Shown here: piece after piece, positions 1-64,000 of the stretch
Numbering within the stretch: position 1 is the first letter of the stretch
Layout: each line of letters starts with the position of its first letter
NCBI GenBank assembly: GCA_023823795.1
Contig: CP085710.1
Location: 4,986,001 to 5,050,000 of the forward strand
DNA from: Bacillus sp. F19
Lineage (GTDB): Bacteria > Bacillota > Bacilli > Bacillales > Bacillaceae
Reading direction: 5' to 3'
Length of the DNA: 64,000 bases
Notes under the pieces: model-generated
Told to the model about the DNA's origin: nothing
Seen by the model: only the letters and a program-made list of their open reading frames with translations
Database searches by the model: none
Program-made: the position numbers and the translations under genes

Positions 1-168
1 ATCGGGTATGTAGAGACGAAGAACAATACTTATTTCTTTGCTACCAATATACAAAATGAAGATGATGCATCTGGAAGCAAGGCAGAAGAAATTACTTTAT
101 CAATTTTAAAAGATTTAGGAATCTATAAAGAAAATGGAGGGGAGAAATATGGAGAAAAACATTCCTAG
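1..168 (+). CDS. BlaR1/class D beta-lactamase-like sensor domain, C-terminal end (partial)
   Basis: The frame is open from the window edge to a TAG stop. The 55 visible residues (GYVETKNNTYFFATNIQ, then SKAEEITLSILKDLGIY) look like the end of a class D penicillin-binding fold, as found in BlaR1/MecR1 antibiotic sensors and in OXA-type beta-lactamases. A BlaI-family repressor follows with a 20-bp overlap, the usual blaR1-blaI arrangement, so the sensor is the better reading: an integral-membrane protein that binds beta-lactams outside the cell and triggers repressor cleavage inside. The protease and membrane part lies outside the window, so a free class D beta-lactamase cannot be excluded. Confidence 0.6.
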   Translation: MGYVETKNNTYFFATNIQNEDDASGSKAEEITLSILKDLGIYKENGGEKYGEKHS

Positions 169-529
169 TATATCAGAATCAGAATGGGAAATCATGAACG
201 TGCTTTGGGATAAAGCCCCTCAAACAGCGAATGACATCATATTTTCCTTACAGGAGAGTACCGATTGGAAGCCGAAAACCATACGCACTCTTCTCGATCG
301 ATTGGTTCAAAAAGATGTAGTAGGTGTCAATAAAAATCTAAGAGTTTACACATTTTACCCGCTCTATACACAGGAAGAGTGCCAGCGTGCCGAGACCGAA
401 TCATTTATCAACCGTATCTATGGAGGTACCCTGAAATCCATGCTTGTCCAATTCATTCAGGAAGATACCCTATCTGATGATGATATCAATGAACTACGCT
501 TTATTTTAAATAAGAAACCTAAAAAGTAA
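149..529 (+). CDS. blaI: BlaI/MecI/CopY family transcriptional repressor
   Basis: A 126-residue winged-helix repressor. The N-terminal part (SESEWEIMNVLWDKAPQTANDI, then WKPKTIRTLLDRLVQKDVV) carries the recognition helix pattern of BlaI/MecI, and the C-terminal third is the dimerisation helix. Such proteins repress beta-lactamase or mecA operons and are cleaved when the partner sensor binds antibiotic. I chose the ATG at 149 over an in-frame ATG at 134 because a GGAGGGGAG ribosome site ends 4 bases before it. The start overlaps the end of the sensor gene, so translation is probably coupled. No beta-lactamase gene lies downstream in the window. Confidence 0.85.
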   Translation: MEKNIPSISESEWEIMNVLWDKAPQTANDIIFSLQESTDWKPKTIRTLLDRLVQKDVVGVNKNLRVYTFYPLYTQEECQRAETESFINRIYGGTLKSMLVQFIQEDTLSDDDINELRFILNKKPKK

Positions 530-544
530 TAATATTAAAAAAGT

Positions 545-576
545 CGATTTGGAAATTTTTCCAAATCGCTTTTTTC
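545..576 (+). terminator. Rho-independent terminator after blaI
   Basis: An inverted repeat with arms CGATTTGG and CCAAATCG is followed by a run of T residues, 15 bases after the blaI stop. Confidence 0.8.
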
Positions 577-941
577 GGTCGAAATCGAAATAGCGGGAGA
601 CATATTTCTCATGTAATTATTGCATTCTTCTCTGTAAATACTACGCCCGTTAGTCATAAACTAAAAAACAAGTGTAGAGCTACACACGAAAGGAGCCATT
701 AACTATGAAGGATGTACTTTATTCAAGATTTTGGAATCACATTAATTATAGTTTAAATAAGTTAAACTAAAAAAATTGAAACAGATTGCTTTATTACTTA
801 AAACTTTAAATTATTCTCACCCCATATTGACCAAAAAAGTAGTTATATGAAGTCTTTTATTTATGTGCATTTTCAATAATCTAAGATATCGCTGTTAAAT
901 CAAGATTAAAAGGAGTTTTAGAGTTTATGTGCAGCAGTGTT
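577..941. other. intergenic stretch, no long gene
   Basis: This AT-rich stretch between the blaI terminator and the topB remnant holds only the possible 21-residue leader peptide and its upstream hairpin. No recognisable protein remnant was seen in the rest. Confidence 0.5.
704..769 (+). CDS. possible 21-residue leader peptide
   Basis: A short frame (starts MKDVLYSRFWN, ends NKLN) is preceded by a GAAAGGAGCC ribosome site at good spacing. A small hairpin (GTGTAG and CTACAC arms) sits just upstream. This is the arrangement of translation-attenuation leaders of antibiotic-resistance genes, but no resistance gene follows: the next thing is the decayed topB remnant on the other strand. I do not recognise the peptide. 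It may be an orphan leader or chance. Confidence 0.3.
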
Positions 942-1274
942 TTATAGAGATAAATCCACGTCTGTTGCAATAACGATTTCCGTTACGTCTTTCCGGTTTA
1001 ATAAAGCTTTAACTGCGTGAAATTGTTTGCTTGTTTTTTTAATAACGACAAGCTTCAGTTCCTGCGGCAGCATCGGCAAGTCTTCCATTTTCCACGTTTT
1101 ATAAGAATCACTGTAAGCCTCTGGATCTGCATGCGTCACAAGGTGCCCAAGCGCCCAGGTAACAATGTGCGAATTGCCTTCAAAGTATCCGTTGCCTTTT
1201 TTTCCGCATTGTAAGACTCTTGCTAAATCCCTCCCTACAGAGGGTTTTTCTGCAAGTACGACGATTTTCCCCAT
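942..1274 (-). pseudogene. topB: DNA topoisomerase III, N-terminal fragment
   Basis: The 110 residues starting [21 protein letters not shown] are the start of the Toprim domain of topoisomerase III (TopB). The match ends abruptly at IVIATD, where family members continue with the acidic Toprim motif, and four unrelated residues then lead to a stop. Full-length TopB is about 700 residues, so roughly 85% is missing, including the active-site tyrosine. The start codon is intact and has an AGGAG site upstream. The break at about 957 looks like a deletion junction. The fragment cannot be an active topoisomerase. Confidence 0.85.
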
Positions 1275-1310
1275 AGTCACACTCCTCACTTTCATTCGAT
1301 ATTATATGGT

Positions 1311-1690
1311 ATCACAAAATGCTGCCAAAAGATTTGAACCAATCATGATAGGGATCACCAAAAATTTAGCGGTTAAAATCTATGCAGCCTGCGTACTCTC
1401 CATTTCTGACTATAAAATTGGCAGGATGGAAATCATCAAGCAAGAGAACGCAGGGACGATCTTTCAAGATACTTGAGTTTTCATCGATGAACCTTATTGT
1501 TTTCTCGCCATATTCTAAATGAATACCGCTTTCTTTGTAATGCTTTCAGATAGCGCTCATGCTCCGCCGAAGCCGTCTCATACCAGGAAAGAGGCGATGA
1601 TGGCGCTTGAATTTCCAGAATTCAGCAGGAATGGAGGATTTTATTTTAAGTTTTTCTATCTCTTTTAATATCAAAAATTCTTTTCATTTT
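1311..1690 (-). pseudogene. aminoglycoside phosphotransferase-family gene, decayed
   Basis: Reading the minus strand in more than one frame recovers pieces of an APH-type kinase: a stretch WYETASAEHERYLKAL, then LEYGEKTIRFIDENSS, then DDFHPANFIVRNGEYAGCIDFNR (the Brenner HxDxxxxN catalytic loop and the metal-binding IDF), and finally GDPYHDWFK. The pieces are in order but separated by frameshifts and a stop directly after the IDFNR motif. The original enzyme would phosphorylate an aminoglycoside or another small hydroxyl substrate. Together with the neighbouring topB remnant it marks a decayed segment. Confidence 0.7.
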
Positions 1691-1938
1691 GCTTCGTACT
1701 TTTTCAGTTCTGCGGTACGGAGGACATATTTTTTCCGCTTTTAAAAACAGCTATAACCTTTAAGTGGTTTGAAAAACCTTTATATACTTTTTTCTATATT
1801 CATAAATCTGTCAAAATACATGGCTAAATCAGTTTCTCTCATCGTCTTTCCCTTTTGCCTTAAACCAAGTTTCCCCTTTTATGTTACCATAATTAAAAGA
1901 GATTCGTGATTTTGACAAGCAGAAAGTGAGGTACCTTG
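1691..1938. other. intergenic, nothing recognised
   Basis: AT-rich sequence between the decayed kinase and the DUF1801 gene. A promoter for the latter is expected here, but no clear pair of hexamers was picked out. Confidence 0.4.
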
Positions 1939-2298
1939 ATGCACTCCGACGTACAGCTTTATTTCCGCAAAGCAAAAGAAGAACATCTGGAGGATATGCA
2001 CATGCTCCGGACAAAGATTCTCTCGGCCCTGCCCGAGGCAAAAGAAGGATTTGAATACGGATTTCCCGTTTATTACATGGACGGTGAGCCCATCGTCGGC
2101 TTTGCCGGCAGACAAAAAGGTCTCATGTTTTATGTAATGGACCCAAATATCGTAGCAGCCTATCATGAAGAACTTGCAACCCGAATTACAGGGAAAACCT
2201 GTATTATTATAAAAGAAAATTCTCAAACCTCTAAGCAAACCATTTTAAGATGCATAGATAATATGCTTGCAGATTTAATGAATAAGCATGTCATGTAA
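1939..2298 (+). CDS. DUF1801 (YdhG-like) family protein
   Basis: A 119-residue protein of the DUF1801 fold, recognised from the pattern LPEAKEGFEYGFPVYYMDG followed by VGFAGRQKGLMFYV. Members are small cytosolic alpha/beta proteins. Some have been discussed as iron-binding chaperones, but the function is not settled. The ATG at 1939 is preferred to the in-frame TTG at 1936 because the GTGAGG ribosome site lies 7 bases before it. It is a single-gene unit with its own terminator directly after the stop codon. Confidence 0.75.
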   Translation: MHSDVQLYFRKAKEEHLEDMHMLRTKILSALPEAKEGFEYGFPVYYMDGEPIVGFAGRQKGLMFYVMDPNIVAAYHEELATRITGKTCIIIKENSQTSKQTILRCIDNMLADLMNKHVM

Positions 2299-2321
2299 CA
2301 GCGGAATCGCTGCTTTTTTTG
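2299..2321 (+). terminator. terminator of the DUF1801 gene
   Basis: Arms CAGCG and CGCTG with a 4-base loop are followed by seven T residues. The hairpin starts at the base after the stop codon. Confidence 0.8.
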
Positions 2322-2453
2322 TTTATAAGCAAGCTTGATGGGATTATGAAGTGGTGCCATAATGTTCCGGCTTTCCGGTATAGCTTAAAACATAAGGATT
2401 TAGTATGATGGAAGAATGAATATTTTAGAATGCAGCGGAGGGTTAAATAGAAT

Positions 2454-4004
2454 ATGAGTTTACTTACAATTGAGAAGTTAAGCCACAGCTTTGGTGACCG
2501 GACATTATTTAAAGACGTTTCCTTCAGACTTTTGCCTGGAGAGCATGTTGGTCTTGTCGGCGCAAACGGTGTTGGGAAATCGACCATGATGAACATTATT
2601 ACGAAAGAGCTGATCCATGATTCAGGCAAAATGGAATGGACACCCGGCGTTCATTACGGGTACCTTGACCAGCATACTGTGTTATCAAAAGGAAAAACAA
2701 TTAGAGACGTTTTAAGAGACGCTTTCCTGCCTTTATATAAAAAAGAAGAAGAACTGAACGAAGTCATTGGACTTATGGGCAGTGCGAGTCCAGAAGAACT
2801 GGAAGAGCTGCTTGAGAAAATGGGGGAAATTCAGGATCACCTTGATGCCGGCGGATTCTATTCCCTGGATATTAAGGTAGAGGAAGCAGCACGCGGCCTT
2901 GGCCTTGATGCAATTGGACTCGACCGTGACGTATCTGCACTGAGCGGAGGACAGCGGACTAAGGTTCTTTTGGCAAAGCTTCTGCTTGAACAGCCTGAGG
3001 TTCTTCTTCTGGATGAGCCTACCAACTATTTAGATGTTGAACATATCCAGTGGCTGAGCCATTATCTGAAAGAATACCCGAGCGCATTTTTGCTGATCTC
3101 CCATGATACTGAATTTATGAATGGGGTCGTTGATGTTATTTTCCACTTGGAATTTTCCAAACTGACACGCTATACGGCTACTTATGAAAAATTCCTGGAG
3201 CTTGCGGAAATCAATAAAAACCAGCATCTTCATGCTTATGAAAAGCAGAAGGAATTCATTAAAAAGCAGGAAGATTTCATAGCTAAAAATAAAGCGCGCT
3301 ACTCAACTACCGGACGTGCAAAAAGCCGTCAAAAACAGCTGGACCGCATCGACCGGATTGACCGTCCTGAAACAGCGATGAAGCCGACCTTTGAATTTAA
3401 AGAATCACGAGGAAGCAGCCGATTTGTGTTTGAAGGTAAAGACGTTGAAATTGGATATACACACCCGCTTCTTCCAAAGCTCTCAATGACCATTGAACGC
3501 GGAGAAAAAATTGCGATTGTCGGGTGCAATGGAGTAGGTAAATCTACTCTGCTCAAAACAATCTTAGGAAAAATAAAGCCATTAGGCGGTACGATCCAGC
3601 TTGGCGATTTCCTTTTCCCTTCATACTTTGAGCAGGAAGTAAAAGCAGAAAATATCACGCCAATTGATGACGTCTGGAATGCATTTCCCGGCCTTGATCA
3701 GCATCAGGTTCGTGCGATGCTTGCACGAGTAGGCTTGAAGAATGAGCATATATCCCGTCCATTAAATCAGCTTAGCGGCGGAGAGCAGGCAAAAGTCCGC
3801 TTATGCAAATTGCTCCAGTATGAAAGCAACTGGCTCCTTTTCGATGAGCCGACCAATCACTTGGATGTAACAGCCAAAGAAGAATTAAAGCGCGCATTAA
3901 AAGCATACAAAGGCACAGTCATTCTCGTATGTCATGAGCCTGACTTCTACGAAGACTGGATTACAAAGGTCTGGAACGTGGAAGAATGGGCGGAACAGGC
4001 TTAA
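2454..4004 (+). CDS. yfmM: ABC-F family ATPase, YfmM type
   Basis: A soluble 516-residue protein with two ABC nucleotide-binding domains in tandem. Domain 1 has Walker A GANGVGKS (about residue 37), signature LSGGQ and Walker B LLLDEPTN. Domain 2 has GCNGVGKS (about 359), LSGGEQ and LLFDEPTNH. The linker (about residues 250-310) is lysine-rich and helical, as in ABC-F translation factors that enter the ribosomal E site. There are no membrane segments, so it is not a transporter. Length and sequence match Bacillus YfmM (518 residues). ABC-F proteins act on stalled ribosomes, and some give resistance to ribosome-targeting antibiotics; whether this one does cannot be told. Its role is likely housekeeping. 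Confidence 0.85.
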   Translation: MSLLTIEKLSHSFGDRTLFKDVSFRLLPGEHVGLVGANGVGKSTMMNIITKELIHDSGKMEWTPGVHYGYLDQHTVLSKGKTIRDVLRDAFLPLYKKEEELNEVIGLMGSASPEELEELLEKMGEIQDHLDAGGFYSLDIKVEEAARGLGLDAIGLDRDVSALSGGQRTKVLLAKLLLEQPEVLLLDEPTNYLDVEHIQWLSHYLKEYPSAFLLISHDTEFMNGVVDVIFHLEFSKLTRYTATYEKFLELAEINKNQHLHAYEKQKEFIKKQEDFIAKNKARYSTTGRAKSRQKQLDRIDRIDRPETAMKPTFEFKESRGSSRFVFEGKDVEIGYTHPLLPKLSMTIERGEKIAIVGCNGVGKSTLLKTILGKIKPLGGTIQLGDFLFPSYFEQEVKAENITPIDDVWNAFPGLDQHQVRAMLARVGLKNEHISRPLNQLSGGEQAKVRLCKLLQYESNWLLFDEPTNHLDVTAKEELKRALKAYKGTVILVCHEPDFYEDWITKVWNVEEWAEQA

Positions 4005-4022
4005 GAAGTTTACATTAGCAAG

Positions 4023-4080
4023 AAAAACAGCCGGCATGTGTTTCCGTCGTTGGGACGTGGCATGCCGGCTGTTTTTCTTT
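4023..4080 (+). terminator. strong terminator of yfmM
   Basis: Long GC-rich arms (AACAGCCGGCATG and its complement) are followed by a TTTTTCTTTTT tract. Confidence 0.9.
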
Positions 4081-4407
4081 TTCTGCTGTGGGTATTCAGG
4101 GCAGGATTTCTAAAATATGTCTTCTTCAGCGAGGAAATAGAGATTTTTGCTGATACATGATTGTTTTGGCGAATAATCCGTCATTAGAGCAGTATGAAAA
4201 CCGTCGAAAAAAAAGATTAGCTATTAAAGTCATCAAACAGGCTTTAATTTTTTCAAAATCGGCTAGTATAATTTGAATTTTCGCTAGTAAAATCTCGAAA
4301 TCGGCTATAAATAAAGCTCTGGTCAGGCTGAACTAACCGATCATGCACTCTTTTTGCCTGAGCCTAAGCTGATGGAGAATTTCTTCCTTGACTCGTCCGC
4401 TTTTCTG
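4081..4407. other. convergent intergenic region with 21-bp array
   Basis: No gene is visible between the convergent ends of yfmM and the bactofilin-like gene. Most of the region is taken by the 21-bp-period repeat array at 4220-4324, listed separately. Confidence 0.7.
4220..4324 (+). repeat. five-unit direct repeat with exact 21-bp period
   Basis: GCTA-type cores occur at 4220, 4241, 4262, 4283 and 4304, each exactly 21 bases apart. Cores read GCTATTAAA, GCTTTAATT, GCTAGTATA, GCTAGTAAA and GCTATAAAT, and several units end in a TTCG or ATCG-like pair. The units are degenerate between cores. The array lies between two convergent genes. A related array in the opposite orientation is at 18501-18626. 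The period of two helical turns suggests protein binding on one DNA face, but that is inference. Confidence 0.75.
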
Positions 4408-5190
4408 CTATATCTTCACAGACTCATGCACAGAAGCTTTTGGATGCACTACAAGCGTTCCAGTATATTCTATCGATCCTATTTCACAATTTTCACCGAT
4501 CGTTATGTGATTTCCCCTAACTAACTTAGCTTTAGTATAATCAAGCTGGATGTTGTCTCCTTCAATAACCTCCGTGTGAAGACAAGGGTCTGATTTTAAG
4601 AATTGGAACAGCCGCCTAAATAGATTAAAAGACTTTTCATTGCTGACCGTAATCTTCTCGCCGCCAATTTCCTTCACCTTAGAAATATGCTCCACATTAA
4701 TCTGTATATCATCAGCGCTTAATAGTCCTCCGACCTGAATTACGCCGTTTGAACGGAAGAATTCTGCTTCGCAATTGCCTTCCGCTGTCAACAGGCCGTT
4801 TACTTCGATCCGTTCAGAACTGATTTTCCCAAGAACTTTGCCTGAACCGTTTATCGTTAACTGACTTACCTTTACATCCTTCAGCATCTTTGCAGAGCCA
4901 TTTACAGTGAGTTCCTGTGCTGTTACTTGATCCTCAAGCTTTGTACTTCCATTAATTTTCACTTTATGGGCATCTATCGCGCCTTTTAAAGAGGACGATC
5001 CTGAAATTTTGATGCTTTCTGCTTTTACATTGCCTTCAACTTTTCCAGAGCCATCGATCTTTAGCTGAACACACTCTACATCTCCATTTATTTTGCCGCT
5101 GCCATTTATGGATACGTTTTGAAAATGTCCGCCGCCTGCAGAGCCAGATCCATTTATCTTTAAATCTTGTAATTTGGTTGACTGTTCCAT
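4408..5190 (-). CDS. bactofilin-like polymer-forming protein (YhbE/YhbF type)
   Basis: 260 residues. The first 160 are a regular beta-solenoid made of about 16-residue repeats of the type KINGSGKxxGD, with the hexad glycine and serine pattern of bactofilins and Bacillus YhbE/YhbF. Bactofilins polymerise without nucleotide into cytoskeletal scaffolds. The C-terminal part (from about residue 200) adds further beta-strand repeats ending in a conserved-looking hydrophobic tail. No signal peptide or membrane segment is seen. It lies 15 bases after the yhbD-type regulator with an AGGAG site, so the two form an operon, as yhbD-yhbE-yhbF do in B. subtilis. Only one bactofilin gene is present here instead of two. 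Confidence 0.8.
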   Translation of the reverse strand: MEQSTKLQDLKINGSGSAGGGHFQNVSINGSGKINGDVECVQLKIDGSGKVEGNVKAESIKISGSSSLKGAIDAHKVKINGSTKLEDQVTAQELTVNGSAKMLKDVKVSQLTINGSGKVLGKISSERIEVNGLLTAEGNCEAEFFRSNGVIQVGGLLSADDIQINVEHISKVKEIGGEKITVSNEKSFNLFRRLFQFLKSDPCLHTEVIEGDNIQLDYTKAKLVRGNHITIGENCEIGSIEYTGTLVVHPKASVHESVKI

Positions 5191-5205
5191 TTTAATCTCT
5201 CCTTT

Positions 5206-5829
5206 TTAATGAATAACAGATAGCCGAAGCTTTAATTGATTCACTAATTCTCCCAGGCTGATCCTGATAAATGTTTCAGACTCGCTTATGATTTGGACCG
5301 GCGGGCTGATGAAAACCCAAAATATGACGTCTTTTTTTCGAAACGCGATAAGTTCACTTGATTTATTTTCAACTTCTTTATACCTTTTCATCATAAAATC
5401 AAGCAGTTCTTCACATTGTCTGATCTCAAGTTTTTTACTGTTCACCACTTCCTCGGCAACTGTTAAAAAGAGGATAGAGTTAAAATCAAAACGTTCATTC
5501 ACGAACCTTGATTTGAATGCAGTCATGGTTTCAGATTTTATAACCTTATGCTTCAAAAGCGCAGCTGCTGATAGTGCCACATCCGCCGGACGAGGAGAAA
5601 AGAATGCCGATAGATCATCTAATGAATACTCATCTTTCATATCCTTGATGGCTTCAATCCGCTTTAAGATTTTCTTTTTTGGAAAAAAGGTTTCCTGTCC
5701 TGTAAAGCTTGATTTTTTTATAAACCAATCTTCAGGAATGATATTTTTTCTTTTCCACCTGTACAGCTGTCCATATGATATTCCCGTTAGTTTAAGCAAT
5801 TCCTTTTTTGAAATGGTCTCTTGTTCCAC
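5206..5829 (-). CDS. yhbD: YhbD-type HTH regulator (DUF4004)
   Basis: 207 residues with a MerR-like helix-turn-helix at the N-terminus (KELLKLTGISYGQLYRWKRKNIIPE, residues 6-31), followed by a FFPKKKILKRIEAI wing and an all-helical C-terminal domain. This is the organisation of Bacillus YhbD. I chose the GTG at 5829 because a GAAAGGAG site lies 7 bases upstream; the frame extends eight codons further with no better ribosome site. It heads a two-gene operon with the bactofilin-like gene. A near-perfect inverted repeat just upstream (5849-5898) may be its own operator. The ligand is unknown. Confidence 0.75.
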   Translation of the reverse strand: MEQETISKKELLKLTGISYGQLYRWKRKNIIPEDWFIKKSSFTGQETFFPKKKILKRIEAIKDMKDEYSLDDLSAFFSPRPADVALSAAALLKHKVIKSETMTAFKSRFVNERFDFNSILFLTVAEEVVNSKKLEIRQCEELLDFMMKRYKEVENKSSELIAFRKKDVIFWVFISPPVQIISESETFIRISLGELVNQLKLRLSVIH

Positions 5830-5848
5830 ATGCAGGCTCCTTTCGAAG

Positions 5849-5898
5849 AACAAAACATTGTTGCGTTATAATTTAATGTAACATAACATTGTTTTGTT
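5849..5898 (-). promoter_or_regulatory. paired inverted repeats upstream of yhbD
   Basis: AACAAAACATTGTT (5849-5862) and AACATTGTTTTGTT (5885-5898) are inverted copies with 13 of 14 matching positions, and their centres are 36 bp apart. Each half also contains its own AACATTGTT dyad. The position before a DNA-binding-protein gene suggests an autoregulatory operator. Confidence 0.5.
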
Positions 5899-6054
5899 GT
5901 AAGCATGCAATCTTTACTTGAACAAAAAAGAACTGAGTTCATTTTATTGAACTCATTCTTCCTTGGTACACCGTATCCCTCTCTCATCTTGAAGATCAAT
6001 CAATTCCATATTTAAAAAGGGGAAAAAACAACAAAGTTTACGCAAAGAGCAAAC

Positions 6055-6086
6055 AAAAAAAGACCAAGCCCATTTTAAGGGCTTAG
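6055..6086 (-). terminator. terminator of the helicase-kinase operon
   Basis: On the minus strand, arms AAGCCC and GGGCTT are followed by GGTCTTTTTTTG. Confidence 0.75.
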
Positions 6087-6089
6087 CCT

Positions 6090-6998
6090 TCAACAACTCA
6101 TCGCATGCTTTAATGCTTTTTCAATATTTCTTGTCAGCTGCGAGTCACCCAGATCGATGCCATAGATAAAGAGAACCGCAAGGGTATAAACAGCTTTAAA
6201 TCGTGCTAATTCAGACGCTTCTTCACTTATTTGCCCGTATTCTTTAAAAAAAGAGGACCTTGCTTCTAAAGGAAGAAGGCTGTAAACAGCTGACAAATCG
6301 ATGGCAGGATCCCCAATATGAGTGTCTCCCCAGTCAATTATGCCAGACAGTGAACCCTTTTCGTTCACTAAGATATTTCTAAGATGCAAGTCTCCATGCA
6401 CTAGACACTTTTCAGATGCTGGACCAATTGGGACAAGCATCTCTGCATACTTCTGCAGCTTCTTGACACTATTACTTTCCGGACGAAGACTGTACAGCTT
6501 TTCTGCAGTTTCATTTAGCATCGGAATCCGTTTGTTCATATCAAGTCTTCCGAGGAAATCATACTTAACTCCCGCCATCAGCGCTTTATCCACAGGAATT
6601 GCGTGAAGTGTTTTTAAAAACTTAGCCAATGGAATAGCCATGCTGGCGCGCTGCTTTTCCGTTAATTCAACTGGAGGCTGACCTGGAAGAAAAGAATAGC
6701 CAAGATATGGCCATTTATAGTCAAATCCAGGAGAACCACTGAAAATAGGCACTGGTATCGCCATTCCCATGTCAGGCAGTATGGGCAGTAGCTGCTTTTC
6801 TGTTTGCAGTAAATCGACAGCAATCTGCCTGCGCGGGAACCTGAAAACATAACGTCCGTTCACTTCGAATACCGTATTGTCAAATCCTTTTCCGAGCAGT
6901 TTCGCATGAACAGAGTGAAGTTCGGGAAAATCCTTTGTGATTAGCTTTGCAGCCAGGGACTCTGATACTGTTTGTTCCGGAGACCAAGGATTTCCCAC
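6090..6998 (-). CDS. aminoglycoside/macrolide phosphotransferase-family kinase
   Basis: 302 residues with the APH protein-kinase-like fold: glycine-rich loop GKGFDNTVFEVNG and the strand YVFRFPRR (residues 36-57), hinge PYLGYSFLPGQPP, catalytic loop LVHGDLHLRNILV (about 200) and metal-binding IIDWGDTHIGDPAIDL (about 219). All catalytic residues are present, so it should be an active small-molecule kinase. Antibiotic resistance is possible but not shown: Bacillus carries many such proteins of unknown substrate. The GTG start lies 5 bases after the stop of the helicase gene, and its AAGG site lies inside that gene, so the two are co-transcribed and probably translationally coupled. Confidence 0.8.
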   Translation of the reverse strand: MGNPWSPEQTVSESLAAKLITKDFPELHSVHAKLLGKGFDNTVFEVNGRYVFRFPRRQIAVDLLQTEKQLLPILPDMGMAIPVPIFSGSPGFDYKWPYLGYSFLPGQPPVELTEKQRASMAIPLAKFLKTLHAIPVDKALMAGVKYDFLGRLDMNKRIPMLNETAEKLYSLRPESNSVKKLQKYAEMLVPIGPASEKCLVHGDLHLRNILVNEKGSLSGIIDWGDTHIGDPAIDLSAVYSLLPLEARSSFFKEYGQISEEASELARFKAVYTLAVLFIYGIDLGDSQLTRNIEKALKHAMSC

Positions 6999-7003
6999 AG
7001 TAT

Positions 7004-8227
7004 TTACCTTGGCCTTCTTGGTACTTTTCCGCGTTTGGATTGTGATCCTCTTTTTGCTTTTTCAGGACGGTAAACCTGTTCTTTGTTTTTGGGCTGAGAT
7101 GTGTATTCGGAAGAGGGAATGTCAATCTTTTGTCTCGGAAGTATTAGCGCAATCCCCTTTTCAATTGTATGGAGATCTTCCATATCTTTTGGCGCGGCAA
7201 ATGTTACAGCCACACCTTCATCACCGGCTCTTCCCGTTCTTCCAATCCGGTGAATATACGTTTCTGCATCGAGAGGCATATCATAGTTATAGACATGGGT
7301 CACCCCTTCTACATCAAGTCCTCGTGCTGCTACGTCTGTGGCAATCAAATATTGAATTTTGGCTTCGCGAAAAAGTTTCATTACCTTTTCTCTTTTAGCC
7401 TGTGAAAGATCGCCGTGGAGCTCTTCTGCTGCATAGTTCCGAGCCTTCATGGCATCAAACAGTCTGCCTGCCCTTATTTTCGTCCTGCAAAAGATGATCG
7501 CAAGGAAGGGACGCTGCTCGTCTAAAAAGCGAAAAAGAGCCGCCTGCTTAGCCCTGTCGTTCGTTTCAACTACAAGCTGTGTAATTTTTTCAACAGTAAT
7601 CCGCTTTTCCTGAACTGTAATATCTTTGGGATTTGTCATATATTGCTTGGACAAGTCTCTGACTTTATTCGTGATTGTCGCTGAAAACAGCAGTGTCTGT
7701 CTGGAATCGAAGGTTTGGGCTATGATTTCTTCAATATCTTTCAGGAAGCCTGCCTGAAGCATTTGATCAGCTTCATCAAGGACAAGCGTGGATACTTTTG
7801 AAAGATCAATTGTCTCCCTCCGTATGTGATCCAAGATGCGACCTGGTGTCCCTACAGCAATGTGAATGCCGCGCCCCAGTTTCTTAATCTGACGCTCCAC
7901 ATCCTGTCCTCCATAAATGGCAAGAACACCTGCCTCATTCAGTCTGTCTGTAATCTTCTTTATTTCTGCCGTGATTTGGATGGCAAGCTCCCTGGTCGGA
8001 GTAACAATCAGCGCCTGAACTGCTTTATCCTCCGTATTGATTTTTTCAAGAATCGGCAGAACAAATGCAAGCGTCTTTCCTGTTCCTGTCTGGGCTTTCG
8101 CTATAATATCAGCCCCTTTAAGGACAGCAGGAATTGCTTTCTCCTGTATTTGAGTAGGGCTTGAAATACCTTGGTGCTTTAGTGCTTTACTTAATCTATC
8201 GGAAATTCCTAATGCTGAAAACGTCAT
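7004..8227 (-). CDS. DEAD-box ATP-dependent RNA helicase
   Basis: 407 residues with all helicase motifs in order: Q motif ([12 protein letters not shown]), motif I AQTGTGKT (about 45), PTRELA, TPGR, motif II DEAD (about 150), SAT, then ARGLD and [10 protein letters not shown] (about 335) in the second RecA domain. The tail (from about residue 365) is short, basic and rich in K, R and S, as in RhlE-type helicases that bind RNA non-specifically. It is shorter than B. subtilis CshA or DeaD/YxiN and lacks the YxiN rRNA-binding domain, so it is probably an additional paralogue in RNA remodelling or cold adaptation. The start has an AGAGAGGA site 7 bases upstream. It forms an operon with the kinase gene downstream. 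Confidence 0.9.
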
Positions 8228-8330
8228 TCTTCTATCCTCTCTATTATCCGTCGTTGCTTAGATTCTTATTGTACACTGTATTTCATGAAAAAACTCAGAC
8301 AAGTAATCGTCTATTTCCCAGAAAATATGT

Positions 8331-9641
8331 TTATCTTTTTAATGCAGTCATATGAATCCCGTTTTTGATGCGGAGAGAGACAAGCGGTTCAGGCTTCAGA
8401 GCTCGCCTTTCATCCGCAAGCTCTAAACGAAAATGCTTTAGGACTGCTGCAGAGATCAGCACAGCTTCCATCATGGCAAATTGGCTTCCAATGCAGCCTC
8501 TTGACCCGCCTCCAAATGGAAAATAACCGTACAGGGGAATTTGATCCTTCTTATCCTTTGAAAAACGGTCAGGAACAAATTGATTTGCCTCAGGAAAATA
8601 AGCAGGATTGCGATGAATCACATAAGGACTGATTAGAAAAATTGAGCCTTTTTTAAATAGGTGATCACTGATTTCAACATCTGTTTTAGCCTCTCGCAAC
8701 ATAATCCACGCAGAAGGATAAAGTCTGAGTGTTTCCTGTATGATTTGATTGGTAAAAGAAAGAGTTTTTAAATCCTCAAATTTCAAGCTGTTTTGAAAAA
8801 AGCCCAGCTCTCTAAGCATTCTTTCCTCAACATTGGGATGTTTGGCAAGAAGGGCAAAGACCCACGTTAATAAATTTGCAGTCGTTTCGTGTCCTGCAAT
8901 TAATATCGTGACAATTTGATCTCTTATTTCTTTTTTTGATAATGATTGACCGTTTTCAAATATTGTTTCAAGAAGCAAAGACATAAGGTGATCTCCTGAA
9001 GATTGCTTCATTCCTTCTTCAATTAGAAAATCAGCCAGTTCATCCAGTGTTTTGACTCCCTTTTTGTAGTTTCTATTTTGAACAGTAGGCAAAAAATCAG
9101 GGGGAGGAAAGGGTGTCAGCAAGGATTTAGCCGTTTTTTCAATGATATCGCTTACAGCTTTAGTAATATGAGTCGTATTTGGAGAAAGCTCGACTCCAAA
9201 CATTGTTTTGACGATGATCCGAAGCGTCAGATTCATCATATCTTCATGAATTGGCCTCGTTTCTCCAGATTCCCATGAGCCGATCAAGTCCTGAGTCATT
9301 GAGGTTACAGTTTCTGCGTAACCGGCGATTTTTCGTTTGTGAAAGGCAGGCTGCATCATTTTCCTCTGCTGCCTATGCTCCTCGCCCCCGCTTGTTAAAA
9401 CACCGTTTCCAAGTGTTTTCCCAAGTGTCCGTGCAGAAGAACCTTTTTCAAAATACTCTTCTTTTAATGTTAAAATCTGCTTAACAGCGTCTCTGGAATG
9501 GATTATGTAAGATGTATTCTTTGAATGTGGATTTATAGCAACAATGTCCCCTTGTGTATGGGTATTTAAAAGAAAAAGGAGAGGGTCTTTTCGAAATTCT
9601 ATATAGTTCCGCAGCTGGCTTCCGCCTAAAGGTACATTCAT
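8331..9641 (-). CDS. cytochrome P450
   Basis: 436 residues, cytosolic. The I-helix oxygen-activation motif AGHETT is at about residue 245, ExxR is ETLRL at about 303, and the heme-thiolate loop FGGGSRGCIG is at about 377-386 with the cysteine ligand present. HEEHRQQRK-like C-helix residues (EEHRQQRKMMQPAFH) are also intact. It should bind heme and mono-oxygenate a hydrophobic substrate such as a fatty acid or terpenoid. No ferredoxin or reductase gene lies nearby and there is no reductase fusion, so electrons must come from elsewhere. The ATG at 9641 is chosen because AAAAGGAG lies 7 bases before it; an upstream TTG at 9659 has no site. It is monocistronic. Confidence 0.9.
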   Translation of the reverse strand: MNVPLGGSQLRNYIEFRKDPLLFLLNTHTQGDIVAINPHSKNTSYIIHSRDAVKQILTLKEEYFEKGSSARTLGKTLGNGVLTSGGEEHRQQRKMMQPAFHKRKIAGYAETVTSMTQDLIGSWESGETRPIHEDMMNLTLRIIVKTMFGVELSPNTTHITKAVSDIIEKTAKSLLTPFPPPDFLPTVQNRNYKKGVKTLDELADFLIEEGMKQSSGDHLMSLLLETIFENGQSLSKKEIRDQIVTILIAGHETTANLLTWVFALLAKHPNVEERMLRELGFFQNSLKFEDLKTLSFTNQIIQETLRLYPSAWIMLREAKTDVEISDHLFKKGSIFLISPYVIHRNPAYFPEANQFVPDRFSKDKKDQIPLYGYFPFGGGSRGCIGSQFAMMEAVLISAAVLKHFRLELADERRALKPEPLVSLRIKNGIHMTALKR

Positions 9642-9794
9642 ATCGACGCTCCTTTTCAAATTCGTTACTAATAGTATACAGCAGCCCTGTAAATTAATCA
9701 GATTCAGGGAATGCTTTCAGAGAGAGTTCTATTTTTATTTTGTGAATGATAGTATAATGACTGTACATCTTAATCTAAAAGGGAGGTTTGTCCT

Positions 9795-9965
9795 ATGTCA
9801 GAAAAGAAAATGACACTTGAAGAAGCGATTAAACAAAAGCTTGCCAGCAAAAAACAGGCACAAGCGAACGGAAATGCCAGTATGAAAGGTTCTAATCAGA
9901 CAAAGAACATGAAGAGCCAGGTTTCTAAGAAAACAAATAATCAGCGCAGAAGAATGGGTGTTTAA
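9795..9965 (+). CDS. small basic hypothetical protein (56 aa)
   Basis: The frame starts MSEKKMTLEEAIKQKLASKK and ends RRRMGV, and it is rich in K, Q, N and S. The ribosome site AAAGGGAGG lies 8 bases upstream. The stop codon directly abuts the ATG of the ywbE-type gene, so the two are translated as a coupled pair. The N-terminus should form a short amphipathic helix and the rest looks disordered and basic, perhaps nucleic-acid binding. I do not recognise a family. Confidence 0.7.
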   Translation: MSEKKMTLEEAIKQKLASKKQAQANGNASMKGSNQTKNMKSQVSKKTNNQRRRMGV

Positions 9966-10163
9966 ATGAACGGTCAAAACCGCGAACATATTAAACCCGG
10001 TACGCCTGTTCAGATTGTCCTGAAGCAGGATCAGCGATCTGGAAAGCTTACGGGCGGTGTTGTAAAAGATATTCTGACAAAATCTGCTTTTCACCCTCAC
10101 GGAATAAAAGTGCGCCTTCAGGATGGTCAAATAGGCCGAGTAAAATCAATTGATGCTCCTTAA
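9966..10163 (+). CDS. ywbE: YwbE family protein (DUF2196)
   Basis: A 65-residue protein with the YwbE signature: NGQNREHIKPGTPVQIVLKQ, then FHPHGIKVRLQDGQIGRVKS. It is a small beta-barrel-like fold of unknown function, present in Bacillus and some other bacteria, and nucleic-acid binding has been suggested from its basic surface. It starts at the base after the stop of the preceding 56-residue gene. No terminator is evident before the convergent GNAT remnant. Confidence 0.85.
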   Translation: MNGQNREHIKPGTPVQIVLKQDQRSGKLTGGVVKDILTKSAFHPHGIKVRLQDGQIGRVKSIDAP

Positions 10164-10480
10164 GATATTTCAGTATAAATGATTTGCTGATAAGGATCAT
10201 AAACGAGGATATAAACGGTCAATTGCCCTTTTATCACCTCTATACTCTGTGATAACCGGAATCCAAAGTGTTCGTAGATCCTGACATTTCCCAGTGTTTC
10301 CATCTCCAGAACGCTGAATATCCTCCTGAATTCAGCCTCTTTTAGCGCCGCTCTATTCTTTTGACTCATAAACTTTTGGCCTCTATATTTATTATCAACT
10401 GTGACCATGTCTACTACTAGATGTGGTTTTTGTCTTTCATAAAAGCCATTCTTTGTGAAATAATGGACAGTTTTCCCGCT
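10160..10480 (-). pseudogene. GNAT acetyltransferase, N-terminally truncated
   Basis: The minus strand encodes the C-terminal half of a GNAT enzyme. It runs from HYFTKNGFYERQKPHLVVDM through VDNKYRGQ (the acetyl-CoA binding turn, normally Q/RxxGxG/A, here degraded) to GNVRIYEHFGFRLSQSIEVI near the end. Open frame extends upstream of the first ATG (10408) to a stop near 10485, but no start codon or N-terminal strands exist. The motif VDNKYRGQKFM lacks the second glycine expected for CoA binding. It is a remnant, with no reason to expect activity. Confidence 0.65.
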
Positions 10481-10578
10481 TTTTTATAATAGACACTAAC
10501 GGCACGTCCTTTATTAGCAGCACGCTTCTGAAAATTGTTTTTAAAATTGCTTTGTATAATCGCTTTAACCAAGACAAA

Positions 10579-10609
10579 GAAGCTAACATCCGCTGTTAGC
10601 TTCTTTTAA
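10579..10609 (-). terminator. hairpin downstream of the parMR operon
   Basis: Perfect arms GAAGCTAACA and TGTTAGCTTC with a 5-base loop, with moderately T-rich sequence on both sides. It is placed to end parM-parR transcription and may act in both directions. Confidence 0.6.
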
Positions 10610-10616
10610 GATTAAG

Positions 10617-10762
10617 GGAAGTATAAAATTTTGCGCATATATGTCTAGCTCCATCGCCCAATTCCTCGGCCAGAACAAATCCGTCAAAAAAGTCAAATCC
10701 GGACTTTTCTGCCAGATTCTTATCTGTCTTTCGGAGCTAAACGGGCGCTTCCGCTTTTCTTA
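10617..10762 (+). repeat. dispersed intergenic repeat, copy A
   Basis: The first 46 bases (GAAGTATAAAAT, TTGCGCAT, then TGTCTAGCTCCATCGC) recur inverted at 16275-16320 with about six differences. The element seems to run on to a GGGCGCTTCCGCTTTTCTT end that abuts the parR stop. Internal segments AGCTCC and CGCCC can pair with GGAGCT and GGGCG further on, in crossing order, which would give a pseudoknot if transcribed. Repeats with similar ends are known between genes in Bacillus; function is unknown. Confidence 0.6.
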
Positions 10763-11335
10763 TCATTTATTCATTTTAGAAAGAAACCCGCCGATCAAAT
10801 CATCCGCTGTTTCTTCTTTTACTTCTTCTTCTGCTGATGAAGCTGACTCCTGCAAAGCTTTTTCCCAATCGAAATCATCAAGCCCTGCATTTTCATCAAA
10901 ATCCTCGTCAGGCTCAGGTTCCTGCATAGCCGGACGGCTGCCAGACGGAAAGGCTGTTTCCTGCAAGTAAAGGGCCTCGTCAATATCAAGTGCCCTGCTG
11001 TTAAATGAAGCTAGAAGGGAAGCTGCTCTAATTGGATCAGCAAGAATCTGATACACGATGCTTCCAAGCAGCGCTTCAGAGTGCTCGTGTTTAATCCAGT
11101 CTCTCTGCGCTTTGCTGAGTTTTTGCGGAAGCGGAATTGTGATGCTTTCCTTCTCTTTAACAAAAGAATCACCGACTCCTTGTGAGACAAATTCAGCAAT
11201 TTTGCTTGAGAAGTTCCTTTTTTCCGTTTCTTTCAGCTTCTGCAGCTGTTTTATTATGTGCTCAGGAGTATCTGAGGGGATGCGAAACGTAATCGCCTGT
11301 CCCCTTTGAATTCCTGATGAAGCGCCTTTATTCAT
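10763..11335 (-). CDS. parR: ParR-like centromere-binding adaptor protein
   Basis: 190 residues. The N-terminus (GQAITFRIPSDTPEHIIKQL, then KRNFSSKIAEFV) has the beta-strand plus two-helix pattern of a ribbon-helix-helix DNA-binding domain, as in plasmid ParR proteins. The middle is helical, and the C-terminal 60 residues are strongly acidic and disordered, ending in a short hydrophobic segment DDLIGGFLSKMNK. In ParR the C-terminal tail contacts the ParM filament tip, and this tail may do the same (inference). It starts 12 bases downstream of the actin-like gene, in the order parM-parR used by type II partition systems. There is no clear match to a named family, so the role rests on context and the RHH pattern. 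Confidence 0.65.
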   Translation of the reverse strand: MNKGASSGIQRGQAITFRIPSDTPEHIIKQLQKLKETEKRNFSSKIAEFVSQGVGDSFVKEKESITIPLPQKLSKAQRDWIKHEHSEALLGSIVYQILADPIRAASLLASFNSRALDIDEALYLQETAFPSGSRPAMQEPEPDEDFDENAGLDDFDWEKALQESASSAEEEVKEETADDLIGGFLSKMNK

Positions 11336-11347
11336 AAAACCACCCTA

Positions 11348-12529
11348 TTATTTGGTAGTAGCTGCTTTTTTATCTTCACTGCTTTTTTCTTTGTTTGACT
11401 TGCGGTAAAAGTCAAAAACGAGCTTATAATAAGCATTTGCCATCATCCAGATGCTTTCATTCTCATCTTCAAAGAAGTCAATATTGTAGCCGTCAAGATT
11501 GTTATTAAGCGTTTTAAGGTAATCTTTCAGAACAACCGCTCCTCCGCCGACAAAATAGCAGATTTCAGTTTGTGAATTCTTTTGCCAAACGTTGCGCAGG
11601 TGGCGATATTGCTTCTTCGCAAGATCTAAGAGAATGCGATCCGTAATATCATGAACGCTTGTGCGGCTACCCCTTACATAGATATGATTGCGGTCAGTCT
11701 TCTTGGTGATGATTTCTACTACATCACGGCGGCTGTCAAGTTCAACACCATGCTTAGAACGGATCTCTTCGCGGATTGCTTCAAGTGATTCTACAACGCC
11801 AAGGTTAAAGCCCTGTGCTTTATCGTCATCTACATTGCGGTTTTTAATCACTGCGATATCAGTAGAAAGGCCACCGATATCCTGGATGATGATGCGCTTA
11901 TCAATCAAGTCTTTATTGATGATGTTTAAATCCTTGTCCATCACTAAGTTGATATAAGCTGCAAATCCTTCAGGATATACTTTCACTTCGTCAAATTTGA
12001 TGTTTACTTTTAATCCCTGATATTTAGGAGTAATCAAAAATTCAACCTGATGAACATTTCCAAGAAGCTTAGAGCGGTAACCGACATCCTTGCCTTCTTT
12101 TGCTTCTCTTAATGGAAGTCCAGTGCCGAGAGTATATGTTGCATCAATGACTTTGTTATTTCTGCGGAACACCTTTTCATTTTCAGGTTTTACTGCATCA
12201 AGTGCAATTGAAGCAAACAGCATAACTAGCGTTTGATCTTCTTCTGATTTGCTGCTGCCAGGATCAAGCTCAGAAGCATTGTCGCTTTTTGTAGCTAAGT
12301 GTCCAACACGGTAAATAGCATTATTTTCTTTTAAAGCAGGGGAGTGAACTTTAATATGGATTCCATCAAGCGGATCCTTGCTGTCTAATTCTTCGATTCC
12401 AATAACCGGACGATCTTCAATGTCTCTTGCAATGACATTCGGTATGTATAGTTGAGAGTCGTATTTTCCGAAAATTGCTTTTACTGCATCATTTCCAACA
12501 TCGATTGCTGCGATTCTAGAATTACTCAT
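11348..12529 (-). CDS. parM: actin-like DNA-segregation ATPase, ParM/StbA family
   Basis: 393 residues with the actin-fold nucleotide motifs: phosphate-1 AAIDVGNDAVKAIFG (residues 6-20), phosphate-2 QDIGGLSTDIAV (about 215) and adenosine motif FVGGGAVVLK (about 328). This marks a ParM/StbA-type filament-forming ATPase rather than MreB. It should polymerise with ATP and push ParR-bound DNA apart. The ATG at 12529 is chosen, with AAAGGA 9 bases upstream; a further GTG lies at 12547. The acidic/basic tail (SNKEKSSEDKKAATTK) is probably flexible. A sigma-A promoter and an iteron array precede it. The ends of the window-wide gene set are chromosomal, so this is a partition cassette on a chromosome or an integrated element. 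Confidence 0.85.
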   Translation of the reverse strand: MSNSRIAAIDVGNDAVKAIFGKYDSQLYIPNVIARDIEDRPVIGIEELDSKDPLDGIHIKVHSPALKENNAIYRVGHLATKSDNASELDPGSSKSEEDQTLVMLFASIALDAVKPENEKVFRRNNKVIDATYTLGTGLPLREAKEGKDVGYRSKLLGNVHQVEFLITPKYQGLKVNIKFDEVKVYPEGFAAYINLVMDKDLNIINKDLIDKRIIIQDIGGLSTDIAVIKNRNVDDDKAQGFNLGVVESLEAIREEIRSKHGVELDSRRDVVEIITKKTDRNHIYVRGSRTSVHDITDRILLDLAKKQYRHLRNVWQKNSQTEICYFVGGGAVVLKDYLKTLNNNLDGYNIDFFEDENESIWMMANAYYKLVFDFYRKSNKEKSSEDKKAATTK

Positions 12530-12580
12530 GAACACCATTCCTTTCACTTCATGAATTAGTATAAAAATCCATTCTATTAA

Positions 12581-12609
12581 AGAGTATTAGAGATTGATAG
12601 TTTCGTCAA
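12581..12609 (-). promoter_or_regulatory. sigma-A promoter of parMR
   Basis: On the minus strand TTGACG is followed after 17 bases by TACTCT, about 50 bases before the parM start. The iteron array begins about 24 bases upstream of the -35, so bound adaptor protein could also repress transcription. Confidence 0.6.
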
Positions 12610-12632
12610 TAGAGTTAAAATGATTACGTTTT

Positions 12633-12808
12633 TGTATACTTGTTTACAAAAGTGTTTACAACGTACACAAATATGTTTACAACGTCAACATTTTGTATAC
12701 ATCCCTTCATACCAGGATGCGTACATACTTGTATACATGTATACATTATTTGAAAACAATTTGTTACATTTTGTTTACAAGTACACGTGAATTGTATACA
12801 TGTATACA
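12633..12808 (-). repeat. parC-like centromere: ten TGTWTACA iterons
   Basis: Ten 8-mers of the form TGTATACA or TGTTTACA (one ends in T) start at 12633, 12641, 12653, 12674, 12694, 12730, 12738, 12772, 12793 and 12801. Three pairs are directly adjacent, and most other gaps are near multiples of 10-11 bp, so the sites fall on one face of the helix. A few further variants (CGTACACA, CGTACATA) lie between. TGTATACA is its own reverse complement. An array upstream of parM is exactly where parC lies in ParMRC plasmid systems, and RHH adaptor proteins bind such iterons. Binding itself is inferred. Confidence 0.75.
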
Positions 12809-12953
12809 TTGTCCCTTAATATGGAAATCGGTGGCGGTCAGCAACAGCTAATTCATTTTGTTAATCTTGAAATTAGTGAAAATAGTGACAGGTAAAAAAG
12901 CGTTACGCGTCGAAATAGATCATTTTAAAGGAGAAAAAGGAGAACGAAAGAAA

Positions 12954-13511
12954 ATGACATCATTTCCACAATTAGAAACAAACCGTTTACGGCTAAGGGG
13001 TATTGAGAGTTCTGACGCCGTGAAATTGTATGATTATTTCTCAAACAAAGAGGTAACAAGGTATTATGGAATGAATTCTTTTAAAACATTAGAGGAAGCA
13101 GAGACTCTGATTCATACGTTTCAAATCGGCTATCAATCAAATAAACTCATACGCTGGGGAATTGAACTCAAAGAAACAAATGAACTGATTGGAACTTGCG
13201 GATTTCACGCACTGTCAAAGAAGTACAAACGAGCTGAAATAGGCTATGAAATTTCTCATCTACATTGGCACAAAGGCTTTGCATCAGAGGCCATTAAGGC
13301 CGTACTTGCTTTTGGGTTTAAGGAGATGGAGCTAATCCGAATCGGGGCGGTGGTTATGCTTGAGAATTCCCCTTCCAGAAGCGTTCTTCTGCGTTTAGGC
13401 TTTAAAGAGGAAGGAAGGCTAAGGAATTATATCATCCAGGATCATATGCCATGCGATGTTATCATGCATTCTCTCCTTGAGGAAGAATGGAAAAAAAGCA
13501 GCTTCAGTTGA
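12954..13511 (+). CDS. GNAT N-acetyltransferase, RimJ/RimL type
   Basis: 185 residues beginning MTSFPQLETNRLRLRGIE, the usual start of RimJ/RimL-like acetyltransferases. The middle has IGTCGFHALSKKYKRAEIGYEI and the CoA-binding region WHKGFASEAIKAVLAFGFKEM, followed by ENSPSRSVLLRLGFKEEG. These enzymes acetylate ribosomal-protein N-termini, other protein N-termini or small amines; the substrate here is not predictable. I chose the ATG at 12954 (AAAGGAGAA upstream); a longer frame from 12858 runs into sequence beside the iterons and has no ribosome site. It is divergent from parM and monocistronic. Confidence 0.8.
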   Translation: MTSFPQLETNRLRLRGIESSDAVKLYDYFSNKEVTRYYGMNSFKTLEEAETLIHTFQIGYQSNKLIRWGIELKETNELIGTCGFHALSKKYKRAEIGYEISHLHWHKGFASEAIKAVLAFGFKEMELIRIGAVVMLENSPSRSVLLRLGFKEEGRLRNYIIQDHMPCDVIMHSLLEEEWKKSSFS

Positions 13512-13525
13512 TTGCTGCTTTTTGA
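13496..13525 (+). terminator. terminator of the GNAT gene
   Basis: Arms AGCAGC and GCTGCT are followed by TTTTTG. The left arm overlaps the last codons and the stop lies in the loop. Confidence 0.7.
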
Positions 13526-13790
13526 TTATATTGGTTACATTTCAGTCTAAAGCAGGCTTTCAAGCCATCTTTAACGACAAACATAATTAGATTTCATTAT
13601 TAGCAGGTAATGTGCTGAGCCCCCCTTTTCATTGAGAGGGATAAAGATTGTCCTATAAGAGAAATAGCAGAACCGGTTGGTGCCGTACCATAAAAATAAT
13701 CAACTTCTCTGAAAAAAGGCACACAACAGAGTCTAATTTCTTCATCTTCTTGTTTCTTTTTAATCAAATATCATTCTAAACTAATCTGAA

Positions 13791-13824
13791 CCAAAAGAAA
13801 ATCCAGTCATTATTTGACTGGATT
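13791..13824 (-). terminator. terminator of the rRNA methyltransferase gene
   Basis: Arms AATCCAGTCA and TGACTGGATT with the stop codon in the loop, followed on the minus strand by TTTTCTTTT. Confidence 0.8.
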
Positions 13825-15015
13825 CAGCTTTTCTATAAACACTACTTTTAAATAATTTCCCTCTTGGAATTCTTTTATCGTTTTAAAGTCATCCGGCAGA
13901 GAAAACTCTTCTTTTATCTTGTATTTTCCGCCAGCTTCTTTAAAGGCGGTGTCGATAAAAGCTTTAAATTTCTTCATTGAGAACGTGCTGCAGTTTGTTG
14001 ATGCGACAATGACCCCATGTTCTTCCGTTAAAGCAATGGTTTCTTTAAGCAGGTCCTTATAGTCCTTTGCAGCACTGAAGGTATATTTTTTAGATCTTGC
14101 AAAGCTTGGCGGATCAAGAATGACAAGGTCAAACTTCAGATTTTTTTTCAGTGCATATTTAAAGTAATGAAAAACATCTTCAACAATAATATCCTGTGCT
14201 TCATAATCAATCTCATTTATGCTGAATTGCTCGATGGTTTTGCCGAGACTCCGGTTTGCAAGGTCAACACTAGTTGTTTTTACAGCTCCGCCGAGTGCAG
14301 CAAATACAGAAAACGCACCTGTATAGGAAAATAAATTCAGAACTGTTTTTCCTTTTGCATAACGGTCTCTAATGGTCTTTCTTACATCCCTTTGATCAAG
14401 AAAAACACCAACCATTGCGCCATCGTTTAAATATACAGCAAATTTCACGCCATTTTCCTTTACGATTAACGGAAATTCAGGCCTATGCCCTTCTACAAAC
14501 CCATCTTCCTCAACAAACTTTCCTTGTGAATCAAACCGTTTTTTCTGATAGATCCCGCGGATCTCAGCACTCTTCTTTAAGGCCTCAAGAATGAAAGAAT
14601 TAAATTGGTAAATCCCTTTACTGTACCATGTCATCAAATAGTAGCCGTCAAAATAATCGATTGTTAATCCGCCAATACCGTCCCCTTCACCGTTGAAAAC
14701 CCGGAAGGCTGTCGTTGCTTCGCTTTGGAAAAGGTTCTTCCGGAACTCGATGGCAGCTTGGATTTTCTGATCAAAGAAGGCTTGATTCATTTCTTCCCTT
14801 TCACTTGAAGTGAGAATCCAGCCGATTCCTTTGTTTTGCTTTCCGTAATATCCCCTGCCAATAAACCGCTGCTGATCATCAACCAGTCTGATAAGCTCGC
14901 CTTCATGCTTTAAGTTAGAAAGATTAACGACCGAATCCTTTTGAATCAGGGGGCTGCCGTTTTTCATTTCCTTCACATATTTAGATTTAATCGTGAGTGC
15001 TGTCTCTGTTTTCAT
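13810..15015 (-). CDS. ywbD: class I SAM-dependent rRNA methyltransferase, RlmI/YwbD type
   Basis: 401 residues. The N-terminal 80 residues form a PUA-like RNA-binding domain (KDSVVNLSNLKHEGELIRLVD, GRGYYGKQNKGIGWIL). The C-terminal Rossmann methyltransferase has the SAM loop VLNLFSYTGAFSVFAALGGA (about 222), acidic VDLANRSL, and the NPPY-equivalent motif LDPPSFARSK (about 304). The TNCS cysteine further on (about 342) fits a 5-methylcytosine mechanism. This is the layout of E. coli RlmI (23S rRNA m5C1962) and B. subtilis YwbD. The ATG at 15015 is preferred to an in-frame TTG at 15033. It stands alone. Confidence 0.85.
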   Translation of the reverse strand: MKTETALTIKSKYVKEMKNGSPLIQKDSVVNLSNLKHEGELIRLVDDQQRFIGRGYYGKQNKGIGWILTSSEREEMNQAFFDQKIQAAIEFRKNLFQSEATTAFRVFNGEGDGIGGLTIDYFDGYYLMTWYSKGIYQFNSFILEALKKSAEIRGIYQKKRFDSQGKFVEEDGFVEGHRPEFPLIVKENGVKFAVYLNDGAMVGVFLDQRDVRKTIRDRYAKGKTVLNLFSYTGAFSVFAALGGAVKTTSVDLANRSLGKTIEQFSINEIDYEAQDIIVEDVFHYFKYALKKNLKFDLVILDPPSFARSKKYTFSAAKDYKDLLKETIALTEEHGVIVASTNCSTFSMKKFKAFIDTAFKEAGGKYKIKEEFSLPDDFKTIKEFQEGNYLKVVFIEKLNPVK

Positions 15016-15141
15016 AGTTCCGTCCCATCTCAAAAAAATTATGCTTATCTTATTGTTACCATACTACATGAAACAACTTGCACTTTCTAGGAAAGTTCTA
15101 ATTAAAAGAAAAGGAAATTTTTATAAAAATTTCAGCAAGAT

Positions 15142-15167
15142 GTTTCTTTTCTAAAAGGCAGGGGAAT
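15142..15167 (+). promoter_or_regulatory. candidate sigma-B promoter of ywzA
   Basis: GTTTCT is separated by 14 bases from GGGAAT, close to the general-stress sigma-B consensus (GTTTaa, N12-15, GGGtAt). It lies 52 bases before a gene whose family is stress-induced. Confidence 0.55.
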
Positions 15168-15219
15168 AACAGCCATAGAAATAAATACCACCCCATCTTA
15201 AGAAAGGCGGAATTTAAAA

Positions 15220-15474
15220 ATGGGCTTTATTTTATATCTTATCGTTGGCGGATTAATCGGATGGTTAGCAGGAGTTATTTTAGGTAAAAACGTACCTGGA
15301 GGCATTATAGGAAACATCATTGCCGGTATCATTGGTGCATGGATCGGCGGAGAACTTCTTGGCACATTTGGACCAACTTTAGCAGACATCGCCATTATCC
15401 CTGCATTGCTTGGAGCTATCATCTTTGTTTTCTTATTAAGCCTTGTATTGCGATCAATGCGCAAAAAAACTTAA
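15220..15474 (+). CDS. ywzA: GlsB/YeaQ/YmgE family stress membrane protein
   Basis: 84 residues forming three glycine-rich transmembrane helices: YLIVGGLIGWLAGVILGK, then GGIIGNIIAGIIGAWIGG, then IIPALLGAIIFVFLLSLVL, with a short basic tail. This is the UPF0410 (transglycosylase-associated) family of general-stress membrane proteins; in B. subtilis YwzA belongs to the sigma-B regulon. A sigma-B-like promoter upstream agrees with this. The ribosome site AAGAAAGGCGG lies 9 bases before the ATG. The molecular role is unknown. Confidence 0.85.
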   Translation: MGFILYLIVGGLIGWLAGVILGKNVPGGIIGNIIAGIIGAWIGGELLGTFGPTLADIAIIPALLGAIIFVFLLSLVLRSMRKKT

Positions 15475-15488
15475 TGAATTAGAACGGA

Positions 15489-15518
15489 ACACCTGCTGAA
15501 GAATCAGCAGGTGTTTTT
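15489..15518 (+). terminator. terminator of ywzA
   Basis: Arms ACACCTGCTGA and TCAGCAGGTGT are followed by six T residues. Confidence 0.85.
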
Positions 15519-15534
15519 TATTTGGAAAAAAGCA

Positions 15535-15568
15535 TTAAAAAAACCACTGCTTTTTTTAGCAGCGGTTA
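15535..15568 (-). terminator. terminator of the 29-residue gene
   Basis: On the minus strand, arms AACCGCTGCT and AGCAGTGGTT are followed by TTTTTTT, 25 bases after the short gene's stop. Confidence 0.75.
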
Positions 15569-15591
15569 AATGTTTATTAGTAAGTTGTGCG

Positions 15592-15681
15592 TTAGCCATT
15601 TTTACGCTTGTTAAGCATTTTCTTTACAATAGGATAGACGATTGGAGCATATTTTATCGCTTTTCTAATCAGTTTTTTCAA
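15592..15681 (-). CDS. 29-residue basic small protein
   Basis: The frame starts (TTG) with KKLIRKAIKYAPIVYPI and ends with KKMLNKRKNG. A perfect AGGAGGAG ribosome site lies 7 bases upstream, and a strong terminator follows. Together these make a real short gene likely despite its size. The peptide is highly basic, with a hydrophobic central stretch APIVYPIVKKML that could form an amphipathic membrane-binding helix. I do not recognise a family. A membrane-associated regulator or type I toxin-like peptide are possibilities, neither supported beyond composition. Confidence 0.6.
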   Translation of the reverse strand: MKKLIRKAIKYAPIVYPIVKKMLNKRKNG

Positions 15682-15737
15682 TGTAAACTCCTCCTCTTTT
15701 CATATTATTTTCCCAAAAAGAATGCATAGTAAACACC

Positions 15738-16052
15738 TTAAGAACCAAAGTACAAGTGGTAATGTGTTTGACAGCCCGGATTAAAGGCAGACCGGCACTT
15801 GGGACAGGTATTGCCGCTGTCCATATATTCTTGTATCGTCATCACATGACGGCAAGAGCCGCAAAGTACGGCAGGCATGTCCCGTTCTGCTTTATCCCAT
15901 ACCTCCGGATTGTGATCTGCAAGCTCCCCGTGGCATTCAAAACATGCATAGTAGGTATCACAGCATTTAAATTTAATCGCAATAATATCTTTGTCAGTCG
16001 CATAGTGACGGCATCTTGTATTTGCATCAAGAGCCACTCCTTTAACGGTCAT
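15738..16052 (-). CDS. CHY zinc finger protein
   Basis: 104 residues starting MTVKGVALDANTRCRHYATD. Zinc ligands in order are C-x-H (CRHY), CC...C (KCCDTYYACFECH), the second-cluster C-x2-C (CGSCRHVM) and C-x2-C (CPKCRSAFNPGC). This is the CHY zinc-finger domain, found alone in Bacillus and fused to RING domains in eukaryotes, where it binds several zinc ions. It is probably a small redox or metal-binding factor in the cytosol. The ATG at 16052 has GGAG 10 bases upstream; the in-frame GTG at 16061 is too close to that site. Confidence 0.8.
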   Translation of the reverse strand: MTVKGVALDANTRCRHYATDKDIIAIKFKCCDTYYACFECHGELADHNPEVWDKAERDMPAVLCGSCRHVMTIQEYMDSGNTCPKCRSAFNPGCQTHYHLYFGS

Positions 16053-16362
16053 TAAACGCACACTCCATTCTAAAAAAGCTTTAATTTAAAGAATAAGGAT
16101 CCATAAATATCACTTATTCGAAGAATAAAAAGGGTTAATTATCAGAATAAGCCAGAAACAGGGCTATATGCACCGATTTAAGTATAATAAGGTTACCTTA
16201 TAATCCACACGAAATGAAAGCAAATAGCGGTATCAGAGCGTCAAATAACAGCATCTTAAGCTGTGGGAATAGATATTGAGCGATGGAGCTAGACAGCAAT
16301 GCGCAAGATTTTATACTTTCCTCTATCTGAAAAAGGGGCTAATTAAAAAAGCAGCCTCCTCT
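16053..16362. other. intergenic region with repeat copy B
   Basis: No gene is seen between the CHY gene and the truncated reductase. The only recognised content is the inverted partial copy of the dispersed repeat at 16275-16320. Confidence 0.6.
16275..16320 (-). repeat. dispersed intergenic repeat, copy B (partial, inverted)
   Basis: The reverse complement (GAAAGTATAAAAT, TTGCGCATTG, CTGTCTAGCTCCATCGCTCA) matches 10617-10662 at about 40 of 46 positions. The 3' part ending in GCTTCCGC seen in copy A is absent or too diverged. Copies A and B are inverted and enclose 5.6 kb that includes parMR. Confidence 0.65.
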
Positions 16363-17031
16363 TTATGGAATTAAAACAATTTTCCCCGTACTTTTTCTGC
16401 TCTCTAGATAACGGTGCGCTTTAGCGCCATCTTCTAGAGCAAATCGGGCAGGTTCAGCCATTTTAAGTGAACCTTCCGCAATCCACCCGAACAGTTTCTG
16501 TGATCTCGAAATGCGCTCTTCTCTGGACGTAAGTACATTCCAAAGATCACCTCCTGTCAGCGTTTTTGAAGTATCCATCAGCATTCTCGGGTCAATATGA
16601 ACAGGGTCTCCCCCTGCCATTCCGTAGAAAACAACGGTTCCGCCAATGCGGGTCGCATTAAAGCTGTCCATCAGCGTTGAACCGACTGATTCATAAACAA
16701 CATCTGCTCCTTTTCCATCTGTCGCCTCAAGGACTTTCTGCTTCCAGTCATCGTTGTAAACAAATGCCTGCTCTGCACCTGCTGATTTTGCGACCCTTGC
16801 TTTCTCATGAGCAGATACAAGCGCGATGACTTTCCCGCCCAATAAGCGAATGATCTGAACGAGCAGCTGCCCTACACCGCCGGCTGCAGCGTGAACGAGT
16901 GCCGTATCACCCGCTTTTATCTTATAGCTGTCAGAAGTCAGATAGTGGGCTGTGAGCCCTTGAAGAAGCACGGACGCTGCTGTTTCAAATGAAATCTCAT
17001 CAGGCAGCGGAATCACCTTTTTATGCAACGA
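16363..17031 (-). pseudogene. quinone oxidoreductase (zinc-less MDR), N-terminal domain deleted
   Basis: About 222 residues are left of a roughly 325-residue quinone reductase. The retained part starts at KKVIPLPDEISFETAASVLLQGLTAHYL and has the NADPH-binding loop HAAAGGVGQLLVQI, GKVIALVSAHEKARVAKSAGA and the C-terminal RYLESRKSTGKIVL. The GroES-like N-terminal half, which forms part of the active site, is missing. Directly upstream (17032-17091, minus) is a 19-codon frame (MKNYGHKKYGKDQD...) with a good GAGGG site, probably a foreign sequence joined at the deletion point. A TTG at 17028 could restart translation, but the product would lack half its fold. Confidence 0.75.
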
Positions 17032-17206
17032 TTACCTTTCCTTTAGACCGTCTTGATCTTTTCCATATTTTTTATGGCCATAGTTTTTCATTTTTTTGCC
17101 CTCACTAAGTTCTTATAGTATTGTCTTCGTTAATTCCAGCCAAATAAATGGTTTTCGGCTCCCTGTGATATAATAAACAGATTGAATCGATTATCGGAGG
17201 AAATGT

Positions 17207-17665
17207 ATGCTTACTTTTGAACAAAAACTTGCTGTTATTGAATCATTTAAAGAATTGCAAAGAAAGAACGTTTCCCTTGGAAGAATCAACTTTCATTTTG
17301 AGGAAAGTATTTACGATAAGAAAAATGTTGTCTATCATCTTCATCCAAACGGAAATGGTTTCGTTTATACTGAATATGTAAAAGGGTACGCTGCGAATGA
17401 TAAAGGCATGGTTAACATTCGTGATTTTTCTGAAGAAGAATTGCGCAGCATCATCAAAAAATCTATTCACTCGCTTTCTGTGCATGAAGACGAACAAATA
17501 GAAGAATTTGAAGAAGAAAAATGGACAAATGAGGATGGACAGACTCTTGTTTTGATTCAGGAAGATGATATGTGGAATGTCTACGCTGGGTTAAACCTTG
17601 ACGGCACGTTTACCACTTATAAAGAGGCTGCAAATTACTTGCATGAAGAAGGATTTTCAGCTTAA
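17207..17665 (+). CDS. conserved hypothetical protein of Bacillus type (152 aa)
   Basis: A soluble, acidic protein starting MLTFEQKLAVIESFKEL. It contains YHLHPNGNGFVY and VNIRDFSEEELRSIIKKSI, then a Glu-rich linker (about 98-107) and a C-terminal segment WTNEDGQTLVLIQEDDMWNVYAGL. The two halves look like separate small alpha/beta units. I recall similar unnamed proteins in other Bacillaceae but no function. A strong GGAGGAAATGT ribosome site precedes the ATG, and a terminator follows at once, so it is a one-gene unit. Confidence 0.75.
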   Translation: MLTFEQKLAVIESFKELQRKNVSLGRINFHFEESIYDKKNVVYHLHPNGNGFVYTEYVKGYAANDKGMVNIRDFSEEELRSIIKKSIHSLSVHEDEQIEEFEEEKWTNEDGQTLVLIQEDDMWNVYAGLNLDGTFTTYKEAANYLHEEGFSA

Positions 17666-17670
17666 AAAAG

Positions 17671-17708
17671 AACCGCGGGCACATGTGATGTGTCACGCGG
17701 TTTTTTCT
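17671..17708. terminator. bidirectional terminator between convergent genes
   Basis: Arms AACCGCG and CGCGGTT are flanked by A and T runs, between the 152-residue gene (+) and rluF (-). Confidence 0.8.
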
Positions 17709-18398
17709 TTAAGCAAGCCTGCTCATCAGCTCTTCAATCTCATATACAGTCAATTCGCGCCACTCCCCGCTGCTTAAGCCTTCTACAGACAGATTCATGA
17801 TCCTCTTTCTTTCAAGCCTGACTACCCTATGGCCAAATACTTTGCACATTCTGCGAATTTGACGATTAAGTCCTTGAGTAAGAATGATGCGGAATTCGCA
17901 ATCGCTGATCCTCTCCACTTTACACGGTTTAGTTGTCACGCTGAGTATTTCTACTCCGCCTGACATGCCAAGAATAAAGTCATCGTCAAATGGCTTATCT
18001 ACCTTGACGAGATATTCTTTTTCATGGCCATGTTCATATCGCATGATTTTGTTTACGATTGCTCCATCATTCGTGAGCAAAATTAACCCTTCTGACGCTT
18101 TATCCAGCCGGCCAACAGGAAAGATCCGTTCGGGGAAATCCATAAATTCGATAATATTTCCCTTTACATCTTTTGCTGCTGTACACGTAATACCCACTGG
18201 TTTATTTAAAGCCAGATAGACGGGCATGGCTTTAGGCGGGATCGGACTGCCGTCAATCAATACGATATCCCCTTCAGTAACCGTGTCGCCGGCCTCACAC
18301 GTGACTCCATTAATGGTTATCCGGCAATCAGCAATAAGACGGTCGGTTTCACGCCTTGAGCAGCAGCCTGTTTCACTTATATATTTATTTATTCTCAT
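17709..18398 (-). CDS. rluF: 23S rRNA pseudouridine synthase, RluF-like
   Basis: 229 residues: an S4 RNA-binding domain (MRINKYISETGCCSRRETDRL, residues 1-60) followed by the RsuA/RluB/E/F catalytic domain. The catalytic motif PVGRLDKASEGLILLTND (about 95-112) contains the essential aspartate, and GLNRQIRRMCKVFGHRVVRLER (about 175) is the family signature. RluF converts U2604 of 23S rRNA in E. coli; Bacillus members are assigned by similarity. A RsuA-type 16S specificity is the alternative. It is monocistronic. Confidence 0.85.
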   Translation of the reverse strand: MRINKYISETGCCSRRETDRLIADCRITINGVTCEAGDTVTEGDIVLIDGSPIPPKAMPVYLALNKPVGITCTAAKDVKGNIIEFMDFPERIFPVGRLDKASEGLILLTNDGAIVNKIMRYEHGHEKEYLVKVDKPFDDDFILGMSGGVEILSVTTKPCKVERISDCEFRIILTQGLNRQIRRMCKVFGHRVVRLERKRIMNLSVEGLSSGEWRELTVYEIEELMSRLA

Positions 18399-18710
18399 AG
18401 GAATGTTTCTCTTTCATATTCATAGATTCCTTTCATCATAGCACGAAGGATGTTTTTTGCTCTACATCCAAAATAAGTAAATCATTACTTAATCCGGCAA
18501 GCAATGATAGAGTCTTTTAGCAAAAATCGCCCATTTATTTGCGAAAGCTGTACTTTTATTAGCAATTTTCTTCATTTTTATAGCGGATTAATCAACTTTA
18601 TTAGCGATTCGAATTTTTGATTTATCCTTTTACTTACTGCTTCAGCCGTTATTCTTTCCAATCCTTACTAGCGGCATGCTTGAGGCGCGCTGAATCTAGA
18701 TATCGAAGCA
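18399..18710. other. intergenic region with second 21-bp array
   Basis: No gene is seen between rluF and essA. The 21-bp array at 18501-18626 fills much of it; the promoter of rluF should lie at the low end. Confidence 0.6.
18501..18626 (-). repeat. six-unit direct repeat with exact 21-bp period
   Basis: On the minus strand, cores GATAAATC, GCTAATAAA, GCTATAAAA, GCTAATAAA, GCAAATAAA and GCTAAAAGA begin at 18626, 18605, 18584, 18563, 18542 and 18521, exactly 21 bases apart. The outermost unit at 18626 is the most degenerate. The core matches the array at 4220-4324, in the opposite orientation. Spacers are not conserved. Confidence 0.75.
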
Positions 18711-18739
18711 CAAAAAAAGACAGCTTATAAAAAGCTGCC
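18711..18739 (-). terminator. terminator of the type VII secretion operon
   Basis: On the minus strand, arms GGCAGCTT and AAGCTGTC are followed by TTTTTTTG, just after essA. Confidence 0.85.
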
Positions 18740-18747
18740 TCAATCTC

Positions 18748-19239
18748 TTATTCTGTTTTTTTGCCTTGTGTCATTTTTGGAATCAAAAGCCCAATCATTA
18801 GGATGACGCCAATGGCAATCAGGAGAATATACGTCATCATTAAGCCGGAATTTTGGCTAGTATCTGTATTTTCCGTTGCGGTCATACTCATCGATGGTTC
18901 TGCAGTGCCGGAGAATAAATCCATTTGTTCAGCTTTGGATTTAATTGTGTTTTTCTCTTTTGTGTAATTAGTGAAGAGCTGTTCCTGCAGATCATCCTTT
19001 TCATCCCTTGATGGCTTTTCAAAGGTTAGATCTTTTTGCTCTTCCGGTATTGAGTTTCTTTTTTCATAAAGTGATTCTTCATGCAGGTAATCCGTGTTTT
19101 CCTTAAGTTCTTTTTCCTCATAGATATTAGGATCGAGTTCCTCAAGGTTTGCTTCTGTCTCTGCTTTTACTGCAACCCCGCTGGTCAAACTAAAGATAAC
19201 CAGAAATAGGGTTAGCGAAATGCCTGTTTTACACTTCAT
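18748..19239 (-). CDS. essA: type VII secretion protein EssA (YueC)
   Basis: 163 residues: an N-terminal signal-like helix (GISLTLFLVIFSLTSGVAVKA), a charged extracytoplasmic stretch rich in E and K, and a C-terminal membrane helix (TYILLIAIGVILMIGLLIP) with a basic tail. This matches the EssA/YueC membrane component of firmicute type VIIb secretion. Its ATG overlaps the end of esaA by 11 bases, with AGGA 9 bases upstream inside that gene. It is the last gene of the operon and is followed by a terminator. Confidence 0.85.
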   Translation of the reverse strand: MKCKTGISLTLFLVIFSLTSGVAVKAETEANLEELDPNIYEEKELKENTDYLHEESLYEKRNSIPEEQKDLTFEKPSRDEKDDLQEQLFTNYTKEKNTIKSKAEQMDLFSGTAEPSMSMTATENTDTSQNSGLMMTYILLIAIGVILMIGLLIPKMTQGKKTE

Positions 19240-22126
19240 GGGCATGTTCCTGATTAGCCTTTTCGTTTGTGTTTTTAAGAGCATTGACAACAAACGGCAG
19301 GATGGTCAGAACAAGGAGGATGCCGATCAGCACAATCACTCCCTGAGTAAATAAGTTATTTGCGTCATATTGGATCGAGATGTACACCTTAGACATCGGA
19401 TCTTCATACGTGAAGTTAGGCGCTGCTAATGCAAGCAAAGGACTGATAAAGAACGCAACAAGACCTACACTTGCAAGCCAGCCTGTAAAATTGCCGAGCA
19501 AGAACGCTACCCGTACAATTGTTGATGCTGCAAATAACAGGAGGACTGTAAAGATTGACCATTGAATAGCACGTTCATCTGTAAGCGTGTATATATTTAA
19601 ACCGAATACGCTTATAATGAGCCCCACAATTAAGTTTAAAAGGCCAAACATAGAGCCTCTTACTAATAACGGTGCTGCTTTAAAATAATGACTGAAGAAT
19701 CCGATCAGCAAGCTGCTGATTAGGATGATAACCAGAATAACGACCGGCGGAACCGCTTTTGCCTGAGCAGCCGGTGCTTCCCCGCTTATTTGCAGCGGAT
19801 TGGCAAGATGCTCATAAACATAGCCGTTGTTCTGTCCGTCTACAAACGTATTGCCGAGAATACTGAAAACGTCATCTCTGACAAGCTGTGTTGAAGCTAC
19901 ATTCGTTGCCCATTTATCATTTAATAGATCTGCTTCAGATTGAACTTCATTCACTTTTTTCTGGAGGACATCCGTACTGCTTACAACCGTCTCCTGTCTG
20001 TCCCCAAGCGAGTTTATCAAGTCCGTAATCATAACCAATTCCTGACTGATATTTTGCTGATTGACAACAAGTGTTGTACCGTCCGAATTTTCAAGCGGCA
20101 TTCTAGAAGCTGTATTTTCTGATTCCTGAACTTGGCTGAGTACGTTATTTGCGCTCTCTTCCATAGAAGCAAGATCCTCTAATATAGCTGTCTGCTGAGC
20201 ATCGAGCTCCTTGCTGTATTCATCCATGAATGCAAGAGCGGAAGCCTGGACTTCTTTCATTTCTTCTTCAGCAGCCGGCAGCTCCTGATTCAGCTTGTCC
20301 CATGCGCCTTGTTCTTCTTCATTGATTGATAGAATGCCAGCCACTTTCGTTTTTTGCATTTCATCTGCAAGGACAGCATCTTTGGCCGGATCTGATGAGT
20401 TATTCATACGCTTGGCGGCTGCCTCATACTGGGACAAAATCGTATGGTATTTCAGTACATCGTTCATTGATGCATTTCCGATAGGCCTGCTGAATACACT
20501 CTCAAGTCTTTGCTTTCTTTCAGGACTGAGCGAGTTAAGAATGGTTTGTTCTTGTTCCATGATGGCAGCTGAACCTGAGTTCATATTACCTGTCAGCTGT
20601 TTGATCTTTTCTTCCAGTTTGCTGTTTTCATCTTTTAGAAGCTGATTTTCTTCTAATAGTTTTGCATTGTCTTCTGTCAGCTTTTCATAAAGAGCAAGTA
20701 ATTTATCATACTCGGCTTTCCATGAGTTCTGATCTTCTTTTGACTTAATCGATTCTTCGATTGCAACAAGCTGGGCTGACATAGCCTCTAATTCAGTTAT
20801 CGCTTGTGTTACTTGATCCGGTTTAGGGTCCGGAATGGTTTCCAGAATTGTCTTCAGATTTTTCATCTGTTCTGAAACAGCAAGAATGTTAGCCCGCTCC
20901 TCTTCCATGTTGGCAGGACTTTCATTTTCTCCAGGAGTTTCTGGTTCTGCGACCCCTCCATCATCATCAGGAGGCCCTTCCTCTCCGTTACCTGGTTCCT
21001 CCCCAGGACTTCCTTGCTTAAGGTTTTCCCTAAGAGGAATGAGCTCCCCTTCAAGACGGTTCAGTGTATCCTGGTTATCCTTCATAATATACATGTCCAC
21101 ATAATTACGGTGAACAGTCTCAAGCTCTCTTGCCTGGCGTTCCACTTGGCTGAGCCTTACACTGCCAAGGTTTTCTGCTGTTTTTTGATTCTGATCAAGC
21201 TGCTGCTGAATGTCAGTCATTCTTGATGCAAGCATGCTTCCTTGTTTGTTAAATGCCTGCTGCGTTTCATTCTGTACTTGATCCACTTCCGCACTGCCAC
21301 CCTGAATGGCCGTTAAACTTTCCTGCTGGGCCAACGTCAGAAGCTGCTGCTGATCTTCTTGATATGCCTGATATTCTTCAACATACTCTACGAATGAAGC
21401 AAGGTTTTTCTCAAATTGCTCGACCGTGTTTTTTTGTTCAGGCGTTTCTTGTTCAGCCTGTTTTATTGTCGTTTGCAATTGCTCAAGCATTTGCTTTTGC
21501 TGATCTAATTCCCCAGCCAGATCTTTAGAGCTTGGTTTATAAAAATTCAGCATGGCATTTTGAAAGGCAATTTCCTTTTCAAGAATGCGGTCAAACTCTT
21601 CTCTTACATTCTCCATGTCCTGTGCGACATAGCTCCAGTACAGCGAAGACATTTGCTTATTTACGCGGCCTGTAGCGTCTTCCAGTGCGCGGAGCACTCT
21701 TTGTCTGTTTTCAGCATTCAGCTGATTTTGGACCACATATTCAAATTCTGCTTTTGAAGGCTGCTGTTCATTGTAAGTTAATATGTTGGCAGAAAAATTG
21801 GAAGGAATATAAATGACAGCATCGTACTGCCCGTTTTTCAGTCCGTTAACTGCGGCACTTCTGCTTAAGATTGTCCAGTCATACTGGGAATCCTCGTCTA
21901 GTATCCCTGCAACTTCCTTTCCGAATTGAACAGGTTCAGCTTCTGTATTTTCCCCTTCAGCCTTTTCTGTTCCGATGTCCTCATTAACGACAGCGATGTT
22001 TCTTGTAGCTTTCTCCTTTATTTCCAGCGGGTTGTCCCCGATGACTTGGAAGAAAAGAGCAGGCACTGCTAAGATAAGCAGCACCGCAGCTATCATTTTA
22101 ATCGTATGTTTTCTTTGATCTGTCAT
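19229..22126 (-). CDS. esaA: type VII secretion protein EsaA / YueB-type surface protein
   Basis: 965 residues. One N-terminal membrane helix (residues 8-28) is followed by a very large extracellular region and then five or six C-terminal membrane helices (from about 775). The ectodomain begins with a conserved NIAVVNEDIG segment and is dominated by long coiled coils rich in Q and E, interrupted by a Pro/Gly/Glu-rich linker at about 365-405. In B. subtilis YueB is the receptor of phage SPP1, and in Staphylococcus EsaA spans the wall as part of the secretion complex. At 965 residues it is shorter than YueB (about 1,076). It overlaps essC by 4 bases. Confidence 0.9.
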   Translation of the reverse strand: MTDQRKHTIKMIAAVLLILAVPALFFQVIGDNPLEIKEKATRNIAVVNEDIGTEKAEGENTEAEPVQFGKEVAGILDEDSQYDWTILSRSAAVNGLKNGQYDAVIYIPSNFSANILTYNEQQPSKAEFEYVVQNQLNAENRQRVLRALEDATGRVNKQMSSLYWSYVAQDMENVREEFDRILEKEIAFQNAMLNFYKPSSKDLAGELDQQKQMLEQLQTTIKQAEQETPEQKNTVEQFEKNLASFVEYVEEYQAYQEDQQQLLTLAQQESLTAIQGGSAEVDQVQNETQQAFNKQGSMLASRMTDIQQQLDQNQKTAENLGSVRLSQVERQARELETVHRNYVDMYIMKDNQDTLNRLEGELIPLRENLKQGSPGEEPGNGEEGPPDDDGGVAEPETPGENESPANMEEERANILAVSEQMKNLKTILETIPDPKPDQVTQAITELEAMSAQLVAIEESIKSKEDQNSWKAEYDKLLALYEKLTEDNAKLLEENQLLKDENSKLEEKIKQLTGNMNSGSAAIMEQEQTILNSLSPERKQRLESVFSRPIGNASMNDVLKYHTILSQYEAAAKRMNNSSDPAKDAVLADEMQKTKVAGILSINEEEQGAWDKLNQELPAAEEEMKEVQASALAFMDEYSKELDAQQTAILEDLASMEESANNVLSQVQESENTASRMPLENSDGTTLVVNQQNISQELVMITDLINSLGDRQETVVSSTDVLQKKVNEVQSEADLLNDKWATNVASTQLVRDDVFSILGNTFVDGQNNGYVYEHLANPLQISGEAPAAQAKAVPPVVILVIILISSLLIGFFSHYFKAAPLLVRGSMFGLLNLIVGLIISVFGLNIYTLTDERAIQWSIFTVLLLFAASTIVRVAFLLGNFTGWLASVGLVAFFISPLLALAAPNFTYEDPMSKVYISIQYDANNLFTQGVIVLIGILLVLTILPFVVNALKNTNEKANQEHAHEV

Positions 22127-25100
22127 GTGTAGATCTTCCTTTCAATGACACAAAGAGGAATTTGTATTTTCGTTTCTTTGCCATTTTCCACATAGTATCC
22201 GAAGCCTGGGTGAATATCGCTTTCTTTCCGGCTGTAAGGCAAGGTATATAGGGTTTGCTCTGATTTTTTCATTAAAATGAGCGCCTGGCGGATTTGTTTG
22301 ATTTCACTTGTGAACGCATCAAATCCTTTTGTCAGCTCGTTGTTATTTCCTGAAACAATGACATTAAAGCCGAGGTGGCTGTAGTTTTTCATAAATCGTG
22401 TCAAACGGTCTTGCAGCATACTGTCAAGAGATTGCTGGAATCTTGAATAGCCGTCAACGACAAGCATAACCGGCGAGAAAGCTAAATTATTTACAATACC
22501 CTGCTGGATTGCTGTAAGGTAGGTTTGTTCTCTGTCTTTAAGAAGTTCTTCTGTTCGATCAAGCCACGACGATATTTGTTCTTTCGTGTCAAGATAAGCA
22601 ACCTTTTCTTCAGAAGCATAGCTTGCCAGTCCGCGGTCAATCGAATCGAATATACCGATAGATTCAGTTGGCTGAAGCAGCGCTGTGTTCAAGATGACTT
22701 TAAGAACATTTGTCTTCCCTTTTTGAGTCTGGCCGAGGATGATGCAGTGCTTTGTTTTCGCCAGATTCACGCTGACAGGCAGAACATGCTCTTCATCAAG
22801 TCCGATTGGAATCACGCCTGTTTTATGAGCATCAGCAGTGAACTGTGTAAAGTTGATCATGGTCAGTTCAGCAGGAAGCATTGGGACAGGACGAGGAAGC
22901 TTGGCATTCTTGTGCTTCACCTTCAGCATTCCAATATCTTCTTTAATGGAATCAAGCAGCTCATAATCATCCTCTCCATTAGCAGGCAGGAAAATTTGAG
23001 AGAAATATGCCTGATCCTTCTTGATAATGGCGCGTCCCGGAATTGGTTCAGGCGCAAACGGAACTTTTCCAATGGCCATGTATGTTTCAGTCGTATCCAT
23101 AAGGTAATGAAGGATTTTCGTTTTCATGCTGTTCATTAATGATTGTCTGACAGACTGTACCCTTGTGGCAGTAAAAATCATAAAGATGCCCAGAGACTGG
23201 CCATCACGCGCAAACTGAATCAGCTGCGTTTCAAGCTCCTGCATTTCCTCTTTCACGAGATCAAAATTATCAATGGCAATATACATAAGAGGGAGCTTGT
23301 TTTTACTTAATGAATTGTACATTTTGATGCTGCTGACCTCTTGCTGCTGAAACAATTGCTTCCTCCGCGAAATCTCATCTTTTACGATTCTCATAAACTT
23401 ATCAATTTTCAGCTCTTGATCGAGCTGGAAATAATCCGCTGTATGCGGCAGCTGTCTAAGCGGCAGCAATGTCCCATTGCCGTAATCTATGACGTAATAG
23501 TGGGCTTCCTCAGGGCTGAGCCTTGCCGCGATGCTTAAAAGCAGAAGCATCACAGTATGTGATTTCCCATAGCCGGAAGAACCGAAGATGGCGATGTTGC
23601 CGTCATCCATCAGCTGATACGAGTATGGGGTCTGGCTTTGCTTTTCAGGCTCATCAATCAGACCAAGATATATTTCCTCATGCTCCTGGGAAGCATATTG
23701 ATGGCGTGAAATTCTGTTTTCAAGCGGCGGGAGCCATGGGCTGTTCAGCTTGCGAATACCCATTTTCGTCTGCAATTCTTCAATTTTATCGACGATCACT
23801 TCAATCTGTGATTCCGTATCTTTTTTATGCTGTTTAGAAGATGCGACATTTGATAACGGCTGCAGACCAAGGTCTGTCACGATCGCTACCTCATCTTCCG
23901 ACTCTGATGTTTCTTCTAGATAAGGCGCCCCGCTCCATGCTGATTGGAACAGCTCGTAAACCTCATTATTGCCTACCTGCAGGTAGCCTCTTCCTGTAAT
24001 GGTAATAGAGGCGGCATCTGCATTTTTCAAAATCTCTTTACTGTCGCTTGCATCCTGAACCTTAAGGGCCACTCTGAATCTGGCATTACTCCAGATTTGA
24101 TCATCGATGACTCCACCAGGCTTTTGTGTTGCCAGGATGAGATGCACGCCTAAGCTTCGGCCGATGCGCGCTGTGCTGACAAGCTCCCTGATAAAATCAG
24201 GCTCTTCGCTTTTTAATTCCGCAAATTCATCGGAAATTAAAAATAAATGAGGCAGAGGTTCTCCGGCCTGATTGCGTTTATAAAGACTTGTATAATCATT
24301 AATGTGATTGACCTGATACTGATCGAATAGACGCTGGCGCCTTTTCAGTTCACTTTTGATTGATGCAAGGGCACGGGCACTGAAGTTTTTGCTGCCTTCA
24401 ATGTTTGTGATCGTGCCAAGCAAATGCGGCATGTTTTTAAACGGCTGCGCCATTCCTCCGCCCTTGTAGTCAATCAGCAGAAAAGCTACCTCATGTGGGT
24501 GGAAATGAACAGCCAATGACAGAATATAGGTTTGAAGGAATTCACTTTTCCCTGAACCGGTAGTACCCGCTAATAGACCGTGAGGCCCATGAGCTTTTTC
24601 ATGAAGATTTAATTCCACTACATCTTCCTTGCCCTTTAGTCCTACTGGAACAGCAAGAGATTTTGCCGATTCCCGCGTCTGCCAGTTTTGCTCAATCGGA
24701 AGATCATCGACTTCTTTTACATTGACCATCTCTAAAAAGGAAACGCTTTTTGGAATCGAATTTGTCATTCCCACTTGGTGATCTAGCGTACGAAGCATCC
24801 GGGCGAACGACTCATTTCCCTCACGCTTATGTATATCCAGCTTAAAAGGAATCGCAGCCGCTTTTTTCTCCTGAATGAGAATGTCTCCTTCTTGATCGTT
24901 GACGTACCTCACAAGCGTGTGGATGTTATCAGACAGGCTCTCTTTCGCTTCGGCAGCAAAAATAACGGAAATGCCCAAATGTGAAAACTCGCCTTCTAAA
25001 TATTCCAAAATCACATGATCAGAAATAAGCTGCTGATTAGTAATAACAAAAATAATGTGAGGTGCAAACCTTGTGTTTTCTTTCTTTTCTTCCAGATCAC

Positions 25101-26607
25101 GCTCACGCAGCATTTCATAGATCGAAGTAAGCAGCTGGTCTCTCGTCTGCTCGTTATAAATCATGCCTTTTGCAAATGCGTGCGGAAGCTGAAAATGCGG
25201 AAGCCATTTCAGCCATTCCCAGCTCTTGTATTCTTTTTCATTAAAAATAAACACAAAGCGGACATCATGATAGCTGTGTGAAAAAGCAAGCTGTCCAATT
25301 AATTGATGAAGTTCATTTTTCATGATTGCTTCTTTCCCGATCAGTCCCATAGCACCCTGAGAAAGGTTCACACTGATTGGCACTGAACCAATTTCCCTGT
25401 ATACCTTTTCCATTTGCTGTGACTGTTCAAGCAGATCATCCACTTCTCTGTTCGCCATATCGTTTGAGCTAAGTGAAATTTGATAGCTTGATTTAACGGT
25501 GCCCGTTCCGATTCGAAGCTCCAGAAAGTCATTGCTTTCAGGCGTTCTTTCCCAAATTCGGTCTGATATTTGCCGCGTCATATACTTCATTTGTTCAAAA
25601 GAAGGAAAGTGGTAAGAAAGAACCTGGCGCTGCTTTTCAGCCGCCTCCTGAAGCTCATGGCGTTTGTTTTCAAGGTATTGTGTGTATACGCGGAGTCTGC
25701 GCTCTTGGCGTTTCCTGTAATTTCCTTTTTCTCTGAAATATTGCGCCGTTGACGTGATCAGCGTCATCACAAACATGACCATGGAGACGATGATAAAAAT
25801 GCCTCGCGGAGCAACAAGAGCGACAATTCCCATCGCAATCATCATGACAAGCGGCGGCAGAATAATCAGCCACAGGCTCCGTGATTGATCGTCCCCTTCC
25901 TGCGCTGGGAAAGTGAGCGAAATTTTATCTTTCGGAAGCTCATAGATCATCCGCGGCGTGCGGCGGTAGATCGGATATTTTTTGCTCATTTCAGATCTTG
26001 GTTTTTCCGTATGGGGCAGGCTTGAATGAAACTCGTCTATGCTCAAAACCTGTATCAAATCGGCTTCTATCAGCCGGACCGTCATAAACGGCCAGAAGAG
26101 AATGTCCCCAATTTGCAATTGCGTGAGACCCTCTATCTTCCTTCCATTCAAATAGACCTTTTCACCCTCAGGCGAGACCTTCCAATGACTTCCTGCTTTT
26201 AACAAGGTGAGAGAGCCTTTTCCAAGAACGGGAAAAGTACCCTTATCTTTATAAATGTGAGCCTCTTTAATGGTCGCTGAAAAAGAAATTTCTTTTTGAA
26301 ATCCAATATAGTAGGCTTCTGCTTTTTCAGGCGCCGGTGTTAAATAAATTGTCAGCTGTTCTGATTGATCGTCAAGACGAAATGGCTCTTTTACTGCAGC
26401 CTTTCCAATGGGTTTGTCATTCTGAATAATGACAAATCCATCTATTTCCTCTGTTTTTGCAACGGTTAAAGCTCCTTCAGAAAAAGGGAAATTCCTGACT
26501 GTCAGCGTGTGCTGAATCTCTGATCCGATGGAAATCGGACGGAACGCATCTTCGTTCACCTCATATTGCTGATAGGATTCACCGTGAAAAACCCATAAAA
26601 TACTCAT
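22123..26607 (-). CDS. essC: type VII secretion ATPase EssC (YukBA)
   Basis: 1,494 residues, the expected length. The N-terminal 190 residues hold two FHA-like domains, two membrane helices lie at about 230-275, and three FtsK/SpoIIIE ATPase domains follow. Walker A sequences are GTTGSGKS (about 679), GSSGYGKS (about 1007) and GQTQKGKT (about 1290). Only the first domain keeps the full catalytic set; the later ones are typically weaker nucleotide binders that contact substrates. It is the motor and central membrane component that exports WXG100 and LXG-type proteins. It is a single uninterrupted gene, unlike the early split annotation yukB/yukA. It is preceded by essB with a 27-base gap and overlaps esaA. 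Confidence 0.95.
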   Translation of the reverse strand: MSILWVFHGESYQQYEVNEDAFRPISIGSEIQHTLTVRNFPFSEGALTVAKTEEIDGFVIIQNDKPIGKAAVKEPFRLDDQSEQLTIYLTPAPEKAEAYYIGFQKEISFSATIKEAHIYKDKGTFPVLGKGSLTLLKAGSHWKVSPEGEKVYLNGRKIEGLTQLQIGDILFWPFMTVRLIEADLIQVLSIDEFHSSLPHTEKPRSEMSKKYPIYRRTPRMIYELPKDKISLTFPAQEGDDQSRSLWLIILPPLVMMIAMGIVALVAPRGIFIIVSMVMFVMTLITSTAQYFREKGNYRKRQERRLRVYTQYLENKRHELQEAAEKQRQVLSYHFPSFEQMKYMTRQISDRIWERTPESNDFLELRIGTGTVKSSYQISLSSNDMANREVDDLLEQSQQMEKVYREIGSVPISVNLSQGAMGLIGKEAIMKNELHQLIGQLAFSHSYHDVRFVFIFNEKEYKSWEWLKWLPHFQLPHAFAKGMIYNEQTRDQLLTSIYEMLRERDLEEKKENTRFAPHIIFVITNQQLISDHVILEYLEGEFSHLGISVIFAAEAKESLSDNIHTLVRYVNDQEGDILIQEKKAAAIPFKLDIHKREGNESFARMLRTLDHQVGMTNSIPKSVSFLEMVNVKEVDDLPIEQNWQTRESAKSLAVPVGLKGKEDVVELNLHEKAHGPHGLLAGTTGSGKSEFLQTYILSLAVHFHPHEVAFLLIDYKGGGMAQPFKNMPHLLGTITNIEGSKNFSARALASIKSELKRRQRLFDQYQVNHINDYTSLYKRNQAGEPLPHLFLISDEFAELKSEEPDFIRELVSTARIGRSLGVHLILATQKPGGVIDDQIWSNARFRVALKVQDASDSKEILKNADAASITITGRGYLQVGNNEVYELFQSAWSGAPYLEETSESEDEVAIVTDLGLQPLSNVASSKQHKKDTESQIEVIVDKIEELQTKMGIRKLNSPWLPPLENRISRHQYASQEHEEIYLGLIDEPEKQSQTPYSYQLMDDGNIAIFGSSGYGKSHTVMLLLLSIAARLSPEEAHYYVIDYGNGTLLPLRQLPHTADYFQLDQELKIDKFMRIVKDEISRRKQLFQQQEVSSIKMYNSLSKNKLPLMYIAIDNFDLVKEEMQELETQLIQFARDGQSLGIFMIFTATRVQSVRQSLMNSMKTKILHYLMDTTETYMAIGKVPFAPEPIPGRAIIKKDQAYFSQIFLPANGEDDYELLDSIKEDIGMLKVKHKNAKLPRPVPMLPAELTMINFTQFTADAHKTGVIPIGLDEEHVLPVSVNLAKTKHCIILGQTQKGKTNVLKVILNTALLQPTESIGIFDSIDRGLASYASEEKVAYLDTKEQISSWLDRTEELLKDREQTYLTAIQQGIVNNLAFSPVMLVVDGYSRFQQSLDSMLQDRLTRFMKNYSHLGFNVIVSGNNNELTKGFDAFTSEIKQIRQALILMKKSEQTLYTLPYSRKESDIHPGFGYYVENGKETKIQIPLCVIERKIYT

Positions 26608-26634
26608 GAAATCACCTCCTGGTGCCTATAATCG

Positions 26635-27945
26635 TCAGTCAGAACCCGATTTTGCAGGAGCGGCTGGCTTTTTCTCCGCAGCTTTCGCCTGCTCAGCTGC
26701 TTCCTTTGCCTCTTCTTCTGCTTTCTGCTGTTCTTCCACTTGCTCTTTCGCCTTCTGTTCTTCCTCTAACTTCTGTTCTTCTTCTTTCTTCTGGGCTTCC
26801 TGTTCTTCTTTAAATTGTTTTATTTCTGCATCAATTTTTTGAAGTTCCTGCTGCTTTTCTTCACTGTTCATTTCGGTATCTGCTTTTATTTGATCCTGGT
26901 ATTGAATCAGTCCAAATACAATCAAATCCCGGTCCTCAAGATTTCTTGCAAGTTCGAGTGCTTCTTTAGCCTCGCCTCTTCCAATATGTATCCAATACTC
27001 AAGGTACTGCGGATCGGATTGAAGGGTCAGCGTGTTTTGCACGCTTTCCTTTTGGTCTTCTGTCAAAGATTCATTGACTATGTAAGACGAAGCTAATTGA
27101 AATTTAACAACATTAGGCATTTCTTCTATGCTGTAGCCTGCAAGGGTGCTGACTACTTCACTGTAATCGTTGCCCAAGTAGTATTCATTGCTCTCTACAA
27201 ATGCTTCTTGTTTAGGGTGAAGGGAAAAAAGGGAATAAGCTGTATAAACAAGTGCGGGAACAAGCAAAACAAGAAAACCCAGAGCTATGTATCGTGTAAG
27301 CTTCCATTTCTTTTCCGGAATGGAGACAAGAGCTGCATTCTTCTTGTCGATTTCCCTCATGTTCTTTTCTATCAGGGTTAACAATTCAGGATAAGTGACC
27401 GCTGAAAGCAATTCCCTTGATGCTGGTGAAATGTCCAAAGTTTCATTGAATTTCAGATATTGCATAAAGGTATATTTGGAATCAACTGCAGCTGCAACGC
27501 AGGCTTTCAATTCCTGCCAAAGCCTGTCACCGTCCTGTTCATACGGAGGAATGCTTTCCATTACGCCGTAATGAAGAAAATAAGGCGTAAAGCTTTGATC
27601 AAATAAAATGTTTTCAGGACATACAATCAAATGAAGCCGCGATAACGAGTGGTTTTTCACCTTTTTTACCAGCTGATAGGAAAAATTCCACTTGCTTCGC
27701 TCTTCTTTTTTAATTAAACTGGAAAAACCTAAATAAGTCTCAGGCGGCTGAACATGAACCCTTAATTCATCTTCAGTCAGAACGATTTCCCGCTTAATGG
27801 ATGGATCCATTTCTTTCAGCATATCGATTTCTGCTGCTTGATCCAGTTTTACTTTTTCTGTTTGAAAGATGAAAGTATAGCCATCTTCCTTCGTTATGAC
27901 AGCTTCAAGCTGCTGCTCTAAATATGACGGTTTTTTTTCTGACAT
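26635..27945 (-). CDS. essB: type VII secretion protein EssB (YukC)
   Basis: 436 residues. The cytosolic N-terminal half is a pseudokinase-like fold (residues 1-215; PPETYLGFSSL, CPENILFDQSFTPYFLHYGV). One membrane helix follows (IALGFLVLLVPALVYTAYSLF, about 225-245) and then a helical extracytoplasmic part. The last 70 residues are low-complexity repeats of E, K, Q and A ending in APAKSGSD. This is EssB/YukC, which bridges EssC and the outside. The ATG at 27945 has GGAGT 8 bases upstream. An earlier ATG at 27963 overlaps the esaB stop and lacks a site. Confidence 0.9.
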   Translation of the reverse strand: MSEKKPSYLEQQLEAVITKEDGYTFIFQTEKVKLDQAAEIDMLKEMDPSIKREIVLTEDELRVHVQPPETYLGFSSLIKKEERSKWNFSYQLVKKVKNHSLSRLHLIVCPENILFDQSFTPYFLHYGVMESIPPYEQDGDRLWQELKACVAAAVDSKYTFMQYLKFNETLDISPASRELLSAVTYPELLTLIEKNMREIDKKNAALVSIPEKKWKLTRYIALGFLVLLVPALVYTAYSLFSLHPKQEAFVESNEYYLGNDYSEVVSTLAGYSIEEMPNVVKFQLASSYIVNESLTEDQKESVQNTLTLQSDPQYLEYWIHIGRGEAKEALELARNLEDRDLIVFGLIQYQDQIKADTEMNSEEKQQELQKIDAEIKQFKEEQEAQKKEEEQKLEEEQKAKEQVEEQQKAEEEAKEAAEQAKAAEKKPAAPAKSGSD

Positions 27946-27959
27946 TGAGAATGACTCCT

Positions 27960-28199
27960 TCATAGGATTTCAAAACGATCTCCTGTTGTAATTCCGCATT
28001 CTACAAGCTTATGGTTGCCTGATAGGACAATCTGCTTATTGGGAACGCGCACCCAATACCCTTCTCGAGGTGGGTCAGAAATGCATCTTGTCTGCCATAC
28101 TATATCCACTACTTTTTTGACAGAGTGATAATTTGATAGACGCAAATCAAATGTTTCTCCTGTGTAATGCTTCAAATCGATTGTCACTTCAATATACAT
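27960..28199 (-). CDS. esaB: ubiquitin-like protein EsaB (YukD)
   Basis: 79 residues with the beta-grasp pattern of YukD: MYIEVTIDLKHYTG, RLSNYHSVKKVVDIVWQ, then ECGITTGDRFEIL. It lacks the C-terminal Gly-Gly of real ubiquitin, as YukD does, so it is not a conjugated tag. It is a cytosolic component needed for, or regulating, type VII secretion. It sits between esxA and essB, as in B. subtilis. Confidence 0.9.
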   Translation of the reverse strand: MYIEVTIDLKHYTGETFDLRLSNYHSVKKVVDIVWQTRCISDPPREGYWVRVPNKQIVLSGNHKLVECGITTGDRFEIL

Positions 28200-28220
28200 G
28201 CCTTTTCACCTCAAAATGAA

Positions 28221-28254
28221 GAAGCGCCGTCATCTGATTTAGAATGGGCGCTCC
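28221..28254 (-). terminator. possible attenuator between esxA and esaB
   Basis: Arms AGCGCC and GGCGCT with an 18-base loop and a weak T-rich tail. Such a leaky hairpin would let the secreted WXG100 protein be made in excess over the machinery. This is inference. Confidence 0.4.
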
Positions 28255-28285
28255 TTTCTGCACTTCATTAGATTGTCAGATCCTA

Positions 28286-28579
28286 TTAACCGCGGATTTG
28301 GCCTGCAATGTTTGCATCAGCCTCTTGAAGAGCGTGTGCTGTCTTCTCTAATTGTCTTGAAATATCTTCTACTAAATGCTGCATATCTATGAAAGAAGGC
28401 TTAAGCTGTTCATATTGATCTCTGAAAGCGTTGCTTGCTTCCCCTTCCCACATAGCCTGTAATTGACCAATCATGCTGTCTAGGCGTCCAATAAGAAGAC
28501 CAAGCTCTCCACCTTCATTGTTATAACGTTTTGACATATCGACAAGTTCTGCAGGGGTAACGCGAATAATTCCTGACAT
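28286..28579 (-). CDS. esxA: WXG100 secreted protein EsxA (YukE)
   Basis: 97 residues, two helices joined by the WEG turn (MWEGEASNAF, about residues 41-50), the hallmark of WXG100 proteins. It is secreted as a helical hairpin dimer by the type VII system encoded downstream and is required for it. The ATG at 28579 has AAAGGAG 8 bases upstream; an in-frame codon two residues earlier overlaps that region. It is the first gene of the operon, behind a near-consensus promoter. Confidence 0.95.
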   Translation of the reverse strand: MSGIIRVTPAELVDMSKRYNNEGGELGLLIGRLDSMIGQLQAMWEGEASNAFRDQYEQLKPSFIDMQHLVEDISRQLEKTAHALQEADANIAGQIRG

Positions 28580-28611
28580 TTTCATCTCTCCTTTTACACG
28601 AATTTACATTA

Positions 28612-28640
28612 ATTGTATAAACAAAGACCATGAAGGTCAA
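28612..28640 (-). promoter_or_regulatory. sigma-A promoter of the type VII secretion operon
   Basis: On the minus strand TTGACC is followed after exactly 17 bases by TACAAT, 33 bases before the esxA start. It is among the best promoter matches in the window. Confidence 0.75.
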
Positions 28641-28875
28641 TTGTTACTTCTAGAATACTAGTAAAATAGTACATTATATCTACTATTATGTAATAGAGGA
28701 AGAATATTACTGGATTTATCATTTCTGTTATTAATTACCCATGTAATTTACCAATAAAATCTATTTTAAGGGAATTTTTATAATATTTTTCCATACTTTT
28801 AGTGGGAAAGTCCTATTCTTGATTCCCGGATTATTTGTATTAGTCTAAACCAATTAATGAATTAATTTTCATATT
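28641..28875. other. AT-rich region between esxA promoter and truncated effector
   Basis: No coding remnant was recognised. Activator sites for the secretion operon (DegU in B. subtilis) would be expected here, but none is identified with confidence. Confidence 0.4.
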
Positions 28876-29394
28876 CTATATATAGAAAAACTGGATTTTT
28901 TGAAAGTAAATGACTGAGTGCGTGATTTTATCCAACCGGTTCTTTCTTGTTTGATCACCACTCGTTTTTTTGATTTCGTTCGTAACCAAATCATTAAATC
29001 TAGAAGCATGTCTATACTGATTTGTGCTTTGGCCTGTATATATGCCTAATGCATTGTATATCCAATCAAGCGGTGCCCCATCCTTGCTGTCTTTTTCGCT
29101 GTGCTCACTTCCTCTAGTAATAGTATAGACTTGGTTAATTCCCTTTTCTGTATCGAAAAAATGGATGATTGTTCCATCAAAGCCCGAATCTAAGTCACCT
29201 TTTAGGAATTCTTTTTTATATTCCTTAGAATGGTAGACAGTAATCTTTTGAGGTGGTTCAATCCCTGTCTCTTCAATAAATATTCTTCGAATAACTTCTT
29301 CCGACAAAAGTTCATCATTAGGTCCGTATTCTAAGCCGGTAATCCGGGCTCTTAATAAGTCGGAACTCAACACTTCTTCTGAGTTATTTTCCAC
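28876..29394 (-). pseudogene. lipase-like putative type VII effector, C-terminally truncated (DUF6792-like)
   Basis: About 172 residues. The retained part (LRARITGLEYG, IRRIFIEETGIEPP, GFDGTIIHFFD, NQVYTITRGSE, DWIYNALGIYTGQS) resembles the N-terminal half of Bacillus alpha/beta-hydrolase proteins annotated DUF6792. It stops after KITHS, where the nucleophile elbow GxSxG would follow, and continues with an unrelated tail VIYFQKIQFFYI. The catalytic serine region is therefore lost. Its position beside the secretion operon and behind a lipoprotein gene suggests a secreted lipase effector, now broken. The GTG at 29394 fits the GAGGTG site; another GTG is at 29403. Confidence 0.55.
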
Positions 29395-29412
29395 TTCTTT
29401 CACCTCGAATTA

Positions 29413-30072
29413 TTAATCCAGGAAATGAATTGATTTCATAAACCCTAATGTTTTTTCTTCTTCATTTACTGAATTAATGTCACATTTTTTCTTTGTGTCG
29501 GAACACATGACATAATGTATAAAGCTCACTGCTTTATCGCTGTCCTTTGACATTATATATCCAAAAAATATGTGTGTTGCTGAATCTTCATTTTCAGGTT
29601 TATACTCTTTTTTTCCAAAATAAATCGTTTTATCTTCAAATTCTTCTTTACTGTATTCACCTTCATACTTCACACTATCTGATAGCAAAGATAAGTTTGC
29701 CTCGACCTCTTTAGTTACTGGTTGATCTTCATATGTTGCAATTACATAGTATGAAATATTTGAAGATTCATTGGTTTCACCAAAATTAACTGTTTCAAAA
29801 TGATCTTTTTCTCTTTCGTAAAACATCTCATCTAATGTTGCGTTATCAGGAAATTTCATAGAATAACCATTCGTTTTTGATTTGAATGTATAATACCCTT
29901 CTTCAACCTCTTCGTTTGAAGCCATAAATTCTCGTGTAAACTCATCTTTAAAGGCTTCCGTTTCAGGCATTGAAGAAGGATCTATTTTACCGTTTTCTTT
30001 TTCTTTGCTCATTCCGCAACCCCCAGTAATGATCAACATTAAAACCAGACTAAGCTGTATTATTTTTTTCAA
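29413..30072 (-). CDS. lipoprotein, possible immunity partner
   Basis: 219 residues with a lipoprotein signal peptide (KKIIQLSLVLMLIITGGC, lipobox ITGGC with Cys at residue 19). The mature part is acidic and soluble, containing YYTFKSKTNGYSMKFPDNATLD and a long beta-rich domain. It is the first gene of a two-gene unit with the truncated lipase-like protein, 19 bases apart. In Staphylococcus aureus a type VII-secreted lipase is neutralised by lipoproteins encoded beside it, so an immunity role is a reasonable guess. The sequence itself does not show it. Confidence 0.65.
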   Translation of the reverse strand: MKKIIQLSLVLMLIITGGCGMSKEKENGKIDPSSMPETEAFKDEFTREFMASNEEVEEGYYTFKSKTNGYSMKFPDNATLDEMFYEREKDHFETVNFGETNESSNISYYVIATYEDQPVTKEVEANLSLLSDSVKYEGEYSKEEFEDKTIYFGKKEYKPENEDSATHIFFGYIMSKDSDKAVSFIHYVMCSDTKKKCDINSVNEEEKTLGFMKSIHFLD

Positions 30073-30273
30073 TGGATGGGCTCCTTTCGGATATCTCGTA
30101 TGTACTCCATCTAATTACCACCACATTTTCCCACTAATGTTCAATATGAAACCTGAATAATGAAAAACTAACTACTTAATACATGTGAGTTATTGCTTAT
30201 TAAATTCCATATAACCCCTTATTTCCCAGCAATTATATGACTATGTTTCTATTAGATTTAAACTTATCTTTTC

Positions 30274-30310
30274 AAAAAAACCTCTTCCAAATACGGAAGA
30301 GGTTTTTTTA
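30274..30310. terminator. bidirectional terminator
   Basis: Arms AAACCTCTTCC and GGAAGAGGTTT carry A and T runs on both sides. It mainly serves the M20 hydrolase gene on the minus strand. Confidence 0.85.
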
Positions 30311-30335
30311 CTTAATCATTTCATTGACTCCTCAC

Positions 30336-31631
30336 CTAGCTATTTGCAAGCCTGGCAAGTGATTCTTTCAGCACCTGTACACCTCTGATGCAGTCAGGGA
30401 GTGATGTCCACTCCTCCGGTGAATGGCTTTTCCCGTTTAAGCTCGGCACAAAAATCATTCCTGAAGGCACATATCTTCCTAGTGTCATTGCGTCATGCCC
30501 CGCTCCGCTGGGAAGAGAGAGCGAGGTCATTCCACTCGCTTCAGCAGAAGTTCGGATGATTTCCTGTATATGATCCGGTACGATCACAGGCGAGATATTG
30601 ATGCCGTCGTTTATGTCGACAGCCACTCCTCTTTCCTTTGAAAGATTCATTGCTTCATCTTTTAATGCGGAAATCATAGCATCTCTGGCAGCCAAATCAA
30701 TATCCCTTGCATCCACAATGACCTCTGTTTTGCCGGAAATGACGTTCGTTCCGTTTGGGAAGACGTTTATTTTTCCGACCGTAGCAACAGCCGTTTGGCT
30801 GAACCTTCCCGGCGCCTGTTCAACTTTTAAAATAAATTCAGCTGCGGCCGCCAGTGTATCCCTGCGAAAGTTCATCGGCGTATTACCCGCGTGATCTGTT
30901 TCGCCTATAAACGTAAAGGATATCCAGGATGGACCGGCAATGCCGCTGACGATGCCGATGTCTTTATTTTCTGACTCGAGGCGCTTGCCCTGTTCAATAT
31001 GAAGTTCAAGAAAAGCATAAATATCCTCTGGTTTTCTGCAGGATTCTTTAACTCGTTCAGGCTCATGCCCGCACCTTTTCAATTCATCATATAGAACGTT
31101 ACCTTTATCATCTTTAAATGATTTGAAATCAGCTGCGCTCACTTCTCCCATCATGACTCGGCTTCCAAAAATTCCGTTTTTAAATCGCGCTCCTTCCTCA
31201 TCTACAAAGACAGCAAGCTCAATTGAACGCTCCGGCTTCTCTTGTTTAGAAGCGATGGCCTTTATCGCAAGCAAACTGCTTAAGCATCCAAGCGGACCGT
31301 CAAATGCCCCGCCATTTGGAACACTGTCCAAATGAGAGCCTGTCATCACGACCGGAAGATCAGGCGAGCTTCCAAGAAGCGTGCCGAATAAATTTCCGAT
31401 CGCATCTTCCCGGACGTCTAATCCAATTTCCGACATCCATTCTTTGAAAACGGACTTTGCCTGTTTCTCTTCATTTGTATAAGGAAATCTTGTTACGCCT
31501 CCATCTGGAGTTTTTCCGATTTCTGCAAGGATGGATAATTTATCTGCCAGTTCATGTGCATCTATTCCCTCGAACTCTTGGCACTGATTAAGCTCTTCCA
31601 GCAGTCTTTCTTTCGAAAATATGGAAGCCAT
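30336..31631 (-). CDS. M20 amidase: N-carbamoyl-amino-acid hydrolase / allantoate deiminase family
   Basis: 431 residues of the hydantoinase/carbamoylase group of zinc peptidases. Metal ligands are in place: GSHLDSV (His), GGAFDGPLG (Asp), DEEGARF (Glu), LELHIEQG (His) and the C-terminal KSHSPEEW (His). The dimerisation lid runs from about residue 215 to 330 and contains DHAGNTPM. It hydrolyses the carbamoyl or ureido group of N-carbamoyl amino acids, ureidoglycolate or allantoate; no neighbour settles which. The start has GTGAGGA 8 bases upstream. It is monocistronic. Confidence 0.85.
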   Translation of the reverse strand: MASIFSKERLLEELNQCQEFEGIDAHELADKLSILAEIGKTPDGGVTRFPYTNEEKQAKSVFKEWMSEIGLDVREDAIGNLFGTLLGSSPDLPVVMTGSHLDSVPNGGAFDGPLGCLSSLLAIKAIASKQEKPERSIELAVFVDEEGARFKNGIFGSRVMMGEVSAADFKSFKDDKGNVLYDELKRCGHEPERVKESCRKPEDIYAFLELHIEQGKRLESENKDIGIVSGIAGPSWISFTFIGETDHAGNTPMNFRRDTLAAAAEFILKVEQAPGRFSQTAVATVGKINVFPNGTNVISGKTEVIVDARDIDLAARDAMISALKDEAMNLSKERGVAVDINDGINISPVIVPDHIQEIIRTSAEASGMTSLSLPSGAGHDAMTLGRYVPSGMIFVPSLNGKSHSPEEWTSLPDCIRGVQVLKESLARLANS

Positions 31632-31868
31632 TTATAATTCCTCACTTTCTATGGTGAATGTTTATTGCATCCGGACAGGACAAGTCTTTACAGAATTTTA
31701 TAATATTTCTTATTATAAAGAATTCCATTTATTTCGCAAACCGTAATAACCCAAAATTGTATGCAAAAAAAGAAAGTAGAAAATTTTTAATAAATTCTGC
31801 TTCATTTTCTACTATTAAGGGTAGAAAGTAGGATAACAGAAAGACAACAATGAAAAGGGGAATTCGGG

Positions 31869-33335
31869 ATGGAACAGAATCACACAATGATGCAGTTTTT
31901 TGAGTGGCATGTACGACCTACTGGAACACATTGGAACAGGCTGAAAAAGTTAGCGCCGGAGCTTAAGGAAAGAGGCATAGATTCCATTTGGATTCCTCCC
32001 GTTACAAAAGCCCAATCTAGAATTGATGTCGGGTATGGTGTGTATGATTTATATGATCTGGGAGAGTTCAATCAAAAGGGGTCTGTCCGAACGAAATATG
32101 GCTTAAAGAAGGAATTAATTGCTGCCATTAAAGCCTGTCACGATAACGGCATTGCCGTTTATGTGGATTTGGTTATGAATCATAAAGCAGGAGCCGATGA
32201 GACGGAACTATTTAAAGTGATTGAAGTGGATCAGGAGGACCGCACTGAAGAATTATCGAAGCCGGTTAATATTGAAGGCTGGACAAAATTCAACTTTCCC
32301 GGACGAAAAGGAAGGTATTCGTCTTTTGAATGGAATTTTGAGCATTTTAATGGAACGGATTACGATGCGAAAAACGATAAAATCGGCATTTTTAAAATTG
32401 TCGGTGACAATAAAGACTGGAATGAAAATGTTGATGGGGAATTCGGCAATTATGATTACCTAATGTTTGCCAACATTGACTATAATAATGAAGAAGTTCA
32501 GGATGAAATGATTTCATGGGGCAAGTGGCTTGCAGATACGCTTCAGTGTGATGGGTACCGCCTTGATGCCATTAAACATATCAATCATGAGTTTGTTCGG
32601 AGGTTTGCTGAAGAGCTATATGAAGACCGCGGGGAAGATTTTTATTTTGCAGGCGAGTTTTGGAAATCAGACTTAAAAGCATGCCAGGATTTCCTTGATA
32701 AGATTGACTTCAAAATGAGTTTATTTGATGTGTCTCTTCACTACAAGCTTCATGAAGCATCCATGAAAGGAGATGAATTTGATCTCTCAACCATTTTTGA
32801 GGATACCCTTGTCGGCTCCCATCCAGAACATGCCGTCACATTTGTTGATAATCATGATTCCCAGCCGGATGAAGCGCTTGAATCATGGGTTGAAGATTGG
32901 TTTAAGCAAAGCGCCTATGCTCTGATTCTTCTCAGAGAACAAGGCTATCCTTGTGTATTTTATGGTGATTACTACGGAATTGACGGAGACAATCCAATCG
33001 ATGGCAAAAAAGAAGCGATTGATCCCCTCCTCTATGCCAGACAAACAAGAGCCTATGGTGAGCAGGAGGATTACTTTGATCATCCAAATACAATCGGCTG
33101 GGTAAGACGCGGCGTTGATGAAATTGACCGTTCCGGCTGTGCAGTCGTCATTTCAAATGGCGGTGAAGGGGAAAAACGGATGTGTGTCGGCGAGCACCAT
33201 GCAGGTGAAGTATGGGTGGACTTAACTGGCACCCGTGAAGAGCATATCACTATTGATGAAGATGGCTTTGCGACGTTCCCGGTTAACGGAAAAAGTGTTT
33301 CTGTCTGGGCTCGTCCAGATGAAGATGTTGAATAG
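31869..33335 (+). CDS. cytoplasmic alpha-amylase (GH13)
   Basis: 488 residues with the GH13 regions: VDLVMNHKAG (region I), GYRLDAIKH with the nucleophile Asp at about 232, FYFAGEFW with the acid Glu at about 262, and TFVDNHDSQP with the third Asp at about 329. The calcium-binding B domain (about 105-205) and a C-terminal beta domain are present. There is no signal peptide, so it acts in the cytosol on internal glycogen or imported maltodextrins, like E. coli AmyA. It starts with MEQNHTMMQFFEWH, typical of this subfamily. The ribosome site AAAGGGG precedes the ATG. It is monocistronic. Confidence 0.9.
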   Translation: MEQNHTMMQFFEWHVRPTGTHWNRLKKLAPELKERGIDSIWIPPVTKAQSRIDVGYGVYDLYDLGEFNQKGSVRTKYGLKKELIAAIKACHDNGIAVYVDLVMNHKAGADETELFKVIEVDQEDRTEELSKPVNIEGWTKFNFPGRKGRYSSFEWNFEHFNGTDYDAKNDKIGIFKIVGDNKDWNENVDGEFGNYDYLMFANIDYNNEEVQDEMISWGKWLADTLQCDGYRLDAIKHINHEFVRRFAEELYEDRGEDFYFAGEFWKSDLKACQDFLDKIDFKMSLFDVSLHYKLHEASMKGDEFDLSTIFEDTLVGSHPEHAVTFVDNHDSQPDEALESWVEDWFKQSAYALILLREQGYPCVFYGDYYGIDGDNPIDGKKEAIDPLLYARQTRAYGEQEDYFDHPNTIGWVRRGVDEIDRSGCAVVISNGGEGEKRMCVGEHHAGEVWVDLTGTREEHITIDEDGFATFPVNGKSVSVWARPDEDVE

Positions 33336-33344
33336 ATGAAAGTG

Positions 33345-33386
33345 AACAGCCGGTATCCTGGATATGGAAACCGGCTGTGGTTTTTG
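33345..33386 (+). terminator. terminator of the amylase gene
   Basis: Arms ACAGCCGGT and ACCGGCTGT are followed by GGTTTTTGG. Confidence 0.8.
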
Positions 33387-33465
33387 GGTCTAATTCTTGA
33401 GAATGCCGTTAAACTCGCCGCTTTTTAGATTCATCACTCAGCATTTTTTAAAATATCCAATACTT

Positions 33466-33528
33466 AATCCCATCACTTTTAAAAATAATTCCATGACTTT
33501 CATGATTATTCCCATTACTTTTGAAAAT
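33466..33528 (-). repeat. three-unit 21-bp tandem repeat
   Basis: Three consecutive 21-base units start at 33466, 33487 and 33508 (plus-strand cores ATCCCATCACTTTT, ATTCCATGACTTTC, TTCCCATTACTTTT). The core differs from the GCTAATAAA arrays but the period is identical, and it also sits between convergent genes. Confidence 0.6.
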
Positions 33529-33565
33529 GATCCTTTATATTCATCTCACATAGCAATTGAGCAGG

Positions 33566-35782
33566 TCATTCCGCATCCAACGAGATAGTGACCTTAAATA
33601 AATCTCCATCCACTTCAATCTCCAATCTGCCTCCGTGAAGCTCAACAATCGATTTGGCAATCGTCAGGCCCAGTCCGGATCCTTCGGTATGACGTGATGA
33701 GTCTCCGCGTTTAAACCGTTCAAATAATTCATCTGTGTTTTCGCTGAGCTCATACTTCGTTACATTCTTAAAAGAAATAAGGACTTGATCCCCGGTTTTT
33801 TTAACGGAAAGGTACACTCTAGTATTCTCTAAGGAATACTTAAGGATGTTGCCAATCAAATTTTCAAACACTCTCCACATTTTTTGCCCATCTACGACTG
33901 CATAAACAGGTTCATTCGAATGAGTCACCCTGAATTGCAGAGAAGACTGGCTGATTGCTTCATTATATTCAGCAAGCGCCTGCTGCAGAAGCTGCGCAAT
34001 ATCTACGTTTTGTTTTACTAGATCAATATTGCCGCTCGCCATTTTTGACGCCTCAAACAAATCATCAATCAGGATTTTCAGACGCTGTGATTTGCGGTCA
34101 ACAATTTGCACATAGGAATCTCGTTCCTCTTCTGACAGATTCGGATTTTTCAATAATTCCGTATAGCTGATGATCGAAGTAAGCGGTGTCCGCAAATCGT
34201 GGCTGACATTCGTAATCAGCTCCGTCTTAAGCCGTTCGCTTTTCACTTGCTTTTGCTGTGAGGTTTTTACCCCATGCTTTAATGCATTAATATTCGCTGA
34301 TAGATTAGCCAGAACGGTTTTTCCCTTAACCGGCAAATCGGTTTCGAGATTCCCGATCATAATGGCATCTGTGTTCGTGACGATCTGATTGAAATATGCC
34401 AGCCGTTTGAATAAAAGCAGCACAACGGGAAGGCCAATGATCAGGAACAGCGGGAAATAAATCAGGATATAAACAGGCTCAATGATGACAACAATGGCAC
34501 CTGCGCCAAAGGCAAAAACAATGAATAATAGAATCATCAGCTGAACACCTGTTTTTTGAATAAGGAAGGCTCCTGATGCGATTTTGAACAGCTTATAGAG
34601 AAGGGCAGTCTTCCATTCAGATTTCAGGTCTGCTTCATTCCTAAAGCGATTGAAAAGCAGGGCTGCCTGAATAAACAGAGCGGCAATAAAAAACGTTCCG
34701 GCCATCAGGAAAAGCAGGGAATAAACCCACTCATATCCAAACCGATATGGATAATAATCACTTATATCAAATGAAACAAGTAAAGCTCCCATGAAAGAGA
34801 TAAAACTGAGCAATATTCTTATATCCAGGGGAATCCGATGATAGGTCTGACCCCATCTGCTTTTTTGCAGCCCTTCATAAAACGGCCGTCTTCTTAATAA
34901 GAAAAAGCTTATTAGAAGTGCCGCCAGTCCGCTTATGGAATGGCTGTAAAATAAAGTCTGTGATTTTTGAAAATCTCTGTATTCAGTCATTATTTCACTA
35001 TCATCAGGTGCTGTCTTCGGCAGAGCAATTTGTCCGGCAAACCTTGATTCTTTCATATCAGACATGGTCCCTATCACTTCACCGTCTCCGAAATAATGAA
35101 ACCCATCATTTGATGTGATATAGCCTTTAGAACCGGGATAGCTCTCTATATAAAGCATTTCTTTATTATTCATGTATTCTTTAGAATCTTCATTCTCATC
35201 CATGTTTAAGTTTGTAAACACTTCGCCTGTATCAATATCTTTCAGGTAATAGACAAATAATTTCTCATTCCTATTAAATTCAGAACGCATATACTCGTAG
35301 TCTTCTCTATAAAGCTTATCAATACGGGATTCTTTTTCTTTGATAATTTTTTCCCGGACATATTCTTCATCTTTAAAATTCTTTGTAATATCTTCAATCT
35401 TCTTGTTTCTTTCCTCCGTATATACCTCTTCAGCAGCCTTATTTCCATTATTCTTGGCTGATTGAATCTGACCTTCGTATTGACTTTCAATGTCCATGAT
35501 TTGTTCCGTTAAGTCGCCATATCTGTAGCGGTGTTCTTCTATTTCTTCTGCTGAAACGGTGATTTTCTTTTTGGCCTCTTCTTTTGTCATGCCATTTAAT
35601 TCAAACAGACTGATCAAATTAGCGAAATAGCTGACTCTATCCTGAAATTCATAGGATTGAAAATAAGTCTTAAAGAGATACCGCTCTCCCTTTGACAAAC
35701 CTGCAATCACACCGCTTAATCCATATGTCAGCAAGAACATGACAATCAAAAACTTCAGACTATTTTTCCATTTTGTACCCAA
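33566..35782 (-). CDS. large membrane sensor histidine kinase
   Basis: 738 residues. One N-terminal helix (10-30) precedes a charged, coiled extracytoplasmic domain (about 35-265; it contains YGDLTEQIMDIESQYEGQI and DGFHYFGDGEVIG). A block of about six membrane helices (270-475) comes next, then HisKA with NVSHDLRTPLTSIISY (His about 526), and a C-terminal ATPase with N box ENLIGNILKYS and G box GSGLGLTIAKSIVELHGG. The polytopic block is unusual for this class. The TTG start overlaps the regulator gene by 23 bases, so translation is coupled. The signal is unknown; no target transporter lies alongside. Confidence 0.85.
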   Translation of the reverse strand: MGTKWKNSLKFLIVMFLLTYGLSGVIAGLSKGERYLFKTYFQSYEFQDRVSYFANLISLFELNGMTKEEAKKKITVSAEEIEEHRYRYGDLTEQIMDIESQYEGQIQSAKNNGNKAAEEVYTEERNKKIEDITKNFKDEEYVREKIIKEKESRIDKLYREDYEYMRSEFNRNEKLFVYYLKDIDTGEVFTNLNMDENEDSKEYMNNKEMLYIESYPGSKGYITSNDGFHYFGDGEVIGTMSDMKESRFAGQIALPKTAPDDSEIMTEYRDFQKSQTLFYSHSISGLAALLISFFLLRRRPFYEGLQKSRWGQTYHRIPLDIRILLSFISFMGALLVSFDISDYYPYRFGYEWVYSLLFLMAGTFFIAALFIQAALLFNRFRNEADLKSEWKTALLYKLFKIASGAFLIQKTGVQLMILLFIVFAFGAGAIVVIIEPVYILIYFPLFLIIGLPVVLLLFKRLAYFNQIVTNTDAIMIGNLETDLPVKGKTVLANLSANINALKHGVKTSQQKQVKSERLKTELITNVSHDLRTPLTSIISYTELLKNPNLSEEERDSYVQIVDRKSQRLKILIDDLFEASKMASGNIDLVKQNVDIAQLLQQALAEYNEAISQSSLQFRVTHSNEPVYAVVDGQKMWRVFENLIGNILKYSLENTRVYLSVKKTGDQVLISFKNVTKYELSENTDELFERFKRGDSSRHTEGSGLGLTIAKSIVELHGGRLEIEVDGDLFKVTISLDAE

Positions 35783-36452
35783 TTCCCCATACCACCTTTA
35801 AAAACCTCGGATTTTTAGGATCGATTTCAATCTTCTCTCTTATCTTCCTGATATGAACCGCCACTGTTTTTTCTGCATTATAGCCAGGCTCATTCCATAC
35901 ACGTTCATAAATTTCATTAATAGAAAACACGCGGCCGGCATTCAGCATCAATAATTCGACAATGCTGTATTCAATGCGGGTAAGCTTTACGTTCTCACCG
36001 TGCACCGTCACTTCTTTAGCTGTTTGATCAAGGGTAAGACCATTCAGATCTACGGTCTTTTTCACCCCTTCATATGTACCAAGCGTCACATACCGTCTTA
36101 ACTGTGATTTCACTCTGGCAATCAGCTCCATGGGGTTGAACGGTTTGGTCACATAGTCATCTGCCCCGACCTGCAGGCCTAGTATCTTATCGGTGTCTTC
36201 ACTTTTGGCACTCAGTATAATTATCGGAATGTTTTTTTTCTCGCGGATTTTAAATGTTGTTGAAATGCCGTCAAGGCGCGGCATCATAATATCCAATAGA
36301 ATCAAATGAACAGAGTGCTCATTCAGTTTTTCAAGAGCTTCTATGCCGTCTTTTGCTTTTATCACAGTTATGTTTTCATTCTTTAAATAGATTTCAATCG
36401 CATCGCGAATTTCTTTATCATCATCCACTACTAAAACGTTATAATTTGTCAT
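35760..36452 (-). CDS. OmpR-family response regulator
   Basis: 230 residues: receiver domain with acidic pocket VVDDD, phospho-acceptor Asp at about 54 (LLDIMMP), switch residues ILSAKS and lysine in YVTKPF, then a winged-helix DNA-binding domain (LTRIEYSIVELLMLNAGRVFS, IRKIREKIEIDPKNPRFLKVVWGIGYKME). It is the cognate partner of the overlapping kinase gene. A GAAAGGAG site lies 8 bases before the ATG. Confidence 0.9.
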   Translation of the reverse strand: MTNYNVLVVDDDKEIRDAIEIYLKNENITVIKAKDGIEALEKLNEHSVHLILLDIMMPRLDGISTTFKIREKKNIPIIILSAKSEDTDKILGLQVGADDYVTKPFNPMELIARVKSQLRRYVTLGTYEGVKKTVDLNGLTLDQTAKEVTVHGENVKLTRIEYSIVELLMLNAGRVFSINEIYERVWNEPGYNAEKTVAVHIRKIREKIEIDPKNPRFLKVVWGIGYKMEK

Positions 36453-36647
36453 TTTCTCACGCTCCTTTCAAAAGTATATCTGTTTTCATGTTATTATCTA
36501 CAGTCTAATAGGAAATTCTTAACACTCTGTCTATGGAATGTTTAAGAATTTCTTAAGAAAATATTCTTTATTAGCTAAGAAAGAATGACCTATGCTTTTC
36601 TTTAACAATACGGGATAATGCAGAAAAGATTTGAGGTGAATGTTTCT

Positions 36648-36905
36648 TTGGAAACTTATAAGAATTGTCAAAGCTGCGGTATGCCTTTATCCAGAGATGA
36701 ACACGGAGGCGGAACAGAAGCAAACGGAACAAAAAGCAGTAAATATTGCAGTCATTGTTACCAAAATGGAGCCTTTACAATGCCCGACATCACTTCAGAT
36801 GAAATGAAAGAAAAAGTAAAGAGTAAAATTAAGGAGTTTGGTTTTCCTGGGTTTCTTACTGGTTTATTTACACGCAATATCCATAAGCTTGAACGCTGGA
36901 AATAA
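36648..36905 (+). CDS. small zinc-ribbon protein
   Basis: 85 residues with two CxxC knuckles, NCQSCGMPL and KYCSHCYQNG, separated by a Gly/Thr/Glu-rich loop, then FTMPDITSDEMKEKVK and a short helix-rich tail. It resembles the putative zinc-ribbon proteins common as single copies in firmicutes. It probably binds one zinc; function is unknown. I chose the TTG at 36648 since GAGGTG lies 9 bases before it. An upstream frame to 36618 has no site. Confidence 0.7.
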   Translation: METYKNCQSCGMPLSRDEHGGGTEANGTKSSKYCSHCYQNGAFTMPDITSDEMKEKVKSKIKEFGFPGFLTGLFTRNIHKLERWK

Positions 36906-36977
36906 AGGTGCTTCTTATTTGCCGAGGTGTTTTGCGGCGGAGATTGAAGCAATTTACTATTTTCATCTGATCATGAT

Positions 36978-37010
36978 AAAAAAGCTGCCTCCTGGGAGAC
37001 AGCTTTTTTA
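36978..37010. terminator. bidirectional terminator
   Basis: Arms AAAAAGCTG and CAGCTTTTT between the convergent zinc-ribbon and glycosylase genes. It touches the glycosylase stop codon. Confidence 0.8.
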
Positions 37011-37625
37011 ACTGAAATTGTTCCTCTTTGAACCCGATACAAACCGGTTCCCGCTCACCCAGAATCTCCATGGATATTCTCTTGCCTCTCCGCTGTTGTC
37101 GATTCCAATTCGCGGTCCTGCAGATGTAAGTTCAGGTTCTCTGCCTTCAGCGATATACAGTGGCGCCTCCCATAAAGGACGTCCATAATCTTCTTTTACA
37201 ATCCCTAATGCTTTAGTCAGTTTTCCGGGCCCATTTGTGAGATCTTGCTCCCTTTTAACCGGACCTCGCCGTTCATACATCAATTCAAGTCCTTCAACCG
37301 GCTCTACACCTCTAATTAAAATGGCTTCAGGAGAATCTATCACTCCACTTACAACATTTACAAGGCAGTGTGTGTGCATGACATATGTATATGTATACCC
37401 AGCTGGACCAAACATGACTTCTGTTCTTGCCGTACGCCGGTTATTGAAGCTGTGTGCAGCCTGATCGCCTGGTCCGATATAGGCTTCAGTTTCAACAATT
37501 ATTCCTGCAGCAATGCCTTCTGCTGTTTCTTTTACCAGAATTTTTCCGAGAAGAGCCTGGGCTAATTCCAGTGTAGGCTTATTAAAAAAGGACGAATGAA
37601 TAGGCTGATGAATCAAGTTGTTCAC
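37008..37625 (-). CDS. yxlJ: 3-methyladenine DNA glycosylase (AAG/MPG family)
   Basis: 205 residues of the AAG family: LAQALLGKILVKE, then catalytic region IIVETEAYIGPGDQAAHS with the Glu that activates water, GPAGYTYTYVMH for DNA intercalation, and NGPGKLTKALGI near the end. It removes alkylated purines, starting base excision repair. Length and motifs fit Bacillus YxlJ. The start is preceded by AGAGGTG. It is a single-gene unit. Confidence 0.85.
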   Translation of the reverse strand: MNNLIHQPIHSSFFNKPTLELAQALLGKILVKETAEGIAAGIIVETEAYIGPGDQAAHSFNNRRTARTEVMFGPAGYTYTYVMHTHCLVNVVSGVIDSPEAILIRGVEPVEGLELMYERRGPVKREQDLTNGPGKLTKALGIVKEDYGRPLWEAPLYIAEGREPELTSAGPRIGIDNSGEAREYPWRFWVSGNRFVSGSKRNNFS

Positions 37626-37663
37626 CTCTTTAAAGATTTCTCTTTAAATCATACCAAATGGAA

Positions 37664-37900
37664 TTAATTCAAGCTAAACTTTCGTAAAAAGGAGGCAGCC
37701 GCCATCTCAAGTCTATGCCTCTTTACATAACCCGCTGGCGTTTCGCCTGTAAACTTCGAGAAAAGGCGATGGAAATGATAAGGAGAATAGGTGGAAACCT
37801 TCGCTAAATGAGCTAATGTTAATTTCACTTGCAAATTTTCTTCTATATAATTTTGAACTCTTGAACTATGGGTTCGCTGTTCTTGATCAAATACAGTCAT
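37664..37900 (-). pseudogene. AraC-family regulator, C-terminally truncated
   Basis: 78 residues containing the first helix-turn-helix of an N-terminal AraC domain (VQNYIEENLQVKLTLAHLAKVS, then SPYHFHRLFSKFTGETPAGYVKRHRLEMAA). The match ends after FLRKFSLN, before the second helix-turn-helix. The effector domain expected in this subclass is absent. It is probably inactive for specific DNA binding. It is divergent from the broken oxidoreductase gene, which it may once have controlled. Confidence 0.65.
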
Positions 37901-38068
37901 TCGCTTAACTCCTATACTGAATCGTACTTTATACTCCCTAATTATCAGCCAGCATACCAGTTAAAACGGATTTTCACTCTTTCTCTTTTTTCGAATGGAT
38001 ACTATGAATGCATCAGATTTCTTAATATAATTAATTATCAGTTTTATTTTCAGAAAGGCGGACTATAA

Positions 38069-39010
38069 ATGATTAGGGCAGCTATTATCGGATTAGGTGC
38101 AATCGGACAGCGATTAATAAAGAACTTTACAGACCATCCAGATATCATTATTTCAGCTATATGTGACCGGAATGCTGAAGTTACACGTGAAACATCTGAA
38201 AGACTTAAAAATGTGTCTTCATTTACTGACCATGCAAAAATGCTTGATGAAGCAGAAATCGATCTAGTTTATGTAGCAGTTCCGCCCAAATTTCATCATG
38301 GGGTTGTAACCGATGTAATTGCAAGGGGCAAACATGTCTTATGTGAAAAACCTTTGGCAAACTCATTGGAAGAAGCAGAAAGTCTTTATATCCAAGCATA
38401 AGAAAAAGGAATCATCCACGCAATGAATTTCCCTTTGAATTATAGTGCTGGAAGCAAAACCTTTGCGTCCCTCATAAAAGAGGGATATGTTGGAGAACTG
38501 AGACGGCTTGAGTTAAAGATGCATTTCCCTGAATGGCCGCGCCCGTGGCAGCAAAATGACTGGGTAGCAAGCCGTGAACAAGGCGGTTTTGTACTGGAAG
38601 TCGGCGTTCACTATATTCAGCAAATCCAAAAAATCTTCGGTCCTGTCCATGTTTTGAATAAAATAGTTCAATATCCAAAAGATCCAGCTGGCTCTAAAAT
38701 TGGAATCCTGGCTCAAATGGAGCTGCAGGACGGCACGCCTGTCTTATTCGACGGCCTGAGTCAAATTGCAGGAATGGAAGAAATCCGATTTACTGCTTAT
38801 GGGACAGAAGGAACTCTATCCTTGCTGAACTGGTCGGCACTCGAAGGAGGCAAGCATGGCGAACCTATACAAGGGATTGATTCAGACAGTTCACTTGCCA
38901 ATTCTTTAATTGATGAGCTTGTAAAAGCCCTGAAAGGCGAAAAAGCTGAGATTATTGATTTTGAGGCAGGCTATCAGGCACAGAATATTTTAGAAAAATT
39001 AAGAAGATAA
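38069..39010 (+). pseudogene. Gfo/Idh/MocA oxidoreductase with one in-frame stop
   Basis: A 313-codon frame is interrupted once by TAA at 38399-38401; both sides continue in the same frame. The N-terminal Rossmann domain has GLGAIGQRL (NAD(P) loop), CDRNAEV and the signature lysine CEKPLA (about 97). The C-terminal domain (GYVGELRRLELKMHFPEWPRPW, then EVGVHYIQQIQKIFGP) carries the usual catalytic histidine region. The stop lies between SLYIQA and EKGIIHA, where one base change from a sense codon would suffice. Such enzymes oxidise sugars or sugar-like alcohols. A good start (AGAAAGGCGG upstream) and pepT 16 bases downstream suggest an operon. Readthrough or sequencing error is possible. Confidence 0.75.
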
Positions 39011-39026
39011 GAAGGGTTGATGAAAA

Positions 39027-40265
39027 ATGAAAAATGAAATCATTGAACGATTTACTTCCTATGTAATAATTGACACACAATCTAATGACAGCAGCGAAAC
39101 ATGTCCTTCCACTGAAGGGCAGCTGACACTCGCACGAACACTTACAGAAGAACTGAAAGCAATTGGCTTAGAGGATGTAAGCATAGACGAATTTGGGTAT
39201 GTGATGGCCACTCTTCCATCCAATACAGATAAGCAGGTTCCAACGATCGGCTTTTTGGCACACATTGATACCGCAACTGATTTTACCGGGAAAAATGTGA
39301 ATCCGCAGGTTCATGAAAACTATGACGGACAGGACATCCTGCTGAATGAATCAGAACAAGTGACTCTGTCTCCAAAGGACTTTCCTAATTTATTAAACTA
39401 TCAAGGCCATACCCTTATAACAACAGATGGCACCACTCTGTTAGGAGCTGACAATAAAGCGGGTATAGCTGAGATTATGACAGCGATGGACTATTTAATC
39501 AGGCATCCTGAGATGAAGCACGGCAAAATCAGAGTGGCTTTTACTCCTGATGAGGAAATCGGACGCGGACCACATAAATTTGATGTGGCTGCTTTTGATG
39601 CGAAATACGCTTACACAGTGGACGGCGGTCCTCTCGGAGAGCTGCAGTACGAAAGCTTCAGCGCAGCCGGGGCTTCCATTACAATTAAAGGCACCAACAT
39701 ACACCCTGGAACGGCTAAAGGAAAAATGGTGAATTCCATTAAGATCGCAATGGAGCTGCAAAGCAAGCTGCCGGCTGAACAAGCTCCTGAATTAACAGAA
39801 GGCTATGAAGGCTTCTTCCATCTTCTATCTATAAGCGGGGATGTTGAGCAAACGAAGCTAAGCTACATTATCAGAGACTTTGATAAGGAAGAGTTCCAGC
39901 AGAAAAAGCAAACGATGGCCGGTGCTGTTGATGAATTGAAGGAGAAATACGGAAGCGAACGCATCGTCCTTGAGATGAACGATCAGTACTACAATATGCG
40001 TGAAAAAATCGAGCCTGTTAAACAGATCGTCGACATTGCATACAAAGCGATGGAAAACCTGGACATTCAGCCAATTGTTGAACCGATCCGCGGCGGCACA
40101 GATGGATCCCAGCTCTCCTATATGGGCCTTCCTACCCCGAATATTTTTACAGGCGGAGAGAATTACCACGGCAAGTTCGAATATATTTCAGTTGATAATA
40201 TGCAAAAAGCAACACAGGTTATTGTAGAGATTGCGAGATTGTTTGAAGAGAATGCAGCTGACTGA
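39027..40265 (+). CDS. pepT: tripeptidase T
   Basis: 412 residues of the M20B family. Zinc ligands and catalytic residues are present: LAHIDTATD (His, Asp), [13 protein letters not shown] (Asp), [10 protein letters not shown] (catalytic Glu, zinc Glu), [10 protein letters not shown] (Asp) and the C-terminal [11 protein letters not shown] (His). It releases the N-terminal residue from tripeptides in the cytosol and shares its length with other PepT proteins. The start has AGAAGGG upstream. It follows the broken oxidoreductase gene after 16 bases and ends at a strong terminator. Confidence 0.95.
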
Positions 40266-40275
40266 TTTGACAAAT

Positions 40276-40310
40276 AAAAAACGCTTTGGGTGAAAATCCA
40301 AAGCGTTTTT
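40276..40310 (+). terminator. terminator of pepT
   Basis: Arms AAAAACGCTTTGG and CCAAAGCGTTTTT. Confidence 0.9.
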
Positions 40311-40462
40311 GATATTCATTTACGCTATTAAAGGGAGCTAGTTTTCACTGTTTTCTTTCCCGCCATTTCATGTATAATTATTCATGATAAATATGGAAAA
40401 ATTGACCGTTTTCTTTAAATATTTCTTTGTTAAAATCCGAGCAAACTAAGAGGGAGAATGAT

Positions 40463-41569
40463 ATGACAAACACAATTATTCAGTTTAAGCAGGTTACAAA
40501 ACAATATGACAATGATCCTGCCGTCCTCAATCATGTCAGTTTTGAAATCGAGCGCGGCAAATTTTATACACTTCTTGGTCCTTCAGGCTGCGGCAAGACA
40601 ACAATCCTGCGGCTGATTGCCGGATTTACTGAAGCTTCTGAGGGAGAAATTCTTTTTAACGGAAAAAAAATAAACGATGTTCCTGCTAACAAACGCCAAG
40701 TAAATACCGTGTTTCAGGATTATGCACTGTTTCCTCATTTGAATGTTTTCGAAAATGTTGCATTCGGACTGCGCATAAAAAAAATGAATAATCGGGATAT
40801 TGAATCGAAAGTAAGAGAAGCCTTAAGCTTTGTAAACCTTGATGGATATGAAAAAAGGGAAATTCGGGAAATGTCCGGAGGCCAGCGCCAGCGGGTCGCA
40901 ATTGCACGTGCGATTGTCAATGAGCCGGAAGTTATTCTACTTGATGAACCTTTGTCAGCCCTGGACTTAAAGCTTCGGACCGAAATGCAGTATGAGCTGC
41001 GCGAACTTCAGCAGCGTCTTGGCATTACCTTTATCTTTGTCACTCATGACCAGGAAGAAGCACTCGCGATGTCAGATGAAATTTTCGTTCTGGACAAAGG
41101 GAAAATACAGCAAAGCGGGACTCCAACAGATATATATGATGAGCCGATTAACCGCTTTGTTGCTGATTTTATTGGCGAATCCAATATTGTAAAAGGGACC
41201 ATGCTTGAGGATTACCTTGTAGAATTCACCGGCAGAAAATTTGAGTGTGTCGATCAGGGTCTGAATCCAAATGAACCTATAGAGATCGTCATTCGTCCTG
41301 AAGATTTGGAAATCACTTCTTTGGAACGCGGGAAACTCCAGGTACGCGTTGATTCCCAATTGTTCCGCGGTGTTCATTATGAAATCAGCAGCTATGACAA
41401 GGATGGAAACGAATGGCTCGTTCATTCCACAAAGAAAGCCACAGTCGGAGATGAAATCGGCCTTTATTTTGACCCGGAAGCGATCCATGTTATGAGATTC
41501 GGTGAGACCGAAGAGGAATTTGACAGGCGTTTAGAAGCCTATGCAGATGGAGAAGAGCATGGAAAATAA
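40463..41569 (+). CDS. potA: spermidine/putrescine ABC transporter ATPase
   Basis: 368 residues: ABC ATPase domain with Walker [10 protein letters not shown] (about 41), Q loop, signature [14 protein letters not shown] (about 139), Walker [13 protein letters not shown] and switch THDQEEA, followed by a TOBE-type C-terminal domain ([15 protein letters not shown], about 270-350). It powers uptake of polyamines. The ATG at 40463 is chosen with GAGGGAG upstream; a longer frame starting at 40427 has no site. It is the first gene of potABCD and overlaps potB by 11 bases. No regulator gene precedes it. Confidence 0.95.
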
Positions 41570-42362
41570 GCTGACCCGAAATTTGTATATGATTCCCTAT
41601 GCTCTTTGGATTGCTCTCTTTGTTATTGCACCGATTGTTCTTGTTCTTTATTATTCTTTTATTGATATCGAAGGAAACTTATCGCTTGCCAATTACCAGA
41701 ACTTCTTCACACCGGTCTACATGAAAATGACCTTGAGTTCATTTTGGTATGCTTTTTTGATCACAGTTCTTTCCCTGCTTATTGCATACCCAACTGCTTA
41801 TTTGCTGACTTATACAAAGCATAAGCACCTTTGGCTGCTGCTGATTATTGTCCCTTCCTGGATTAATTTATTGTTAAAAGCCTATGCTTTTCTTGGCATT
41901 TTTGGTACGTACGGTGTTGCTAACAGCTTTTTAGAAGCAATCGGCATTGGCTCGCAGCAGTTATTATTCACCGATTTCAGTTTCATTTTTGTATCGGTTT
42001 ATATCTTTATCCCATTTATGATTTTGCCTATATTCAATTCACTGAATGAATTAAATCCAACCCTGCTGGATGCAGCGCGTGATTTGGGCGCATCAAGCTG
42101 GACCACCTTCCGCAGAGTCATTTTCCCGCTTACGATTGATGGCGTTAAAGCTGGCTGCCAGCTGGTCTTTATACCCGCTCTTTCCCTGTTCATGCTGACA
42201 AGACTGATTGCGGGAAACAGAGTGATCACACTCGGCACTGCGATTGAACAGCATTTCCTTGTGACTCAGGACTGGGGTATGGGGTCGACCATTGCTGTCT
42301 TTTTGATTATTTTTATGTTTCTGATTATCTTCCTTACCGGAAATCGAAAGCGGGGTATGTAA
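41559..42362 (+). CDS. potB: spermidine/putrescine ABC permease PotB
   Basis: 267 residues, six membrane helices. The EAA loop [22 protein letters not shown] (about 175-196) contacts PotA. The ATG at 41559 lies within the end of potA, with GGAGAA just upstream. It forms the channel with PotC. Confidence 0.95.
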
Positions 42363-42363
42363 G

Positions 42364-43167
42364 TTGGATAAGAAAATATCCCCTCTATCCAGGGTCTTTT
42401 TAATTTTGATCTTTCTCATCCTATATACGCCAATTTTCTTCCTTGTGTTTTATTCGTTCAACAGCGGCGGTACGATGTACAACTTTGAAGGATTTACGCT
42501 TGATTGGTATAAGGAGCTTTTCACAGATACGAGGCTGCTGATCATCGTGCTGAACACACTCGTTATCGCCTTGCTGTCAGCACTTATTTCCACCATTATC
42601 GGTGTTCTTGGAGCACTTGCCATTCATTCTTTTAAAAGCAGACAAACCAAAAACACATTGCTTTCATTGAATAATGTGCTGATTGTCAGCCCTGACGTTA
42701 TTATTGGCGCTTCGTTTCTAATCCTGTTTACGATGGCAGGAATCAAGCTTGGATTTTATTCGGTCCTCTTATCTCATATTGCATTCAGCGTTCCGATTGT
42801 TGTCTTAATGGTTCTGCCGAAACTGATGGAGATGAGTCCAACCTTGCTTGATGCAGCAAGAGATCTTGGCGCAAGCAGCTGGAATGTCCTGACTAAAGTG
42901 ACCTTGCCATTTATCACACCGGGTATTTTTGCAGGATTCTTTATGGCTCTTACGTTCTCTCTTGATGATTTTGCTGTTACCTTTTTCGTAACCGGCAATG
43001 GATTCACTACGCTGTCTGTTGAAATCTATTCACTTGCGCGCCGGGGAATCTCATTGAATATTAACGCCTTATCAACCCTGCTTTTCCTTTTCACAGTCCT
43101 GCTTGTGATTGTTTACTACTTCATCACGCAGCGAAATAAGCAAAGCGGATTGGGGGTAAGAAAATGA
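42364..43167 (+). CDS. potC: spermidine/putrescine ABC permease PotC
   Basis: 267 residues with six membrane helices and the EAA loop [22 protein letters not shown] (about 162-183). It starts with TTG one base after the potB stop, with GGGG 8 bases before it, and overlaps potD by 4 bases. It pairs with PotB as the membrane channel. Confidence 0.95.
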   Translation: MDKKISPLSRVFLILIFLILYTPIFFLVFYSFNSGGTMYNFEGFTLDWYKELFTDTRLLIIVLNTLVIALLSALISTIIGVLGALAIHSFKSRQTKNTLLSLNNVLIVSPDVIIGASFLILFTMAGIKLGFYSVLLSHIAFSVPIVVLMVLPKLMEMSPTLLDAARDLGASSWNVLTKVTLPFITPGIFAGFFMALTFSLDDFAVTFFVTGNGFTTLSVEIYSLARRGISLNINALSTLLFLFTVLLVIVYYFITQRNKQSGLGVRK

Positions 43168-44237
43168 AGAAGCTGGTCCGCGTTATCTTCGCGATTATTC
43201 TCGTGTCGGGCATCCTTATGTATGCTGTTTCAGAGTTGAACTCTTCACAGGGCTACTCAAGCGGCAATACGCTTACGATCTTTAACTGGGGAGACTACAT
43301 CAATTCCGATCTGGTTGACCGCTTTGAGAAAGAAACAGGCATTAAAGTCATCTATGAGACCTTTGATTCCAATGAGGCGATGATGACAAAGATTGAACAG
43401 GGCGGAACGACTTATGATATTGCCGTTCCATCTGAATATATGATTGATAAAATGAGACAGGAAGATTTGCTTATCCCTTTGGATCATTCAAAGCTTCCGA
43501 ACTTGAAAAATATTGATGACCGGTTCATGGATTTGCCATTTGACCCTGAAAATAAATATTCCGTTCCTTATTTCTGGGGAACTGTCGGCATTGTCTATAA
43601 TCCAACGATGATAGACGGAAAAAAAATCACGAGCTGGAATGACCTTTGGGATCCCGATCTGCGAAATGAGATCCTGCTGATTGACGGGGCAAGAGAAGTG
43701 ATGGGAATGGGCCTAAACAGCCTCGGCTACTCTCTAAATGATACAAATAAGGATCATTTAGAGGAAGCAAAACGAAAGCTTGATTCCCTCACTCCAAATG
43801 TCAAAGCAGTTGTTGGAGATGAAAGCCGGATGCTGCTGGAAAATCAGGAAGCAGCAATTGGGCTTGTATGGTCCGGGGTTGCATCAGAGATCATGTATGA
43901 AAATGAAGATCTGGAGTATGTAGTTCCTGAGGAAGGCTCAAACTTATGGTTCGATAACATGGTTATCCCGAAAACAGCCAAAAATGCGGAAGCTGCCCAT
44001 CAGTTCATCAATTTCATGCTGGATGCTGAGGTAGCCGCAGAAAATACCGAATATGTCAGCTACTCCACACCTAACAAAGAAGCCTTAAAATACATGCCGG
44101 AAGAAATGGTAAACGATGAGCGCTTCTATCCCCCGCCTGAGCTGACGGAAAAACTGGAAGTGTATGAGAACCTTGGCAAAAAGAATTTGGCTTATTATAA
44201 TGAGCTGTTTTTAAAATTTAAGATGCATCCGAAATAA
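43164..44237 (+). CDS. potD: spermidine/putrescine-binding protein PotD
   Basis: 357 residues of the PotD/PotF solute-binding family: TIFNWGDYINSDLVDRFEKETG, TFDSNEAMMTKIEQG, YDIAVPSEYMIDKM, VPYFWGTVGIVYN, then QEAAIGLVWSGVA. The N-terminus (LVRVIFAIILVSGILMYAVSEL) is one hydrophobic helix, but no lipobox cysteine follows. The protein is therefore probably held by an uncleaved anchor rather than by lipid, the more common form in Gram-positives. It catches polyamines for PotABC and ends the operon before a strong terminator. Confidence 0.95.
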   Translation: MKKLVRVIFAIILVSGILMYAVSELNSSQGYSSGNTLTIFNWGDYINSDLVDRFEKETGIKVIYETFDSNEAMMTKIEQGGTTYDIAVPSEYMIDKMRQEDLLIPLDHSKLPNLKNIDDRFMDLPFDPENKYSVPYFWGTVGIVYNPTMIDGKKITSWNDLWDPDLRNEILLIDGAREVMGMGLNSLGYSLNDTNKDHLEEAKRKLDSLTPNVKAVVGDESRMLLENQEAAIGLVWSGVASEIMYENEDLEYVVPEEGSNLWFDNMVIPKTAKNAEAAHQFINFMLDAEVAAENTEYVSYSTPNKEALKYMPEEMVNDERFYPPPELTEKLEVYENLGKKNLAYYNELFLKFKMHPK

Positions 44238-44238
44238 G

Positions 44239-44274
44239 AGAAAGGGAGTCCTGGTTTTCAGGACTCCCTTTTCT
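44239..44274. terminator. bidirectional terminator after potD and htpG
   Basis: Arms AAAGGGAGTCC and GGACTCCCTTT, with T-rich flanks on both strands, between convergent potD and htpG. Confidence 0.85.
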
Positions 44275-44306
44275 GCTTATTTCGCACTTTTAAGGTTTGT
44301 TTCTTT

Positions 44307-46187
44307 TTAAACCATTATTTTGCAAATATCATTCGTAAACTCTACCGGATCTTCAATCGGCAAACCTTCGATCAGGAGCGCCTGATTAAATAACAGGTTT
44401 GTATACAGCGCTAATTTTTCTTTATCCTTTTCAAAGGAATCTTTTAAAGAAGCAAATACTTCATGATTTCGATTAATTTCAAGAATTTTTTCAGCCTGTA
44501 TATTCTGGTTGTTCGGCATCGCCTTCAGGATCTTTTCCATTTCCGTCGTCACTTCGCCTTCTGTTGCGATGCAGACTGGATGCGACTTCAGCCGCTTTGA
44601 AATTCTTACATCCTTCACTTTGCCGCCAAGAATCGTTTTCATCTCTTCAAAGAGTTCTTTATTTTCTTTCGCTTCCGATTCTGCACTCTTTTCATTCTCG
44701 CCTGCTTCTATGCCTAAATCTCCGCTTGAAATCGATTTGAACTCTTTTTCCTGGTAGTTCATCAGCATTCTGATCGCAAATTCATCCACTTCATCCGTGA
44801 AATATAAGATATCATAGCCTTTATCAGCCACAACCTCTGTCTGCGGAAGCTTTTCAATTCGTTCATAGCTTTCTCCTGCAGCATAGTAGATGTATTTCTG
44901 ATCTTCAGGCATGCTTGAAACATATTCATCAAGAGTGATCAGCTTTTTCTCTTTTGATGAGTAGAACATGAGCAGGTTCTGAAGATCTTCTTTGTTTGCA
45001 CCAAAATCACTGTAAACGCCATATTTCAGCTGTCTTCCGAAAGAGTTATAGAATGTTTCATACTTTTCTCTCTCATCTTTTAATAAACTTTGCAGCTGGC
45101 TCTTAATTTTATTCTTGATATTTTTTGCAATCAGCTTCAGCTGGCGGTCATGCTGGAGGATTTCTCTTGAAATGTTAAGAGATAAATCCTCAGAATCTAC
45201 CATTCCTTTTACAAAACTGAAATAGTCAGGAAGCAGGTCTGAGCATTTTTCCATGATTAACACACCATTAGAGTAAAGCTCTAGTCCCTTTTCAAACTCT
45301 TTAGAGTAGTAATCATACGGAATCTGCTCAGGGATATAGAGAATTGCATTGTATCTGACGGCACCGTCCACACTGATATGGATATGTTTTAACGGTTTAT
45401 CAAACCCATAATGTTTTTCTGCATAAAAATTCTCGTAATCTTCCGAAGTGAGCTCATTTTTATTCTTTCTCCAAATCGGAACCATGCTGTTGATCGTCTG
45501 TTCTTCTAGAACCTCTTCAAACTCTGTTTCGCTGTCTTCTTTGCGTTTTCTCTCCGTTACGTCCATCTTAATTGGGTAACGGATGAAATCAGAGTATTTT
45601 TTAATGATGGCTTTTAAGCGGTATTCTTCTAAATATTCATCATACGAATCGTCTTCTGTGTTTTCTTTGATGCTAAGGACAATCTCCGTTCCGACCTCTT
45701 CCTTCTCACAAAGCTCGATCGTATAGCCGTCTGCTCCCTGAGAATGCCATCTGCAGGCATCTTCACTGCCGATTGTTTTCGTTGTCACAGTGATAGCGTC
45801 TGCTACCATGAAGGCTGAGTAAAAACCAACCCCAAATTGACCGATAATGTCATGGCCATCCTTCAGCTCATTTTCACTTTTAAAAGCGAGAGAGCCGCTT
45901 TTCGCAATAATTCCAAGGTTGTTTTCAAGTTCTTCTTTTGTCATCCCAATCCCCGTATCTGAGATTGTTAATGTTCTTTTTTCCTTGTCTGCCCTTACCT
46001 TTATGTAGTAATGGTTCTGGTCAAATGATAGGCTGTCATCTGTTAAAGCTTTGTAATAAATTTTATCAATCGCATCACTCGCATTTGATATCAACTCTCT
46101 TAAAAAGATTTCTTTTTGAGAGTAAATTGAGTTGATCATCATTTCCAATAGTCTCTTAGACTCCGCTTTGAACTGCATTTTTTCCAT
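44307..46187 (-). CDS. htpG: molecular chaperone HtpG (Hsp90)
   Basis: 626 residues, identical in length to B. subtilis HtpG. The GHKL ATPase domain shows [22 protein letters not shown] and [15 protein letters not shown] (about 115). The middle domain has [24 protein letters not shown], and the C-terminal dimerisation domain ends with NDICKIMV. Cytosolic ATP-dependent chaperone. The ATG at 46187 has GGGAG 7 bases upstream. Control is by a CIRCE operator behind a sigma-A promoter, unlike B. subtilis, where htpG is outside the HrcA regulon. Confidence 0.95.
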
Positions 46188-46212
46188 TGTCATTCTCCCT
46201 TCGAACTGCTTT

Positions 46213-46239
46213 TTAGCACTCTTTTCATGAGAGTGCTAA
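46213..46239 (-). promoter_or_regulatory. CIRCE operator (HrcA site) of htpG
   Basis: TTAGCACTC, 9 bases, GAGTGCTAA: a perfect match to the CIRCE consensus. It lies 10 bases downstream of the -10 element and 26 bases before the start codon, the standard place for HrcA repression of heat-shock genes. Confidence 0.95.
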
Positions 46240-46248
46240 CCACTATTT

Positions 46249-46277
46249 AAATAACATATATTCCCGTTTTGTGTCAA
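46249..46277 (-). promoter_or_regulatory. sigma-A promoter of htpG
   Basis: On the minus strand, TTGACA, 17 bases, TTATTT, immediately upstream of the CIRCE element. Confidence 0.75.
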
Positions 46278-46302
46278 TATCCATCTTCAGGTTTTCGGCT
46301 CG

Positions 46303-46368
46303 TAGACAATCAATGACTGTTTTTGTTATAATAGTTACCTAGAGTAACTATTATCAAGGGTAACTATT
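46303..46368 (+). promoter_or_regulatory. promoter and operator of the marR-type gene
   Basis: TAGACA, 18 bases, TATAAT. The -10 overlaps a perfect dyad AATAGTTAC-5 bases-GTAACTATT (46330-46352), and a third half-site GTAACTATT follows at 46360. The dyad at the start point fits autorepression by a MarR-type protein. Confidence 0.7.
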
Positions 46369-46379
46369 TATTTAATGAG

Positions 46380-46808
46380 GTGTTTCCTATAAAAACATAT
46401 CAAAAGTTTTTTCAGCAGCTTCTGCTGTTATACCGTCCTTTTGAAAACAGACTGAATATGGAGCTTGCCAAACACGATTTATACAGAGCTCAATGGTCTG
46501 TTTTGCATTATTTATGGAATTACGGAACAGCTGCGCTTGTTGAGCTTGCCGATTATCAAAGTGTTGAAAAGCCTACCGTTACAAGAACCATCAGCCGCCT
46601 TGAGGAACTGGGGTATGTAGAGCATGTTCCCGGCAAGGATAAGCGTGAAAAGAGAATGCAGCTTACGGACCTTGGGAGAAAGGTATACGGGGATGTTCGA
46701 GTAACAATCGATGACTATGAGCAGGAAATTTTAAAAGGAATTTCAGAAAACGAACAGCTTGAGGTGATCCGGATCATGAAAGATATTCGGAACAATATTA
46801 GAGAGTAA
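46380..46808 (+). CDS. MarR-family transcriptional regulator
   Basis: About 140 residues with the MarR winged helix: [65 protein letters not shown], and a C-terminal dimerisation helix. The start is odd. The only conventional codon is a GTG at 46380 that overlaps its own GAGGTG ribosome site. At normal spacing from that site stands ATA AAA ACA TAT (46389), where relatives, as I remember them, begin MKTYQKF; the initiator may have mutated from ATG to ATA. Expression may be weak. It is followed after 12 bases by a truncated exporter gene it would be expected to control. Confidence 0.75.
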   Translation: MFPIKTYQKFFQQLLLLYRPFENRLNMELAKHDLYRAQWSVLHYLWNYGTAALVELADYQSVEKPTVTRTISRLEELGYVEHVPGKDKREKRMQLTDLGRKVYGDVRVTIDDYEQEILKGISENEQLEVIRIMKDIRNNIRE

Positions 46809-46820
46809 GGTGGCAAAAAC

Positions 46821-47324
46821 GTGAATCAGACAACATCCAAATTATGGACGAAAGACTTTATTGTCGTGTCGTCCATCAATTTTTTCTTAACGTTAATCTT
46901 TTACTTATTAATGGTGACTATTGCTGTTTTTGCAGTGAATGAGTACAGTGCCTCTACGAGTGAGGCGGGACTTGCAACCGGTATTTTTATTATAGGCGCA
47001 TTGATTGGCCGGCTTTTAATTGGAAGGCTCATTGTAACTTTCAGCCGTAAAAAGATCCTGTATACTGGGCTTATTCTATTTACCCTGACAACAGCCTTTT
47101 ATTTCTTTGAATTTGGACTTGGCTTCCTTCTTTTCAACCGTCTTCTCCATGGAATTACCCTGGGTATGGCAAGTACAGCAACAGGCACTATAGTAGCACA
47201 GATTATTCCCGCTTCGCGAAAAGGGGAAGGCATCGGGTACTACAGCATGAGTACAACTCTTGCAACAGCCATCGGCCCTTTCATCGGGCAATTGATAATG
47301 ATTATCATTATATATAAAGACTGA
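46821..47324 (+). pseudogene. MFS exporter, truncated after about 155 residues
   Basis: The frame encodes the first four to five helices of a major-facilitator transporter (FIVVSSINFFLTLIFYLLMVTI, GIFIIGALIGRLLIGRLI with the conserved RxxxG region, then GMASTATGTIVAQIIP, YYSMSTTLATAIGPFIGQL). Normal length is near 390 residues. The coding match ends at GQL; the last codons (IMIIIIYKD) are simply translation of a Fur-box-like sequence, showing that a deletion joined this gene to a foreign promoter region. The product cannot transport. Confidence 0.8.
47294..47311 (+). promoter_or_regulatory. Fur-box-like sequence at the deletion junction
   Basis: GATAATGATTATCATTAT is nearly identical to the Fur consensus (GATAATGATWATCATTATC). 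It overlaps the end of the truncated MFS frame. No iron-uptake gene follows in the window; only a 35-codon frame (47330-47437) without ribosome site lies behind it. Confidence 0.6.
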
Positions 47325-47577
47325 AATTAATGCAATGGCTTTTTGAAATTCATAGATTAGAGGGAATCTCATTTTTCAAACAAAAAGCCTTATTTATTTT
47401 TGATAAATTAGAGAAGTGGTTAACGATTGGGAATTAACAGTTTATAGATTCTTGTTCAAATACATTTTCAGGAATCAAGAACAGATTTTATGATTTCAAT
47501 ATACCTCCCCCTATAGCTTACAAATTTATTTTGCTATACAATTATTGTAAAAGAAAGCTGACAGTGTGGTGATTTTA

Positions 47578-48267
47578 TTGTTCAAACTTTTACTGATCGA
47601 AGATGATATAACGCTCTTTAACGAGATCAAAGACAGGCTTTCTCAATGGTCGTATGAGGTATACGGAATTACGGATTTCAGCAGGGTCATTCAGGAATTC
47701 TCAGAAGTAAAACCAGATTTGATCATCATTGATATTCAGCTGCCGAAGTTTGACGGCTTTCATTGGTGCAGGATGATCCGGTCGCATTCGAATGTGCCGA
47801 TCATTTTTCTTTCCTCGAGGGATCATCCGACTGATATGGTCATGTCTATGCAGCTTGGTGCTGATGATTTTGTTCAAAAGCCCTTTCACTTTGATGTGCT
47901 GATTGCGAAAATCCAGGCCATTCTCCGCCGTGTTTATAACTACAATACAGAGCAAGTAAGTCTGAAAACATGGTGCAATGCTGCGGTTGATTATGAGCGA
48001 AATACCGTTACGAATGAAACAGGCTCCGTTGAACTGACAAAAAATGAAATGTTCATTCTTAAACTCTTGATTGAACAAAAAAACAAAATTGTCTGCAGAG
48101 ACAAGCTCATGAACAGCTTGTGGGATGATAAACGCTTTATAAGCGACAATACGTTAACAGTGAATGTCAATCGCCTGCGAAAGCGCCTGGATGAAATTGG
48201 TCTTGGTCATTTTATAGAGACAAAAGTAGGCCAGGGATATCTTGCGGCAGAAGAGGAAACGGTATGA
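47578..48267 (+). CDS. bceR: response regulator BceR
   Basis: 229 residues of the OmpR family beginning MFKLLLIEDDITLF. Phospho-acceptor Asp is at about 52 (IIDIQLPKFDGFHWCRMIRS), switch FLSSRDHP, lysine in FVQKPFHF, and winged helix SVELTKNEMFILKLLIEQ ... VNVNRLRKRLDEI. The sequence closely follows B. subtilis BceR. It activates the adjacent ABC transporter genes in response to bacitracin-type antibiotics. The TTG at 47578 is preferred (GTGGTG 9 bases upstream) to GTG codons at 47566 and 47569. It overlaps bceS by 4 bases. Confidence 0.9.
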   Translation: MFKLLLIEDDITLFNEIKDRLSQWSYEVYGITDFSRVIQEFSEVKPDLIIIDIQLPKFDGFHWCRMIRSHSNVPIIFLSSRDHPTDMVMSMQLGADDFVQKPFHFDVLIAKIQAILRRVYNYNTEQVSLKTWCNAAVDYERNTVTNETGSVELTKNEMFILKLLIEQKNKIVCRDKLMNSLWDDKRFISDNTLTVNVNRLRKRLDEIGLGHFIETKVGQGYLAAEEETV

Positions 48268-49268
48268 TCCTCCGTTTCTTAAAAGAGCGCCGCAGCTGGA
48301 TTCTGTTCTTTATTATGATCCATTTATTTATTCTCTTTATTGCTTTCATTGACTCAGCCATTCCAGTGCAGCCAGTCCTGTATATGGTTTTTCTTTCCAT
48401 AATTTCTTTTATTGTCTTCTTAGCCGTTCGGTACAATAAAGAAACTGCATTTTATAAAAGGCTGGAAGATCGGGAAAACAACCTTGATATATCAAGCATT
48501 CCAGCTCCGGATAGCCCGTTTGAACAATTGGTTGAAAAGACGCTCAGCGAACAGGCACAGGCGCTGAAAAAAGATGCTTTGCACAACAGAATTTCGCTTG
48601 AACAGGAAAAGGATGAACTTTTATCGTGGATTCATGAAGTGAAGACTCCGCTCACTGCCATGCATTTAATGATCGAACGCATGGAAGACGATGTGATGAA
48701 AACTCACTTGACGTATGAGTGGCTGCGGATTCACCTTTTGCTTGACCAGCAGCTGCATCAAAAACGGATTCCGTTTATTGAAAATGATTTATACATTGAA
48801 ACAGTTGATTTGGAAAACGTGATTTTCAGTGAAATTAAAACACTTCAAGCATGGTGTATTCAAAAAGGGATTGGTTTTGACATTCAGCTTGATCAAAAGG
48901 AAGTCCTTAGTGATGCAAAATGGCTTGCATTTATTATTAGACAAATTTTAACGAATGCAGTGAAATACAGCGAGGCGTCAGACATTATCATAAAAAGCTG
49001 GAAGCAGGATGATCAAATAAGAGTTCAGGTGAAAGACTACGGCCGGGGCATCGATCCAAAGGACCTGTCCCGCATATTCGATAAAGGCTTCACATCGACC
49101 ATAAACCATCATGATCATGCTGCTACAGGGATGGGGCTGTATCTGGCTAAAAAAGCAGCCATACCGCTGCTGATTGATCTTCACGCGCAGTCTATTATCC
49201 ACACAGAAACAGCATTTACGTTAACTTTTCCAAAAAGAAATGATTTTACAGCCGTCATTAGCGTGTGA
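48264..49268 (+). CDS. bceS: intramembrane-sensing histidine kinase BceS
   Basis: 334 residues. Two membrane helices (11-30 and 36-56) are separated by only a few residues, so there is no extracellular sensor; such kinases read the flux of the partner transporter. HisKA motif LSWIHEVKTPLTAM has the phospho-His at 124; N box QILTNAVKYS and G boxes DYGRGIDP and GMGLYLAKKA follow. It pairs with BceR and BceAB. Confidence 0.9.
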   Translation: MILRFLKERRSWILFFIMIHLFILFIAFIDSAIPVQPVLYMVFLSIISFIVFLAVRYNKETAFYKRLEDRENNLDISSIPAPDSPFEQLVEKTLSEQAQALKKDALHNRISLEQEKDELLSWIHEVKTPLTAMHLMIERMEDDVMKTHLTYEWLRIHLLLDQQLHQKRIPFIENDLYIETVDLENVIFSEIKTLQAWCIQKGIGFDIQLDQKEVLSDAKWLAFIIRQILTNAVKYSEASDIIIKSWKQDDQIRVQVKDYGRGIDPKDLSRIFDKGFTSTINHHDHAATGMGLYLAKKAAIPLLIDLHAQSIIHTETAFTLTFPKRNDFTAVISV

Positions 49269-49281
49269 CAAGAATGTCACA
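49264..49281 (+). promoter_or_regulatory. BceR-type operator upstream of bceA
   Basis: TGTGACA-4 bases-TGTCACA is a perfect inverted repeat overlapping the bceS stop codon. It fits the TnACA-N4-TGTnA binding pattern described for BceR-like regulators. A TATAAT -10 lies at 49333 with no good -35, as expected for an activated promoter. Confidence 0.8.
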
Positions 49282-49369
49282 TGCTTTTCTATTTTGTTCG
49301 CACAATAAAAGGAAAAGGACCTTTCTTCTTTTTATAATTAAGATATCGAATTAAGAGGAGGAAGCAAGT

Positions 49370-50131
49370 ATGGCGATATTAGAAGCATCAAAGCTCCATA
49401 AAAGCTACGGAAATAAATTGAATAAACAGGAAGTCCTTAAAGGAATTGACCTTACGATACTAGGAGGCGAATTTGTCAGCATTATGGGTGCGTCCGGCTC
49501 GGGCAAAACAACGCTGCTGAATGTTCTGTCTTCAATTGATAAAGTGAGCGGAGGGACCATCCAAATTGAGCACAAAGAAATGACGGGCATGAAGGAAAAG
49601 GAGCTTGCTGAATTCAGAAAGCATCATCTCGGATTTATTTTTCAGGATTATAACCTTCTGGACACGCTGACAGTAAAAGAAAATATTCTGCTGCCGCTTT
49701 CCATTTCAAAGGTACCTAAAAAAGAAGCGGACCAGAAATTTCATGCATTAGCAAATGAGCTCGGCATCTACGAGTTAAAAGATAAGTATCCGAATGAAAT
49801 TTCCGGCGGACAGAAGCAGCGTACTTCTGCAGCACGTGCCTTTATTCATGAACCAAGCATCATTTTTGCCGATGAACCGACGGGCGCACTTGATTCTAAA
49901 TCCGCTGCTGACCTGCTGAATAAATTGACCGAACTAAACGAAAATAGAAAAGCAACCATTGTCATGGTCACGCATGATCCGGCTGCGGCAAGCTACTGCA
50001 GCAGAGTCATCTTTATAAAAGATGGACAAATCTACACACAATTGAACAAAGGGGAGCAAACAAGACAGGCTTTCTTTAAAGATATCATCAAAACACAAGG
50101 CGTCTTAGGCGGTGTGCAGTATGAACATTAA
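49370..50131 (+). CDS. bceA: bacitracin-type ABC transporter ATPase BceA
   Basis: 253 residues: Walker [10 protein letters not shown] (about 43), signature [14 protein letters not shown] (about 146), Walker [13 protein letters not shown] and switch THDP. It matches the BceA family of MacB-like ATPases that free lipid II-cycle intermediates from peptide antibiotics. The ribosome site GAGGAGG lies upstream of the ATG. It is controlled by the BceR site and overlaps bceB. Confidence 0.9.
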
Positions 50132-52064
50132 TCAGCTCATCGTCAAAAATCTGAAAAAGAACCTGAAGAATTACTATCTTTATATCTTTGCACTCATTTT
50201 CAGCGTAGCGCTTTATTTTGCTTTTGTCACTCTGCAGTATGATCCTTCCATGGACGCGGTAGAAGGTTCTATCAAAGGCGGCGCCGCCATCCGGGCTGCA
50301 TCTGTCCTGCTGATTGCCATCGTGACGATCTTTTTGCTCTACGCCAATAACATTTTCATTAAACGCCGCAGCAAAGAGATTGGGCTGCTTCAGCTGATCG
50401 GATTGACAAAGCATAAGATTTTCCGCATTTTAACGGCAGAAAACTTCCTGCTGTATTTTGGATCTTTGGTTCTTGGTATTTTCGCTGGATTTGCGGCATC
50501 AAAATTGGTGATGATGATCTTATTCAAAATTACCGGCGTGGATGACGTAGCTAAACTCCACTTTTCCAACCAGGCGTTCATTCAGACACTGATTGTCTTC
50601 CTCGTCATTTACTTTCTCATCATGCTGATGAACTATCTGTTTATTAAAAGACAGAGCATCCTCTCGCTGTTCAGAGTGCTCTCATCCGCAGAAGAAAAAG
50701 TTAAAAAGATGTCCTTTTTCGAAATGGCCATTGGCATTTTGGGCATCATTATGATTGCGGCCGGGTATTATGTTTCCTCTAAGCTTTTTGGCGGAGACTT
50801 TAAATCCATGATGGCTCTATATGGCGCCATGTTGTTTATTCTCGGTTCTGTCATCCTTGGAACCTATCTTTTTTACAGAGGGTCCGTCAGCTTTATTTTC
50901 CATCTCATCAGAAAGAAAAAAGATGGCTATTTGAGAGTTAGCGAGGTTCTGTCTCTTTCATCCATCATGTTCCGGATGAAATCAAATGCCCTGCTGCTGA
51001 CAATCATTACGACTGTCTCAGCACTGGCGATTGGGTTGCTGTCCTTGAGCTACATCTCTTATTACTCAGCTGAAAAAACCGCAGAAAATCAAGTGCCCGC
51101 TGACTTTTCCTTTACTGAAAGCGAAGATGCTGCACTGTTTGAAAAATCTCTGGAATCTGCTGGGATAGCGTATAAGGATGAACGAATTGATGTATTCATG
51201 GCTGAAGTGGATATCAGCGACATTTTCAGTGCCAAACTTGAAGGGCTGAATTATGATCCGAGCAAGATGACTCTTCCTGTCATCAGTGAAAAATCCGCAG
51301 GAAAAAACCTTTCAAAGGACGAAACGATTTTCACAGGCTACAGCGATCTGCTCCAAAAATTCATGCCGCTTGATGATAAAGGAACCGTTACGCTACTTGG
51401 AAAAACAACAAGCATTCAGCAAACGTACTTGGGAATGGAAAAAGATTCTCCCGTGTCCTGGTATTTTACAGCCGGAGGAATGCCGACAGCCATTGTCGAT
51501 GATTCGGTCTTTAAGCAGCTGAAAAAGGATATGAATCCTGATGTTCAGCAGCCGGCATCTACTTATATTGCTGTTGAAATAGCGGATCAGGACGAATTAA
51601 AAGAAGCCAATACCATTTTTACGTCCTTAAAACTGGGCGAAAACGCACCAAACGATTCCCAGCTTGAAGTTCTGAACAGCCAGAAGCGCAACATGGGGAT
51701 GGCCATGTTCATCGTCGGCTTCCTTGGGCTGTCATTTCTGGTCACATCCGGATGCATTCTTTACTTTAAACAAATGGGCGAGAGCGAAGAGGAAAAACCG
51801 AATTACACCATCTTACGTAAACTTGGCTTTACACAGGGAAACTTGCTGAAAGGCATTCAGTCCAAACAGCTTTTCAGTTTTGGGATTCCATTAGTGATCG
51901 GGCTTTTGCACAGTTATTTCGCCGTACAATCGGGATGGTTTTTATTTGGAGCTGAGGTTTGGACACCAATGATCATAGTTATGGTGCTGTACACTGGATT
52001 GTATTCGATTTTTGGGGTGCTTTCTGTGCTTTATTATAAGAAAATGATTAAAGAAGCTTTGTAA
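50121..52064 (+). CDS. bceB: bacitracin-type ABC transporter permease BceB
   Basis: 647 residues, the family length. Ten membrane helices: one, then three after a short loop (about 55-175), pairs near 200-260 and 290-310, a large extracellular domain of about 210 residues (315-525) that recognises the antibiotic complex, and three at the C-terminus. It acts as the sensor for BceS as well as the resistance pump. The ATG at 50121 lies within the end of bceA. A strong terminator follows. Confidence 0.9.
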
Positions 52065-52068
52065 AATG

Positions 52069-52103
52069 CAAAAAAGGCTCCAGCTGCGTCTGGGGCCTTT
52101 TTC
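52069..52103 (+). terminator. terminator of bceAB
   Basis: Arms AAAAAGGC-CCAG and CTGG-GCCTTTTT. Confidence 0.9.
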
Positions 52104-52137
52104 TTATGATCCGAAGCAACAATTGGATAAAAAAGAC

Positions 52138-52329
52138 CTACCTTTTCGGTAAGTCCAATGCTTGATAGGCAAGCTGATATTTTCCGCCTTCAGCAACTTC
52201 TGCATGGTACAGGGCTTTGAGGGCAAAGTTTTTCTCAAGGCTGTGTTCCTTCATCATTCCATTCAGCTTAACTTGCAATTCCTGATTTTCTTTAATCAGC
52301 TGTTTCATCTGTGATTTTAGATACTTCAT
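52138..52329 (-). CDS. small helical hypothetical protein (63 aa)
   Basis: It starts MKYLKSQMKQLIKENQELQV, a predicted coiled coil rich in K, Q, E and L, and ends in YQLAYQALDLPKR. AAAGGAG lies about 11 bases upstream of the ATG, slightly long spacing. No family recognised. It may be a small cytosolic adaptor. Confidence 0.55.
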   Translation of the reverse strand: MKYLKSQMKQLIKENQELQVKLNGMMKEHSLEKNFALKALYHAEVAEGGKYQLAYQALDLPKR

Positions 52330-52449
52330 ATGAAAGTTAACTCCTTTCAGATACCCAATTTATCTACCAAGAGCAGTTTTAATCTTTTAAAAATACAGCA
52401 ACGAAACTGTCAAAAGTTCAGGAGCCAAGGCACCTTCGTTTTTATATCA

Positions 52450-53118
52450 TTATTTATTCCTTCGATATAAATCCCGGCTCTTGAAACCCTTCCCAAGAAT
52501 CATTTTCATTTCATCACGCCGTTTTGCTCTTGTTCCCCCTTGTTTTGCGCTATAAACATAACGGGCCCAATCCTTACGATATCCTTGGGTGAGTGATTGA
52601 TAGAAAGCAAATAAATCTGGAGTATCCTGCAAATCTTTCTCTACATCTGATATAAATCCGATATAATCATCAACACATTGACTTGCTTTTGCAGATGTGT
52701 GATTTTTGCTTTTAGAGTCTTCTTTTAGACCAACAACCGTAAAGACATCATCCAATCCGACCATACGGGCAAATTTTATGCTGCTTGTCCCAACATAGCC
52801 ATTTTCATCTGCCCCTAAGCCAACTAATAATTCATCTCGATGGATATAGGCAGGATATACTTTATTTCCCTTTTTAGGATAAGCCAAAAAGAGATAGCCG
52901 TTTTTATTTAAATGATTTTTATCGATAACCTTTTTTACAAGTTTCTTTAAAGAGTCCATATCTAATACAAATGCAAAAATAAGGTCATAAGCATGATCAG
53001 CTAATTCTGTGTCATAATCCGTTAATTCTGCTAAATAATCTGCACCATTTGGTAAGTGCAGTACAGCTGTCTCTTTATATTTTAGTAAGTTTAATTTTTC
53101 TGTGATTTTTTTGGCCAT
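52450..53118 (-). CDS. YdeI/OmpD-associated (OmdA) domain protein
   Basis: 222 residues. The N-terminal 140 residues form an alpha/beta domain (KYKETAVLHLPNGADYLAEL, YDLIFAFVLDMDSLKKLV, KNGYLFLAYPKKGNKVY) that resembles DUF3052-type folds. The C-terminal 60 residues (LTQGYRKDWARYVYSAKQGGTRAKRRDEMKMILGKG) match the OmdA/YdeI bacteriocin-protection domain. Cytosolic; function not established. It is monocistronic. Confidence 0.65.
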   Translation of the reverse strand: MAKKITEKLNLLKYKETAVLHLPNGADYLAELTDYDTELADHAYDLIFAFVLDMDSLKKLVKKVIDKNHLNKNGYLFLAYPKKGNKVYPAYIHRDELLVGLGADENGYVGTSSIKFARMVGLDDVFTVVGLKEDSKSKNHTSAKASQCVDDYIGFISDVEKDLQDTPDLFAFYQSLTQGYRKDWARYVYSAKQGGTRAKRRDEMKMILGKGFKSRDLYRRNK

Positions 53119-53239
53119 CGTTATTCACCCGTTTCATTTATTCTAAGATTTTTTTGTTTAAGAAAAAATTGCGGATGCTTTATTATGATAAGGCTCACCG
53201 CACCATTCTAACGGCGAATTTCTATTATAAGCTATGGGA

Positions 53240-53275
53240 ACAAAAAAGGACAGAGAGTCTCAAACCCCCTGTCCG
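53240..53275 (-). terminator. terminator of the protease pseudogene
   Basis: On the minus strand, arms GGACAG and CTGTCC are followed by TTTTTTG. Confidence 0.65.
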
Positions 53276-53348
53276 CCTGGTATGAATTTTGTCTTTTGTC
53301 GGTACCGGACACCATTGCCCTTATACGCTGACACCATAGCTAATTACG

Positions 53349-56055
53349 TTATTTTAAACCTAACTGACTTAACACCATATCCAACGTAACACCCTTATAC
53401 GTATCTTTCGCTTTAGGGGCATTTGGAACAGAGTCATTTTGTAATCCATAGTTTTTAATTACATAGTCCATATCCTTTTTATCAACAGTGCCGTCGAAGT
53501 TCAAATCGGACCCTGATGTATTTTTACCCCAATTTTTTTGAAGTTCGATTGCATCTAATACATCAATGACATGATCTTTATTAACATCTCCCGCTTTAGC
53601 TGGAGATAATAAGTAACCCATTCTTCTACCGATTGCTTCTCCTCGAGAGTCATACGATAATACTAATGGCTTATACATCGTAAAATGACCTGGTACATCT
53701 ACCTTAAGTGTATAAGCATTTTTATCAGCTTTCAGTCCATCAGCATTGTAGCTGCCGGATTTGTTTGTTAGAGGAGCTTCAGCAACTGTTGTTCCATCAT
53801 AAGACGTGACTATAACTTTTGCACCAATAGTTCTATGGTCTAAAGCGTTGTTACGTTCGCCTGTTAAAGGATTCAACATTCCCTCAAATTGCATTGATCC
53901 CTCTAACCTTGAAAAAGTTGAATTCAGTTTAAAAGTCTCAATATACGTATAAACATTATTAGTTTGTACATTGGATTGATCAATGGTCGTTCCCTTCATC
54001 TCATTATCAAACCAGTTGATAGGCGAACTTTTCGAATACATATTAGATGTTTGTAAGTCGAAATTTACTAACTGCATATCTTCTGGTAAAGCTTTAGTTC
54101 CTAAATAGTTAAATGTAATCGTATAATACTTATTTAAAGTATCTGATGTGGTTGTTACAGTTACTTCTGCATTACCATATTGCTTCACTGCATCACTTAC
54201 AACAACATTTTTAATGGTGCCATAGTCTCCATAGTGTTTCATTACCGGAATGGTAATCTTTGCCGTTTTTAAGTTTTTAATATTGTTCGAACGGAAGGAA
54301 TAATTTACTGTTTCTCCAGTCGAAATAGATTGTTTATTTGCTTTTAAATAATAATATGGGGTAGTATCAGTAACAAAAGCAACCCGCAGCATTGCCGTAG
54401 CATCTGCAGTAAAGTTTCTCGCAGCATCCATAGCATAGAACTGAACTTTTAATGGTGTTGCTTGTTTTCTCACTAGGATTTGATCCTTGTAATCCCCATT
54501 TTTATCAGTGTAGATTGGCTCATATGGCCATGGTCCATTGTAAAAGGAAACAACTGAATTGTTTGATTGATCAACAGGAATACCTAAGCGCTTTGCCTCT
54601 TCTGCTTCAGGATCATTTACATTGATATTAAAGTCATATAAAAATTGTCCTTTTGTATCAAGCTGACTTAAATTATATTCAATCACTTTTTGATCTAACG
54701 AATCAAAGGTGGAGGTCATCGTTGGTTCTCCAACCTCGTAGATGAAAGCGGCTTCTTTAGTGAATGTTTTCCCTTGATTATTTGTACCAATCATTCTTAA
54801 TTTGTATTGACCCGTTTTGGCAATGACAAATTGACTGTTAATCGGATTTTTCTTATCACCCGTATACGGGTAGTAAGCCCCTGCGAATCCGCTAGGATTA
54901 CTTAATAGTTGGTTTTCATTCAATAATAGAGCATTGTAAGATCCAACTAAACCAAGATCTTCACCTGTTTTAGCATCTTGTAATACCACATCTAAAGTCC
55001 TCATATGTGACTTTAATTGGAACTTAAATCCAAGGTAAGGAACTGCATTTTCTGGCCAAGCTGTATCACCAGAGTACATAGGATTAGTAATCGTAAATGT
55101 ATCGATTCCTTCGTTTACTACTCGACCGCCAAATGGAATTTGGTAGGTTTCTGTTGGATCTTCATCATTTGTAAATACAATATATCCCTCATATGTTCCT
55201 TTTTCAGCTGTTTTAGGAATAGACAGATTAAATTTGATGACTCTCTGGCTATTTCCTTCTATATTGACTGAAGTTGGCCCATCTAATGTGACATTATTTA
55301 AAGCTGCATCCTTTGAGTCTCTTATTCCAGTTTGGAATTTCACATTTACATTAAATGTTTTAGCTTTTTCACTTCGATTATTTAACATGAAATTTCTAAC
55401 TTCTGAAATATCCTGGTGTAGACGTTCTAGTCCATCATAAGGCGCATAATTCGCAACATTTGCTTCATCCGCTTTTAACTGTTCGCTATTCGCGGTAGGT
55501 GGGTCTATCGAAAATGTTGTATTGCTCCAAACTGATTTTACTGCTTTTGATTTTAATAGATTTTTAATTTGGTTAGCTGGCAGGCTCATCGATACACCAT
55601 TAAATGCATGTTTATAGGAATGGTGAATCTTGTAATCTACCGCTTTATTTTTTTCGTCTGTTAAAATTTGTCCTAAATCCTGAGTGAAGGTTTCATGATT
55701 TTTGTACTAAACTTGCTGCTTCCTCTTCAGATAATGATTGACCCTCTGCAGCTGCCTCTATTTTGGCCACTTTAACAGGCTTATTGGCAAATTCCACAAT
55801 AACTGATGTTTGTTTGTTTGACTGTAAGTCAATATCCGATGAAATTTGGAGTCCAGATGTTTCATTGGTAGAAAGTTCATGAAGAGCCGCTCTTTGTTCA
55901 GATGTTAAATTAGCAAGCAAATTTTCAGTATTCGAATAACTAACCGCTTTCGCAGTAGTTGGTACTTGTCCAATAGAACCTAAAATAAAGCTAGATGATA
56001 GAGCAGCAATAACTAAGCTTTTGACAATCCTACTTTTGCGTGCTTTTTTTTTCAT
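53349..56055 (-). pseudogene. secreted subtilase paralogue: frameshifted and lacking its catalytic domain
   Basis: The N-terminal frame (from ATG 56055, GGAGG upstream) has a signal peptide (KSLVIAALSSSFILGSIGQVPTTAKA) and an I9-type propeptide. It shifts frame at a run of five A residues (minus strand, near 55700), after which KNHETFTQDL and HHSYKHAFNGVSMSLP continue in the next frame. At ANYAPYDGLERLH, where the catalytic domain should begin, the sequence jumps to DISEVRNFMLNNRSEKAK, equivalent to the region after the catalytic domain of the intact paralogue at 59079-63473. About 500 residues including Asp, His and Ser are gone. Beta domains and a dockerin-like C-terminus (AGDVNKDHVIDVLDAIELQ, LNFDGTVDKKDMDYVI) remain. 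Confidence 0.8.
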
Positions 56056-56178
56056 TTTTTTCCTCCAAGTCACTTTATTACATATGTAAGTGCCGATAGA
56101 TAACGAAACGATTTTAAAAGATAGTTTTAGACCTCCTGCCCTTCGTTTTTCCCATAACAAATTACTTATGTATTTATA

Positions 56179-56216
56179 ACTATACAAAGTATTTTAAATA
56201 TTGTAAATTGGGGGAA
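56179..56216 (-). promoter_or_regulatory. promoter of the protease pseudogene with C-rich box
   Basis: On the minus strand ATTTCCCCCAA directly precedes TTTACA, then 17 bases, then TATAGT. The same order is seen before the intact protease and at 56388. Confidence 0.65.
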
Positions 56217-56387
56217 ATTTAAATAAATGGTTATTCAAAAGAACGCATATTTCATTAGCATTTTTATGAAGTAAATAGTCAATTAATATCAAAATTTCAA
56301 TAATTTCACAGAAATAAATTATAAAATTTGTGGTAAAAATAATTTTTTGAAATTTTTGTAAAAAAATAAGGACAAGCTTTACCTGCG

Positions 56388-56426
56388 ATTCCCCCAATAC
56401 CCTTCATGAAAATTTCAAGCTATTAT
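56388..56426 (+). promoter_or_regulatory. promoter with C-rich box before the short signal-like frame
   Basis: ATTCCCCCAA directly precedes TACCCT, then 17 bases, then TATTAT. The -35 is weak, as expected if an activator binds the C-rich box. Confidence 0.45.
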
Positions 56427-56500
56427 ATTTATTTTTCTGAATATTTAATATGAAAGAAGTCTTTTTTTATTTATTTTGAGAAAAACAGGGGGTTATAAAG

Positions 56501-56590
56501 ATGAAAGGATTATGGAGAAAAATTTTTCAAGCTACAAATGTGCTTACATTAGCCAGTAGTAGTATTTTGGGAACTTCCGTGATTAAATAG
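56501..56590 (+). CDS. 29-residue signal-peptide-like frame
   Basis: The frame begins MKGLWRKIFQATNVLTLASS and ends SVIK. It has a basic N-terminus and a hydrophobic core like a signal peptide, with AGGGGG 9 bases upstream. Either it is the surviving start of a secreted protein cut off by the junction with the xanthine dehydrogenase remnant at 56591, or it is a small export peptide. I favour a remnant. Confidence 0.35.
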   Translation: MKGLWRKIFQATNVLTLASSSILGTSVIK

Positions 56591-56675
56591 ATTCCTTTAT
56601 CCATCATTGCTTCTCCATTAAGGTATACCCTAGTGCCATTACACCCCCTCCTTCAATTTGTCCCTGATACCCAAT
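56591..56675 (-). pseudogene. xanthine dehydrogenase molybdenum-subunit fragment
   Basis: The minus strand encodes GYQGQIEGGGVMALGYTLME and then, after a one-base shift, EEAMMDKG. This resembles the conserved GQIEGGVVMGLGYAL region near the end of xanthine dehydrogenase/PucD-type subunits. Only about 28 residues remain. Confidence 0.45.
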
Positions 56676-56685
56676 AGGGCATGTA

Positions 56686-57018
56686 TTATGAGATTCTTGT
56701 TCCATTACTAATGAGTTCATCGGGCTTTAAAAGAACAACATCCCCCTCTTCCGGAACCCCACCTATTACCAATACCTCAGATTTAAACCCCGCAATACGC
56801 ATTGGCGGAAAATTAACTACGCCTACCACTTGACGTCCACAAAGTTGTTCAGGATCATATCTACGTGTAATTTGAGCGGAAGAATGTTTTATGCCAATCT
56901 CTTCTCCAAAATCAATTTCTAGTTTTATAGCAGGTATTCTTGCTTCAGGAAAAGATGTTGCATTGATGACCGTGCCAACACGAATATCTAGTTTTAGAAA
57001 GTCTTCAATATTTGCCAT
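56686..57018 (-). CDS. csaA: CsaA, tRNA-binding-domain secretion chaperone
   Basis: 110 residues, the CsaA length, consisting of one EMAP/Arc1-type OB fold: [67 protein letters not shown]. CsaA is a homodimeric chaperone that binds SecA and preproteins in B. subtilis, and the fold also binds tRNA. It lies 37 bases after the EamA transporter gene and may be co-transcribed with it and the AraC regulator. A minor sequence point: the C-terminus NGTRIS is intact. Confidence 0.9.
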
Positions 57019-57055
57019 ACTGATCTAACCACCTTTTTACAATTTCCAATATCAC

Positions 57056-57952
57056 TCATTTCTGAGTTACCCTCAGTTCCTTTTCGCTGCCAGAATTTTT
57101 AGACGACCATATTAATATTCCGATTCCTAGCATTAAGAGGAAAATCCCTAACCATGAAGTTATATTTAAGTTTTCGCCTAATATGAAAACTCCTAATAAT
57201 GCTGCTGTTAACGGTTCTGCTAACGCAAGTGTAACTGCAGTTGATGAAGAGACATGGATAAGACCTTTGGCAAAAAGGAAATATGCTATCCCAGTCGCCA
57301 TCATCCCAAGTTGAAGACTTACACTCACACCTCGAAAACTCGTTATCCAAGACATGTCAAAAACAAATAAAAATGGAGATAAACAGATTGCACTAAGAGT
57401 GAAAACGACTGCTACTACTGATAATGACGAATGGTTTTCAACTAAAGTTCTACTTATAAGAGTATAACTAGCAAAGGATAACCCAGCCCCAAGAGCCATT
57501 ATTATTCCAACAGGGTCTACATATACTGATTCTTTATTGTCAAAGAGCATTAGACAACCTAATATTGATAGGAAAGTAGAGTACCACCAAACTTTTGATG
57601 GACGAATCTTTAAATATAACCATTCTATGAGACCTGATAAAATAGGTGCACTCCCAATTGCTACCCCTGTCCCAATGGCCACTCCCGTAATCGAAACTGC
57701 CGAGAAAAATAATGGCTGATACAATGCCATACTTAAAGAAGCCATTATCGTTGTCTTGATTGGCCAATTTTTAAAGTTGAATTTCCCTATTATCAGAACA
57801 ATTAATACTAAAAATATACCTCCTACCGCTAAGCGAGTAGCCCCAATAGCAATCGGGTGTGCTGTTTCCGGCGCAAGTGCCTGAGTTGTACCCGTGGTCC
57901 CCCAAAGTATTGCTGCAAGTAATATTAAAAAAGGAGACAATTTTCCCTTCAT
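57056..57952 (-). CDS. EamA/DMT-family transporter
   Basis: 298 residues with ten membrane helices and the two EamA repeats (LLAAILWGTTGTTQALAP at the start of the first; ALGAGLSFASYTLISRTLVEN at the start of the second). The family exports amino acids or other small metabolites. The ATG at 57952 has GAGGTG upstream; the open frame continues 26 codons further without a site. It follows the AraC-type gene and precedes csaA, so the three are probably one unit in which the regulator controls the exporter. Confidence 0.8.
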   Translation of the reverse strand: MKGKLSPFLILLAAILWGTTGTTQALAPETAHPIAIGATRLAVGGIFLVLIVLIIGKFNFKNWPIKTTIMASLSMALYQPLFFSAVSITGVAIGTGVAIGSAPILSGLIEWLYLKIRPSKVWWYSTFLSILGCLMLFDNKESVYVDPVGIIMALGAGLSFASYTLISRTLVENHSSLSVVAVVFTLSAICLSPFLFVFDMSWITSFRGVSVSLQLGMMATGIAYFLFAKGLIHVSSSTAVTLALAEPLTAALLGVFILGENLNITSWLGIFLLMLGIGILIWSSKNSGSEKELRVTQK

Positions 57953-58044
57953 TTTGCTCACCTCAATAAAAAAGATAAAAAGAATATTCAAACTTATAAT
58001 AGAAAATTCCTTAAAAATTTTCTTTACCAAGTTTAATATCCTTT

Positions 58045-58746
58045 TTATCCATTATTAAGAATTCTATATTTTTGTGGAGATATTCCCTCACAACTAACAA
58101 ACCACCTTGTAAACGATGAAGAATTCTCAAAACCTAATTCCTCACTAATCCTCGACATGGACCATACTGTTGAATTTAATAGATGTTTAGCCTCTTTCAA
58201 ACGCAGTTCAGATATATAAACTTTTAGGCTTTTCCCGGTTTTTTTCTTAAACCATGCAGAATAATATACTGGATGGTAATGCTCCATTTTTGCTAAAGTT
58301 TCTAATCTAATTGGCTCCTTATAATTTTTATGAATATATTCAATAGAAGGGGGTTTAGAGATTTGAAGTTTGTTGGTCACATATCTAGTCAAATCTACTA
58401 AGGAGGATATGTTCTCCTGACTCTTCGCCTCTTCCAATAGCAAATAACGGATAGAAGCCCATTGTTTATCCAACTGTATATACATGCTGCTTGTATTCTC
58501 TGGTAAATATTGTATTGGAATATCTAAGATTAAAAATTCATTTCTGTCTTTGGATCGGTAGTTATGATCAAACTTTGGAGGAAGATAAAAACAGTAATCT
58601 GAGTTAAGATTTATCTCTTGCCACTTCGTTTGTATATCTAAGGTGCCTTGTAATGGAAAAAGAAATTGGCCAAACTCATGTTGGTGAGATTTAAACTCTC
58701 TAGAATAGGACCTTTTCTCACAAGTTACTTGGTTGACACTTTCCAT
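58045..58746 (-). CDS. AraC-family transcriptional regulator
   Basis: 233 residues. The N-terminal cupin-like domain (HQHEFGQFLFPLQGTLDIQ, YCFYLPPKFDHNY, about 20-75) would bind a small ligand. The C-terminal AraC domain has both helix-turn-helix units (IRLETLAKMEHYHPVYYSAWFKKKTGKSLKVYI and SRISEELGFENSSSFTRWFVSCEGISPQKYR). It is probably an activator of the downstream EamA gene; the ligand is unknown. Confidence 0.85.
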   Translation of the reverse strand: MESVNQVTCEKRSYSREFKSHQHEFGQFLFPLQGTLDIQTKWQEINLNSDYCFYLPPKFDHNYRSKDRNEFLILDIPIQYLPENTSSMYIQLDKQWASIRYLLLEEAKSQENISSLVDLTRYVTNKLQISKPPSIEYIHKNYKEPIRLETLAKMEHYHPVYYSAWFKKKTGKSLKVYISELRLKEAKHLLNSTVWSMSRISEELGFENSSSFTRWFVSCEGISPQKYRILNNG

Positions 58747-59027
58747 TTTACTCCCCCCTTAATCTTACTTTAGATATATTATAATTCTAAACAAAGATCT
58801 AAATAAAGAATTTGCAAAAAAAGGGAGCACGAATTGATTTAAATCTTGTTTAGGATTTCTTTTCCGATAACAACTTCAACCCTCTGCTAACCACTATTTG
58901 TGATACGGTTCACCGCAACTAATCTAAATGAGGTTAATAAACTTGATTACTATCATATTCTACATCATTTTTATTAGTAAAAAGAATCACTTAAAATCCT
59001 TTCCACGTTCTAGCGGATATCTTAATC
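58747..59027. other. intergenic, nothing recognised
   Basis: An AT-rich stretch between the AraC gene start and the subtilase terminator. A promoter for the AraC-EamA-csaA unit should lie at its low end; no other feature was identified. Confidence 0.4.
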
Positions 59028-59068
59028 AATAAAAAATAACAAATGCCAAGACGTTGCCTTGGCATTTG
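59028..59068 (-). terminator. terminator of the subtilase gene
   Basis: On the minus strand, arms AAATGCCAAG and CTTGGCATTT are followed by GTTATTTTTT. Confidence 0.85.
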
Positions 59069-59078
59069 TTTGCTTCTG

Positions 59079-62000
59079 TTACTTTTTCGGTTCAAGACCG
59101 ATTGCACGTAAGTAGTCTTCTAATCCTTTATTGCCGTGTTTTTCTTTTGGTTTTTTATTTTTTGGAGCATCAGGTCCTACTCGTAAGAAGTTCTTTTCAA
59201 TGAAGCGAACATCTATTTCGTCAACAATACCGTCTTGATTTAAGTCTTCTTCCTTATGATCCTTTCCGTAAAAAGCAACCACTTGGATGACATCAGAAAT
59301 ATCAATCATTTTATCGCCATTCACATCTCCCGCAGCAGCTGTAGGCTGTTTTGCCGCAGCGAATACATACCGTCCAATATCCTCGCCCCAAGTCGTTTTT
59401 GTACCTAAATTCACTTTTTGAATGCTCTTTAAATGTCCAGGAGCTTCAACAACAATATCGTATGGTTCTTTTGAATACGGGATATTTTTCACACTGAAAA
59501 ATCCTTGTGCTTGGTCAACTGTTCCTGGATATTTCACTCCGTTAGAATCCTGCGCGTATACTTTTGCTCCAACCTTAGTTAAATCTTTAGTCGATTGACC
59601 GCTGAATCCTTCAAGGCGCATATATGAATTAACCCATGAATGCTTTGGAATAATTTTATAGCTGTCAATTTGGTTGAACAGAGTCATTTTTGTTGGTTCA
59701 GACTCTCCAAACTTCGTGTAGCTGAAATCTTTCGTATTTTCTTCTCCGTCCATAGTATCCCATAGAATATAGAAATGATCGTCTACTAGCTTAAACGTTA
59801 CATCAAGGAACGGGCTGTCCCCGCTAAATCCTTGAAATCCATTTCCGCTTATATGAGCTCCTACGTTAACGCTCTTTTTAGACCAGGTATAAACTGGGTG
59901 CTCCTTTACGACTGGTTGGTCTACAGTTACAGTTAAGCCTTTGTCTTGTGCATATTGTTGGAACTCTTTATTCACTTTTACATCTAAAAATTCAAAATTC
60001 TTATAAAAACCAAGATCGTACGTACCTGACATAAGTTTCTCAACATTGTTCAAACTTAACGTCATTGTTAACGTATCGTTTTTATAGACTTTTTCTTTAT
60101 CGTAGGTCGGCACTACATAAGGCGTACCTTCCTTAACAAAGGCATACGGATAGAATTCATTTAATAAATGGGCGTTTGTAGCCTTATCCATTGGGAATAA
60201 AATAACGGTTGCAGGCCCATTCTCAATGTCTTTCTTCTCAATACCAAATTTCACGTCTCCGTTCGCTTCAACAGGAAAATCTCCATCTGGGAATACTTTC
60301 TGATTTAGATAATACCAAAGTGTGTTCGAAGACTGTGTCATGCCAAGTGGTGCTAATTGTTTTGTGCCTTCATCGTATAGATTTGCATGAACCCAAAATG
60401 CGTTATGAGCTTCACCGTTAAGTGTTTCTTGTGTAAAGTCTGAATCTTTTAACTCATACACCTTACCTGGAGCTTTATCTTTAAAGGTAAGCTTAGGTAA
60501 TGTATTGTCAACAACAAATATTTGCTCTTTCTCGTAAGTTTTACCGTCAGCATCTACTGCTCTAAACTTCAGTGTATATTGACCTTCTGGTAATACTGAT
60601 TGTGGTAGGTTAATATCCGTTATCTCATCTTTCGGATCTCCAATAAACGGATAGTAAGAAGCGCCATAGCTTATAAATAAATCTTGGTCTATCGGTGCTG
60701 TTGCAGCATCGATAGGTGTTGGACTTGTGCTTCCTAGTGCACGACCGTCTTTGTCATAGATAATCGCTCGAACATTTTTCATCGGGCTATTTATTTTGAA
60801 TTTCAAAAATCTCGTAGGACCCGCCATAAATGGATGTACAGGATTCCATAACACGTTGCTGATGGCTGGACTATCCGTTTCAATACTTTCAATCCCTTTA
60901 TCAACTGCACGAACAGCGAACGGCACACGATAGCTTTCTTGTGGATTTGCATGATTGACAATATTCACATAACCTTCGTATCTGCCCGTTTTTGCTGTTC
61001 CTGGTACACGAATCGTCGCTGTTAAATCAGCCGATTGTCCCGGTTCAACAGTAACCGACTGAGCAGATGCCGTCATTTCTACCTTATTGGACACTGCGTC
61101 AAGAACACCACTTTTAGCCTTGGAATATTCATAACTGATATCAAAAGCTTTTTGCCCGGTTCCGTTATTTTTAATAACCATTTTACGACTGTCTTCATTC
61201 GTATCGTTTTCTTTTTTATAAATCGTACCATAAGCAATTGAACCTGTTTCTTCGTCAATCGTAACAAGATTGCCATTATTATCCCTATTTTGCGTCTTGT
61301 CCATAACTTTAACAGATACATCTGCATGAACGGATTCTTTTACATCGACTAATCCTGCTCCTACTTCATATACAGAATAATCGCCAGTTAATTTATCTGA
61401 TGTATTCATTAACGCCGCTTTCACATCAAACGGAGTGTAGTCTGGATGTGCTTGTAAAATAAGAGCAGCCATACCAGCTACATGAGGCGATGCCATTGAC
61501 GTTCCAGAAATACGTGCGTATGCAGTCGAATAGTCGATTCCATCTTCTGGACTATGAACGTATTCCGGATAAGTGGAATAGACAGATACACCAGGTGCTA
61601 CTACATCAGGTTTGATGTCATAGTTCTTCGTAACAGGTCCTCTTGAGCTGAAGCCCGCTAGATGATTTCCTTCTGTTACAACTGAACCAACATTACTAAA
61701 AGTAATGGAAGAAGATTCTGATGCTGCTTTTAAACGCTCTCCATCTGCTTTCGTTATACGGAAAGCAGGGATGAAATTGGTTTCATTAGCCAGATAACTG
61801 TCGATTTCGCCATCGACATTGTTATACACAATCACAGCGGCTGCTCCCGCTTTTTTAGCATTGACCACCTTTTCGGCTAACGCGTACGCTCCACGCTGAA
61901 TTAAAGCTACTTTTCCTGTTAAGTCAATTGGTTGACCATTTGCATCTTTAAAATCGTTCTCCCCACCTAAACCAACATAGACCACAGGATACGATTTGTT

Positions 62001-63473
62001 CACTAACGTTTCTAAATGATCATGATAACCTTTACCCAACAGCTTCATGTTGTTGAACGTTTCACTGCCAACGGTCGCTGATGCTGTAGGAATGCCCATT
62101 GGGAAGTCGCTTGCTCCAACTGTAATAGCAAACGCTGCTGTTCCTGGAGAACCAAGCGTTTTCTCACCCGGTCCTGAGTTACCTGCTGCTACTGTACATG
62201 TCACACCAGCAAGTGTAGCATTATTAATAGCAATGGATTCTGGCATTAACGGATCGTTTACGGGAGCACCCAAAGACAAGTTAATAACGTCCATTCCATC
62301 TTGTACAGCTTTATCGATACCTGCAATAATATCAGTAGACCATCCGCTCCCCCATGGACCTAACACGCGGTAACTATATAAATCAACATCAGGCGCTACA
62401 CCTAAAGACGGAAAATCAACACTATTTTCCCCTTGACCTGCAATCGTACCTGATACGTGAGTACCGTGAGACGTATAATATGAACCGTTAGGATCAGTCG
62501 GCTTTCCTGCATTTACCCAATCTTGATACGTCGTTTCGGTTGGATCAGCATCATTATCGACAAAATCCCATCCCTTTACAGTTGCCGGATCAATAGTCGT
62601 TGAATCTTCTCCATCTTTTTTACGATATCCTTTATATGCGTCCGTTAAATCCGGATGCTTATAATCAATACCTGTATCAAGGACGCCAACTTTAATTCCT
62701 GCACCCTTAACGTCTTCTCCATGCAAATCTTCAATACCTGGAAGAGGAATATAATTCTCTTTCAACGTCTTGGTAGAAGTATTTTGCGCAGACACACTGA
62801 GCTTCTCTGATAACGATGTCGTTGTGGTCGATTTTCCATTACTAGCTGTCAAATCATTCGTATTGGAACCTTCTGGTCCGACTGGATCAATTTTTACAGC
62901 GCGATCTGCAAAAATTTGGCTTACTAAGCCAGACTCTAATAGTTTTTCCACATCTGTTCCTGGGAGCGTCATCGCTACTCCGTTAAACGCGTGCTGGTAT
63001 TCTCTAGTAATCTTAATTTCTGGTTGTGAAGCAGGAGTAGACGGAGTGATGGCATTAACTCCTGCTTTTTGTTGCTCCATTCCTTGAACAAACTCTTTAA
63101 ACTTTTTATGATTATCCTTTACCTTTTTAGTAGCTTCTTTCAACGAAATCTCGTTTCCATCTATTTGCTGCTGAATGACTGCTACTTCTGCTGGAGCTTG
63201 TTTAAATTGTACAATAACGCGAACTTGCTCTGAGCTGTTGACGTTGATTTGTGGTGAAATTTTTATTTCACTCTCAGTGCTAATTTTATTCATTGCCTCA
63301 ATCTGTTCAGGCGTTAAATGATATGTCCCTGTTTGAGAACGACTTGGAATCGGACCTTGAATCGCGCTTTGGATTTGGTCATCAGCCAAAACCTTAAATG
63401 GAACGATAGAAGACATCAAAATACAACTAATTGCTGTATTAGCAACTATTTTTTTAAACTTATTTTTCCCCAA
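59079..63473 (-). CDS. large secreted subtilisin-like serine protease with dockerin-like C-terminus
   Basis: 1,464 residues. Order: signal peptide (1-30, ending PFKVLADD), I9-type propeptide (about 75-195; FNGVAMTLPGTDVEKLL), S8 catalytic domain with Asp in VLDTGIDYKHPDL (about 264), His in SHGTHVSGTIAG (about 335) and Ser in GTSMASPHVAGM (about 659), a protease-associated insert (PVVYVGLGGENDF to ITKADGERLK), several Fn3-like beta domains (about 720-1360), and a dockerin-like pair of calcium loops, GDVNGDKMIDISDV and EDLNQDGIVDEIDV (about 1385-1430). There is no LPXTG anchor. It should be an extracellular, broad-specificity protease of the Vpr/lactocepin type. TTG start with GGAGGAG 7 bases upstream. 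Confidence 0.9.
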   Translation of the reverse strand: MGKNKFKKIVANTAISCILMSSIVPFKVLADDQIQSAIQGPIPSRSQTGTYHLTPEQIEAMNKISTESEIKISPQINVNSSEQVRVIVQFKQAPAEVAVIQQQIDGNEISLKEATKKVKDNHKKFKEFVQGMEQQKAGVNAITPSTPASQPEIKITREYQHAFNGVAMTLPGTDVEKLLESGLVSQIFADRAVKIDPVGPEGSNTNDLTASNGKSTTTTSLSEKLSVSAQNTSTKTLKENYIPLPGIEDLHGEDVKGAGIKVGVLDTGIDYKHPDLTDAYKGYRKKDGEDSTTIDPATVKGWDFVDNDADPTETTYQDWVNAGKPTDPNGSYYTSHGTHVSGTIAGQGENSVDFPSLGVAPDVDLYSYRVLGPWGSGWSTDIIAGIDKAVQDGMDVINLSLGAPVNDPLMPESIAINNATLAGVTCTVAAGNSGPGEKTLGSPGTAAFAITVGASDFPMGIPTASATVGSETFNNMKLLGKGYHDHLETLVNKSYPVVYVGLGGENDFKDANGQPIDLTGKVALIQRGAYALAEKVVNAKKAGAAAVIVYNNVDGEIDSYLANETNFIPAFRITKADGERLKAASESSSITFSNVGSVVTEGNHLAGFSSRGPVTKNYDIKPDVVAPGVSVYSTYPEYVHSPEDGIDYSTAYARISGTSMASPHVAGMAALILQAHPDYTPFDVKAALMNTSDKLTGDYSVYEVGAGLVDVKESVHADVSVKVMDKTQNRDNNGNLVTIDEETGSIAYGTIYKKENDTNEDSRKMVIKNNGTGQKAFDISYEYSKAKSGVLDAVSNKVEMTASAQSVTVEPGQSADLTATIRVPGTAKTGRYEGYVNIVNHANPQESYRVPFAVRAVDKGIESIETDSPAISNVLWNPVHPFMAGPTRFLKFKINSPMKNVRAIIYDKDGRALGSTSPTPIDAATAPIDQDLFISYGASYYPFIGDPKDEITDINLPQSVLPEGQYTLKFRAVDADGKTYEKEQIFVVDNTLPKLTFKDKAPGKVYELKDSDFTQETLNGEAHNAFWVHANLYDEGTKQLAPLGMTQSSNTLWYYLNQKVFPDGDFPVEANGDVKFGIEKKDIENGPATVILFPMDKATNAHLLNEFYPYAFVKEGTPYVVPTYDKEKVYKNDTLTMTLSLNNVEKLMSGTYDLGFYKNFEFLDVKVNKEFQQYAQDKGLTVTVDQPVVKEHPVYTWSKKSVNVGAHISGNGFQGFSGDSPFLDVTFKLVDDHFYILWDTMDGEENTKDFSYTKFGESEPTKMTLFNQIDSYKIIPKHSWVNSYMRLEGFSGQSTKDLTKVGAKVYAQDSNGVKYPGTVDQAQGFFSVKNIPYSKEPYDIVVEAPGHLKSIQKVNLGTKTTWGEDIGRYVFAAAKQPTAAAGDVNGDKMIDISDVIQVVAFYGKDHKEEDLNQDGIVDEIDVRFIEKNFLRVGPDAPKNKKPKEKHGNKGLEDYLRAIGLEPKK

Positions 63474-63548
63474 TTTACTTCTCCTCCTGAAAACGACATG
63501 ATTCGTTTGTCTTTTTAAAATATTTCGATAAATTACTTTATTTGTTTT

Positions 63549-63586
63549 ATTGTACTTAGGAATTTTCGTATAGTAAATGGGGGGAT
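63549..63586 (-). promoter_or_regulatory. subtilase promoter with C-rich box
   Basis: On the minus strand ATCCCCCCA directly precedes TTTACT, then 17 bases, then TACAAT, 76 bases before the TTG. Further CCCCC boxes lie at 63611-63615 and 63688-63692. Confidence 0.65.
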
Positions 63587-63907
63587 TTTAATGTAAAACT
63601 CATAAAAAATGGGGGATTTTAATGCTAAAATATTGTAAAATTTCATCTTTTTGTTTTTGTAGTTAGGTTTTTACCTAATTTGAACTTGGGGGAAATCCAT
63701 TTTGGAGGAATTAATTATTATAATATTTTACCAATTTCATATTTTTGTTTTTAATTTGCTAGGATTAGATTTGCCTCATGATTAATTCATTTTTTTCTAT
63801 TATTGTTATTTCCTTTACTTCATGATAGTTTCTTAGTTCCTAATGATAAAATTCCTTCCTATGATCTCAAATCCATACTAACGAACCTCATTTACTTACT
63901 AATTTTC
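63587..63907. other. AT-rich upstream region of the subtilase gene
   Basis: No gene. It holds two more C-rich boxes in the same orientation (63611 and 63688) and a dyad TTAGGT-4-ACCTAA at 63663-63678. Confidence 0.5.
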
Positions 63908-64000
63908 TTAATACCTACTGCTACCAATAGCATTATCAACAGAAGTGTGCTTTCTTAAATAGTTTTCTGCTAACTCCCGTTGCATTGTCGTTCCTGTTAT
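63908..64000 (-). CDS. open frame running off the window edge (C-terminal 30 residues)
   Basis: The minus-strand frame is open from the window end and ends ...MQRELAENYLRKHTSV then NAIGSSRY and TAA. It may be the end of a gene lying mostly outside; too short to identify. Confidence 0.25.
   Translation of the reverse strand: MTGTTMQRELAENYLRKHTSVDNAIGSSRY

Follow-up and report, generated by a model that had tools for sequence, protein, structure and literature searches.

The cassette described here is real, complete and chromosomal, and it probably constitutes a type II (ParMRC) partition system that acts beside ParABS in moving or positioning the chromosomal origin. It occurs in Bacillus sp. 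F19, within a 64-kb stretch of DNA (hereafter the window, to which all feature coordinates refer) that corresponds to positions 4,986,001-5,050,000 of a 5,085,462-base contig. The same contig bears dnaA at its start, and the genome comprises one further contig, some 507 kb long. A Pfam scan of 18 window neighbours revealed ordinary enzymes, transporters, secretion proteins and proteins of no assigned function. No mobile-element gene (integrase, relaxase or replication gene) was found among these 18 or among 10 neighbours in five relatives, nor was any tRNA gene found in the window. The original prediction, made from the letters of the window, had proposed a chromosomal cassette, and both of its open reading frames were indeed recovered on the dnaA-bearing 5.085-Mb contig. 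That this contig might be a plasmid or a prophage did not hold, since it carries dnaA and the scanned neighbours are ordinary. Likewise, where plasmid partition loci are carried by mobile elements, parM was located on the dnaA contig in all 58 genomes for which its position was established (see below).

The first gene, parM (11348..12529, minus strand), codes for a putative actin-like ATPase of 393 residues of the Alp7A-like type; it is followed on the same strand, after a gap of 12 bp, by the open reading frame of a 190-residue partner. The actin-like nature initially proposed for ParM was confirmed by two Pfam matches above their curated cut-offs, Alp7A_like_C (PF22128, 129.6 bits vs a cut-off of 22, E = 1.2e-37) and ALP_N (PF17989, 35.9 bits vs 26.3, E = 1.1e-8). 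ParM also matched the phage family PHROG_691, described as "partition protein" (E = 7e-40). Residues D10, G12, N13, K17, D217, G219, G220, T223, D224 and G328-G330, which we take to make up the actin-fold nucleotide motifs, did not vary across two alignments, one of 24 sequences and one of 30, in line with the claim that these motifs are intact. Judged from the Pfam matches, from these residues and from fold matches of a weak model (see below), ParM would be the actin-fold ATPase with intact nucleotide motifs that is characteristic of type II systems. A Foldseek search with the ParM model, which is weak (pLDDT 57.8), returned matches to several ParMs; CorM/CorR were also present among the fold matches of this weak model. 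Among PDB sequences, ParM had no more than a weak resemblance to Cbc-ParM (E = 0.17 and 0.0069), and a phage collection yielded three matches, all weak and partial.

The second gene, parR (10763..11335, minus strand), codes for 190 residues comprising an N-terminal part common to plasmid partners, an acidic linker and the terminal motif DDLIGGFLSKMNK. A partner open reading frame was found 3' of parM at 80/80 named loci (the 80 top-ranking of 187 relatives) and in 57/57 genomes, so that the pairing expected from the original prediction is conserved in relatives. Because of this constancy, and because the N-terminal half of ParR resembles partner proteins encoded next to parM on plasmids (best E = 1e-16), the gene can be regarded as the parR that adjoins parM in type II systems. 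The partner had been described as lacking a named family, and ParR of Bacillus sp. F19 indeed displayed no match in Pfam or NCBIfam, while in PHROG nothing came below E = 0.1; a Pfam search on 39 ParR relatives gave scattered, weak matches at most. The long acidic tail that had been noticed in this one protein turned out to be a family feature: linkers were 42-71 residues long and carried at least 12 net negative charges in 57/57 (median net charge -18), and the tail ended in a conserved motif of pattern GxFLxxMN in 54/57 genomes, with near variants in the other three. No transmembrane-like stretch was detected among the 57 ParR sequences (top 19-residue mean 1.27). The ParR model, weak as a whole (pLDDT 64, pTM 0.28), displayed an extended stretch followed by helices at residues 25-37 and 42-51, with blocks of pLDDT 70-84 within residues 11-50. 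A ribbon-helix-helix fold is plausible from this model, and a fold search with it (pTM 0.28) returned no match.

Upstream of parM lies an AT-rich array, the parC candidate (12634..12807, no strand assigned), which comprises ten GTWWAC half-sites, three pairs of them at 8 bp, and two perfect 16-bp palindromes, TGTATACATGTATACA. Elsewhere in the window, GTWWAC never occurs more than twice per 180 bp, and the strict paired site GTWWACWWGTWWACA occurs three times in the array and once elsewhere in the 5.59-Mb genome. In 140 distinct parM upstream regions (148 minus duplicates and short ones), GTWWAC reached a density of 8.8 per 500 nt vs 0.94 in first-order resampled sequence; most sites sat 100-325 bp upstream of parM, and spacings of 8, 12, 20-21, 42 and 62 bp were among those preferred. 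Clusters of at least three GTWWAC were present in 145/148 upstream regions, typical arrays displaying about 8 to 10 sites over some 160-170 bp. A chance origin of the array is ruled out by this excess over resampled sequence and over the rest of the window. Density and preferred spacings together point to half-sites at a pitch of about 20-21 bp rather than simple iterons; of the iteron array originally proposed, the repeats upstream of parM therefore stand, but not their description as simple iterons. Such a pitch of half-site pairs, close to two turns of the helix, points to a protein that occupies a single face of the DNA. A row of repeated centromere-like sites beside parM, as expected from a type II system, is thus present.

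A promoter had been predicted at the array edge, and a parM promoter candidate, TTGACG-17-TACTCT (12581..12609, minus strand, coordinates set by eye), is found there on the parM side. The prediction is supported by the pattern TTGAYN-N15..19-TANNHT, which follows the array in 81/148 upstream regions, 76 of them with exactly 17 bp, vs 9.6% in shuffles. A general promoter scan found six promoters vs 6.4 expected by shuffling, and the edge candidate was not among the six. The array itself is interrupted by a core (12694..12724, minus strand, coordinates again by eye) with the family pattern GTRYRCATRYTGGTWTATAAGGATGTGTACA, which is extended -10-like and may represent a second promoter. With up to seven mismatches, the core pattern was recorded in 81/148 upstream regions vs 0/740 first-order resampled ones; it was composed by eye and then searched, and its information content is inflated since the rows were selected by the core.

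A parM orthologue was found in 8/8 genomes of the same genus, at 96-100% identity, two of which (G046 and G050) contain in addition a separate second ParM (44% identity) on other contigs. At the family level, matches were found in 31/81 genomes, among them 14/21 genomes of genus g3 (one split over two frames and one partial at a contig edge included), 6/6 genomes of genus g4 and the one genome sampled from each of two other genera, g5 and g6. In genus g2, presumably Bacillus, 1/44 genomes matched, with a plasmid-type copy at 45%, and a chromosomal-type copy was present in 0/44. A profile search of the order matched 201/397 sampled genomes from 55 of 135 genera (weakest best E = 9.7e-225), with 79-86% identity in the 40 measured; the other 196 displayed no match at E = 1e-40. 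At the class level, 36/398 genomes matched and formed two clear groups, one of 24 genomes with at least 756 bits, 8 of them outside the order, and one of 12 genomes with at most 308 bits. Among the genera represented in the 80 top-ranking of 187 confirmed relatives are Metabacillus, Cytobacillus, Neobacillus, Mesobacillus, Rossellomorea and Sutcliffiella, as well as Fictibacillus, Evansella, Heyndrickxia, Pontibacillus and others. Relatives of ParM were also present in 66 plasmid records; identity stayed under 60% in each of them, and the highest value among the 40 listed was 43.6%. Absence from 196/397 genomes, and of the chromosomal type from genus g2, shows that the cassette is dispensable over evolution, which speaks against its proposed role at the origin.

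A fixed location was observed with respect to dnaA. parM was situated 35-287 kb to the left of dnaA and transcribed away from it in 58/58 genomes, i.e. at 78-146 kb in the 18/18 genomes of the family subset and at 35-287 kb in the 40/40 genomes of the order subset, which belong to 16 families. These genomes, 18 of the 31 family matches and 40 of the 201 order matches, were picked for few or long contigs; for the first 18, the coordinates of parM were known before the choice and those of dnaA were not, and none of the 58 was dropped. In one genome outside the order, parM lay about 51 kb left of dnaA; the outside-order genome G698 has no dnaA within its first 3 kb and hence stands outside the position counts. 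Two genes served as controls. Of the 33 genomes that had a match to the window neighbour rlmI, 20 had it no farther than 290 kb to the left of dnaA, vs 33/33 for parM (7/40 genomes had no rlmI match at threshold). htpG, 54 kb left of dnaA in Bacillus sp. F19, was within 290 kb on the left in 1/13, vs 13/13 for parM (no htpG match in 27/40). As the genomes share ancestry, the p-values of the controls (Fisher tests in the case of htpG) overstate the difference. Since rlmI is near the origin in 20/33 genomes, part of the position effect of parM is shared neighbourhood. In the 20 genomes where both are near the origin, rlmI was nearer to it than parM in 7 and farther in 13, and the neighbours adjoining the cassette vary between genera. 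The original prediction had left three options for the cassette, namely segregation of an integrated element, movement of a chromosomal locus or a new job; this position near the origin favours the second.

Two ParB-type genes, which we take for Spo0J and Noc, were found beside dnaA in 24/24 genomes, the farther one 10-21 kb from it. Replacement of ParABS by the cassette was rejected on account of these two genes, and with them at the origin the cassette would add to ParABS. They also show that the origin has a segregation system of another kind, a point against the proposed role of the cassette. ParABS (Soj/Spo0J/parS) is likewise an origin-proximal, chromosomal partition system, but it relies on a Walker ATPase instead of an actin and has another centromere and another adaptor. 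Between the array and oriC, 25 kb from the former, the window displays a parS-like site, AGTTACACGTGAAACA (38179..38194, plus strand), with one mismatch to the parS consensus; the site is a weak one, since 18/100 shuffles gave a match at two mismatches or fewer. An addition to ParABS was also raised as a possibility for other chromosomal ParMs by Ali et al. (PMC12270681).

In a chromosomal ParMRC system of this kind, the array upstream of parM would be the chromosomal centromere to which ParR binds, and ParR bound there would repress the adjacent promoter. By analogy, the conserved C-terminal motif of ParR, borne on its long acidic linker, may cap or nucleate ParM filaments, whose growth would separate, or hold in place, two freshly replicated copies of the array. 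The models for such a mechanism are ParMRC systems such as those of R1, pSK41 and Alp7A, by analogy with which ParR would bind the array and capture filament ends with its tail. Given the location of the array, about 35-290 kb to the left of dnaA, it is the origin region, copied early after initiation, that would form the cargo. The system would operate beside Spo0J/ParABS without substituting for it.

The strongest rival to this origin-moving ParMRC is a job other than segregation: the pair may have been recruited to a cytoskeletal role in cell shape or envelope, the array being an autoregulatory operator only, which we consider possible although rather unlikely. Autoregulation by ParR through its own sites is usual in such operons and speaks for this rival. 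A direct precedent is provided by FcmB/FcmC of filamentous cyanobacteria, derived from the ParM/ParR pair of a plasmid partition system and settled on chromosomes, which form membrane-bound filaments and serve cell shape, and whose mutants displayed no obvious change in nucleoid distribution (PMC12645912); it is because of this precedent that the "new job" option keeps standing. ParM itself gave a weak match to FcmB (NCBIfam NF052678), with 30.5 bits, under the curated cut-off of 300. On the other hand, the array appears larger than an operator needs, and a shape role leaves the origin-proximal position in 58/58 genomes unexplained. The lack of a transmembrane-like stretch in ParR also argues against it, other means of membrane binding being possible. 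Clearly less probable is that the cassette acts as an origin-bound regulator of replication initiation, or as a sporulation-specific origin anchor, and not as a general segregation motor. Its place on the left arm near the origin, where the ParB-type genes are also found, would suit such a role, and RacA anchors the origin region at the pole in sporulating B. subtilis; the edge promoter, however, resembles the vegetative sigma-A type, which is a weak argument to the contrary.

Selection on parM was clear. Its dN/dS was 0.011-0.025 vs five genomes of the same genus (dS 0.37-1.5), and the dN/dS of rlmI, a DEAD-box helicase gene and a P450 gene beside the cassette was above that of parM wherever both were computable. 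parM is under strong purifying selection. Its history was compared with that of dnaA in 57 genomes, G054 being left out as its parM is split over two overlapping frames. Mean divergence was 17.9% for ParM and 15.1% for DnaA, the distances of the two proteins correlated moderately (Pearson 0.51, Spearman 0.21), and the trees had 22 splits in common out of 52 and 53. The DnaA tree kept families f1, f11 and f42 each together with a support of 97-98 (98 for f1), that of f46 being 66. AU tests on ParM rejected f1, f46, f11 and f42 as clades (p = 3e-16, 7e-7, 0.014 and 0.003, respectively), whereas those on ParR rejected f1 and f46 (p = 0.002 and 0.0001) but not f11 and f42 (p = 0.54 and 0.12); these p-values are too small, since the four families were chosen after earlier trees had been seen.

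Simple vertical descent was rejected in view of this conflict of ParM and ParR with the DnaA tree. As read from the trees, the cassette was apparently exchanged, or old tandem copies of it were sorted, between lineages, and yet it was kept near the origin. If the position was kept through exchange between lineages, it would be the result of selection; sorting of old tandem copies would weaken the case for such selection, and origin proximity could then reflect an old shared position combined with this sorting. Tandem remnants, decayed or partial, were recorded at 2/170 loci, a set in which one genome can contribute several loci. That a foreign copy had replaced the resident one in situ was rejected for genome G065, where the decayed copy (L041) is closest to the genome's own parM and therefore looks like a tandem duplicate, not like an older displaced resident. 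In a tree with eight plasmid-type homologues, 26 chromosomal ParMs were placed on one side of a branch with an SH-aLRT of 93; this branch was not starred, and the tree contains long branches.

These data also bear on the "integrated element" option, in which an integrated plasmid, ICE or prophage would have left its partition locus behind, without function for the host. Homologues on plasmids (the 66 records) and the phylogenetic conflict, which suggests exchange, speak for it, but we regard it as very improbable: 201/397 genomes of the order carry the cassette (79-86% identity in the 40 measured), parM has the low dN/dS given above, the 18 and 10 scanned neighbours include no integrase, relaxase or replication gene, and the local neighbours differ between genera, with no tRNA in the window. 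That the cassette acts in trans on resident plasmids or on a second replicon, as the ~507-kb second contig and the plasmids known in related species might suggest, is just as improbable, since this contig contains no GTWWACWWGTWWACA site and G046 and G050 have their separate second ParM (44% identity) on other contigs.

As an origin-linked chromosomal ParMRC, the cassette can be compared with several known systems. With the Alp7A/Alp7R/alp7C system of B. subtilis plasmid pLS20, it has Pfam PF22128 in common, and the Alp7A structure (5ec0) was a fold match at 18% identity; as here, the partner gene, that of Alp7R, is downstream. The Alp7A system is plasmid-borne and remote in sequence from this ParM. 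Among the closest non-chromosomal relatives listed are the plasmid ParMs of pBM69 (B. methanolicus), Niallia sp. Man26 and Cytobacillus kochii, which are 41-43% identical to ParM and have a downstream partner with a homologous N-terminal part. Their partners are 144-149 residues long, with a shorter tail ending in a F-L-[ND]-F-D-rich sequence, and close to the promoter their loci display, as judged by eye, a different repeated word (GCATAC, GCATGC). C. kochii is represented by this plasmid copy (L213) and, in another strain, by the chromosomal type (L083).

Chromosomal ParMs (cParM) were published in 2025, including Dh-cParM1 and Cb-cParM; according to the authors, cParM is conserved inside Desulfitobacterium, and Bt-cParM is conserved in several Bacillus species (Ali et al., PMC12270681). 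They resemble the present cassette in being chromosomal, in having parR beside parM and in their conservation within a genus, and a chromosomal parM with parR across species, by which cParM are recognised in that paper, is also what was observed here. Another feature of cParM is a closed beta-barrel subdomain in ParM, for which the model of the present ParM (pLDDT 57.8) is of insufficient quality. Dh-cParM1 (8x1i) was a fold match to ParM, remote in sequence, with 16% identity in an alignment based on the weak model. No mention of origin proximity of cParM was found in the parts of PMC12270681 considered, and "oriC" occurs once in its text, in a reference title. Similarly, neither these parts nor searches of the openly readable literature, judged from titles and the beginnings of abstracts, gave any description of this family, of the array, of the motif in the partner or of a constant location close to oriC. 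Within this scope, the parts of a ParMRC system are known, and what appears to be new is a chromosomal, origin-linked ParMRC lineage distributed over an order, whose array is long and whose ParR tail is distinct.

For the biology of the order, the chances are about even that roughly half of its sampled species possess, beside ParABS, a second, actin-driven machine for chromosome segregation with a centromere that must lie on the left arm near oriC, a position kept or regained despite exchange between families, and that Bacillus, presumably genus g2, is without it. Systems of this kind are known mainly from plasmids, and the occurrence of one close to the replication origin in this bacterium and in many relatives points to a use of actin-like filaments on the bacterial chromosome itself. 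Actin-driven chromosome movement thereby becomes directly testable in bacteria related to B. subtilis. That species, the usual model, may be without a system present in about half of the sampled species of the order.

Tandem copies of parM occurred in relatives, in each case immediately 5' of an intact gene. One of them, at locus L041 of genome G065 (11376-12379), is decayed and has the adjoining intact parM of the same locus as its nearest relative; the other, at locus L129 (1952-2260), is partial. The parM of genome G054 (locus L029) was broken across two overlapping frames, which reflects either a true frameshift or a sequencing error.

Among the other genes of the window, a GNAT acetyltransferase-like ORF (10160-10408) is truncated in the source genome relative to locus L008 (82 aa versus 219 aa in this relative). 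The WXG100 (type VII) secretion gene YukC was identified at 26635-27963 (E 2e-123), and the large ORFs adjoining it (19229-26607) look like the putative remainder of a Yuk cluster. Further along, on the oriC side of the array and at a distance of 25 kb from it, a parS-like sequence was observed (AGTTACACGTGAAACA, 38179-38194), displaying a single mismatch to the site of the ParB-type protein Spo0J.

The genome also comprises a second large replicon (contig C2, about 507 kb), on which a search for strict array sites, i.e. paired half-sites, found none. Upstream of parM in Neobacillus sp. PS3-12, half-sites apparently formed two distinct clusters when inspected by eye. In the source genome, the array is interrupted by a core (12694-12724) where the family pattern, drawn up by eye, displays an extended -10-like sequence (TGGTATATAAGG). 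This core may be a second promoter or the binding site of another protein.
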